Below the pieces are notes generated by a model that was not told where the DNA came from, ran no database searches, and was given only the letters and a program-made list of their open reading frames with translations. The translations under genes and the position numbers were made by a program. Source: a bacterium (lineage in GTDB: Bacteria > Planctomycetota > Planctomycetia > Planctomycetales > Planctomycetaceae). From it: a stretch of DNA of 37,738 nt. The stretch is from contig WGMU01000066.1 in assembly GCA_016124895.1 (NCBI GenBank), forward strand, positions 1-37,738, given 5' to 3'. Shown here in pieces: positions 1 to 37,738 of the stretch (its first letter is position 1; every line of letters starts with the position of its first letter).

Positions 1-241
<241 letters not shown>

Positions 242-303
242 TCAGAATTAGTCGTCGGTTTGGGAATGCGTCAAAATCAAATCGCCGGAAATCCGTAGAC
301 AAC

Positions 304-400
304 CAGTCTGTCATTGCAGCGCAAAGACGCGAAGTCGCAAAGATTCGCGAAGGCTTTGCATCCCTTTGACTCTTCGCATCGTTGCGCTGCAGTCAGTCTG
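304..400. repeat. Dispersed palindromic repeat R1, copy A
   Basis: A copy of an intergenic repeat that recurs at about 1590-1673. Both copies share, in the same order, CAGTCTGT, GCAGCGCAAAG, AAGTCGCAAAGATTCGC, AAGGCTTTGC and GCGCTGCAG. The ends of the core are inverted: TGCAGCGCAA at 315-324 and TTGCGCTGCA at 382-391, so the segment can fold into a long hairpin. It has no coding potential. It lies between the SIS gene and the sulfatase. Confidence 0.8.
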
Positions 401-482
401 AAAACCGCGAGTTTATTCCAGGCAGACGCTGCGGCGGAGTTGGCCTGCGTCTGGGCTTTAAATCCGGGACAGTTTGCGATTT

Positions 483-1502
483 TCAGCCGGTGAACTCGTT
501 GCCGACCTTTCTCGCTCGTTCGGGTTTGTCGAGGTCGATGCCCAGGGCAATGCCGACATCGACGAGGACGTTCCAACCGGCGGCGAGCTGCACGAACTCG
601 GCCAGGTCTCCGCCGTCGGGAATGCGGATCGTCGGGAAGGATGTTTCGCGGGACGAGATCGTGATCACGTCGAGGCCGACGCCGTCGCACAGCACCTTGC
701 GGAACTTGTCTTCCGACTCTTCGTAAGGCTCGACCCACAGGACGACGTCGCTGGCGTCCATGACTTCCTCAATGCCATGCACGGCGTACGTGCCTTCCAG
801 GAAGTCGGACTTCCTGCGAGTGATCTCGTTGGTCTTCAGCGTCAGCTCTTCCGCGACGCCGTCATTGCGACCGGCCCAGTAGATCGTCCCCGCTTTGGCG
901 ATGCGTTCGACGAGAGCCGGATCAATGGCCGTCGTCAGCGCCTGTTCGATCTGCTGGCCGAGTGCCGACAGCTTCCCGGCCAGCGATGGCGCAACGGCAG
1001 CGTGTTCGACCAGAGCCCGGTAGAACAGCGCCTGCTCGGCCACGCTCTTCGTCGCGGCGACGGCTTCTTCCTTGCCGCAGCTCAGCACGAAGCCCCGGTT
1101 CGCGAACTCTTCGAGTTTTGAATTGGCTTTCGCACTCAGGCTGTAGAGTCGGTCGTGGCCGGCTTCCTTCAGCCGCGAATAAAGCCGGATGACTTCCGCT
1201 GTCTGGCCTGAGGTTGAGAGAGCGAAGACGGCCCAGTCGGACAGGTCGTACTCGCACGCCTGCCGCCCGGCCTCAGTATGCAGAACGAGATCGAAGCCGG
1301 CTTGTCGCGAATGCAGGATCGCGGACTTCGCCGGGAAAATTCGGCTCGAACCTTCGCCGGTCATCAGCAGCCGCCCCGTGGCGGCGATTTCGACAGCAGC
1401 CTCGCCGACCTGTCCAGGATTAAAGGCGGCGACGATGCCGGGGGTTTCGAGCATTTCTTTGACGAGAGCGAACTTGCTGTAGCGGTCTTCCGATTTGTTC
1501 AT
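483..1502 (-). CDS. SIS-domain sugar-phosphate isomerase/aminotransferase-like protein
   Basis: A 339-residue soluble protein with ATG at 1502 and a Shine-Dalgarno AGGAAG six bases upstream. It carries the SIS-domain signatures for binding phosphosugars: GEGSSR at 49-54, STSGQTAEV at 96-104, and EEAVAATKS at 145-153, the last resembling the EIGVASTK loop of the GlmS isomerase domain. A second SIS half follows (WAGRNDGVAEELTLKTNEI and onward). There is no glutaminase domain, so it is not a complete GlmS. Likely roles are isomerisation or deamination of an amino-sugar phosphate. Its neighbours (sulfatase downstream, divergent GH88) fit catabolism of amino-sugar-containing sulfated polysaccharides. 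It is bracketed by repeat R1 at both ends. The fold is confident, the exact reaction is not. Confidence 0.85.
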   Translation of the reverse strand: MNKSEDRYSKFALVKEMLETPGIVAAFNPGQVGEAAVEIAATGRLLMTGEGSSRIFPAKSAILHSRQAGFDLVLHTEAGRQACEYDLSDWAVFALSTSGQTAEVIRLYSRLKEAGHDRLYSLSAKANSKLEEFANRGFVLSCGKEEAVAATKSVAEQALFYRALVEHAAVAPSLAGKLSALGQQIEQALTTAIDPALVERIAKAGTIYWAGRNDGVAEELTLKTNEITRRKSDFLEGTYAVHGIEEVMDASDVVLWVEPYEESEDKFRKVLCDGVGLDVITISSRETSFPTIRIPDGGDLAEFVQLAAGWNVLVDVGIALGIDLDKPERARKVGNEFTG

Positions 1503-1589
1503 GCGGAGCTTCCTGCAGATTTACTGGCGGGAGTGGAGATATGAATCATGAATTTGCCTGCAACATCTTCCCGAAAAGCCACGACAATC

Positions 1590-1673
1590 AGTCTGTTTCT
1601 GCAGCGCAAAGGCTCAAAGTCGCAAAGATTCGCAAAGGCTTTGCGTTCCTTTGCGCTGCAGAGAGCCTGAAAA
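1590..1673. repeat. Dispersed palindromic repeat R1, copy B
   Basis: Second copy of the repeat at 304-400, in the same orientation. It has a perfect 13-bp terminal inverted repeat, CTGCAGCGCAAAG at 1599-1611 and CTTTGCGCTGCAG at 1649-1661. The interior is rich in GCAAAG units. Imperfect pairing extends outward to CAG/CTG. This looks like a small non-autonomous or REP-type intergenic element; no coding sequence is present. Confidence 0.8.
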
Positions 1674-1800
1674 GAAGGAGCTTGCTTCGGTTACGTACTC
1701 TGGCCTCGGCGGGCGAGGATATCGGACGGGCTTCCCAGTCCTCCACTCTTCAGAGCAGGAGGTTGGTGTAGTAGCCTGCGTCGCCTTCTGAAATTCCATC

Positions 1801-1863
1801 GTTTGACCGCAGGCGTGCGCGTCTGGCCGGCAACACGCACGCCTGTGGCTTGCGGTCAAACAA
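1801..1863. repeat. Dispersed repeat R2, copy A, with inverted repeat
   Basis: GTTTGACCGC followed by AGGCGTGCG (1801-1819) pairs with CGCACGCCT and GCGGTCAAAC in 1836-1861, leaving a 7-nt bulge on the right arm. This gives a 19-bp interrupted stem. The right half (1833-1863, 31 nt) recurs at 3312-3342 with 28 of 31 bases identical. It ends 18 bases before the GH88 start codon. Confidence 0.8.
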
Positions 1864-1881
1864 CTCTCTGCTGAGTAACTC

Positions 1882-3255
1882 ATGATCATCGACGAACAAA
1901 TCTCCGCGTCCGACCTGCTGCCGCAGATCGACCGGATGTGGGAACTCTCCGCTCAGAAGATTCTGGCGATCGAGGCGTCGGACTCGCTGAATGGTCAGAC
2001 GCCGGTCTTCACGGTCGAGGGCAAATATCAGCCGCAGGGCTGGACCGAGTGGACGCAGGGTTTCCAGTTCGGCTCAGCGATCCTGCAGTTCGACGCGACC
2101 GGGGATGAGCGGTTTCTGGAAATCGGGCGGCGGAACACGATCGAGAAGATGGCTCCGCATGTTTCACATATCGGCGTCCACGACCACGGGTTTAACAACG
2201 TCAGCACGTACGGAAACCTGCGGCGACTGATGCTCGAAGACCGGATCCCGCACGACGAACGTGAGCTGCAGCTTTACGAACTGGCGCTTAAGGTTTCCGG
2301 AGCCGTGCAGGCGTCACGTTGGAGTTCGACGATCGACGGAGGGGGTTACGTCTACTCATTTAACGGTCCGCACTCACTGTTCTGCGACACGATCCGGTCG
2401 ATGCGTTCGCTGTCACTGGCTCATCATCTCGGACACCGGCTGATGAGTGAGAACGACGACGCGATCTCGCTGCTCGACCGCATGATTCAGCACTCGCAGA
2501 CGACGGCCCGTTACAACGTTTATTACGGCGAGGGGCGAGACACATACGATGTCCGTGGCCGGGTTGCTCACGAGAGCATCTTCAATCGCAACGACGGCCG
2601 TTATCGCTGCCCGAGCACGCAGCAGGGATACTCGCCCTTTTCGACCTGGACGCGCGGCCTGGCATGGATCATGGCCGGCTATCCGGAACAGCTTGAGTTT
2701 CTCGTGACAGTGCCCGACGTGGAACTGGCAGCTTTTGAAGGACGACCTGACGTCGAGGCGTTCATGCTCAAGGCGGCCCGAGCCTCGTGCGACTTCTTTA
2801 TTGAAAACACGCCAACAGACGGAGTTCCTTACTGGGATACTGGAGCACCAGGACTGACGCAGCTCGGCAACTATCTCGGACGGGCGTCTGATCCATTCAA
2901 CGACTTCGAGCCTGTCGACAGTTCGGCTGCGGCGATTGCAGCGCAGGGGCTGCTGCGTTTGTCTGAACTGCTGCAGAAGTCCGACGTCGACGCTGCCGAG
3001 CGTTACTGGCAGGCCGGGCTGACGGTTGCGAAGGCGCTGCTCGGTGATCCGTACCTCAGCACCGATCCGAATCACGAGGGGCTGCTGCTGCATTCGGTCT
3101 ATCATCGGCCGAAGGGCTGGGATCATGTGCCGGCGGGCTCGAAGATTCCGCACAGCGAATCCTGCATGTGGGGCGACTATCACCTGCGTGAGCTGGCTCT
3201 GTACATCCAGCGGGTCGCGAAGGACGAGAGGTACTACACATTCTTTTGCGGGTAG
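1882..3255 (+). CDS. Glycoside hydrolase family 88 (unsaturated glucuronyl hydrolase-like)
   Basis: A 457-residue protein that should remove unsaturated uronic acid from the non-reducing end of oligosaccharides made by polysaccharide lyases. The alpha/alpha-barrel signatures of GH88 are visible: HDHGF at 100-104 and SLFCDTIRSMRSL at 165-177, whose Asp101 and Asp169 match the two essential aspartates of the family; GYSPFSTWTRGLAW around 249-262; DSSAAAIAAQGLLRL; and a C-terminal WGDYHLRELAL. I see no signal peptide, so a cytoplasmic location is likely, as for known family members. GH105 is the main alternative, but the HDxGF and STWTRG motifs favour GH88. The ATG at 1882 has only a weak ribosome site. 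With the sulfatase and SIS protein it suggests use of glycosaminoglycan-like or ulvan-like sulfated polymers. Confidence 0.85.
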   Translation: MIIDEQISASDLLPQIDRMWELSAQKILAIEASDSLNGQTPVFTVEGKYQPQGWTEWTQGFQFGSAILQFDATGDERFLEIGRRNTIEKMAPHVSHIGVHDHGFNNVSTYGNLRRLMLEDRIPHDERELQLYELALKVSGAVQASRWSSTIDGGGYVYSFNGPHSLFCDTIRSMRSLSLAHHLGHRLMSENDDAISLLDRMIQHSQTTARYNVYYGEGRDTYDVRGRVAHESIFNRNDGRYRCPSTQQGYSPFSTWTRGLAWIMAGYPEQLEFLVTVPDVELAAFEGRPDVEAFMLKAARASCDFFIENTPTDGVPYWDTGAPGLTQLGNYLGRASDPFNDFEPVDSSAAAIAAQGLLRLSELLQKSDVDAAERYWQAGLTVAKALLGDPYLSTDPNHEGLLLHSVYHRPKGWDHVPAGSKIPHSESCMWGDYHLRELALYIQRVAKDERYYTFFCG

Positions 3256-3268
3256 GTCTCGACAACCA

Positions 3269-3297
3269 CTCGTTCCCACGCGGAGCGTGGGAACGAG
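3269..3297. repeat. REP-like perfect hairpin downstream of GH88
   Basis: CTCGTTCCCACGC (3269-3281) and GCGTGGGAACGAG (3285-3297) form a perfect 13-bp stem with a 3-nt GGA loop, 13 bases after the GH88 stop codon. There is no trailing U-run, so a classical intrinsic terminator is not clear. From memory, closely similar TTCCCACGC-type palindromes recur between genes in many bacterial genomes, so I call it a REP-like element that may also stop transcription or protect the mRNA 3' end. Confidence 0.8.
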
Positions 3298-3311
3298 GGA
3301 CTGCGACCCTG

Positions 3312-3342
3312 ACACGCACGCCTGCGGCTTGCTGTTAAACAA
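3312..3342 (+). repeat. Dispersed repeat R2, copy B
   Basis: A 31-nt direct repeat of 1833-1863 with three differences, sharing ACACGCACGCCTG, GGCTTGC and AAACAA. The inverted left arm present at 1801-1819 is missing here, so this is a half copy. Copies A and B lie on either side of the GH88 gene in the same orientation. Confidence 0.75.
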
Positions 3343-3499
3343 TCGGATTTCAGTTGCGGGAAACCCTCGAAACGCGAACACTGTGGCGAGGTTGCCGGCC
3401 GGTCGTGGAGTGTGTGTGTCTGCTGGCCGTTCGCGAACCGCCAACGTTTCCGGGGCTTCGCCAGACAGCTCGACGGAGCAGAGCTGCAGGAGAAACCGA

Positions 3500-6400
3500 A
3501 TGGACCAATTGTCAAACGGCAACCGCGTCGAGCTGCCCTCGGGCGTCAGCCAGCGACTGCTCGAATTCCAGCGGCGAGTGAAGTTCGTCAAGCTGGCCGA
3601 AGGCGTGCTGGCCGCGCTGTTCGGCCTCGCGCTGTCGTACCTCGCCGTCTTCATCGCCGATCGGTTTACGGAGACGTCGGGCTGGGTGCGCGGGCTGATT
3701 CTGCTCGGCGGAGCAACCGGGCCGGGACTCTTTCTGCCGCTGAAGTGGCATCGCTGGGTGTGGCGGCAGCGGCGGCTTGAACAGGTCGCCCGGCTGTTGC
3801 GATTCCGCTTTCCTCGACTGAGCGATCAGCTTCTGGGAGTCATCGAACTGGCCCACGCCGACTCGGATTCCGGTCGCAGTGCGCGGCTGGTACAGGCGGC
3901 GATGGAGCAGGTCGACCGCGAGACTCGCGACCGCGACTTCACCGACGCCGTTCCGAACCCGCGTCATCGCCGCTGGGCCTGGGCGGCGGGATTACCACTG
4001 GCGCTGATGCTGATCGCGCTGGTCGTCGTGCCGGCCGCGGGATCGAATGCGCTGCTGCGCTGGCTGGCTCCGTGGAGCGACACGGATCGTTACACGTTCG
4101 TGCAGCTTGACAATGTGCCGGACGAACTCGTTGTGCCGATTGCCGAGCCGTTTGATCTCGACGTTGCTCTGTCAGAGAAGACCGAGTGGAAACCGCAAAG
4201 CGGGTCTGCTCAGTACGGTCGCCAGGCTCCGGTGACGTCGCAGCTCGACAAGGACTCGAAGTACGACTTCGGTCTGCCGCCGCAGGAACTGCCAGACACG
4301 CTGAAGATTTCCGTCGGTGATGCCCGGAAGAAAGTCGCGGTGACGCCGAAGACGCGACCGGAACTGACCGCGCTGAAGGCTCGTGTCGAACTGCCGAAGT
4401 ATCTGCAGCGCGAGACGACGCTCGAAAAGGATATTCGCGGCGGTTCGGTGACCGTCGTGCGAGGCAGTCGGGCCGTGTTTGAAGCAACGGCGTCGCGCGA
4501 GCTGGCGATGGCGGATTTCGACGGACAGCGGCAGTCGGTCAGTGGAGACACGATCGTCACGGCACCGCAGAGTATCTCGGAAACGAAGAAGCACCGGTTC
4601 TCGTGGAAGGACATCGACGGTCTGACGGCTCGCGAGCCGTTCGAGCTGAAAGTGCTGGCCCGGGATGACGAGGCTCCAACACTGACCGCGCGGAAGCTCA
4701 GCGACGGCCAGATTCTGCTGGAAGACGAGGTGCTCTCCTTCGAGCTGGCAGTCAGCGACGACTTTGGCGTCCAGCAGGTCGGGCTCGAATGGGCCGGCGT
4801 CGAGGATCCGCTCAGCAATCCGAACCCGGCGAAGGGTGAGAAGATCGTTGCGGCTGGCGATCCGGATGCGACCGAACTGAACGCTACGGCGGCGTTTTCG
4901 GCCAGGCGGGAAGGCATCAAGCCGCAGGCACTGCAGGTGCGGGCGTGGGCGGTCGACTATCACCCGACGCGCGGGAAGGTCTACTCACCCGCCTACACGC
5001 TGTACGTGCTGAGTGCCGAAGATCACGCGATGTGGCTGACCGATCAGTTCCGCCGCTGGTATCGGCAGGCTCAGGAAGTTCACGGCAAGGAGCGGCAGCT
5101 TTACGAAACGAATCTCGAACTGCGGAAGCACTCGCCGGAAGAACTTGACCGGCCCGACGTGCGGAAGCAGATCGAAGCTCAGGCATCAGCTGAGCGAGCG
5201 AATTCGCGCCGCTTGGGAGCACTGACGAATTCCGGAGCGCAGCTGATTCGGCAGGCGATGCGGAACGATCAGTTCAACGTCGCAACGCTCGAAACCTGGT
5301 CCGAGATGCAGAAGGCTCTCGAGGATATCGCGCAGAATCGAATGCCGTCCGTCGCCGAACTGCTGAAAGAAGCCGCCGACGCACCGGGCAGCGGACAACC
5401 GACGGACGGCCAGGCCTCGAACGGCAAGCCGTCGGATCAGCAGGGCGATGCTCAGTCCGGGAAGCCGAACGGAAAACAGAATGGCCAGCCAGGCGGGCAG
5501 AAGGACGACAAACAATCGAAATCGCAGCAGGCCGGGCAGCCGGGTGATCCGTCCGACAAACCGTCGGCGCCGAGTGTCGGAGAGAACCACAATCAGCAGG
5601 CAGGCGGAGACAACTCGCCGTCGAAGCCGAAACTCCCCAATGACGCAAAGCCTGTCCCAAAGATCAACGACGTCGAATCCGGTTTCAATAAGATCGAGCC
5701 ACAGGAAAAGAAGGATGACGAAGATCAGGAGCCAAAGAAAGCTGGCAGCGGACGACTGACCCTGCCCAATACGACGCTGATTGGTGGACCGACAAAGAAG
5801 GGCGGCGATGGCAAGTGTCCGGCGCAGGAGAAGCTCGACGAAGCCGTTGCCGCTCAGGAAGACCTGCTCGCTGAGTTCGAAAAAGTGTCGGACGAGCTGG
5901 CGAAGATCCTCGGTAACCTGGAAGGCAGCACATTCGTCAAGCGTCTGAAGGCGGCGTCGCGACGACAGTTGGAGATTGCCGGCGATCTCAACCACAGTGT
6001 GTCGAACAGCTTCGGCGTCAGTCAGTCGAAGGCGGTTGCCGCGGATGTCGAACGAGCGGAGAAGATCGCCGAACGCGAGATTGCTCAAAGCGACAGCGTC
6101 TATCTGATCGAGCAGGACCTGGAAGCCTACTTCAACCGGGTCCACCAGGTGAAGTTTCAGAAAGTGCTCGACGAGATGCGCGAGCTGCGAGTGGTGACCG
6201 AACTGAAGGCGATCGGCGAGATCGCGAAGAAAAATCTCAGCGGGACGTCGATCGCCGAAGCGGAATTCTGGGCCGACACACTCGACCGCTGGGGCGAGCA
6301 GCTTGTCGGGCCGGGCTGTCCTGGCGGGCAGTGTCCGGGAGCGAAATCGGCCGACAGCCTGCCGCCGTCGATTGTGCTGGAAGTGCTCAACATCCTCGAA

Positions 6401-6958
6401 GACGAAATGGAACTGCGGGAGGAAACCCGATCGCTCGAACAGGCTCGCATGGCGCTGAAAGACGACGACTACTCGCAGAAAGCCGGATCGCTGGCGGGAA
6501 CTCAGACAGACCTGTCGGGCCGGACTGAAGACGTCGTTTTCAAAATCAGCGAACTGCCAAACGGATCGTCATCGTTTGCCAAAGAACTGAAGCTGTTGGT
6601 CGCAGTCAAAAACGTGATGGACGACGCAGCGACGATTCTCGAAAGCCCGGACACCGGAGCGCCGGCAATCGCTGCCGAAACCGAAGCCATCGAACTGCTG
6701 CTGCAGGCCAAACGCCAGAACCCGAAAGGCGGCGGTGGTGGCGGCGGCGGTACGACACCGGGCGGCGGCGGAAGCGGCACGACAACCGAGTCCGCGATTG
6801 CTCAGGTCGGCCGTGGCGACGATCGGGAAGCGACGATTGAAGAACGCGAAGTCGAGCAGTCAACCGGGCTCTCCGGCCGACAGATTCCCGAAGAATTCCG
6901 CTCTGGGCTCGATAAGTACTTCAACGGTCCGGAAGGTGCCTCGGGAGCGGGCGACTGA
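3500..6958 (+). CDS. Large DUF4175-like membrane protein with low-complexity regions
   Basis: A 1152-residue protein. I start it at ATG 3500, which has AGGAG seven bases upstream; the open frame reaches back to 3026 only by overlapping GH88 and the repeats. Three membrane segments lie near residues 33-54, 62-80 and 158-180, followed by a long region predicted to be outside the cytoplasm, with repeated beta-rich stretches (about 195-520). Residues 628-740 are a Gln/Gly/Pro/Ser/Lys-rich disordered segment. Residues 770-1000 look helical, with short Cys-containing pieces such as GPGCPGGQCPG. A poly-Gly segment lies near 1075-1095. The layout resembles the DUF4175/TIGR02302 class of large low-complexity membrane proteins. 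Function is unknown; an envelope-structural role is a guess. It converges with the ceramidase-like gene, 16 bases away. Confidence 0.8.
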   Translation: MDQLSNGNRVELPSGVSQRLLEFQRRVKFVKLAEGVLAALFGLALSYLAVFIADRFTETSGWVRGLILLGGATGPGLFLPLKWHRWVWRQRRLEQVARLLRFRFPRLSDQLLGVIELAHADSDSGRSARLVQAAMEQVDRETRDRDFTDAVPNPRHRRWAWAAGLPLALMLIALVVVPAAGSNALLRWLAPWSDTDRYTFVQLDNVPDELVVPIAEPFDLDVALSEKTEWKPQSGSAQYGRQAPVTSQLDKDSKYDFGLPPQELPDTLKISVGDARKKVAVTPKTRPELTALKARVELPKYLQRETTLEKDIRGGSVTVVRGSRAVFEATASRELAMADFDGQRQSVSGDTIVTAPQSISETKKHRFSWKDIDGLTAREPFELKVLARDDEAPTLTARKLSDGQILLEDEVLSFELAVSDDFGVQQVGLEWAGVEDPLSNPNPAKGEKIVAAGDPDATELNATAAFSARREGIKPQALQVRAWAVDYHPTRGKVYSPAYTLYVLSAEDHAMWLTDQFRRWYRQAQEVHGKERQLYETNLELRKHSPEELDRPDVRKQIEAQASAERANSRRLGALTNSGAQLIRQAMRNDQFNVATLETWSEMQKALEDIAQNRMPSVAELLKEAADAPGSGQPTDGQASNGKPSDQQGDAQSGKPNGKQNGQPGGQKDDKQSKSQQAGQPGDPSDKPSAPSVGENHNQQAGGDNSPSKPKLPNDAKPVPKINDVESGFNKIEPQEKKDDEDQEPKKAGSGRLTLPNTTLIGGPTKKGGDGKCPAQEKLDEAVAAQEDLLAEFEKVSDELAKILGNLEGSTFVKRLKAASRRQLEIAGDLNHSVSNSFGVSQSKAVAADVERAEKIAEREIAQSDSVYLIEQDLEAYFNRVHQVKFQKVLDEMRELRVVTELKAIGEIAKKNLSGTSIAEAEFWADTLDRWGEQLVGPGCPGGQCPGAKSADSLPPSIVLEVLNILEDEMELREETRSLEQARMALKDDDYSQKAGSLAGTQTDLSGRTEDVVFKISELPNGSSSFAKELKLLVAVKNVMDDAATILESPDTGAPAIAAETEAIELLLQAKRQNPKGGGGGGGGTTPGGGGSGTTTESAIAQVGRGDDREATIEEREVEQSTGLSGRQIPEEFRSGLDKYFNGPEGASGAGD

Positions 6959-6974
6959 ATGCCTGCGAAACGGG

Positions 6975-8501
6975 CTACAGGCGGCTGAGCAGGTCGGCGG
7001 CTTTCTTCTCGAAGATCGCCTGCCATTCCGGGGCGAGCATGCAGTCGCTGTCTTCCTGGGCACCTCCGCGGTTCTGAAGCTGCTCGGTGGTTGGGCAGTA
7101 ATAGATGTAGCCGTTGGTGTAACCGGCGACGAACGTCGGTTGATGCGGCGACTTCCCTTTGATGTTCAAACCGATCTGCACGACCAGTTCGCCGGGAAAT
7201 GTGACGAGGACGAAGTCGCCGATGCGCAGACCACCGACTTCCACGTCGAGTGTCCGTCTGCCCGCCGCGACGGCGCTCGCCTGATGCTTCTGCAGCAGCC
7301 GCAGGTTCGTGTTGACGCGAGTGAGCTGCTCCATGATCTGGATATTGCGAACGTAACGTTCCAGATCGCGACGGTTGGCGGCATCCAGTTGATCAAGATT
7401 GTCGCGGCCCAGCTTTCGTTCGTTGAGGTAGCGATACGAGTAGGCCGACGGGAACTCCGGAGCGAGCCGGTACCTGGCCGTCAGCTCCTGAAACGTTTTG
7501 AGGTTCAGGCTGGTTCCGCCGAGCGACCTCGCCAGACGAAGCTGTTCGGATTCCAGGTCGGCGATCTTACCCGCGAGATCGGCACGCGGCAGTGTGAGCG
7601 TTTCGTTGAGGATGGTCAGCCGGTCGTCGTTGCGTGGCTCGATTTTTCGGACAGCTTTCAGCGTGCTCAGGCCGAGCATGTTTCCCAGTGTTTCCCCATG
7701 CCGAGGATGGTTGACGTCCTTGTAGCCAGTCGGGTTGATGTCACCTCCGCAGCCCTGCACGAACAGGGCAATCGTCCCTTCGCTGAGATTGTCCTCGATC
7801 ACCTGCGACGCAAAGCCCGACAGGTCAGCCGTGTTGGCACCGCTGGGGACGCTCTGAATCGGATGGCAGGCGAAGTTGTAAACAACGGCCAGCGTTGAGC
7901 CGTCAAGGCGATCAAGCCGCAGAACGCCGATCTCAGGATCGATCGGGCCGATCTCGGCAATGTCCTCATCGGCGGGCATCGAGTACGCGTGCCGGACATC
8001 GATCTCCCGGCCGTCCTTCAGCTTCAGTCGCCGGTTCTCACCAACGCGATCCTCGTGTCCGGTGCCGGCGCCAATGCGAACCGGGACGAGTTTTTTCGCG
8101 GCCTGACGGACGGCCTCGACCGTTTTCACATCGGCGTCGTGGCTGACGATGCCGTGACAGTGGCTCGCGTTGATGAAGACGCTGTGTGGAGCGATCTGCA
8201 GTTCCTGCTCGACCTGAGCACGAACCTTCCCCAGATAGTCGTTGCCGATGCGCCCGATCTCGCCAATCGCGACTGCGTCGACCGTGACGACTGCCAGCGT
8301 TGTTTGCCCCGAGCGAATGACGAGCGCTTTGACAAACAGCGGATCGTTGACCGGCCCGGCGTTGTAGTCGGTGATGTCGACCTTCGCGGCGCCGGCGAGC
8401 AGTTCGGCGGCGGTGCCTGAACTGGCAATGCTCAGCAGCGCAGTCGCGATCGACGCGACCAGAATGCTCCTTCGGAAGATTGTCGCAGTCGGCGTTCTCA
8501 T
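6975..8501 (-). CDS. Secreted neutral/alkaline ceramidase-like hydrolase
   Basis: A 508-residue protein with ATG at 8501, AAAGGA six bases upstream and a signal peptide at residues 1-32. It starts its mature part with LLAGAAKVDITDY, the typical opening of the neutral ceramidase N-terminal domain. Zinc-site motifs are visible: NASHCHG at 111-117, NFACHPIQ at 209-216 and QGCGGDINP at 249-257. True neutral ceramidases are about 650-780 residues and have a C-terminal Ig-like domain; this protein is shorter and lacks a recognisable one, as do many planctomycete paralogues. The reaction is therefore probably hydrolysis of an amide bond in an unknown exported substrate, not necessarily ceramide. It is downstream of the EI24-like gene on the same strand, with a 117-base gap. 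Confidence 0.85.
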   Translation of the reverse strand: MRTPTATIFRRSILVASIATALLSIASSGTAAELLAGAAKVDITDYNAGPVNDPLFVKALVIRSGQTTLAVVTVDAVAIGEIGRIGNDYLGKVRAQVEQELQIAPHSVFINASHCHGIVSHDADVKTVEAVRQAAKKLVPVRIGAGTGHEDRVGENRRLKLKDGREIDVRHAYSMPADEDIAEIGPIDPEIGVLRLDRLDGSTLAVVYNFACHPIQSVPSGANTADLSGFASQVIEDNLSEGTIALFVQGCGGDINPTGYKDVNHPRHGETLGNMLGLSTLKAVRKIEPRNDDRLTILNETLTLPRADLAGKIADLESEQLRLARSLGGTSLNLKTFQELTARYRLAPEFPSAYSYRYLNERKLGRDNLDQLDAANRRDLERYVRNIQIMEQLTRVNTNLRLLQKHQASAVAAGRRTLDVEVGGLRIGDFVLVTFPGELVVQIGLNIKGKSPHQPTFVAGYTNGYIYYCPTTEQLQNRGGAQEDSDCMLAPEWQAIFEKKAADLLSRL

Positions 8502-8618
8502 CGCAGGTCCTTTCGGGAGGGCGAATTGTTGAATTGAGGCTGTTTCAAAGTCAGGACGACGGAGTCACTGGAGCCGGCAGTCGGACGTTAAACAATCGTG
8601 ATCAGTCACTCGCCAACG

Positions 8619-9404
8619 TCATACTGAATCAAGCCCGGCTTCGGCACGTGTCGTTGGTAACCCGTTGATCCGGCGGAACAGGAGCACGGCACCGACAACC
8701 GACGTGGCCTGAATCGCCGGGCCCAGAATCGGAATCAGAAACAACAGCGACACAACCGTGCCAAGTCCCAGCGTTACGCCGAGATGAGTCTTTGCGATGC
8801 GCTGCCGGTCGCGCCAGCGGATGCCACGCAGTTCGAGCGGGTAGCCGAAGAACTCGCTGCCGAGAATGAACGCGTCAACGTACACGCCGATGACCAGTGC
8901 CGCGACCGAGCCTGCCACCGGGATCAGGTTCAGCAGCAGCACAAAGAGATTGACGATAAGCAGCTTGATGGCCGCCCGCAGGGCGTCGGAAATCTGAGCC
9001 ACAATCGGTGGGTCGGACAGCTCATTTCGGGCCGTCCCAAGAAACAGTTCGACCTGCCGCGCCAGCAGACTGAAAAACCACGCACAGAAGACGCTCTGCA
9101 GCAGCACGTAAACAACGAAAGCAGTGCTGAACGCTGCAACGAGCGCCGCGAAGAACGCCATCCACTTCTTGATGGTCGCGATCAGGCCAATCGGCAGTGA
9201 GTCGGCATACGACTGCGACAGATATCCGAATAGCTGATAAGCCAGATAGAGTGCGGCCAGCGAGACGACGATGTTGATCAGGATCGGCCAGACCGCGAAG
9301 CGCCACAGAGTCGGACGTGCGCAGAGAAAACGCAGCCCTTCAAACGAGGCCGCCAGTCCTCGCACATAGTCGCCAGCCAGTCCCGTGGTTTGTGTCTCGG
9401 CCAC
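8619..9404 (-). CDS. EI24/CysZ-family integral membrane protein
   Basis: A 261-residue protein with a GTG start at 9404 and GGGAG eight bases upstream. Hydrophobic segments lie near residues 33-60, 83-110, 145-180 and 210-245, giving several membrane spans, and the opening GLRFLCARPTLWRFAVWPILIN is typical of the EI24 domain family (PF07264), which includes the sulfate transporter CysZ. The segment LLNLIPVAGSVAALVIGVY matches the conserved NLIPVxG motif. Sulfate transport is possible and would sit well in a sulfatase-rich genome, but many members of this family have no known substrate. A promoter shared with the divergent protease would lie in the 191 bases before 9596. Confidence 0.85.
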   Translation of the reverse strand: MAETQTTGLAGDYVRGLAASFEGLRFLCARPTLWRFAVWPILINIVVSLAALYLAYQLFGYLSQSYADSLPIGLIATIKKWMAFFAALVAAFSTAFVVYVLLQSVFCAWFFSLLARQVELFLGTARNELSDPPIVAQISDALRAAIKLLIVNLFVLLLNLIPVAGSVAALVIGVYVDAFILGSEFFGYPLELRGIRWRDRQRIAKTHLGVTLGLGTVVSLLFLIPILGPAIQATSVVGAVLLFRRINGLPTTRAEAGLDSV

Positions 9405-9595
9405 ACAGTCACTCCCGAAGTTCGATGCGCAACGGGGAAGCTAACGGTCGACAGAGCCGCGCTCAAACGGCACGTTCTGCCGTCGAGGCTCACGGAATGG
9501 GTGCCTCGACAGCAGTCAATCCAGACTCTGTACACAATCACAACTGCCCGATACGCTCTTTCAGTTCCTGATTCTGTGCAGTAAAGGAAACTGCT

Positions 9596-12067
9596 TTGAG
9601 CATTCTCATCACCTGCGACAGTTGTCAGTCGGCGATCCAGACGAAAGATGAATACGCCGGACGCCGGATCCGCTGCCCGAAATGCGAGACCGTCCTCACG
9701 GTGCCAGGGACGGAAATGCGGACGGTTGTGGCGAACACTGCAAATCCGGCGCAAAAGCCGCCGCAGCACGATCCAGGCGAATCCCGATCCGAACAGACCG
9801 CCGTCGTGACTCCCGACCGCGCCGGGAAGCGGTCGAGCCGCGCGGGACTCTCCGACGATCCTGCCATGCGTTACCGGCAGCTTGAAACTGACGTGATCCG
9901 CGCCATCGATGGCAGCATCGAACCCGTCCGCGTACCACTCGCGTATCGCCTCGGAATTCTGCTGGTGCTGATCGTCATGGTGCTGCTGCCGCTGATTTAT
10001 CTGAGTCTGATTGGAGTGGCTGGTTACGCCGTTTACTGGCACGCGGCGAATCATACGGGACTGTTGACTGCCGATCTGGGAGGCTCGGGACGCAATGCCG
10101 CTCGGGCAAAAATGTTCGCGGCGCTGCTGTACGTCGCTCCGATGATCATTGGCGGAATTCTGATTCTGTTCATGTTCAAGCCGCTGCTCTCGCGACCGTC
10201 CCGTCAGCGAAAGCCGCGTACGTTGTCGCGCGAGAAAGAACCGCTGCTGTTTGCGTTCGTGGACCGTCTCTGCGACGCCGTTCACGCGCCGCGGCCAAAA
10301 CGCATCGACGTCGATCTGCAGGTCAACGCGTCGGCCAGCTTTCGTTCAGGGCTGCTGAGTATGCTGGGCTCGGATCTCGTACTGACGGTCGGCCTGCCAC
10401 TGGTGGCAGGGCTTAATATGCGACAGTTCGCCGGCGTGCTCGCTCATGAGTTCGGGCACTTCTCGCAGGGAGCGGGAATGCGGATGACGTTTCTCATCCG
10501 ATCGATCGCTTACTGGTTCGAGCGGGTTGTCAACGAGCGTGACGAATGGGACGAACGGCTGACGCAATGGTCCAGAGAATGGGATCTCCGCGTTGGCTGG
10601 ATTCTGTGGCTGGCTCGCGGCTTTGTCTGGCTGACACGCCGCATTCTGTGGTGTCTGATGATGATCGGGCACGTCGTTGCGGGTTTCATGCTGCGGCAGA
10701 TGGAGTTCGATGCGGACCGGCACGAGGCTCGATTCTCCGGCAGCGACGCGTTTACCGAGACGATGAACGCGCTGCCCATGCTGGCGCTGGCCGATCAACA
10801 GTCGTGGAATCAGCTCGGCAGTTTTTATCAGGAAGGCCGGCTGGTCGACGATCTGCCGCGGCTGAGCGTGATGAATTCGCGGCAGCTTCCGAAGGAAGCG
10901 CACGACTACCTGGCGAAGATGACCAGCGAGCGACCGACGGGCCTGTTCGATACGCATCCCGCCAATAAAGACCGCATTGCGAGTGCCGAGCGTGAAAACG
11001 CCCCCGGCATCTTCCGTCTGAAGCACCCGGCCGCTTTTCTGTTCCGCAGCTTTCCGGCACTGTGCCGCGTGACGACGGCCGACCTGTACCGGGAACTCTT
11101 CGGACGCAAGTTCAATCCCGACACGCTGGCGTCGGTCGACGAACTGATCGCGCATCAGCAGGCCGAAGAGGAAGATCACACGGCGCTGCGGCGGTTCTTT
11201 CAGAAGCAGTTTACGTTTTACCGGCCGCTGCAGATTTCGGCCGACGCGGTTGCGCCGCCGGACAACGTACCTGGAACCATCGAACTGCTGAAAGAGGCTC
11301 GCAGCCGGATGGAAGCGGCGTTTCAACGCGTCAGCGATCCAATGCAGTCCTTCAAGGATGCCCAGAGCACACTGGCCGATACGCAGCGGGCTCGGCCATT
11401 TCTGGCGGCTGGGATCAAAGTGACGCCGACTGCGTTCGACGTCGATCTCAGCAGTTTCGGGAAGATTGATCGCGTCGAAGCGGAGATGCACGCAAAGCAG
11501 GAAGCCACTTTCGGAACTCTGTCAAAGTTCGATCGCCTTGCGACGAAACGGCTGACGACCGCGCTGTCGCTGCTCAGCAGCCCGGAAATCGCCTCTCAAC
11601 TCGAAAAGGCCGCCGACTTACAGAAACGCTGCCAACGGCTGCTGAAAGTCGCCGGCACGCTGGCCGGGCAGATTTCTTCGGCAATCGGCCTGCTCGATCA
11701 GCACGCCGTGATGCAGATGTGTCTGCAGATCCTGAATGCCAATTCGGAAAACGAACAGGCCGCGAATCTGCTGCGTAAGACGGCACGCGACGTCGTGCAG
11801 ATCGTCCGGGGAATGCACACGACGCTGGATCACCAGCCGTACCCGTTCGACCATGCGAAAGGCGAGATTTCGATCGCCGCATACGTTTTTCCCGAGCTGC
11901 CCGGCAACGACGATCTGGGCGGCTACTTCGAAGCTTCTGAAGCGATGAGCACAACTCTGCTGCGGCTTTACTCGAGAACCCTCGGCGGTCTGTGTCTGAT
12001 CGCTGAACAGGTTGAGAAGGTGGTCGGGCTGGAACCGCTGCCCGAAGCGAAGGATGAGGGGGAGTAG
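9596..12067 (+). CDS. Membrane M48-type zinc protease with N-terminal zinc ribbon
   Basis: An 823-residue protein started at TTG 9596: AAAGGA lies about seven bases upstream, and the next Met falls after the zinc ribbon. Cys7, Cys10, Cys27 and Cys30 form a zinc-ribbon of the MJ0042/FmdB type. Two membrane segments follow at about 118-146 and 172-192. The peptidase has LAHEFGHF with the HExxH zinc site near residue 283 and the third ligand in MEFDADRHE near 369, as in HtpX and Ste24. Another hydrophobic stretch (VGWILWLARGFVWLTRRILWCLMMIGHVVAGF) lies between them. The last 400 residues are helical and unlike known M48 enzymes. A role in membrane-protein quality control is likely from the family, but substrates are unknown. 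Confidence 0.9.
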   Translation: MSILITCDSCQSAIQTKDEYAGRRIRCPKCETVLTVPGTEMRTVVANTANPAQKPPQHDPGESRSEQTAVVTPDRAGKRSSRAGLSDDPAMRYRQLETDVIRAIDGSIEPVRVPLAYRLGILLVLIVMVLLPLIYLSLIGVAGYAVYWHAANHTGLLTADLGGSGRNAARAKMFAALLYVAPMIIGGILILFMFKPLLSRPSRQRKPRTLSREKEPLLFAFVDRLCDAVHAPRPKRIDVDLQVNASASFRSGLLSMLGSDLVLTVGLPLVAGLNMRQFAGVLAHEFGHFSQGAGMRMTFLIRSIAYWFERVVNERDEWDERLTQWSREWDLRVGWILWLARGFVWLTRRILWCLMMIGHVVAGFMLRQMEFDADRHEARFSGSDAFTETMNALPMLALADQQSWNQLGSFYQEGRLVDDLPRLSVMNSRQLPKEAHDYLAKMTSERPTGLFDTHPANKDRIASAERENAPGIFRLKHPAAFLFRSFPALCRVTTADLYRELFGRKFNPDTLASVDELIAHQQAEEEDHTALRRFFQKQFTFYRPLQISADAVAPPDNVPGTIELLKEARSRMEAAFQRVSDPMQSFKDAQSTLADTQRARPFLAAGIKVTPTAFDVDLSSFGKIDRVEAEMHAKQEATFGTLSKFDRLATKRLTTALSLLSSPEIASQLEKAADLQKRCQRLLKVAGTLAGQISSAIGLLDQHAVMQMCLQILNANSENEQAANLLRKTARDVVQIVRGMHTTLDHQPYPFDHAKGEISIAAYVFPELPGNDDLGGYFEASEAMSTTLLRLYSRTLGGLCLIAEQVEKVVGLEPLPEAKDEGE

Positions 12068-12108
12068 GCAGTAGGGAAACAATCTGCAGTTCCCGATTCC
12101 CCACTGCC
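12067..12108. terminator. Putative convergent hairpin terminator
   Basis: GGCAGTAGGGAA (12067-12078) pairs with TTCCCCACTGCC (12097-12108) at 11 of 12 positions with an 18-nt loop. It starts at the last base of the protease stop codon and sits between converging genes. There is no clear U-run, so its role as a terminator is tentative. Confidence 0.4.
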
Positions 12109-12130
12109 CACTCACTACTGCCCGCTCCTC

Positions 12131-12976
12131 TCACCGAAACGCTTCCTCGCCGTCGAGTCGCAACGTCAGACACTTGGCGCTCCCGCCTGCCTTCCCAAAC
12201 TCGCTCAGCGGCGTTTCGATCGGCTCAAAGCCGCGACTGCGCAGAGCGGCGGCGAGCTTTGGACAGCCTGAATTGGTGACGACCTGCCGGCCGACAACGA
12301 CGGCGTTCGCGGCAAACGCGGCGGCTTCGGTTTCGTCGAGTTCAATCAGGTCGGGGATTGACTGCCGAAGCACCCGCTGGCCGTACTCGTCAAACGCGGG
12401 CGGGAACCAGATTGCCTGGTGGGGACTCAACGGGCAGAAGCACGTATCGAGGTGGTAGAATCGGCTATCGACCAGTTCGAGACAGATGACCGCGCGGTCA
12501 ATCCGGCGGGCGATCTCCTGCAGACTGCGGGCCGTGCTGCGGATGCGGTACCCGGCAAACAACGTCTCCCCGCAGAAAAGCGCATCGCCGGCGCCCTCGA
12601 AGTAAAAATCAGACGGCAATTCTTCGACATCGAAGCCCAGGTTGGCGAGCGTCGCACGAAAGTGCTGCTCCTCACCCTGCCGCTGCTGATGCCGGAACCG
12701 CGACAGGTAACAACGGCGGCCGAACACCATCGCGGCGTTGGCAGTAAAGACAAGGTCCGGCAGACCGGGCTGGGGTTCGACCAGCTCGATCGTTGCGCCC
12801 GTCGACTGCAGAATCTGGAACAACGCATTCCACTGCTGTGTCGCGAGCGCATGGTCCGCCTGCCGCTCACGGCTCATCCACGGATTGATTTCGTACTCGA
12901 TTCCATAAAACCGAGGTGGGCACATCAGAATGTACGGTGAGTCGAACAGGCGGTCGACGGGCGGCGATTTTGTCAT
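12131..12976 (-). CDS. Arginine dihydrolase/amidinotransferase-family enzyme (ArgZ-like)
   Basis: A 281-residue guanidine-modifying enzyme. I prefer ATG 12976, with AGGG eight bases upstream; the longer GTG start at 13018 has its GGAG too close. It aligns with the N-terminal half of cyanobacterial ArgZ/AgrE, which converts arginine to ornithine, ammonia and CO2. Visible residues are Asn31 in INPWM, Asn80 in VFTAN (the spacing of 49 equals the ArgZ pair Asn22/Asn71 as I remember it), Glu and Asp in YFEGAGD (125-131), His175 in FYHLDTCF and the nucleophile Cys269 in GGSAKCLT. DDAH is the closest alternative. The upstream gene encodes the ornithine cyclodeaminase-type partner that is fused to this domain in cyanobacteria, which favours an arginine-to-proline route. 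It is the last gene of a three-gene minus-strand unit. Confidence 0.85.
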   Translation of the reverse strand: MTKSPPVDRLFDSPYILMCPPRFYGIEYEINPWMSRERQADHALATQQWNALFQILQSTGATIELVEPQPGLPDLVFTANAAMVFGRRCYLSRFRHQQRQGEEQHFRATLANLGFDVEELPSDFYFEGAGDALFCGETLFAGYRIRSTARSLQEIARRIDRAVICLELVDSRFYHLDTCFCPLSPHQAIWFPPAFDEYGQRVLRQSIPDLIELDETEAAAFAANAVVVGRQVVTNSGCPKLAAALRSRGFEPIETPLSEFGKAGGSAKCLTLRLDGEEAFR

Positions 12977-13105
12977 GGCGGCATCCCTGTCCGGTAAGCA
13001 TCCAGGATGATTCCTCACTTCTCCGTGGAATCGGCATCCTGCCTGTCACCATTGAACGACAGACAGAATGCGTGCCCCACTTTACACCTTCATGAAGACA
13101 CCGGA

Positions 13106-14365
13106 CTAACCGGCCTGCTCCAGTCGGTGAACTTCCTCAACCAGAGCACGTAGAAACGGCTCGATGTCGGTCACGATGGGAATCGTCTGCGACGAACCGC
13201 GGTCGCTGAGTTTGATCACGGTCGACGGATTGATGTCGACACAGACGACGCGCACGCTCGCCGGCAGCAGGTTGCCGACAGCGACGGAATGCAGCATCGT
13301 CGAGAGCATCAGGCAGAACGTGACGTCGCGAACGCCGACCCGCATCTTCTGCTGAGCGACCAGACAGTCGGTGATGACCTCGGGCAGCGGGCCGTCGTCG
13401 CGGATACTGCCGGCGAGCAGAAACTCAACGTCGTGCTGCACACACTCGAACATGATGCCTGACTTCAGGACGCCCTGTTCGACGGCCGGTCGGATACCGC
13501 CGCAGCGACGGATCGTGTTGATCGCCCGCAGATGGTGCTCATGCCCTGACTGGACGATGTCGCCCTCTTCGAGATTCACTCCGAGGCTCGTCCCGTACAA
13601 CGCGTTCTCGATGTCGTGCGTCGCGAGTGCGTTGCCGGCGAACAGCTTCTGGATATAACCGCGCTGGATCAGGTCGCAGACGTAGTCGATGCTGTCGGTG
13701 TGGACGATTGCCGGGCCACCAACGATCAGCGTTTTGCCGCCCGAGCGTTTTGTCTCGACCATCCACTCAGCGACGCGGCGGGCGGCGACACGCTTTGGCT
13801 TCTCGGACGAAACGGCACTGTCCATAAACTCGAAGCCAGTGCCGCGTTCGACGCGTTCTTCCGGAGTAATCCGCACGCCGACGTGCCCAACAACGATCAG
13901 ATCGCCGATTGCAACTTCGGTCATCGGCAGACAGCGGGCCGTCTGATGATCGGCAGAGACGACGATCCCGCAGTCCATTTCCTGCAGCGCGACAGTCAGC
14001 CAGTTTCCGTCGATACGGATCTGCGTTTCCCGGTTCGTCGTGCTGTAGAAGCCTTCCGGAAATGCTCCCTCAATATCGGCCGCGACAAGCCGGCAGTCCT
14101 CGCTGTTGATCGAGACCGCTCCGTGATCACCGATGACTGCAATGATCTGGTCGAGTTCTCCCTGCGAGGCTGCATGGACGCGGACGCGGGCGTAACTGGC
14201 ATCCTTGCGCTGCTGGCCGACGGTCAGTTCGAGAATGTCGAACGAACCACCTCGCTGCGTGATACAGTCGAGCACTTTGGGCAGCAGCAAGCTGTCAATG
14301 ATATGGCCGGAAACTTCGACGTCTTCGCTGACGCCGCCAGGGACCTGTTGAGCTGAACCGGGCAT
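13106..14365 (-). CDS. TIGR00300/LOR-SDH family ornithine cyclodeaminase
   Basis: A 419-residue protein of the archaeal-type ornithine cyclodeaminase family (TIGR00300, LOR/SDH domain). The N-terminal 110 residues hold the LOR/SDH-type domain (SGHIIDSLLLPKVLDCI, then FYSTTNRET). The C-terminal half has the NAD-binding and catalytic motifs: GGPAIVHTDS at 216-225, AGNALATHDIENALYGTSLGV at 243-263 and GHEHHLRAIN at 274-283. Family members deaminate and cyclise ornithine to proline and ammonia using bound NAD. In cyanobacterial AgrE/ArgZ this domain is the C-terminal half of one polypeptide; here it is a separate gene upstream of the arginine dihydrolase, with 129 bases between the preferred starts and ends. 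The older lysine 2-oxoglutarate reductase/saccharopine dehydrogenase name is historical and less likely. Confidence 0.88.
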   Translation of the reverse strand: MPGSAQQVPGGVSEDVEVSGHIIDSLLLPKVLDCITQRGGSFDILELTVGQQRKDASYARVRVHAASQGELDQIIAVIGDHGAVSINSEDCRLVAADIEGAFPEGFYSTTNRETQIRIDGNWLTVALQEMDCGIVVSADHQTARCLPMTEVAIGDLIVVGHVGVRITPEERVERGTGFEFMDSAVSSEKPKRVAARRVAEWMVETKRSGGKTLIVGGPAIVHTDSIDYVCDLIQRGYIQKLFAGNALATHDIENALYGTSLGVNLEEGDIVQSGHEHHLRAINTIRRCGGIRPAVEQGVLKSGIMFECVQHDVEFLLAGSIRDDGPLPEVITDCLVAQQKMRVGVRDVTFCLMLSTMLHSVAVGNLLPASVRVVCVDINPSTVIKLSDRGSSQTIPIVTDIEPFLRALVEEVHRLEQAG

Positions 14366-14418
14366 CGTTGCTCTTCCTCAGCCTGAGATTTCACTGCTCG
14401 TCCCGATCGCCGCGCGGG

Positions 14419-16215
14419 TTATACACTTTTCGATAACCGCTCGGCGAGACGCAATAACGCAGGGCTGACATCGTCAGCCCTTAGATGTGCGTTGATCAGA
14501 CTGAAGGATTTGCGATTGGCGACGGCCGTTTCGAGCGCCGAATCCAGCTCGCCGCAGGTCCGGGCTTCGAGACCGAGTCCGCCACCCAGCACCGCCGGCA
14601 GGCAGTGGAAATTCCAGCTTGCGATATCGTTGAACGGGCCTTCCTGCAGAAACCGCTCCGTTGTATAGCCGTGATTGTTGAGCACGATGACGATCGGGTT
14701 GCCGCCGCGCCGCAGCACGGTCGACAGTTCCATACCCGTCATCTGAAACGCTCCATCGCCGACGAGCACGATGGGCCGCAGTTTCGGATTCGCCGCCTGT
14801 ACTCCGAGAGCGGCCGGAATCGCAAAGCCCATCGACGCGTAGTACGCCGAGCTGAGAAACTCCGTCTGCCGGTGGATGCACAGATCAACGGCGCCAAACA
14901 GCGAATCTCCGGTATCAGCAATCACGACGGATTTGTCGTCGAGCAGTTCGTTGACGCGGCCAAAGAGATGCCGAACCGTCAGCGGCGCGGATGCCTTTCT
15001 TTCGAGCGGAATCACGGGGCATTTCGGGATCTCCGGAGGAGCGGCTGACATCTTCAGCGAGCGACGTTTCAATCCGTCGACGAAATCGTCGAGCAGGACG
15101 TCGTGATAGAAGTGGTGCCGGATCCGCAGCGCTTCGCTGGTCGCGTAAATGCAGCGGGCCGAGTCGAGCTTTGCCGTGAAGATGCCGAGATTGATGTCGG
15201 TCATGAATGTGCCGAGCAGGATGACGCAGTCGCTCGACTCGACGTACTCCTGCACAGCGCGACTGCCCATCGCGCCTTCATAGACGCCCAGATACAGCGG
15301 ATGCTTCTCGCTGACGACCGACTTGCCCAGCAGTGTCGAGCAGATCGGGATCTGATTCTTCTCGACAAACTTCAGCACCTGCTTCTGCAGCCCGAAGCGA
15401 TGGATCTCGACGCCAGCGATCACGACGGGCCGCTCGGCGGCTTCGATCAGACGAGCCGCTTCGTCGAGCGATTCCGCCAGCGCGGCAGGCAGGCTTTCAA
15501 GCTTCGTCTGCTGCCGTTCGTAGGGCCACTTCGGACGCAGGTCGACACAGTCGCGGGGAATTTCGAGATAGACCGGGCGGCGGTAACGCAGCGCGGCGTC
15601 AATACAGCGATCGATTTCCCGCGGCGCCGTTTCCGGATCGTCGAGTACCGTACCGGCGACCGTGATTTTCTCGAACACGTCACGCTGCGTGGAAAAGTCC
15701 CGCACCTTGTGGTGCAGCAGCGGGTCGCGTTTCCGCTCAGCCACGCCGGGCGAGCCACTGATCACGATCACCGGCGACTTCTCGGCGAACGCGCCAGCGA
15801 TTGGATTGCAGATACTCAGTCCGCCGACGCAGTACGTCACGCAGACGGCTCCAAGTCCGTTGACCCGGGCGTACGCGTCGGCCGCGTACCCAGCCGCGGC
15901 TTCGTGCGTTGTCCCGATCACATCGATCGGGCTCTCTTCAAGCATCCCGTAAAACCGCAGCACAAAATCGCCGGGGATGCCGAACACATGCCGGACATTT
16001 TCGTCCTGCAGCCGCTGAATCAGATACTCGCCAATACTCGGCTGCGGAGACGCGGCTTTCTGACGGGTCATACGTCTGTCGGCCGGTTCAGCGCCGACAG
16101 TGCTTTTCCGACTCCGGCTGCCCGCAGGCCGTTTCCCTGTTGAGCCATTCTGTGAAGCCCCGTTCGCGTGGTCGCTGCCCTTGATCCTGACTTGAGACGT
16201 CTTCTGTGAAGTCAT
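14419..16215 (-). CDS. Thiamine-diphosphate 2-oxoacid decarboxylase (pyruvate/indolepyruvate decarboxylase-like)
   Basis: A 598-residue ThDP enzyme. ATG 16215 has a strong AAGGAAGGA eight bases upstream, so the basic, Ser-rich N-terminal extension of about 58 residues is probably translated. The decarboxylase features are clear: GIPGDF with Asp83, the cofactor-activating Glu105 in [15 protein letters not shown], the His168-His169 pair (LLHHK) typical of pyruvate/indolepyruvate decarboxylases and absent from acetolactate synthase, then [14 protein letters not shown] near 485-498 and LNNHGYTTE near 511-519 for Mg-ThDP binding. The substrate is a 2-oxo acid, released as an aldehyde. It is 53 bases upstream of the ornithine cyclodeaminase gene on the same strand. 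A link to amino-acid catabolism is plausible, but the substrate cannot be read from sequence. Confidence 0.88.
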
Positions 16216-16239
16216 CGGTCCAGTCCTTCCTTATTTAAG

Positions 16240-16286
16240 GCGAACGCCGGACTTCAATCTGCAGTGAAGAGAGGTCTGGCGTCCGC
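16240..16286. repeat. Inverted repeat upstream of the decarboxylase gene
   Basis: GCGAACGCCGGAC (16240-16252) and GTCTGGCGTCCGC (16274-16286) pair at 11 of 13 positions with a 21-nt loop. It sits 25-71 bases upstream of the start codon at 16215, just beyond its Shine-Dalgarno, so it would be in the leader or at the promoter. It may be a dispersed repeat, an operator or a leader hairpin. Confidence 0.55.
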
Positions 16287-16423
16287 CAAGTCATTCCAAA
16301 TCTGTCAGCCGCCCACGCACGGCCACCATTCTACAGAGCATCCTGATTGACTACGGATGACAAACTCAATCCGCGGGACGGTTCAGGAGTGCAATGGTGA
16401 CCCGTTAGAAACCTGCAGTCACG

Positions 16424-16455
16424 GACGTCCTGTCACGCAGGCTCGACAGGACGTC
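16424..16455. repeat. Perfect 11-bp inverted repeat
   Basis: GACGTCCTGTC (16424-16434) and GACAGGACGTC (16445-16455) are perfect inverse complements separated by 10 bases. The site is in non-coding DNA more than 200 bases from the nearest start codon. It could bind a dimeric regulator or form a terminator-like hairpin; no U-run follows on either strand. Confidence 0.6.
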
Positions 16456-16879
16456 GCGCATACAGATCCGTGGAGGACAATTCACCTCCACGAACGGGCG
16501 GTTGTGGCAGATCGACTTCTGGCTGACCAGCAGGCGAGTCAGATGTCGGAACCGTGGACGGACTTCCCATCAAGGCTCCGGCGCTGACTTCTTCTGAGCG
16601 GCTCAAGTGACTCGTCTGTAAGCGGCCTTGCGCAGTTGTCGCGCAGCATCCGCTTCGAATTCGCAGGATGAAGGCGGCAGCCCGCCGGTTCTCTCCGGCA
16701 GTTTCCACTGGAAACGGTGCATCCGCGTTCAACCATGCGACCGGCACGGGGCTTGCTTCGATTGCGACCGCTGGAGCGTCGCTGGGCTCGAAGTTGAGTT
16801 CTGCTCATCGAACGTTCCGCAGCATGATCCTGCGTTCGTGGATTGTGCCCGCAGCCATCGAGAGAGGGAGACCGTTGCT

Positions 16880-17329
16880 GTGAGGCTTCGACTTTATCCA
16901 TGTGCAGCAGGTGACTCACATGCCCCCATCATTCTCGATCGATTTCCTGCGGTTCTGTCCGCCCCTTATGAGTGGCCTGCTCTGGGGCCTCGTTATGCTG
17001 GCCTGAGCGAATGGTGCATTCTCGAGTTTGAACACGAGACCGTGTACCTCATTGATCGAACGCCCGATCTCGCCACACGCCGCAACGGTCTTGCACCGCA
17101 TCCCGAGCAGGAGGGCGTTATGCCCTTGCTGCCCGGCGACCGGATTCAGATCGACGAATTCGAGTTTCTCGTTTCGTACGAGCGAATGACGTCGGCCGTT
17201 CCGGAACCTCTGATGCGCCCGTCCCGCAAGCGGCAACGTGTTGATCAGCCAGAGCGGCTGCCCGCACCGCATTCAACGGCGAGCAGGCTGACGCAGAAAG
17301 AAGAGGAATCTGTTGCGTTAAGCCGTTGA
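16880..17329 (+). CDS. Small degenerate FHA-like domain protein
   Basis: A 149-residue protein. I start it at GTG 16880, which has AGGGAG about nine bases upstream; the frame extends back to 16628, but that part looks like untranslated sequence. The order of motifs follows an FHA fold: FPAVLSAPYEWPALGPRYAGLSEWCIL, then VYLIDRTPDLATRRNGLAPHP, then LLPGDRIQIDEFEFLVSYE (about residues 22-102). The strand order and the NG and PGDRIxI signatures are those of FHA domains, but the Gly-Arg and Ser-Arg-x-His residues that recognise phosphothreonine are replaced (SAPYEW, GPRYAG). The last 45 residues are basic and probably disordered. It may be a non-phosphopeptide-binding FHA relative. It converges with the next gene, with 103 bases between. 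Confidence 0.6.
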   Translation: MRLRLYPCAAGDSHAPIILDRFPAVLSAPYEWPALGPRYAGLSEWCILEFEHETVYLIDRTPDLATRRNGLAPHPEQEGVMPLLPGDRIQIDEFEFLVSYERMTSAVPEPLMRPSRKRQRVDQPERLPAPHSTASRLTQKEEESVALSR

Positions 17330-17432
17330 GGCTGTCGCGTCCTGGATGCAAAACGGGCTGGGGCAGTCTGTCGGTCCCCCGGTGGCGAGTCGCTCCTTTT
17401 GCGGATCACCCTTTTGCGCGAATCGACTCAGC

Positions 17433-18716
17433 TTATTCTGCTGAATCAGAGTCTGCTGGGGCCTCCGGCTGCCAGGGATGTTCGGCTTCCCATTTCTTCC
17501 AGAAGGCAGACGCATTCGTGTTGCGCCACAGAGCGAGCGCATTGCCGACGTGACTGTAGAACGTGTAGTCGTCCAGCAGTTCCTTCTGCGCCTTTGACGT
17601 CGTGTTCGCGATGATCCAGTTGGCCGCCTTATGAATCATCGCGCGCGGCGGATGCAGCGACTCCGGAGCGATCGCCAGCCATTCGAGATGATGCCCTGTC
17701 GCGATCACATCGCGGTAAGCGGGGCTCTCCGTGTCTGGATGCTCGACAGCGACTTTGCCCTCCGGCCAGTTATAGGGCCAGTGGCCGTCCTCAAACTGAG
17801 TCTCTTCCAGAATGTCGCGAACCTTGCCGAGATGCTCGATTACCTCCGCGCGGATTTCGTCGGACAGAATGCCGTACCGGGATTCACTTTCGGCCCGCAT
17901 CAGATCATCAATCCGGACCAGAAGCATCAGAGAGTAAAGACGGTGCGTGCCGCCGCAGACGCCGTAGGTCATGGCGCCGCGAAGCTGCCGTTTGGCGATC
18001 AGGTCAAAACTGAGTTTCCGCTGGTGAGCGTTTTCCCATTCACGGACGGGTGGCAGCCACAGGCCGAATGCCATGGCCGACCACTCCGTTTCCCGCTCGT
18101 CGAGATCAAAGTCGTAGATCGCCTGCTCCAGAACGTCTTTGAATGTCCGGTTTGGGTATTTCGGGGTTCGCACCGGGAAATCGAGCGGCACGCCGGCTTC
18201 GGTCAGGCACGCCAGCGTGTGGTCATGATGCACCGATGCGCCGGCGACTTTGCCCCAGCGGATGTAGACGCCCGTGTCACGGTCCTGCAGCAGTGGCTCG
18301 ACCTCTGCACTCCACGACAGCAGAAAGCGGCCGTGGTCAAGCAGAAAGTCGCGCATCTCAACACCGGACATGACGGCCGGATCCTGAAACTCAGCATCGA
18401 CATGCCACGTCCGCAGCGCGTGTTCGACATGGTTCGGCTTCAGATGGTCTGCGGAAAACCGCGGCTGGACCTGTTTGAGTACCGCGGCGAGTTCATCATC
18501 GCTGACGACTTCCGGATCGTCGTACAGAGGTGTCACAGCGAGCGGCTCCGAACGCTCAATTTTCACCGGCCGAAAATGGGGTTTCCCGGTCACGACCTCA
18601 AGAATCTGGTCGTTCTGATCTGGAGTCAGTGTCGTCCACGCGGCAGCAAACGCGCCGACTGTGACCAGTTGAACGAGGACGAATCCCGCAAAGGTCGAGC
18701 TTCTGGATTTCTTCAT
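17433..18716 (-). CDS. Exported protein of unknown function, possible alpha/alpha-toroid
   Basis: A 427-residue protein started at ATG 18716 with GAGG about ten bases upstream; a TTG ten codons earlier lacks a ribosome site. A basic N-terminus and one hydrophobic segment at about residues 7-27 (FAGFVLVQLVTVGAFAAAW) make it a signal peptide or membrane anchor, so the body should be outside the cytoplasm. It is mostly helical. Motifs include TGVYIRWGKVAGASVHHDHT, TYGVCGGTHRLYSLMLL, FEDGHWPYNW and HHLEWLAIAPESLHPPRAMI. The helix pairs and the HLEW-type C-terminal motif recall alpha/alpha toroids of the squalene-cyclase or glycosidase kind, but no catalytic motif is recognisable. The Asp/Glu-rich C-terminus is short. 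Function is unknown. It lies downstream of, and codirectional with, the polytopic membrane protein. Confidence 0.75.
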   Translation of the reverse strand: MKKSRSSTFAGFVLVQLVTVGAFAAAWTTLTPDQNDQILEVVTGKPHFRPVKIERSEPLAVTPLYDDPEVVSDDELAAVLKQVQPRFSADHLKPNHVEHALRTWHVDAEFQDPAVMSGVEMRDFLLDHGRFLLSWSAEVEPLLQDRDTGVYIRWGKVAGASVHHDHTLACLTEAGVPLDFPVRTPKYPNRTFKDVLEQAIYDFDLDERETEWSAMAFGLWLPPVREWENAHQRKLSFDLIAKRQLRGAMTYGVCGGTHRLYSLMLLVRIDDLMRAESESRYGILSDEIRAEVIEHLGKVRDILEETQFEDGHWPYNWPEGKVAVEHPDTESPAYRDVIATGHHLEWLAIAPESLHPPRAMIHKAANWIIANTTSKAQKELLDDYTFYSHVGNALALWRNTNASAFWKKWEAEHPWQPEAPADSDSAE

Positions 18717-18805
18717 TTCAACAGACCTCGCAGCAGCAGCCGGCAACCAGGCGACTGCAGACAGTGACTGAAAAGCAATCGATCAAGAGCGGTCGGTGAT
18801 CGGCT

Positions 18806-20407
18806 TCAGATCGGCTTGCGGCGTTTAAACACAACCGTGCGATCATCCTCGAAGACGCGTTCCCATTCGGTGCTCTCACGTAAATAGTCGATCATGACCG
18901 CATGACGAGGCGTATCGAGTACGACGGTGTTGACGCCGTAACGTTCGAGCAACGAGAGCCAGGCTCCCTGCATCTCGATAATTGACAGGTAGTCATCCCA
19001 GACTTCGCGGGGAATCAGATGCGCGTGCGAGTCGACCATGACCTGCATCTCCGGCGGGCCGGCCCAGATCAGGTAGTCGCCCAGTTCGAAAGCGTTAAAC
19101 ACCAGGCCCTGTGGCGGATTCTCGACGAGATACTGTGCCGCTCCGACCGGCGTTTCATGACTGACGGGAATCTTTTCGGCTCGAGCTTGTGCATCCTGCC
19201 CCAGAGCCATCTTCAGCAGCACGGCGCCGGGATTGGAAACCTGCAGGAAGATGATGCACAGGAAAGCTGAAACGATGGTCCACATGCTGGCACGTGTCGG
19301 CGGCTCCAGATTGAGATGCACTCCGCGGACCCGACGCCAGGCGTCGGCTCCGTGAATTCCGACCAGACACACGGCGAGCGGTCCCCACCACATCAGCAGA
19401 CGGGACGTCCAGAGCATTCCAGCACCAAGCCCAGCCAGCGCCAGAAACTCAGCTGCAGCCATGCGTCGGCGACTGAAGCGATAAACCACAAACAGTAACA
19501 GCGCGAGCACGAACGCAGCCTGTCCCTGGACCAGCCGAATGTGCAACGACTGCCACTCGATCAATGACGGCAGATTCGGGTTGCTGCCAATGGCGATGAC
19601 TTCGCTCCACAGCCGCAGGCCGTACGGATTCAGCAGCGTCGCCACGGCGGCCAGTTCGGTCAGCAGGACAAATCGGCGGAATTTCCTGTCCCGGAAGACG
19701 CCGCGCAATGAGCGCGTCCGAAACAGAACGTCGCAGGCTCGCCCGACTGCGAAGCACGCCAGCAGAGCCAGTCCGATCGCAAACGAACCGTGCATGTTCG
19801 CCCACAACGCGAACATGGCCGGCACAAGCCACCAGTTCGAGCGTGCCCATTCGCGACGCAGCAGAACGCTTACCAGGACGGCAAAGAACAGAAAGCCCGC
19901 GCACTGCGGACGAACAATCATCAACTGCTGCCACTCGACAAACAGCGTCATCCCGCAAACGAGCGTCGCGATCAGACCGCTTCGCGTCCGGTCATAAACG
20001 CGGGCCGTCAGAATGCCGATGGCCGCCGCTCCGGCAAACGCATACAGAAACACGATGCCCGCTTTCCCGGCAAACTGATACGCACTGTAGGCCAGCAACT
20101 GGGTCAGCCAGGCAGAGTCAACAAAGCCAACTCCTTCTGACAGCGGCATCAGCGGCTCTGTGGCAGGCAGTGCTCCCGACTGCCAGATCAGCCGGCCATA
20201 CGCCAGGTGGCCCCACAGATCGGTGTGCCACAACGGCCGCAGGTTGAGCACGATAAACGTCACGCCGATCAGAAAGACCCATCCGGCACCTGCCGCAGAC
20301 ATGCGGAACCATTCCGGAAACTTGTCTTCCAGCAGAGCGACGTCGGGTTCCGACGGGTCGTAATCCGCGTCGCGAAGAGTGTCTGGTTCATTCAGGACGG
20401 TCGCCAT
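18806..20407 (-). CDS. Polytopic membrane protein, glycosyltransferase-39-like topology
   Basis: A 533-residue protein with ATG at 20407 and GGAGAG nine bases upstream. After a 36-residue acidic cytoplasmic head there are about ten hydrophobic segments up to residue 395, then a soluble C-terminal domain of about 130 residues with FNAFELGDYLIWAGPPEMQVMVDSHAHLIPREV. The first loop holds WHTDLWGHLAYGR (60-72), an acidic residue and an aromatic cluster in the place where GT39/PMT-type glycosyltransferases keep their catalytic Asp. This architecture is common among bacterial lipid-sugar-using glycosyltransferases, but assignment to a family is not secure. It may share an operon with the exported unknown protein downstream (89 bases apart). 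Confidence 0.75.
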   Translation of the reverse strand: MATVLNEPDTLRDADYDPSEPDVALLEDKFPEWFRMSAAGAGWVFLIGVTFIVLNLRPLWHTDLWGHLAYGRLIWQSGALPATEPLMPLSEGVGFVDSAWLTQLLAYSAYQFAGKAGIVFLYAFAGAAAIGILTARVYDRTRSGLIATLVCGMTLFVEWQQLMIVRPQCAGFLFFAVLVSVLLRREWARSNWWLVPAMFALWANMHGSFAIGLALLACFAVGRACDVLFRTRSLRGVFRDRKFRRFVLLTELAAVATLLNPYGLRLWSEVIAIGSNPNLPSLIEWQSLHIRLVQGQAAFVLALLLFVVYRFSRRRMAAAEFLALAGLGAGMLWTSRLLMWWGPLAVCLVGIHGADAWRRVRGVHLNLEPPTRASMWTIVSAFLCIIFLQVSNPGAVLLKMALGQDAQARAEKIPVSHETPVGAAQYLVENPPQGLVFNAFELGDYLIWAGPPEMQVMVDSHAHLIPREVWDDYLSIIEMQGAWLSLLERYGVNTVVLDTPRHAVMIDYLRESTEWERVFEDDRTVVFKRRKPI

Positions 20408-20792
20408 CAGACACGTCTCTCCTCAGTCAGAACTTCAAAGGCCCATTCCAGGCGAATCGGGCTGACAGACCGCGCGGCCACATTGAGTTAAGCAGCGAAA
20501 CCGCAGCTTGGCCAGTCCCGGAGGCTATCACCCAATTCTGTCTCTGCCGCGGGCGCTGTCAAAGACTGCTGACAGAACGAATCCGGAAAGCCGCACTCAC
20601 TTTGCTCGCTCTGCCGATTGCCCGGCCTGCTCCCGTTCTGCCGCCTGTTCCGGGATGTCGCAATCCGCCGTGGAAACTGGATTCAACGCCGCCCGTCTGA
20701 CACGCTGTGTCGGTTCGCTAACGATGTTTCGCGCACACGCACGTCGGCGATCACGCTCACTCGACGATCCCCCTCACCAGCAGAGCCCAGCC
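20408..20792. other. Divergent intergenic region
   Basis: These 385 bases separate the minus-strand membrane protein from the plus-strand sulfatase and should carry both promoters. The sulfatase frame is open through most of it, but the translation is Arg/Ser/Cys-rich and precedes a good signal peptide, so I treat it as non-coding. I see no strong repeat. Confidence 0.55.
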
Positions 20793-22370
20793 ATGTCTCG
20801 TCCTGTTGAAACGATTCTGTGTGGCATCCTTCTGTGCCAGACCCTCGCATCGCTGTCGGCGGCCGAGCCGGCTTCTGCAGACCAGAAAGCAGCGAGACCG
20901 AACATCGTCATCGTGCTCGCGGATGATCTTGGTTATGGCGACCTGGGCTGCTACGGAAATCCGAGCATCAGGACACCAAACATTGACCGCTTCGCCGCCG
21001 AGGGGCTCAAGCTGAGCGACTGCTACGCCGCCCATGCGAACTGTTCGCCGTCCCGAGCTGGTCTGATGACTGGCCGCACGCCGACCCGACTGGGCATTTT
21101 CAACTGGATTCCGGTGTACTCGCCGATGCACCTGCAGCGGTCGGAACTGACGATTGCGGCACTGCTCCGCAACGCCGGTTACGACACCTGTCACGTCGGC
21201 AAGTGGCACCTCAGCGGCGATCTGCTGGGCGGACGAACTCCGTTTGTCAAAGCGGATGGCTCACCGCTCGTCGACGCCGAGGGCAAGCCAACGGGAGAAA
21301 TCGCCGCGAATATCGCGTTTCAGCCACAGCCGTGGGATCACGGTTTCAGCCATTGGTTCGCAACGCAGAACAACGCGCTGCCGAATCATCGCAACCCCGT
21401 CAACTTCGTGCGTAATGGCAAGCCAGTCGGACCACTTCAGGGCTACTCGGCGGACCTCGTTGCCGATGAAGCCACCCGCTGGCTCGAATCGCGAGGGAAC
21501 TCGTCCGATCCGTTCTTTCTCTTCGTCTGCTTTCACGAGCCTCACGAGCCGATCGCTACCGACAAACGCTTCTCTGATCTCTACCCGTCGGACGATCCCA
21601 GCTTCTCGGCACACCACGGCAACGTTTCGCAACTCGATGCCGGCTTCGGCAAGCTGCTCACCACGCTGGAGCGACTCGACGCACGCGACAACACCTTCAT
21701 CTTCTTCACCAGCGACAATGGTCCGGCAATCACCGGGATGCACCCGCACGGTTCGACCGGCCCGCTGCGGGACAGGAAGGGCTACCTCTACGAAGGAGGA
21801 ATCCGAGTTCCTGGCCTGATCCAGTGGCCGGGACATGTCACACCAGGATCAGTCAGCAGTGAGGCGGTTTCGGGCGTCGACGCTCTGCCGACCGTATGCC
21901 AGATCGCGGGTGTCAAAACGCCAGACGACCGGGCACTCGACGGGACGAGCTTTCTGCCTGTTCTCGACGGTCGCCCCATTGACCGCAAACAACCGCTCTA
22001 CTGGCACTTCAACCGCGCCAGTGGCGAGATCAAAGTCGCCATTCGCGACGGCGTCTGGAAACTCTGTGCCCGACTCAACGTCCCATCCCCGAGGCCGAGT
22101 GGCGGCATCACTGCGGAAGAGATCGCCGATCTCAAAACCGCCGAACTGACTGGCTTCGAGCTTTACAACCTGAGCACCGACGCCGCGGAGACGGCCGACG
22201 TCAGCACCGACCACCCGCAGCTTCTGGCCACCCTGCAGCAGAAAATGCAGACGATCTACAACGACGTCCGGCAGGAAGCCCCGATCTGGCCAGCCTGGAA
22301 CTGGCCCCGCTACGAGGCGCACCACATCGAATGGCCCGACTACTGGCTGAACCGCAAACGTCCGAAATAG
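20793..22370 (+). CDS. Secreted sulfatase (formylglycine type)
   Basis: A 525-residue exported enzyme that hydrolyses sulfate esters. I start it at ATG 20793, which gives a standard signal peptide (VETILCGILLCQTLASLSA), although no good Shine-Dalgarno precedes it; the open frame reaches back to 20508. The sulfatase motifs are complete: RPNIVIVLADDLGYGDLGCYG, then CSPSRAGLMTGR at about residues 86-97, whose Cys is converted to formylglycine by a maturation enzyme not seen here, then GYDTCHVGKWHL, FTSDNGPAITGMHPHG and the metal-ligand Asp-Asn. Length is ordinary for the S1 family. The substrate is probably a sulfated polysaccharide, by analogy with planctomycete relatives, but the subfamily is not readable by eye. 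Confidence 0.93.
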   Translation: MSRPVETILCGILLCQTLASLSAAEPASADQKAARPNIVIVLADDLGYGDLGCYGNPSIRTPNIDRFAAEGLKLSDCYAAHANCSPSRAGLMTGRTPTRLGIFNWIPVYSPMHLQRSELTIAALLRNAGYDTCHVGKWHLSGDLLGGRTPFVKADGSPLVDAEGKPTGEIAANIAFQPQPWDHGFSHWFATQNNALPNHRNPVNFVRNGKPVGPLQGYSADLVADEATRWLESRGNSSDPFFLFVCFHEPHEPIATDKRFSDLYPSDDPSFSAHHGNVSQLDAGFGKLLTTLERLDARDNTFIFFTSDNGPAITGMHPHGSTGPLRDRKGYLYEGGIRVPGLIQWPGHVTPGSVSSEAVSGVDALPTVCQIAGVKTPDDRALDGTSFLPVLDGRPIDRKQPLYWHFNRASGEIKVAIRDGVWKLCARLNVPSPRPSGGITAEEIADLKTAELTGFELYNLSTDAAETADVSTDHPQLLATLQQKMQTIYNDVRQEAPIWPAWNWPRYEAHHIEWPDYWLNRKRPK

Positions 22371-22406
22371 CCAAGGCCTCCGATTCTTCGCAATAGTACT
22401 CCGACG

Positions 22407-22431
22407 ACCTGTCCTTCCCATCCAGACAGGT
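22407..22431 (+). terminator. Weak hairpin after the sulfatase gene
   Basis: ACCTGTC (22407-22413) and GACAGGT (22425-22431) form a 7-bp stem with an 11-nt loop, 37 bases after the stop codon. There is no U-run. It is the only stem I can see in the 273 bases before the next gene. Confidence 0.3.
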
Positions 22432-22643
22432 ACGTGGCTGTCGTCGCATCCGCGTCGACCCTCTGCGCGTCGCCGAGTGCGACGATTGCGTTCACTCTCT
22501 GCAGGAATGTCAAAGTTTGCCGATTATTCCGTCGATAACGCTTGTAGCGGTTTTTCCGTCGTGCAGTGCGCATTTTGTACTGCGCGAACTCGACGCAGAT
22601 TTCAGCAGAGATCTGCGGCTCTGGACACACCGAGGACGAATCG

Positions 22644-25448
22644 ATGGCGTTTCGGCTCCGCTCAGGCTCAGTAATCCGGCAGTTGTCATCCTCCCGGCAG
22701 GATCTGCAAGCTTCCCGAACCAGTGGTTTTCTGGCACGAGCAGGTCTCGTTTGTCTGGCCGCGGCTTCTGCGCTCAGTTCCGGCTGTATGACCAGCAACG
22801 ATGAGCTGTTTTTCTGGGGCGACGAACGGGAGATCACGTACTACAAGGATCAATCGACGAAGATTGATTACCCGGATGTCGGACAGGAATCTCCGCAGGA
22901 AGTGACGACGACTGACGAGCCGCGGCGGATCGGACACCCGCGCAAGGACGACATCGCTGACTTGAAGCTCGACGACGCCCTGAAAACGGCGCTGCTGAAC
23001 GCCGAAGTCATCCGTGACAACGCGCAGTTCCTCAACAGCGGCAACCGGCTGCTCACCAATCCCGACTTCACCAGCTCAATCCACGATATCGCCATTCAGG
23101 AAACCAACCTGCTGTTTGGTCAGGGCGGTGTGCAGGCGGCTCTCTCGGAATTCGACGCCACGTTTACGACCAGCCTGATGACCGGCGTGACAGAGACTCC
23201 GGTTGACACCACAACGACGGGCTTCGATCCGAAAGGCATCACCGGCCCCAGAGGTCGGCATCAGGACTTCGGCGACTTCCGCTCGCGACTCTCGAAAATC
23301 TTTGCCGACGGTTCCCAGTTCACGCTGCAGCACAACTGGCTCTACACCCAGGACAATACAAACAACACCTCGGTCCGGCCGTTCTTCTCGCAGTACACCT
23401 CGCGAGCGAACGCCAGCCAGGACGAGGGGCTGCCGACATTTGGCGCCGAGTTTCGTACACCGTTGCTGCAGGGAGCCGGAACCCGGTACACGCGGATCGC
23501 TGGTCCCATTGCCAAACGTCCGACGCTGCAGAGCACGCCGCTGGTAAATCAGGGTGTGGTCATCGCTCGAATCCGTACTGATATCAGCCTCGCCGATTTT
23601 GAAGGTTCGGTGCAGCAACTGATTCGCGACACGGAAGACACTTACTGGGAACTGTATCTCGCCTACCGGACGTACGACGCTGAGTCGGTCGCGACCCGCA
23701 GTGCCCTCCAGACCTGGCGGGAAGTTCGTGCCAACAAAGACGTCGGAAAAATTGGAGCCGCTGACGAAGCGCAGGCTCAGGACAACTACTTCGAAACGCG
23801 TGCTCGACGCGAAAATGCTCTGGCCGGCCTGTACCAGACCGAAGTTCGGCTGCGACGCCTGATGGGTCTGCCGGTGAATGACCAGACGGTTCTGCGACCG
23901 ATTGACGATCCCATTACCGCTCAGATTTCTTCCGACTGGAACGTCTCGCTGACCGAAGCGCTGACCTACCGCCCGGAACTGCGTCGTCAGAAATGGAATA
24001 TCAAAAGCCTGGAGCTGCAGCACGAAGCCGCTGGAATGCTCGTCCGACCGCGACTCGATTTCGTCGCCCGCTACGAAGCCAACGGCTATGGAGACCAGTT
24101 GACAGGAGACGATCCCACGCCGTTCCACAGCGCTTATGGCTCACTCTGGAGTGGTGACTTTCAGGGCTGGGGACTGGGTTTCGAATTCAGTATGCCGATC
24201 GGCTTCCGTGCCGCGACGACGCAGGTGCAGAACCTTGAACACCGCATTGCAAAAGCCCGTTCATTGCTGGCCGAGCAGGAAAAGGAAATCAGCTACGAAA
24301 TGGCGGCGACCTTCCAGCAGGTCGCGCAGGCTTACCAGTCTGCGAAGACGAACTTCAACCGGCGTCGAGCCGCGGCACGTCGAGTCGCTGCATTCGAGGC
24401 CGAATACCGCGTCGGCCGAACGACAGTCGACCTGCTGCTGCGGGCTCAGATCAGCTTCGCGCAGGCTGAGATCGCCTACTTCTCCAGCCTGGTCAGCTAC
24501 AACCGGGCACTCAATGATCTGAACTTCCGCAAGGGAACGATTCTGTACGACCGCAACGTCTACCTGACCGAAAGTCTGTGGACCGAAGAAGCGTACGAAG
24601 ACGCAATGCGTCGCGCCTGGGAACGCAGCTTTGCCTTCGATGCACCATTCCTCGACGCCGAACCGGACGAGTTTGTTCTGGAATGTCCTGAGTGCGAGAT
24701 GACTGACGAGTGGAACGGCGAGATCACTCCGATGCCGTTGCCTCAGTCAGCTCCGTCCGCGCCACCGGAAGAAAACATCGAGGCCGTTCCGACACCGACC
24801 GATCCCTCAAAACCAGACAGCACTCGACCGGACAACAAGACGGCAATTCTGCCGCTGGAACCGGAAACCGGCGGACTTCAGTACGACGAAACTGTGCCGC
24901 CAGCGTCGAATTCCCAACTGCTGCCGGATGAGCCAGTCACGCTTCCCGCTACAGTCCCGGCGCCGAAAGACGTTCCTGCGTCCGAAGCGGCAGCGGCAAC
25001 CGCTCTGCCGATCGAACCTCTGGCTCCCGCCGGTCAGACCACTTCGCAGCCGGCATTCGTTCCTGAGATCATCGCCAGACCGGAAACTTCCCAACCGGCT
25101 TCACCCACGACCGCAGACCTCAACTTCGAGGCCCCGATTCAGCTCGATCAGTTCGATACGCCGGTTCCACAGGACGACGCATTTCTGCAGCCGATCAATC
25201 CGGACCTGCCGCGCAGTGCATTGCTGAATTCTGCACAGAGCAGAATACCCTCTGGCCAGAGTGCAAATCGTCCGGCTAGTGGATCCAGCCAGCGAGCAAC
25301 CCGCGGCCGGAGCATTCAGCAGACCGGTGAAGCGGCCGGCCAGCCGTCCCGTGTCCGGCAGGCCGACTTTCAACAGCCGGTCGGCCGGTCCGCACCTCAG
25401 TCCAGCCCAGGACCGATTTTCGGCTGGGACAAACTGTTCAATCGCTGA
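22644..25448 (+). CDS. TolC-family outer-membrane lipoprotein with long proline-rich tail
   Basis: A 934-residue protein. ATG 22644 has GAGG eight bases upstream; the longer frame from 22566 has none. A basic 30-residue N-terminus precedes a hydrophobic stretch and a lipobox-like ALSSGC ending at Cys48, so the protein is probably lipidated. The TolC/OEP core spans about residues 110-650: LKLDDALKTALLNA, a beta section with SRLSKIFADGSQFTLQ, and helical hairpins such as YQSAKTNFNRRRAAARRVAAFEAEYRVG and TVDLLLRAQISFAQAEIAY. This core forms the trimeric exit duct of efflux or secretion systems. Typical TolC proteins are 420-500 residues; here an additional tail of about 240 residues (from about 690) is Pro/Ala/Thr/Gln-rich and disordered. 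No inner-membrane pump or adaptor gene is nearby. It converges with the LRR gene, 22 bases away. Confidence 0.88.
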   Translation: MAFRLRSGSVIRQLSSSRQDLQASRTSGFLARAGLVCLAAASALSSGCMTSNDELFFWGDEREITYYKDQSTKIDYPDVGQESPQEVTTTDEPRRIGHPRKDDIADLKLDDALKTALLNAEVIRDNAQFLNSGNRLLTNPDFTSSIHDIAIQETNLLFGQGGVQAALSEFDATFTTSLMTGVTETPVDTTTTGFDPKGITGPRGRHQDFGDFRSRLSKIFADGSQFTLQHNWLYTQDNTNNTSVRPFFSQYTSRANASQDEGLPTFGAEFRTPLLQGAGTRYTRIAGPIAKRPTLQSTPLVNQGVVIARIRTDISLADFEGSVQQLIRDTEDTYWELYLAYRTYDAESVATRSALQTWREVRANKDVGKIGAADEAQAQDNYFETRARRENALAGLYQTEVRLRRLMGLPVNDQTVLRPIDDPITAQISSDWNVSLTEALTYRPELRRQKWNIKSLELQHEAAGMLVRPRLDFVARYEANGYGDQLTGDDPTPFHSAYGSLWSGDFQGWGLGFEFSMPIGFRAATTQVQNLEHRIAKARSLLAEQEKEISYEMAATFQQVAQAYQSAKTNFNRRRAAARRVAAFEAEYRVGRTTVDLLLRAQISFAQAEIAYFSSLVSYNRALNDLNFRKGTILYDRNVYLTESLWTEEAYEDAMRRAWERSFAFDAPFLDAEPDEFVLECPECEMTDEWNGEITPMPLPQSAPSAPPEENIEAVPTPTDPSKPDSTRPDNKTAILPLEPETGGLQYDETVPPASNSQLLPDEPVTLPATVPAPKDVPASEAAAATALPIEPLAPAGQTTSQPAFVPEIIARPETSQPASPTTADLNFEAPIQLDQFDTPVPQDDAFLQPINPDLPRSALLNSAQSRIPSGQSANRPASGSSQRATRGRSIQQTGEAAGQPSRVRQADFQQPVGRSAPQSSPGPIFGWDKLFNR

Positions 25449-25470
25449 GGCACTGCCGCAGAACGATGAG

Positions 25471-26586
25471 TCATTCGCCCTCGATATATTTGAGCTGAAT
25501 CTCAGTGTTCGGCAGCTTCTTCTGCAGCGCCGCGACGCCCTCAGCCGTCACGGCAGTTCGCGTGACCTTGAGATCCTTCAGCGCAGTCAGGCCTTCCAGG
25601 TGAGAGAGCCCCGCATCGCCGACAAGTGTTGATCCCAGGTGCAGGAATTCCAGCTTCTGCATGTCTTTCAGCGCGGACAAACCGGAATCGCTGAGCTGCG
25701 TATTGTCGAGGTTGAGCGACGTCAGATTCGTCAGCCCGGCCAGATGCGCGATCCCCGCATCCGTCACCTGAACGCGCCACAGATTCAGTTTCTGAAGCTG
25801 CTTCAGGTCGCTCAGATGGGCCAGTCCGCTGTCATCGATCAGGCTGTTTTCGCTGACGTCCAGTTCCTGCAACTCGGGTAGGTGCTGCAGTGCGGCCAGA
25901 CCGTCACTCGATACCTGCGTCTGCGAGAGTCGCAGCTTTTTCAGCTTCGGAAACTGCTTCAGCAGAGCGACGGCGTCGTCTCCTGCAAGAGTGCCGGCCA
26001 GATAAAGCTCTTCGAGATTCTTTAATTCGCTGAGCTTCTCCAGTCCGATCTCGCTGACAAACAAATAGTCGAGCATCAGAACTTTCAGGCCGGTCATCTT
26101 TCCGATGTGAACGAGCCCGTCGTCGTCGACCTGAGTTGCTCCGCTCTTACCGGACAGCCGTAGCGCCTTGAGCTTCGTCAGGCCCACCAGTTGTTCCAGG
26201 TTTTGATTCGTCACCGTTGCGCCGCGCAGGTCCAGATTCCGCAGCGTGCCCATCTGGCCAATGTATCTGAATACGAGGTCAGGCAGTTCTGCGTCATTGA
26301 GCAGTAGCGATTCAAGATTTGACAGTCCGGCCAGGGGCTGGAGCATCGATTCCGTCGGCTCTTTGCCGCGGTAGTCGACTTCCAGAATCGAACCGTTTGT
26401 GTGTTGCCGAATCGGAATTCCCATCCCCTGAAAAGCCGGTGCTGACGACGGGTTATCCGGGTGCTCGGGCGCAGGGACAGCGGCCGGTTGCGTTTCTGTC
26501 GAAGCAGGCTTTTCCGAACTGCAGCCAGTCAGCAGTCCGCAGCAGGCAACAGGCAGGAACAGCCAGATCGGAAATCGATTGATCAC
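25471..26586 (-). CDS. Leucine-rich-repeat lipoprotein
   Basis: A 371-residue protein with a GTG start at 26586 and GGAG seven bases upstream. A signal peptide ends in LLTGC, with lipidated Cys22, so it is anchored to a membrane on the outer side. A Ser/Pro/Ala-rich linker (23-60) precedes roughly eleven leucine-rich repeats of about 24 residues, for example KLKKLRLSQTQVSSDGLAAL, QLQKLNLWRVQVTDAGIAHL and NLTSLNLDNTQLSDSGLSAL. The consensus Lx(x)LxLxxTxVTDxGLxxL is the RNI/cysteine-free type common in planctomycetes. Such proteins bind partners; none can be named. It is divergent from the ArsM-like gene and converges with the TolC gene. Confidence 0.9.
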   Translation of the reverse strand: MINRFPIWLFLPVACCGLLTGCSSEKPASTETQPAAVPAPEHPDNPSSAPAFQGMGIPIRQHTNGSILEVDYRGKEPTESMLQPLAGLSNLESLLLNDAELPDLVFRYIGQMGTLRNLDLRGATVTNQNLEQLVGLTKLKALRLSGKSGATQVDDDGLVHIGKMTGLKVLMLDYLFVSEIGLEKLSELKNLEELYLAGTLAGDDAVALLKQFPKLKKLRLSQTQVSSDGLAALQHLPELQELDVSENSLIDDSGLAHLSDLKQLQKLNLWRVQVTDAGIAHLAGLTNLTSLNLDNTQLSDSGLSALKDMQKLEFLHLGSTLVGDAGLSHLEGLTALKDLKVTRTAVTAEGVAALQKKLPNTEIQLKYIEGE

Positions 26587-26943
26587 GCAGAGTCTCCAGG
26601 CGGGTTTTCAAGGCCGAAATCAGCCCGGCGGTATAGCATCTCGGGCCGAATCGGTCCACGAGTTGACGCTCAAACCAGCATCCGGCGACGTGACTCGAAC
26701 GCTCGCAGCCGACCGTTTGAGACCTCTGCGGCATCACTGGACTTGTGCCGGTTCGACTGCCAGAGTGCCATCCCTTGCACAGCGGCGGGTCGGAAGTTGC
26801 CTTTCTCCCGCCCGTCTTCGTGAGTCAGCCAACTGCTCCGTGACGTTGGAACGCCGGTAATTTCAGAGGCTGGATCGGCCCCATCGGCGAGTTGGTTTGA
26901 CTGCGTCTGTCGCTTCTGTTGCTGTTGAGAACTGGAGAAAACC
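26587..26943. other. Divergent intergenic region
   Basis: These 357 bases lie between the divergent LRR lipoprotein and ArsM-like genes and must contain both promoters. I find no gene, no strong inverted repeat and no ArsR-type operator that I can recognise. Confidence 0.55.
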
Positions 26944-28137
26944 GTGACTGAGTCACAGGCAGCGATTGCCCCGGAAACACCTTTGAATGTCGAGGAAGCC
27001 GTTCGCAGTCGCTACAGCGCAGCAGCTCAGGCAAAGGAAGCCGCGCTCTGCTGTCCGGTTAATTACAACGCGCAGTATCTCGAAATCATTCCGCAGGAAA
27101 TCATCGATCGCGATTACGGCTGCGGCGATCCATCGCAGTATGTCGAGCCTGGCGAAACGGTGCTCGACCTCGGTTCCGGTGGCGGCAAGATCTGCTACAT
27201 CGCGGCGCAGGTTGTCGGACCGCAGGGGCGGGTCATCGGCGTCGATCTCAACGACGAAATGCTCGGTCTCGCCCGCAGCTACCAGACTCAAATGGCAGAG
27301 ACGCTCGGATACAGCAATGTCGAGTTCCACAAAGGGCGGATTCAGGATCTGCAGCTCAGCCTCGAACAGATGGATCAGTACCTCACCGAGCACCCCGTTC
27401 GCAGCAGTAGTGACTGGCTGAACGTCGAAGCGCACGCGCAATTGCTGCGGGATACGCAGCCGATGATCGCGTCGGACTCGATCGACGTCATTGTCTCGAA
27501 TTGCGTGCTGAACCTTGTCCGCCAGAACGATCGACGGCAGCTCTTCAGCGAAATGCACCGCGTGCTGAAACGCGGCGGGCGGACCGTCATCAGCGATATC
27601 GTTTCCGATGAAACCGTGCCCGACTCGCTGCGGAACGATCCCAGACTATGGAGCGGCTGTCTGAGTGGCGCGTTTCGCGAGGACGAGTTTCTGCAGGCGT
27701 TCGAAGACGCTGGTTTTTACGGCATCGAAATCGTCAAGCGGCAGGACGAACCGTGGGCTGTCGTGCATGGCATTGAATTCCGCAGCGTGACCATTCGTGC
27801 CTGGAAGGGGAAAGACGGCCCGTGCCTCGATCGCAGACAGGCCGTCATTTACACCGGCCCGTGGAAGAGCGTCGTTGACGACGACGGTCACAAACTGATC
27901 CGTGGGCAGCGGATGGTCGTGTGCGACAAGACGTTTCACATCTACACACAGCCTCCGTACGCTGACTCAATCCTCGCCGTCGAACCGGCTGAGCAGATTC
28001 CGCTCGAAGCTGCGAACGCGTTCGACTGTCGCCAGATGGCGATTCGCGATCCACGGGAAACCAAAGGGCGCAACTCGATCTCTCTGACTGTTCTGCCCGC
28101 AGAAGACTGCTGCAGCCCCGGCGGCAACTGCTGCTGA
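26944..28137 (+). CDS. ArsM-like SAM-dependent methyltransferase with extra C-terminal domain
   Basis: A 397-residue protein with a GTG start at 26944 and GGAG seven bases upstream. Residues 60-260 carry the arsenite methyltransferase pattern: YGCGDP (Cys60), SAM motif VLDLGSGGGKICYIAAQVVG (73-92), GVDLNDEML, VSNCVLNLV (Cys187) and LWSGCLSGAFREDEF (Cys239). Cys60, Cys187 and Cys239 stand where ArsM enzymes keep their three metal-binding cysteines, and a further Cys36-Cys37 pair precedes them. About 130 residues follow that ordinary ArsM lacks, ending in CCSPGGNCC (389-397), a likely metal- or metalloid-binding tail. Arsenite methylation is the best guess; no other ars gene is in the window. 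The glutathione peroxidase gene starts 98 bases downstream. Confidence 0.8.
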   Translation: MTESQAAIAPETPLNVEEAVRSRYSAAAQAKEAALCCPVNYNAQYLEIIPQEIIDRDYGCGDPSQYVEPGETVLDLGSGGGKICYIAAQVVGPQGRVIGVDLNDEMLGLARSYQTQMAETLGYSNVEFHKGRIQDLQLSLEQMDQYLTEHPVRSSSDWLNVEAHAQLLRDTQPMIASDSIDVIVSNCVLNLVRQNDRRQLFSEMHRVLKRGGRTVISDIVSDETVPDSLRNDPRLWSGCLSGAFREDEFLQAFEDAGFYGIEIVKRQDEPWAVVHGIEFRSVTIRAWKGKDGPCLDRRQAVIYTGPWKSVVDDDGHKLIRGQRMVVCDKTFHIYTQPPYADSILAVEPAEQIPLEAANAFDCRQMAIRDPRETKGRNSISLTVLPAEDCCSPGGNCC

Positions 28138-28235
28138 GCCGACCAGTTTGACGCCTCATCCAACAATCGAACATTCCCGCGAGCAAACCAGACCGGTCTG
28201 TTCGTATTCCCTTCCCAGCCTGAAAGGCCCCCACC

Positions 28236-28811
28236 ATGCGAACGCTCATCACAGCCTGCACCCTCCTGGCAGTCGCGACTGCCTCGACACTTCTGGCCGA
28301 CGAGGGCAGTCAAGACAAGCACCCGATTTACAGTCAGACCATGAAATCGCTGACGGGTAAGAAAGTCGCCCTCAGCGAGTACAAAGGCAAGGTTCTGCTC
28401 ATCGTCAACACGGCCAGCGAATGCGGCGCGACACCGCAGTACGAGCCACTGGAAGCGATGTACGAAAAACTGAAAGACAAAGGCCTGGTCGTTGCCGGCT
28501 TCCCCTGCAACCAGTTCGCCAAACAGGAACCCGGCACCGACGAGGAAATCGCCGACTTCTGCAAGAAGAACTACGGCGTCAGCTTTGACATGTACTCGAA
28601 GATCGACGTCAACGGCGACAAGGCTGCGCCGCTGTACAAGTTCCTGACGTCCGGCAAAACCGGCCTGAAGGACACCGGCCCGGTCAAATGGAACTTCGAG
28701 AAATTCCTGATCGGCCGCGACGGCAAAGTCATCGCCCGCTTCCGCACCGGCACGCAGCCGGATTCACCCGAAGTGCTGGACGCAATCGACAAGGCGCTCG
28801 CACAGAAGTAG
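28236..28811 (+). CDS. Glutathione peroxidase family protein, exported
   Basis: A 191-residue thiol peroxidase with a signal peptide (residues 1-21), so it should act in the periplasm. AAAGG lies about nine bases before ATG 28236. Family motifs are VNTASECGATPQYEPLE with the catalytic Cys63 (Cys, not selenocysteine), GFPCNQFAKQEPG (88-100), with Gln93, and KWNFEKFLI with Trp152 and Asn153, completing the catalytic tetrad. Cys91 in FPCNQF could help resolve the oxidised form, and bacterial members generally use thioredoxin rather than glutathione. It reduces hydrogen and lipid peroxides. It follows the ArsM-like gene on the same strand, so a shared transcript is possible. Confidence 0.93.
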   Translation: MRTLITACTLLAVATASTLLADEGSQDKHPIYSQTMKSLTGKKVALSEYKGKVLLIVNTASECGATPQYEPLEAMYEKLKDKGLVVAGFPCNQFAKQEPGTDEEIADFCKKNYGVSFDMYSKIDVNGDKAAPLYKFLTSGKTGLKDTGPVKWNFEKFLIGRDGKVIARFRTGTQPDSPEVLDAIDKALAQK

Positions 28812-28826
28812 CACTCGCCAACGAGT

Positions 28827-28856
28827 CGTCGCCAGTTTCGCGTGGGACTGGCGACG
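28827..28856. terminator. Bidirectional terminator-like hairpin
   Basis: CGTCGCCAGT (28827-28836) and ACTGGCGACG (28847-28856) form a perfect 10-bp stem with a 10-nt loop in the 48 bases between the converging peroxidase and acetyltransferase genes. The position favours termination of both; there is no U-run on either side. Confidence 0.55.
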
Positions 28857-28859
28857 TCC

Positions 28860-29597
28860 TCACACTGTGACGGGTTCCGCGAGTTGATCGACCGCTTCGC
28901 GAGACAACCTGTTCCGGTGACGAGTTCCCGGTGCGGCGCCTGCACCGACCTGAACTCCGCGCTCGACCGCAGTCTGCGGAAATCGCTGCAGTCGAAATGC
29001 GTTACCACCGGTTGTGACGAAACGGCCCAGACGTTCGTAACCCAGCCGGTCGCAGCTTTTGAGCGATCGCTCGTTCGTCCAGTCGACAGTCGAAATCAGA
29101 CTGGTCACACCGAACCGCCGAAGCCTCTGCAGCGCGAGACCCATGCCGATCGGATGCAGTCTCGCGCCGCGGAAATCCGGATGCGTAAAGCCCTTGTACA
29201 TGCAGGCAACCGTTGATGGATAAGACAGCGCAACGCCAGCGTTGTGCTCCGCTTCGATTCCGTCAAACGCGTACCACCCGTACGAAGCCAGTCGGCCGTT
29301 GCACAGCCAGGCAAAGCAGAGGTCTCGCCCGCCAGCCGCGCGATCAATCATCTGAGCGTCCAGATCGTTGGCGGGATCTCGTGCGTACGCAGCGACTTCG
29401 TGGGTGTCGAGCTGTCGAAACTCGAACTTCGGATCGTGTTCCAGAGAAAGCTTTACGCGCGATGATTCCAGCCAGAGAAGCTCCATGACCTGGCGGCCAT
29501 ACAACGCTTTCCCTGCTCGATCGATCAGCAGCCGGATGACCGCTCGCAGACCCGAGCGTCGCAACAGTTGCCACAGCCGTCGAAGGCTGCCTGCCAT
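28860..29597 (-). CDS. GNAT-family N-acetyltransferase
   Basis: A 245-residue protein started at ATG 29597, where GGAG lies six bases upstream; the frame continues to 29693 without a ribosome site. The acetyl-CoA site is the stretch from YKGFTHPDFRGARLHPIGMG to ALQRLR (about residues 136-160), followed by the typical GNAT C-terminal strand and helix, STVDWTNERSLKSCDRLGYERLG. The first 60 residues are basic and helical (LRRLWQLLRRSGLRAVIRLLIDRAGK) and could bind membrane or nucleic acid. The last 35 residues are Arg-rich and poorly conserved-looking. The substrate cannot be read from sequence. Confidence 0.75.
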   Translation of the reverse strand: MAGSLRRLWQLLRRSGLRAVIRLLIDRAGKALYGRQVMELLWLESSRVKLSLEHDPKFEFRQLDTHEVAAYARDPANDLDAQMIDRAAGGRDLCFAWLCNGRLASYGWYAFDGIEAEHNAGVALSYPSTVACMYKGFTHPDFRGARLHPIGMGLALQRLRRFGVTSLISTVDWTNERSLKSCDRLGYERLGRFVTTGGNAFRLQRFPQTAVERGVQVGAGAAPGTRHRNRLSREAVDQLAEPVTV

Positions 29598-30072
29598 AAG
29601 AATCTCCGTGTGTCGTGAACGTGGTCGCTGTTTCCTCTCGTCACGAAGATTAGCTCTGTACGCGAGGCTGGCTGAGATTTCCAGTGCGGCCATTCACCGA
29701 GGCTGGTTCGCCACGCCGACTCGGTCATGCAAACGGTACACCCGGCAGAATCGGCTCCGAGCAACAGGGAAATCGAGAGGGCTGTTTGCCGATTCGCGGC
29801 CCTGTTGCTGTCGAGGCGGATTCCCTACGATCCGGCGTCCCGCCCGCGAGCCTGGTGGCCTGCGCTGCATCATTGGCAGGCCGAGTGACGCGGTCGTCGT
29901 GCGGTGGGGAAAGTTCTGTTGATTCACGAGCCGCTGCGACGGTGACGGTGGGCCTGCATTGAGGGCGGGCTGTGTGACCGGCGGAAGCCGTCGACATCGG
30001 GCCTGAGTCCGAGTCGTCTGACTGAGCGGCTTGCGTATTTTCATATCGGTCGACTTCAGCCAGGGAAACACA
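29598..30072. other. Divergent intergenic region with nested inverted repeat
   Basis: These 475 bases separate the divergent acetyltransferase and SEC-C genes. No gene is credible. AGCAACAGGG (29760-29769) and CCCTGTTGCT (29800-29809) form a perfect 10-bp inverted repeat enclosing a second one, AATCG (29771-29775) and CGATT (29790-29794). The rest shows no structure I can name. Confidence 0.6.
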
Positions 30073-32208
30073 ATGTCTTCGTCAATGGATGTCTACTCGC
30101 CCTGCCCCTGTGGCAGCGGCAAGAAGGTCAAGTTCTGCTGCGGCGACGCTCTGAAAGAAATGGACCGGGTCGCCCGGCTGCACGAGAACCAGCAGATCGA
30201 ACTGGCGCTGCAGGCGCTGGATAAGATTGCCGAGAAGGCCCCGGACGCCCCCATCGTGCCGATCACGCGTGCTCAACTGCTGATGGAAGAACAGCGGTTT
30301 GACGAAGCCGAAAGCACGATGCGCGAGTTTCTCAAAGACAACCCGAACAGCGGGACGGGGAACGGACTGCTGGCTTATGCGCGGTTTCTGGATGTTGGCT
30401 TTCACGAAGCCAAGCCGGAGATCTACCGCGCGTTTCAGGTCTGCCCGGCCACGGCTCCGGATTTGATCGGATCACTGGCCGCCCAGATTGCCGAAGAGGT
30501 TTACCGCAGCTCGTCAATGTCGGCACGCGAGCACACGGCGCTGGCTTTGCGACTGTCAACCGACGCCCGCGAACGGCAGGCACTGTTTCAGCAGTTGATG
30601 ACAATCGACGGTGCTCCGGAAATTCCGTATCCAATGCGCGGGCCACATCAGCTCACTCCAATCGAACCGACTGAGGAAATCGAGAAGGATCTGAAGACCG
30701 CCGTCCGGATGTCGACACTCGGTTGCTGGGAAATCGCTGTCAAACTGTTCGAGAAGATCGCCGAACAGCTCCCTGGTAACTGGGCGGTGTGGAAAAACAT
30801 CGGCCTCTGCTATGCCTGGGATACGGATCACGTCGGTGCGGCACTCGCACTGCATAAGGCCGCGCTGCTCGCAATGGACGTCAATTACGAAGTGGCCGTC
30901 GAGTGTGAGACGCTGGCGCAGTTGCTCGAACTGCCGCAGGTCGAAGATCAGATCAAGATCAACGCGGCGCGGTTCCGGCTGGATTCAACATCGGCGTCTC
31001 TATCGCGGCTCGACGACTGCGACCGATTGGAACGACTGCAGAATCCACCCGATCAGGAGCAGAAGAATCCGAAAGTTGTTGGCCGCTATCTGGCACTCGA
31101 TAAGCCGGCACCCGACATTGATGTCCCGGTTTCGGACGACAACGTCCCGATCGTTCTGGCAGAGATTTCAGTCTTCGACCTGGCGACACAGGACGGCTCG
31201 CGCGGAGTGCTGTCGGTGATCGGTTCCGACGATGACGACCGCGCCAGAGCGATCACACTCATTCAGGAAACGCTGGGAGCGCAGCTCCTGCCGCCGGAAG
31301 AAGGTGAAACGGAAGACGGCAAAGCGTATGTGGAAAGCCCCGTCCGCCTGATGCTCAAGGAACTCGCAGGCGCGCAGGAGAAGGAGTATTACGGAGTCCG
31401 GATTGACATCAGCACGCGTCGCGACATGGCCCGCCAGAACGCCGTTCGCTTTGTCACCGAGACGTGGGCGAATACGCCGCTCAACCGTCTGGGAGGCAAG
31501 ACGCCGCGCGAGGCCGCGACCGAAGACTCGCTGCGAATCAAACTCGCTGCCGCAGTTCACGTACTGGAAGCAGTCAGTGACGTCGCGATGCTGTATGTCG
31601 ACATGACTGCGTTCCGACAGTCGCTGAACATCGCGCCGGAAAAGCAGATCGAGGTCACCGACGATCTGTCGCTCAACTCGCTGTCGGTCATGGAGTCACA
31701 TCGGCTGCCGATTGAAAAGCTGTCGGACGAGCAGCTTGCGCACATCGTCAACCGGGCTCTGCTGATTCGACATCAGCCGTTCGCTTATGCCGTGCTGACC
31801 GAAGTCGGCAAACGCAATCTCGATAATCTGGAAATCATCGACCGCAGGACGTTCCTGCGCACAATTTCGCAGGTCTGCCGCGATCTGGGATACCGCGAGG
31901 AAGCAATCAAGTGGATCAGGCAGGCGCGCGAGGAAGTCGATGCGACCGACCAGTTTGAGGAACGGCTCAACTGGGCGATGCGTGAGTTCCAGTTCCGCGT
32001 GGAAGATCGGAGCGATGAGGCTCTGCCCGGCCTGATCGACGAACTCTGGAACTACTTCGGCGGAAAGCTGCCGGAAATCCGCAGCGCGATGGCCCCCGTG
32101 CTGCAGGATCTGAGCCTGCCGATTCCCGGTGAAAGTGCGAGCGGGATCTTTTTGACCGAATCAACTTCGTCTTCAGGCAGCGAATCGAAGCTCTGGCTGC
32201 CGGACTGA
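30073..32208 (+). CDS. SEC-C motif protein with TPR-like helical repeats
   Basis: A 711-residue soluble protein. I use ATG 30073, with AGGGA six bases upstream, rather than the open frame from 30031. The N-terminus has the SEC-C zinc motif YSPCPCGSGKKVKFCCG, with Cys11, Cys13, Cys22 and Cys23, also found at the end of SecA, where it binds zinc and contacts SecB or ribosomes. Residues about 35-300 read as tetratricopeptide-like helix pairs (ALQALDKIAEKAPDAPIVP, AESTMREFLKDNPNSGTGN, LFEKIAEQLPGNWAVWKNIG). The middle has an alpha/beta stretch (LAEISVFDLATQDGS, SVIGSDDDDRARAI). The rest is unassigned. Long SEC-C plus TPR proteins are common in planctomycetes; their job is not known. Confidence 0.85.
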   Translation: MSSSMDVYSPCPCGSGKKVKFCCGDALKEMDRVARLHENQQIELALQALDKIAEKAPDAPIVPITRAQLLMEEQRFDEAESTMREFLKDNPNSGTGNGLLAYARFLDVGFHEAKPEIYRAFQVCPATAPDLIGSLAAQIAEEVYRSSSMSAREHTALALRLSTDARERQALFQQLMTIDGAPEIPYPMRGPHQLTPIEPTEEIEKDLKTAVRMSTLGCWEIAVKLFEKIAEQLPGNWAVWKNIGLCYAWDTDHVGAALALHKAALLAMDVNYEVAVECETLAQLLELPQVEDQIKINAARFRLDSTSASLSRLDDCDRLERLQNPPDQEQKNPKVVGRYLALDKPAPDIDVPVSDDNVPIVLAEISVFDLATQDGSRGVLSVIGSDDDDRARAITLIQETLGAQLLPPEEGETEDGKAYVESPVRLMLKELAGAQEKEYYGVRIDISTRRDMARQNAVRFVTETWANTPLNRLGGKTPREAATEDSLRIKLAAAVHVLEAVSDVAMLYVDMTAFRQSLNIAPEKQIEVTDDLSLNSLSVMESHRLPIEKLSDEQLAHIVNRALLIRHQPFAYAVLTEVGKRNLDNLEIIDRRTFLRTISQVCRDLGYREEAIKWIRQAREEVDATDQFEERLNWAMREFQFRVEDRSDEALPGLIDELWNYFGGKLPEIRSAMAPVLQDLSLPIPGESASGIFLTESTSSSGSESKLWLPD

Positions 32209-32260
32209 AACTTGCAGCCCGGAGGTGCGGAATCGAAAGAATACTCTGAGAGACTGCGAT

Positions 32261-33073
32261 TCACTCCGTTCTCGGCAGCAGCAGTTCGCCGCTGCGGGCG
32301 GAGCGGGAGCCAGGAAGCGGCGGGTTGTCAGCGGAGCGGAACGTGAAGACGACCGAGTATTTCGTCTCGGCGTTCTCGTTACGCGACGCGGCGTGCAGTG
32401 TGCGGCAGTGGAAGAAGAGCACGTCCCCGCGATTCAATTCAACCGGGACCGCGGTATCGAGAATCGGCTGATTGCGCGGCTCGTCCTGTTTGAAAAACAT
32501 CGCGTCGTCGAACTGCGTCCGATCAAACGCCATCCGATGCGAACCCGGCACGACCCACAGGCCGCCATTCTTCGGATACTCGCTGCCCAGCGCCAGCCAC
32601 ACGCTGACAAGTTCCGGACGCTGGAATGACCAGTAACGGATGTCCTGATGCCAGCCGGTTTCGCTGCTGTGCTGCGGCTGTTTGGTCATCACGCAGTTGT
32701 GATGCGCCAGAGGCATGACGACATCGGGGCCGAGCAGCTGCGACAGCCGCGTCAGTAACTCAGGCGAACGGATCCATTCGGTAAACACGATGTCGCGCGA
32801 GTGCGTCTGCTTGAGCCGACGAATCGTTCGGCCGCCGGGGGAATCGAGCGTTGCCGGTGCGCCGGGGTAGTTGACCTCGGCCTCGAATTCGACCGGTGAG
32901 ATCTCGCGGTCGAGATGCTCGCGCGTGACCTGCGTCATCCGTGTGCAGAACTCGTCGGAACCGAGACCGCGGACGATGACAAAGCCATGCTCCTCAAACT
33001 GCCGGACTTCTTCCTGACTGAATCCTCTCGAACCAGCGAGGACGGGTTCGGACGTTGTCGATACACTGCCCAT
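32261..33073 (-). CDS. Phytanoyl-CoA dioxygenase (PhyH) family protein
   Basis: A 270-residue non-haem iron, 2-oxoglutarate-dependent oxygenase. ATG 33073 is preferred, with AGGAG eleven bases upstream; at ATG 33115 the GGGGAG lies only one base away. The iron ligands are His142 and Asp144 in GWHQDIRYW and His227 in LHAASRN, with 2-oxoglutarate probably held by an Arg in the following strand (231 or 246). The N-terminal EEVRQFEEHGFVIVRGL (21-37) is the usual PhyH opening. Family members hydroxylate lipids, amino acids or small metabolites; the substrate here is unknown. Its start faces the redoxin gene 245 bases away. Confidence 0.88.
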   Translation of the reverse strand: MGSVSTTSEPVLAGSRGFSQEEVRQFEEHGFVIVRGLGSDEFCTRMTQVTREHLDREISPVEFEAEVNYPGAPATLDSPGGRTIRRLKQTHSRDIVFTEWIRSPELLTRLSQLLGPDVVMPLAHHNCVMTKQPQHSSETGWHQDIRYWSFQRPELVSVWLALGSEYPKNGGLWVVPGSHRMAFDRTQFDDAMFFKQDEPRNQPILDTAVPVELNRGDVLFFHCRTLHAASRNENAETKYSVVFTFRSADNPPLPGSRSARSGELLLPRTE

Positions 33074-33317
33074 TCGGCGAGTGACTCCTGCTGAAAAGCG
33101 ACTGCGGGATGACATTCTCCCCGTCGTCGCGAACGTTGCCCCGGATTCTCGGCGATCAGCCGAAACTCCCGGCGAATTGCGCGACGGGACCTTTGAGCCA
33201 CTCGCCAGAAGTTGCGACGATCAGCTCCGTACGAAACGCCTGTCGCGACGCGATGCGGATCGTCTCGCCGATAGAGCCTTCCCGCAACAGAACGGTTCGC
33301 AGAACGGAACAACTGGT

Positions 33318-33887
33318 GTGAAACCCCGCATCCTTGTCCTCCCGCTGGCGGCTGCCCTGATCATCGCCGCCGTCGTCTGGAAACAGAGTCAGACCTACCC
33401 GCCGCCCGATCCGCGGCTGACCCGTTACGCGCTGCGGCCAGCTCCGTCGTTCGAGGCAACGGAAACGACAGAGACAGAATCGAGCGGTTTCTTCCGTCTC
33501 GAACGCTACCTCGGACGTCAGGCCCTGCTGCTGGTCTTCTTTGACGGCGAGGCCGGCGCGGAAGCCAGTCAAACACTGCAGCATCTGCGGTCTCACGCAG
33601 ACCAGATCAGAAAGCGTGGCATTATGGTGGTTGCGGTCAGTTCCGCACTGCCGCAGCAGAACGAGAAACTCGAATTCCCCGATTCATTCAGGTTTGTGAC
33701 CGATCTGCCGCCGATCTGGTCCGCTCACCGCCGCTGGAACAGTTTTGACGAAGCGAACGAGAAGCCGATTGAAAACGTCTTCTTCATTAACCGGGCCGGC
33801 CATGTGACGGTTGAAGACGGTCTGCCAGTACCGCTTGATAATTCGGCGTCGGAGATTGACCGTGTGCTCGGCATCGAAGGGCATTGA
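33318..33887 (+). CDS. Membrane-anchored redoxin-fold protein without cysteines
   Basis: A 189-residue protein started at GTG 33318, with GGA nine bases upstream; the open frame goes back to 33081, but that part overlaps the divergent leader and looks non-coding. A single hydrophobic segment at about residues 4-22 (RILVLPLAAALIIAAVVW) anchors it, with the body outside. The body follows the thioredoxin/AhpC-TSA fold: APSFEA, then FRLERYLGRQALLLVFFDGEAGAEASQTLQHL, IMVVAVSSAL, FRFVTDLPPIWSAHRRW and ENVFFINRAGHVTVEDG. The place of the peroxidatic Cys is occupied by DGEAGAEAS, and the whole protein has no cysteine, so it cannot do thiol redox chemistry. It ends 35 bases before the kinase start, so the two are probably cotranscribed. 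Confidence 0.7.
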   Translation: MKPRILVLPLAAALIIAAVVWKQSQTYPPPDPRLTRYALRPAPSFEATETTETESSGFFRLERYLGRQALLLVFFDGEAGAEASQTLQHLRSHADQIRKRGIMVVAVSSALPQQNEKLEFPDSFRFVTDLPPIWSAHRRWNSFDEANEKPIENVFFINRAGHVTVEDGLPVPLDNSASEIDRVLGIEGH

Positions 33888-33922
33888 TTGACCTGCCACG
33901 TTGCCATCGAACGGAGTCTGTG

Positions 33923-35044
33923 ATGAAACAAAGTAACGATGCCCTGCGGCTGCTCGGCGCGTATGACTCGTTGCTCGGCCGCGGGCGCATGGAATGGAGC
34001 GCGTCGCGGGACTTCGAACGGCAGATCGGGGCCGGTGGTCAGGGAGCGGTCTTCCTGAGTCATCGTTCGGGCTCGGCAGGGTTCCAGTTGCCAGTCGCTC
34101 TGAAACTGTTCTCGCCCGAACCTTACGAAAGCCGTGATGCGTACCGGCGGGAAATGCAGCGGATCACAGGCGTCGCCTCGACCGTCGCCCACATTCAGCA
34201 CGACAATCTGGTCGATGTCCACAACGTCTGGGAGGTCGACGGCATCTCGCTGATGGAGATGGAATGGGTCGACGGTTACGACCTGCGCTGCCTGCTGACT
34301 CCGGATTCGCTGCAGCAGATTCAGCAGCGGGCGACACGGCGTCGCTGGACGCGGCTCAACGAGCACATCGTCACTGCCGGCGGCACTCAGCCACGCGTCA
34401 AACCAGCGCTGGCGATCGCGATCATCCGCGCCTGTCTGGCCGGGCTCTCAGCGCTGCATCGCAACGGGATCGTGCATAACGACCTCAAGCCATCGAACAT
34501 CATGCTCAAACGCAGCGGCAGCGTAAAACTGATCGATATCGGTTCCGCACTGTCGCTGGACGACGTCCCGGAAGAGATTCCCTGCACGCCCGAGTACGCC
34601 GCGCCGGAAGTCCTGGAAGGCGAGTCCGCATCGCCCCAGACGGACCTGGCAAGCCTGGGCTACATCCTGCTGGAAGTGCTTTCGGGCACACATCCCTTCG
34701 GTGGAATGCGGTACGCCCGGCTGCTGACTGCAAAGAAGGGCATCCTCGACGAACTGCCCCGCTACCTGCCGCCAGAGGAGTTCGCGTACTCGGACCTGCT
34801 GATTCCACTGTTGCGGCGTCTGGTCAATCCAGATCCGTCCTGCCGGTTCTCCACCGCCGACGAAGCACGACTCTCTGAGGAAGGCGTCCTGGCCATCGAA
34901 CAGGAACTCGTGAAGAGCGACCTGTCGAGCACGTACGAAAAAGACATCCGCGACTGGATGCTGGAGGTCGACGCCGATACCAGCCAGTCACTGCCGCAGG
35001 ACGAAATGGAAACCACCATTCCGCGACCGGCGCTGGAGTCCTGA
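33923..35044 (+). CDS. Serine/threonine protein kinase, soluble, atypical motifs
   Basis: A 373-residue protein kinase. ATG 33923 has GGAG six bases upstream and is preferred over the in-frame ATG at 33884. The catalytic parts are present: Gly loop GAGGQGAVF (36-44), Lys61 in VALKLF, catalytic loop HNDLKPSN (185-192), metal-binding Asp205 in LIDIGSA, YAAPE (225-229), and Asp241 of the F helix. HRD reads HND and DFG reads DIG. The essential Lys, both Asp and Asn are retained, so activity is likely. There is no membrane segment and no extra sensor domain, unlike most planctomycete PknB relatives, and the segment 125-160 is an insertion. The upstream redoxin-like membrane protein is a possible partner. 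The stop codon abuts the MITE-like element. Confidence 0.9.
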   Translation: MKQSNDALRLLGAYDSLLGRGRMEWSASRDFERQIGAGGQGAVFLSHRSGSAGFQLPVALKLFSPEPYESRDAYRREMQRITGVASTVAHIQHDNLVDVHNVWEVDGISLMEMEWVDGYDLRCLLTPDSLQQIQQRATRRRWTRLNEHIVTAGGTQPRVKPALAIAIIRACLAGLSALHRNGIVHNDLKPSNIMLKRSGSVKLIDIGSALSLDDVPEEIPCTPEYAAPEVLEGESASPQTDLASLGYILLEVLSGTHPFGGMRYARLLTAKKGILDELPRYLPPEEFAYSDLLIPLLRRLVNPDPSCRFSTADEARLSEEGVLAIEQELVKSDLSSTYEKDIRDWMLEVDADTSQSLPQDEMETTIPRPALES

Positions 35045-35172
35045 TTGGACAGCGCCACTTTGACGCCGGAGACGAGAATACAAGCACGACGCGCAAGCGA
35101 GTGTATTTGACGTAACGGATTCACTCACTTGCGCTTCGTACTCGTACGGCAACTGAAAGTGGCGCTGTCCAA
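35045..35172. mobile_element. 128-bp MITE-like palindromic element with CTGA flanks
   Basis: TTGGACAGCGCCACTTT (35045-35061) and its exact inverse complement (35156-35172) are 17-bp terminal inverted repeats. A second inverted pair lies inside: GCGCAAGCGAGTG (35091-35103) and CACTCACTTGCGC (35122-35134), 12 of 13 paired. Bases CTGA at 35041-35044 and CTGA at 35173-35176 flank the element and look like a 4-bp target duplication. The element has no open frame, so it would need a transposase from elsewhere. The left CTGA includes the kinase stop codon TGA. Confidence 0.7.
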
Positions 35173-35180
35173 CTGAAGAA

Positions 35181-35259
35181 CTCACGCGAAGCCGCTCAGA
35201 CGCGAGGCCAGAAAGAAGCGCTGCGTTTCTTTCTTCGCGTCTGAGCGACTTCGCGTGAG
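35181..35259. repeat. 79-nt near-perfect hairpin between converging genes
   Basis: The 25-nt arm 35181-35205 (starting CTCACGCGAAG) pairs with 35235-35259 (ending CTTCGCGTGAG) at 24 of 25 positions. The inside continues with AGAAAGAA paired to TTCTTTCT around a short GCGCTGCG-type loop. It lies between the converging kinase and malate dehydrogenase genes, so a two-way terminator is likely, though the arms are longer than a terminator needs. Confidence 0.75.
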
Positions 35260-35322
35260 ACAGAAGTCCGACGATGCAGACTGAGTTCAGGAGAGGCCCG
35301 AAGCCAGAGTCTGTCGCATGGT

Positions 35323-36312
35323 TTACGGCAGCAGGTCGCGGACAGTGTCGCGTTCTGACTTCAGTTCGGCGACGGTTGCGGCGATTTTTTCCTGAGCAAA
35401 CGCGTTGTGTTCAAAATCCTGGGCGACCGACCAGGTGCTGCTGTCGCTCGTCAGCGGGAAGCCGGCGATGAGGCCCTCGTCGATGCCGTAGCTGCCGTCG
35501 CTGCAGACCGCCGCACTGAAAGTCTGACCGGCCGGCGTCGGGAAGAAGATGTCGCGAACGCTGTCGAGCGCGGCGTTTGCAGCCGACGCAGCGCTGGATG
35601 CTCCGCGGGCTTTGATGACCACCGCGCCGCGCTTCTGCACGGACGCGATGAAGTCGTTCTGCAGCCAGGCTTCGTCGCCGATCACGTCCAGAGCCGGCTG
35701 GCCGCCAATCTTCGCGTTGTAGAAATCCGGGTACTGTGTAGCCGAATGGTTGCCCCAGATCGTGACGTTCTGGACGTCGGAAACCGTGCGTCCGGCTTTC
35801 TGCGCGAGCTGCGTTGTCGCGCGGTTCTGATCGAGTCGCGTCATGGCGTACCAGCGGTCGCGCGGGACATCGGGCGCATGCGACATCGCGATCAGACAGT
35901 TTGTATTGCAGGGATTGCCGACGACGAGCACGCGAACATCTTTCGCGGCAGCCGAGTTAATTGCCTTGCCGGTGTTGGTGAAAATCGGACCGTTGACACG
36001 GATCAGATCGCCGCGTTCCATGCCGTCCTTACGCGGAATGCTGCCGACGCAGAGGACCAGATTGCAGCCGGCAAAGCCCTCTTCCAGACGATCGCTACTG
36101 GCTTTGACAACTCCGGCCAGCGTCGGGAAGGCACAGTCGTCGAGTTCCATTTCGACTCCGTCCAGAGCGGGCAGAACCGGCGGGACTTCGACCAGATGCA
36201 GAATGACAGGCTGATCGGGACCGAAGACGGCTCCGGAAGCCAGGCGGAAAATCAGAGCGTAGCCAATGTTTCCGGCGGCTCCTGTCACGGCAACGCGAAT
36301 CGGGTCCTTCAT
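35323..36312 (-). CDS. mdh: Malate dehydrogenase
   Basis: A 329-residue NAD-dependent enzyme that interconverts malate and oxaloacetate in the citric acid cycle. ATG 36312 has AAGGAG eight bases upstream. Features: GAAGNIG at 11-17 (Rossmann loop), the acidic residue at Glu42 in HLVEVPP that favours NAD, substrate-binding [13 protein letters not shown] with Arg94 and Arg100, GNPCNTNC at 132-139, the catalytic pair Asp161 in TRLDQNRA with Arg164, and His189 in [12 protein letters not shown]. Length and motifs match the cytosolic-type (MDH type 2, as in Thermus and Burkholderia) group. It is monocistronic, converging with the kinase and divergent from the MOSC gene (254 bases). Confidence 0.96.
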
Positions 36313-36566
36313 GAGAGTGCTCCTTCATGGTCTGCTGGAGAGTTGTCTGGTTAACAGAAAGCCGGCTGCTGATGGTCAGTGTCTCAGGCCGGTCAGGCTG
36401 TGTGGCGGTCGAGGGCGAGCGGAATTCTAATGGTGACCGATTAGCCCTGCCACCAGCCCACCGCGTGCTGCTCGGAGCCGGGATCGGCAGGTTTCTGATT
36501 CGAGAACCCCAGTCACGGCATCGTTCCGTCGAGCCGTCCGTTCACTGCCGTCTGTCTGGTTTCCTC

Positions 36567-37391
36567 ATGATCGTCCGCCTGTCGCGCATCACGCTGTATC
36601 CGATCAAGTCACTGCCGGGCATTGACGTGCCTGATTGCCGCGTTCTGCCTTCTGGGGCGCTGGAGTGGGATCGTCGCCTGGCACTGTTCGACCGCGACGG
36701 ACAGATTTTCAATGCGAAGCGTTCTGCAAAACTGCACTCGCTCCGCGTCTCGTACGATCTCGACGCGGCCGTCGCGCGGTTGCAGGTTTCTCAATCTCCG
36801 GCCGCGGTCGTCGAGTTCGATCTTCGGACTCAACTCGACGAACTCGCCACTGCGCTGAGCAGGCTGCTCGGCGAACCACTCAGTATTCGAACTGACCACG
36901 ACGTCGGATTTCCGGACGATGATCAGGCTCCGGGACCAACGGTGATCTCTACGGCGTCACTCGATTGCGTGGCTGCCGGACTCAGAATCGATTCGCGTGA
37001 CGAAACGCACCGTCGGTTCCGGTCGAATCTCGTGATCGACGGTGTCCCCGCGTTCTGGGAAGACCGCCTGTTCGGCGAGCCCGGTCAGACGATTCCGTTT
37101 CGCATCGGCGAGGTGACGTTTGCGGGAATCAATCCCTGTCAGCGTTGCGTCGTCCCGACGCGGCATCCAGAGACAGGTGAGCCGATCGCGGGATTTCAGA
37201 AGTCGCTGTCCCAACTGCGACGCTCGACACGACCGGACTGGTCGACGGCGTCGAGGTTCGATCACGACTATCGACTGGCGACAAATACCGTTCTGATTTC
37301 GGCGGGGCCGACGGGCATGGTTCGCGTGGGAGACGCGGTCGAACCGCCGCTACCCGACGCTCTTCCTGACGCAGATGACCATAAGCTGTGA
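36567..37391 (+). CDS. MOSC domain-containing molybdenum-cofactor protein
   Basis: A 274-residue protein related to YcbX and the mARC reductases. The family N-terminus MIVRLSRITLYPIKSLPGID (1-20) fixes the start at ATG 36567, although the ribosome site is weak; the open frame goes back to 36327. The MOSC N-terminal beta-barrel covers about residues 1-110 (WDRRLALFDRDGQIFNAKR). The MOSC domain follows, with RFRSNLVIDG, WEDRLFGEPGQTIPFRIGEV and the cysteine-bearing loop INPCQRCVVPTRHPETGEP around 188-206, in which the second Cys is the expected molybdenum ligand. Such proteins reduce N-hydroxylated bases when given electrons; no ferredoxin domain is fused here, so a separate donor is needed. 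Confidence 0.88.
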   Translation: MIVRLSRITLYPIKSLPGIDVPDCRVLPSGALEWDRRLALFDRDGQIFNAKRSAKLHSLRVSYDLDAAVARLQVSQSPAAVVEFDLRTQLDELATALSRLLGEPLSIRTDHDVGFPDDDQAPGPTVISTASLDCVAAGLRIDSRDETHRRFRSNLVIDGVPAFWEDRLFGEPGQTIPFRIGEVTFAGINPCQRCVVPTRHPETGEPIAGFQKSLSQLRRSTRPDWSTASRFDHDYRLATNTVLISAGPTGMVRVGDAVEPPLPDALPDADDHKL

Positions 37392-37502
37392 AACTGAACG
37401 TGGCTGGCCTCACCTGTAACTGGTCCTCTCCCCAGGGCGATTGCGCGTTAAGTCCTGCTCCGAGCAACACAGCGCGGCCGAACCGCAAGTCTCGATTTTC
37501 AG

Positions 37503-37530
37503 CCACGGATCAACACGGATTCACACGGAT
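37503..37530. repeat. Short tandem CACGGAT repeat
   Basis: CACGGAT occurs three times at 10-base intervals (37504, 37514, 37524), the last two preceded by A. Such CACGGAT arrays are, from memory, a common intergenic repeat in planctomycetes and other environmental bacteria. It lies between the MOSC gene and the gene at the right edge. Confidence 0.75.
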
Positions 37531-37675
37531 GAGCTGAGTATGCAATGCGTCGGCCACAAATTTCCGATTGGCCAGATGGGTGCCACTGCTGGCTCGCCCC
37601 AATGGTGTTCGGCACGGAATTTGCGCATGTTTCTGTTGATTGGCTGTGTTGGTCAAGTTGGCAGGGATGTGTGTC

Positions 37676-37738
37676 ATGGATGGTGCTGTCGAGCGGATTC
37701 AGGAAGAGGAGCGGCTGGCGGGGGTTCGGTGTCTGCGG
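37676..37738 (+). CDS. Start of an unidentified gene, cut by window edge
   Basis: ATG 37676 with CAGGGA about eight bases upstream opens 21 codons (MDGAVERIQEEERLAGVRCL) to the window end. The acidic and charged helix-like N-terminus does not identify a family. It could be a real gene or a chance frame; only 63 bases are available. Confidence 0.4.
   Translation, partial: MDGAVERIQEEERLAGVRCLR

Follow-up and report, generated by a model that had tools for sequence, protein, structure and literature searches.

Insertion sequences (IS) of the IS701 family are given, in the excerpts of PMC2266710 used here, as elements of 1400–1550 bp with 4-bp target duplications and ends of the form ---YACT-Y--YR, a consensus stated there not to represent the entire family. 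Short, geneless elements with IS-like ends are exemplified by MITEPye1 (excerpts of PMC11578231), which shares its terminal inverted repeats with an IS1182-family element, has direct repeats and a long hairpin, lies mostly between genes and is present in 1–3 copies per chromosome. QMITE2 of Coxiella occupies mainly 3′ untranslated regions and its truncated copies resemble REPs (excerpts of PMC10969869), while REPs and REPINs are dispersed palindromes with conserved arms and a variable loop (excerpts of PMC3733652). Neither an IS701-linked MITE nor the family reported below is described in the excerpts used of PMC2266710, PMC3733652, PMC10969869, PMC9208149, PMC10586675 and PMC11578231, ISfinder not being covered.

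The element studied here resembles the IS701 family in its 4-bp duplications, and its 17-bp ends are those of IS701-type elements in its own genome (G000) and in a genome of a second genus (G007). It differs from them in having no transposase, in measuring 128 bp as against about 1.1–1.6 kb, and in a subterminal sequence that is not demonstrably IS-derived. With MITEPye1, it shares the small size, the lack of genes, the IS-shared terminal repeats, the direct repeats, the long hairpin and the mostly intergenic location; what sets it apart is the IS701-type of its ends, the YTAR target, a copy number in the tens and an inner palindrome that can also occur free of such ends. The likeness to REPs and REPINs concerns this inner part alone, which travels inside DDE-type ends and for which no tyrosine transposase link was found. 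QMITE2 belongs to another family; in the present case, the stop codon is part of the target motif. In kind, the MITE family is ordinary, and as a family it is new as far as the literature searches reach. We are highly confident of the overall explanation, i.e., a MITE with 17-bp ends mobilised by an IS701-family transposase at YTAR-like sites, for which stop codons serve as landing sites.

The element at a kinase stop codon and its copies

The window, a stretch of 37,738 nucleotides, contains the element at positions 35045–35172 (+ strand). A reading made from the sequence alone had described a 128-bp segment that is bordered left and right by CTGA and has perfect 17-bp inverted ends, a nested inverted pair and a left flank carrying the stop codon of a kinase gene, all of which was borne out. 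The terminal inverted repeats (35045–35061 on the + strand and 35156–35172 on the − strand), located by repeat search and direct reading, are 100% complementary over 17 nt (17/17) with 94 nt between them, and the two copies of CTGA, likewise read directly, occupy 35041–35044 and 35173–35176. Arm comparison placed the inner palindrome, the cargo module found solo in three relatives, at 35079–35103 (left arm, −) and 35122–35146 (right arm, +), with 1 and 3 mismatches to the family arm. The host ORF (33884–35044, + strand), which matches Pfam PF00069 (protein kinase; E 6.3e-34), ends with the TGA of the left CTGA; its start is uncertain, our codon-usage caller favouring 33923. The + strand of the element has a folding energy of −70.7 kcal/mol, shuffled versions averaging −37.2 (z −10.4), and the other strand has a z of −12.1. 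At gathering score, Rfam gave 0 matches within the window. A second hairpin (35181–35259; 34-nt arms, 88% complementary, 11-nt loop) separates the kinase gene from the lactate/malate dehydrogenase-like gene that converges with it; no other full-length copy occurs in the sequences compared, and it is perhaps a two-way terminator.

Against G000, the genome that the window comes from (8.13 Mb in 195 contigs), BLAST yielded at least 40 distinct strong matches to the element (40 of 86 candidates were scored), and the terminal 17-mer, at up to 2 mismatches, occurs 55 + 51 times as opposed to 1 + 0 for its reversed control. These genome-wide searches, which bear on the earlier suggestion that further copies should exist, uncovered dozens of them: 53 copies in the extracted loci have both ends, a lower bound since the loci were picked by similarity, and 40 of these 53 measure exactly 128 bp. 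Single-ended or rearranged copies (e.g., C30:9778, C62:14932, C75:30341 and C152:67020) stand outside this set; in the one at C62:14932, ACTC repeats stand in a row where the inner right half would be. Two end matches, C13:39817 and C52:282761, were read as chance.

The 4-bp flanks are identical in 29 of the 53 copies, differ by one base in 16 and at two to four positions in eight. Among the 29 identical pairs, 22 conform to YTAR (9 CTAA, 9 TTAG, 4 TTAA), the other seven being CTGA (the window copy), GTAG, TCAG, GTAA, CGAC, CGAA and ATCG. The copies on contigs C150 and C174 have the same sequence and are flanked by TTAG and TTAA, respectively.

An empty counterpart was found for the copy at C34:100340 in a check within its own genome: the joined flanks minus one 4-bp copy align to C13:397–495 with 87/99 identical positions and 0 gaps, and the occupied TTAG...TTAG corresponds to a single TTAC, so that this paralogous site is one base off the duplication. 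It thus has one 4-bp target without a gap, as the sequence-only reading expected, and no contrary empty site was found. Three further candidate pairs were not used: L023 versus L073, L023 versus L091 (a gapped match of low identity) and L026 versus L041 (a MITE beside a MITE). In G001, of the same genus, the kinase orthologue (84% over 1034 bp) has its own TAG stop and no element behind it; the sequence beyond that stop is not convincingly alignable to the right flank in the window. Transposition, previously only inferred from a single copy, is now backed by the 53 dispersed copies (the equal pair on C150 and C174 among them), the 29 identical flank pairs, the paralogous empty site and the element-free orthologue. 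Short and non-coding, with terminal inverted repeats, many dispersed copies and target duplications, the segment 35045–35172 belongs to a genuine MITE family.

IS701-type ends and the putative mover

Three contigs of G000 (C117, C132 and C180) end inside a longer element, the left end of which is 16/17 identical to the MITE end, and a fourth (C123) ends inside an element with a right end 17/17 identical to it; CTAA or TTAG stands outside all four ends. The partial ORF on C123 matches the IS701 transposase model NF033540 of NCBIfam (E 7.3e-18; 65 bits, the curated cut-off being 150). A deleted IS of 1127 bp in G007 has 17/17 ends on both sides, and its ORFs, each partial and with single scores below the 150-bit cut-off, match NF033540 at E 8.2e-13 and 2e-19. 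The left fragment from G000 aligns to bases 1–169 of this IS (80%) and the right fragment to bases 1127–450 (78–83%); as both align to one deleted IS, the left and right ends in G000 are most probably parts of a single type of IS701 element, which was broken in assembly.

A relative in G006 is, at 1643 bp, longer than the 1400–1550 bp listed in the PMC2266710 excerpts, and its ends are related to those of the MITE with 4 and 3 mismatches. Two overlapping ORFs, each partial, jointly span the IS701 model, matching NF033540 at E 3.4e-40 and 2.2e-41 with single scores below the 150-bit cut-off. This split of the transposase into ORFs of 181 and 336 aa (L173:262–1730, from contig C510) may reflect a frameshift mutation or a programmed frameshift.

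The G000 assembly has no intact IS701 transposase gene with such ends, only fragments, most of them at contig ends; the two places with Pfam DDE_5 in that genome both lack these 17-bp ends, and no such end pair (mismatches up to 5) accompanies the full-length IS701 relatives in G008, G022, G034 and G035. The TTGGACAG end does not fit the published IS701 consensus, which PMC2266710 itself does not claim for the whole family. Beyond the 17 bp, subterminal similarity of MITE and IS was not significant (lowest p 0.077 of 24 comparisons), and the idea that the MITE is an internal-deletion derivative of the IS was dropped for that reason. The sequence-only reading had no named family for the element; its ends are now matched to those of an IS701-family IS in the same genome. 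Judged from these shared ends, the MITE was most likely moved by the transposase of an IS701-family IS.

The terminal 17-mer (up to 2 mismatches) is present in 27 of 40 genomes, the window's own included, and is abundant only in G000, G015 (32 + 41) and G006 (11 + 16), its counts elsewhere being close to those of the reversed control. Matches to the window element (E up to 1e-6) were obtained in three of eight chosen relatives (G001, G007 and G011) and mostly cover the inner palindrome alone. At the same threshold there are none in G006 and G015; as the element itself is absent there, the ends in these two genomes enclose other DNA. YTAR stands outside 10 of 24 end matches in the G006 loci, an uncurated set. 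At three loci of G006 (L144, L152 and L157), opposed related ends lie ~320–420 bp apart, possibly marking further MITE families with IS701-type ends.

Stop codons as landing sites

Since YTAR contains TAA or TAG, gene stops are among the few YTAR sites in a genome of 60% GC: we counted 378 such sites in 437,738 background bases. Eighteen of the 53 copies sit exactly on a called gene stop, so the overlap is not peculiar to the window copy; 32 others lie between genes and three in coding sequence. Genes were called with our own simple codon-usage caller, the calls covering 79% of the background. A matched test set 3-kb windows round background YTAR sites against 37 copies in which one or both flanks read YTAR, each copy being represented by its flanks joined together. 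For copies with two unlike flanks we used the YTAR one, a choice that may bias the test towards stops.

At a setting of 40 codons and score 10, coding sequence accommodates one of the 37 copies versus 170 of 324 background YTAR sites. Among non-coding sites, 12 of 36 copies are on a stop versus 19 of 154 in the background (Fisher one-sided 0.004), the p value ranging from 0.0005 to 0.007 over five caller settings. When only the 22 YTAR copies whose two flanks agree were considered, the excess at stops was not significant (4 of 21 non-coding copies, one-sided p 0.29), nor was it at the laxest setting (6 of 21, p 0.06). The enrichment at stops is moderate and a true preference for them is not established; we read the pattern as target choice combined with purifying selection.

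Mechanistically, the IS701 transposase would recognise the 17-bp ends common to IS and MITE and make cuts staggered by 4 bases at YTAR-like target sites; the 4-bp duplication would then arise by gap repair. An insertion at a stop codon would duplicate the stop, spare the gene and put a strong hairpin directly behind it; in the window copy, the near match CTGA, with its TGA, would have been used instead of YTAR. We infer the IS701 transposase as the mover, and with it a possible present activity of the family and a possible influence of the hairpin on the transcript.

The inner palindrome and rival explanations

The inner palindrome occurs solo in 17 places: seven in G001, seven in G011 and three in G007. 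Within 60 bp of each of the 17, even the closest approach to the 17-bp end shows 7–10 mismatches, the level of random windows. G007 also holds a composite MITE copy with 4 and 1 end mismatches. Of 392 sampled genomes from the phylum, to which G001, G007 and G011 did not belong, three contained the palindrome arm at up to 2 mismatches: G000 (56 + 56), G324 (49 + 51) and G025 (3 + 5). The 18 loci inspected in G324 and G025 show mostly a single arm or same-direction repeats. The ~100 arm matches of G324 (loci L118–L143) lie in one chromosome, several after a similar GC-rich repeat, and would represent a dispersed repeat family of their own. In the extracted G000 loci, arms that are not part of the 53 copies were met at three loci, next to additional copies that are truncated or rearranged, and 400 kb of background contained one weak arm pair without 17-bp ends.

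Conversely, the ends enclose other interiors. At C40:18458–18586 (L041), these 17-bp ends, with a TTAG duplication, surround another palindrome that resembles the common one at its centre; the 183-bp relative at C71:19593–19775 (L043) carries one palindrome arm three times in tandem between its ends and TTAA on both sides; and on contig C66, the ends frame a 165-bp interior without arms. As the palindrome occurs solo and the ends enclose other DNA, ends and interior are separable.

One alternative is that the element is mainly a REP/REPIN-like palindrome moved by a tyrosine transposase, its outer repeats being incidental. The arms of REPINs are conserved and their loop varies, which the inner palindrome recalls, and its dispersal alone over 17 places in G001, G011 and G007 would agree with such an origin. 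In G000, the unit duplicated with 4-bp repeats nevertheless ends at the outer 17 bp and not at the palindrome. The RAYT domain PF01797 does not track the palindrome among 16 genomes: it is present in 15 of them, several of which yielded no palindrome, and absent from the palindrome-bearing G011 (79% complete). We give this origin hardly any chance. A transposase of another family with similar ends, its likeness to IS701 being coincidental, is very unlikely as well. It would fit the missing intact IS701 gene in the G000 assembly and the unshared subterminal sequence, but MITE and IS701 fragments have the same 17-bp ends and the same YTAR flanks in the same genome, and G007, of a second genus, holds an IS701 element with identical ends plus the composite MITE.

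The strong fold of both strands straight after a stop codon might also suggest a structured RNA or a terminator of the kinase gene rather than a mobile element, a notion whose probability we put next to nil. The dozens of dispersed copies with duplications refute it as an origin, the G001 orthologue does without the element, and a structured RNA is further contradicted by the lack of an Rfam match in the window and by the 50 MITE cores, which covary no more than shuffles do (five double-substitution cells versus a shuffle mean of 13.8). The 17 solo cores have 13 such cells, a number reached by 2 of 1000 shuffles; this signal partly tracks the genome of origin and is inseparable from relatedness. 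A secondary role at mRNA 3′ ends may exist beside the mobile origin. The end hexamers loosely resemble the integron attC core, but their orientation is wrong for an attC site, and that reading was dropped.

Within the preferred explanation, a MITE moved by an IS701-family transposase, the IS701-type ends may even be an interchangeable shell that captures free planctomycete palindromes and delivers them to stops. This extension, for which capture is a prediction, we advance tentatively and consider rather unlikely; it is favoured by the solo palindromes in three genomes, the composite element in two genera, the different palindrome on C40 and the overlap of YTAR with stops.

These results put on record a planctomycete MITE family that has IS701-type ends, and they suggest a simple route to transposon harmlessness: a target motif containing stop codons. 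If the extension is true, one transposase would distribute hairpins over the 3′ ends of host transcripts while leaving the genes intact. The separable palindrome lets one ask whether mobile ends recruit pre-existing hairpins.
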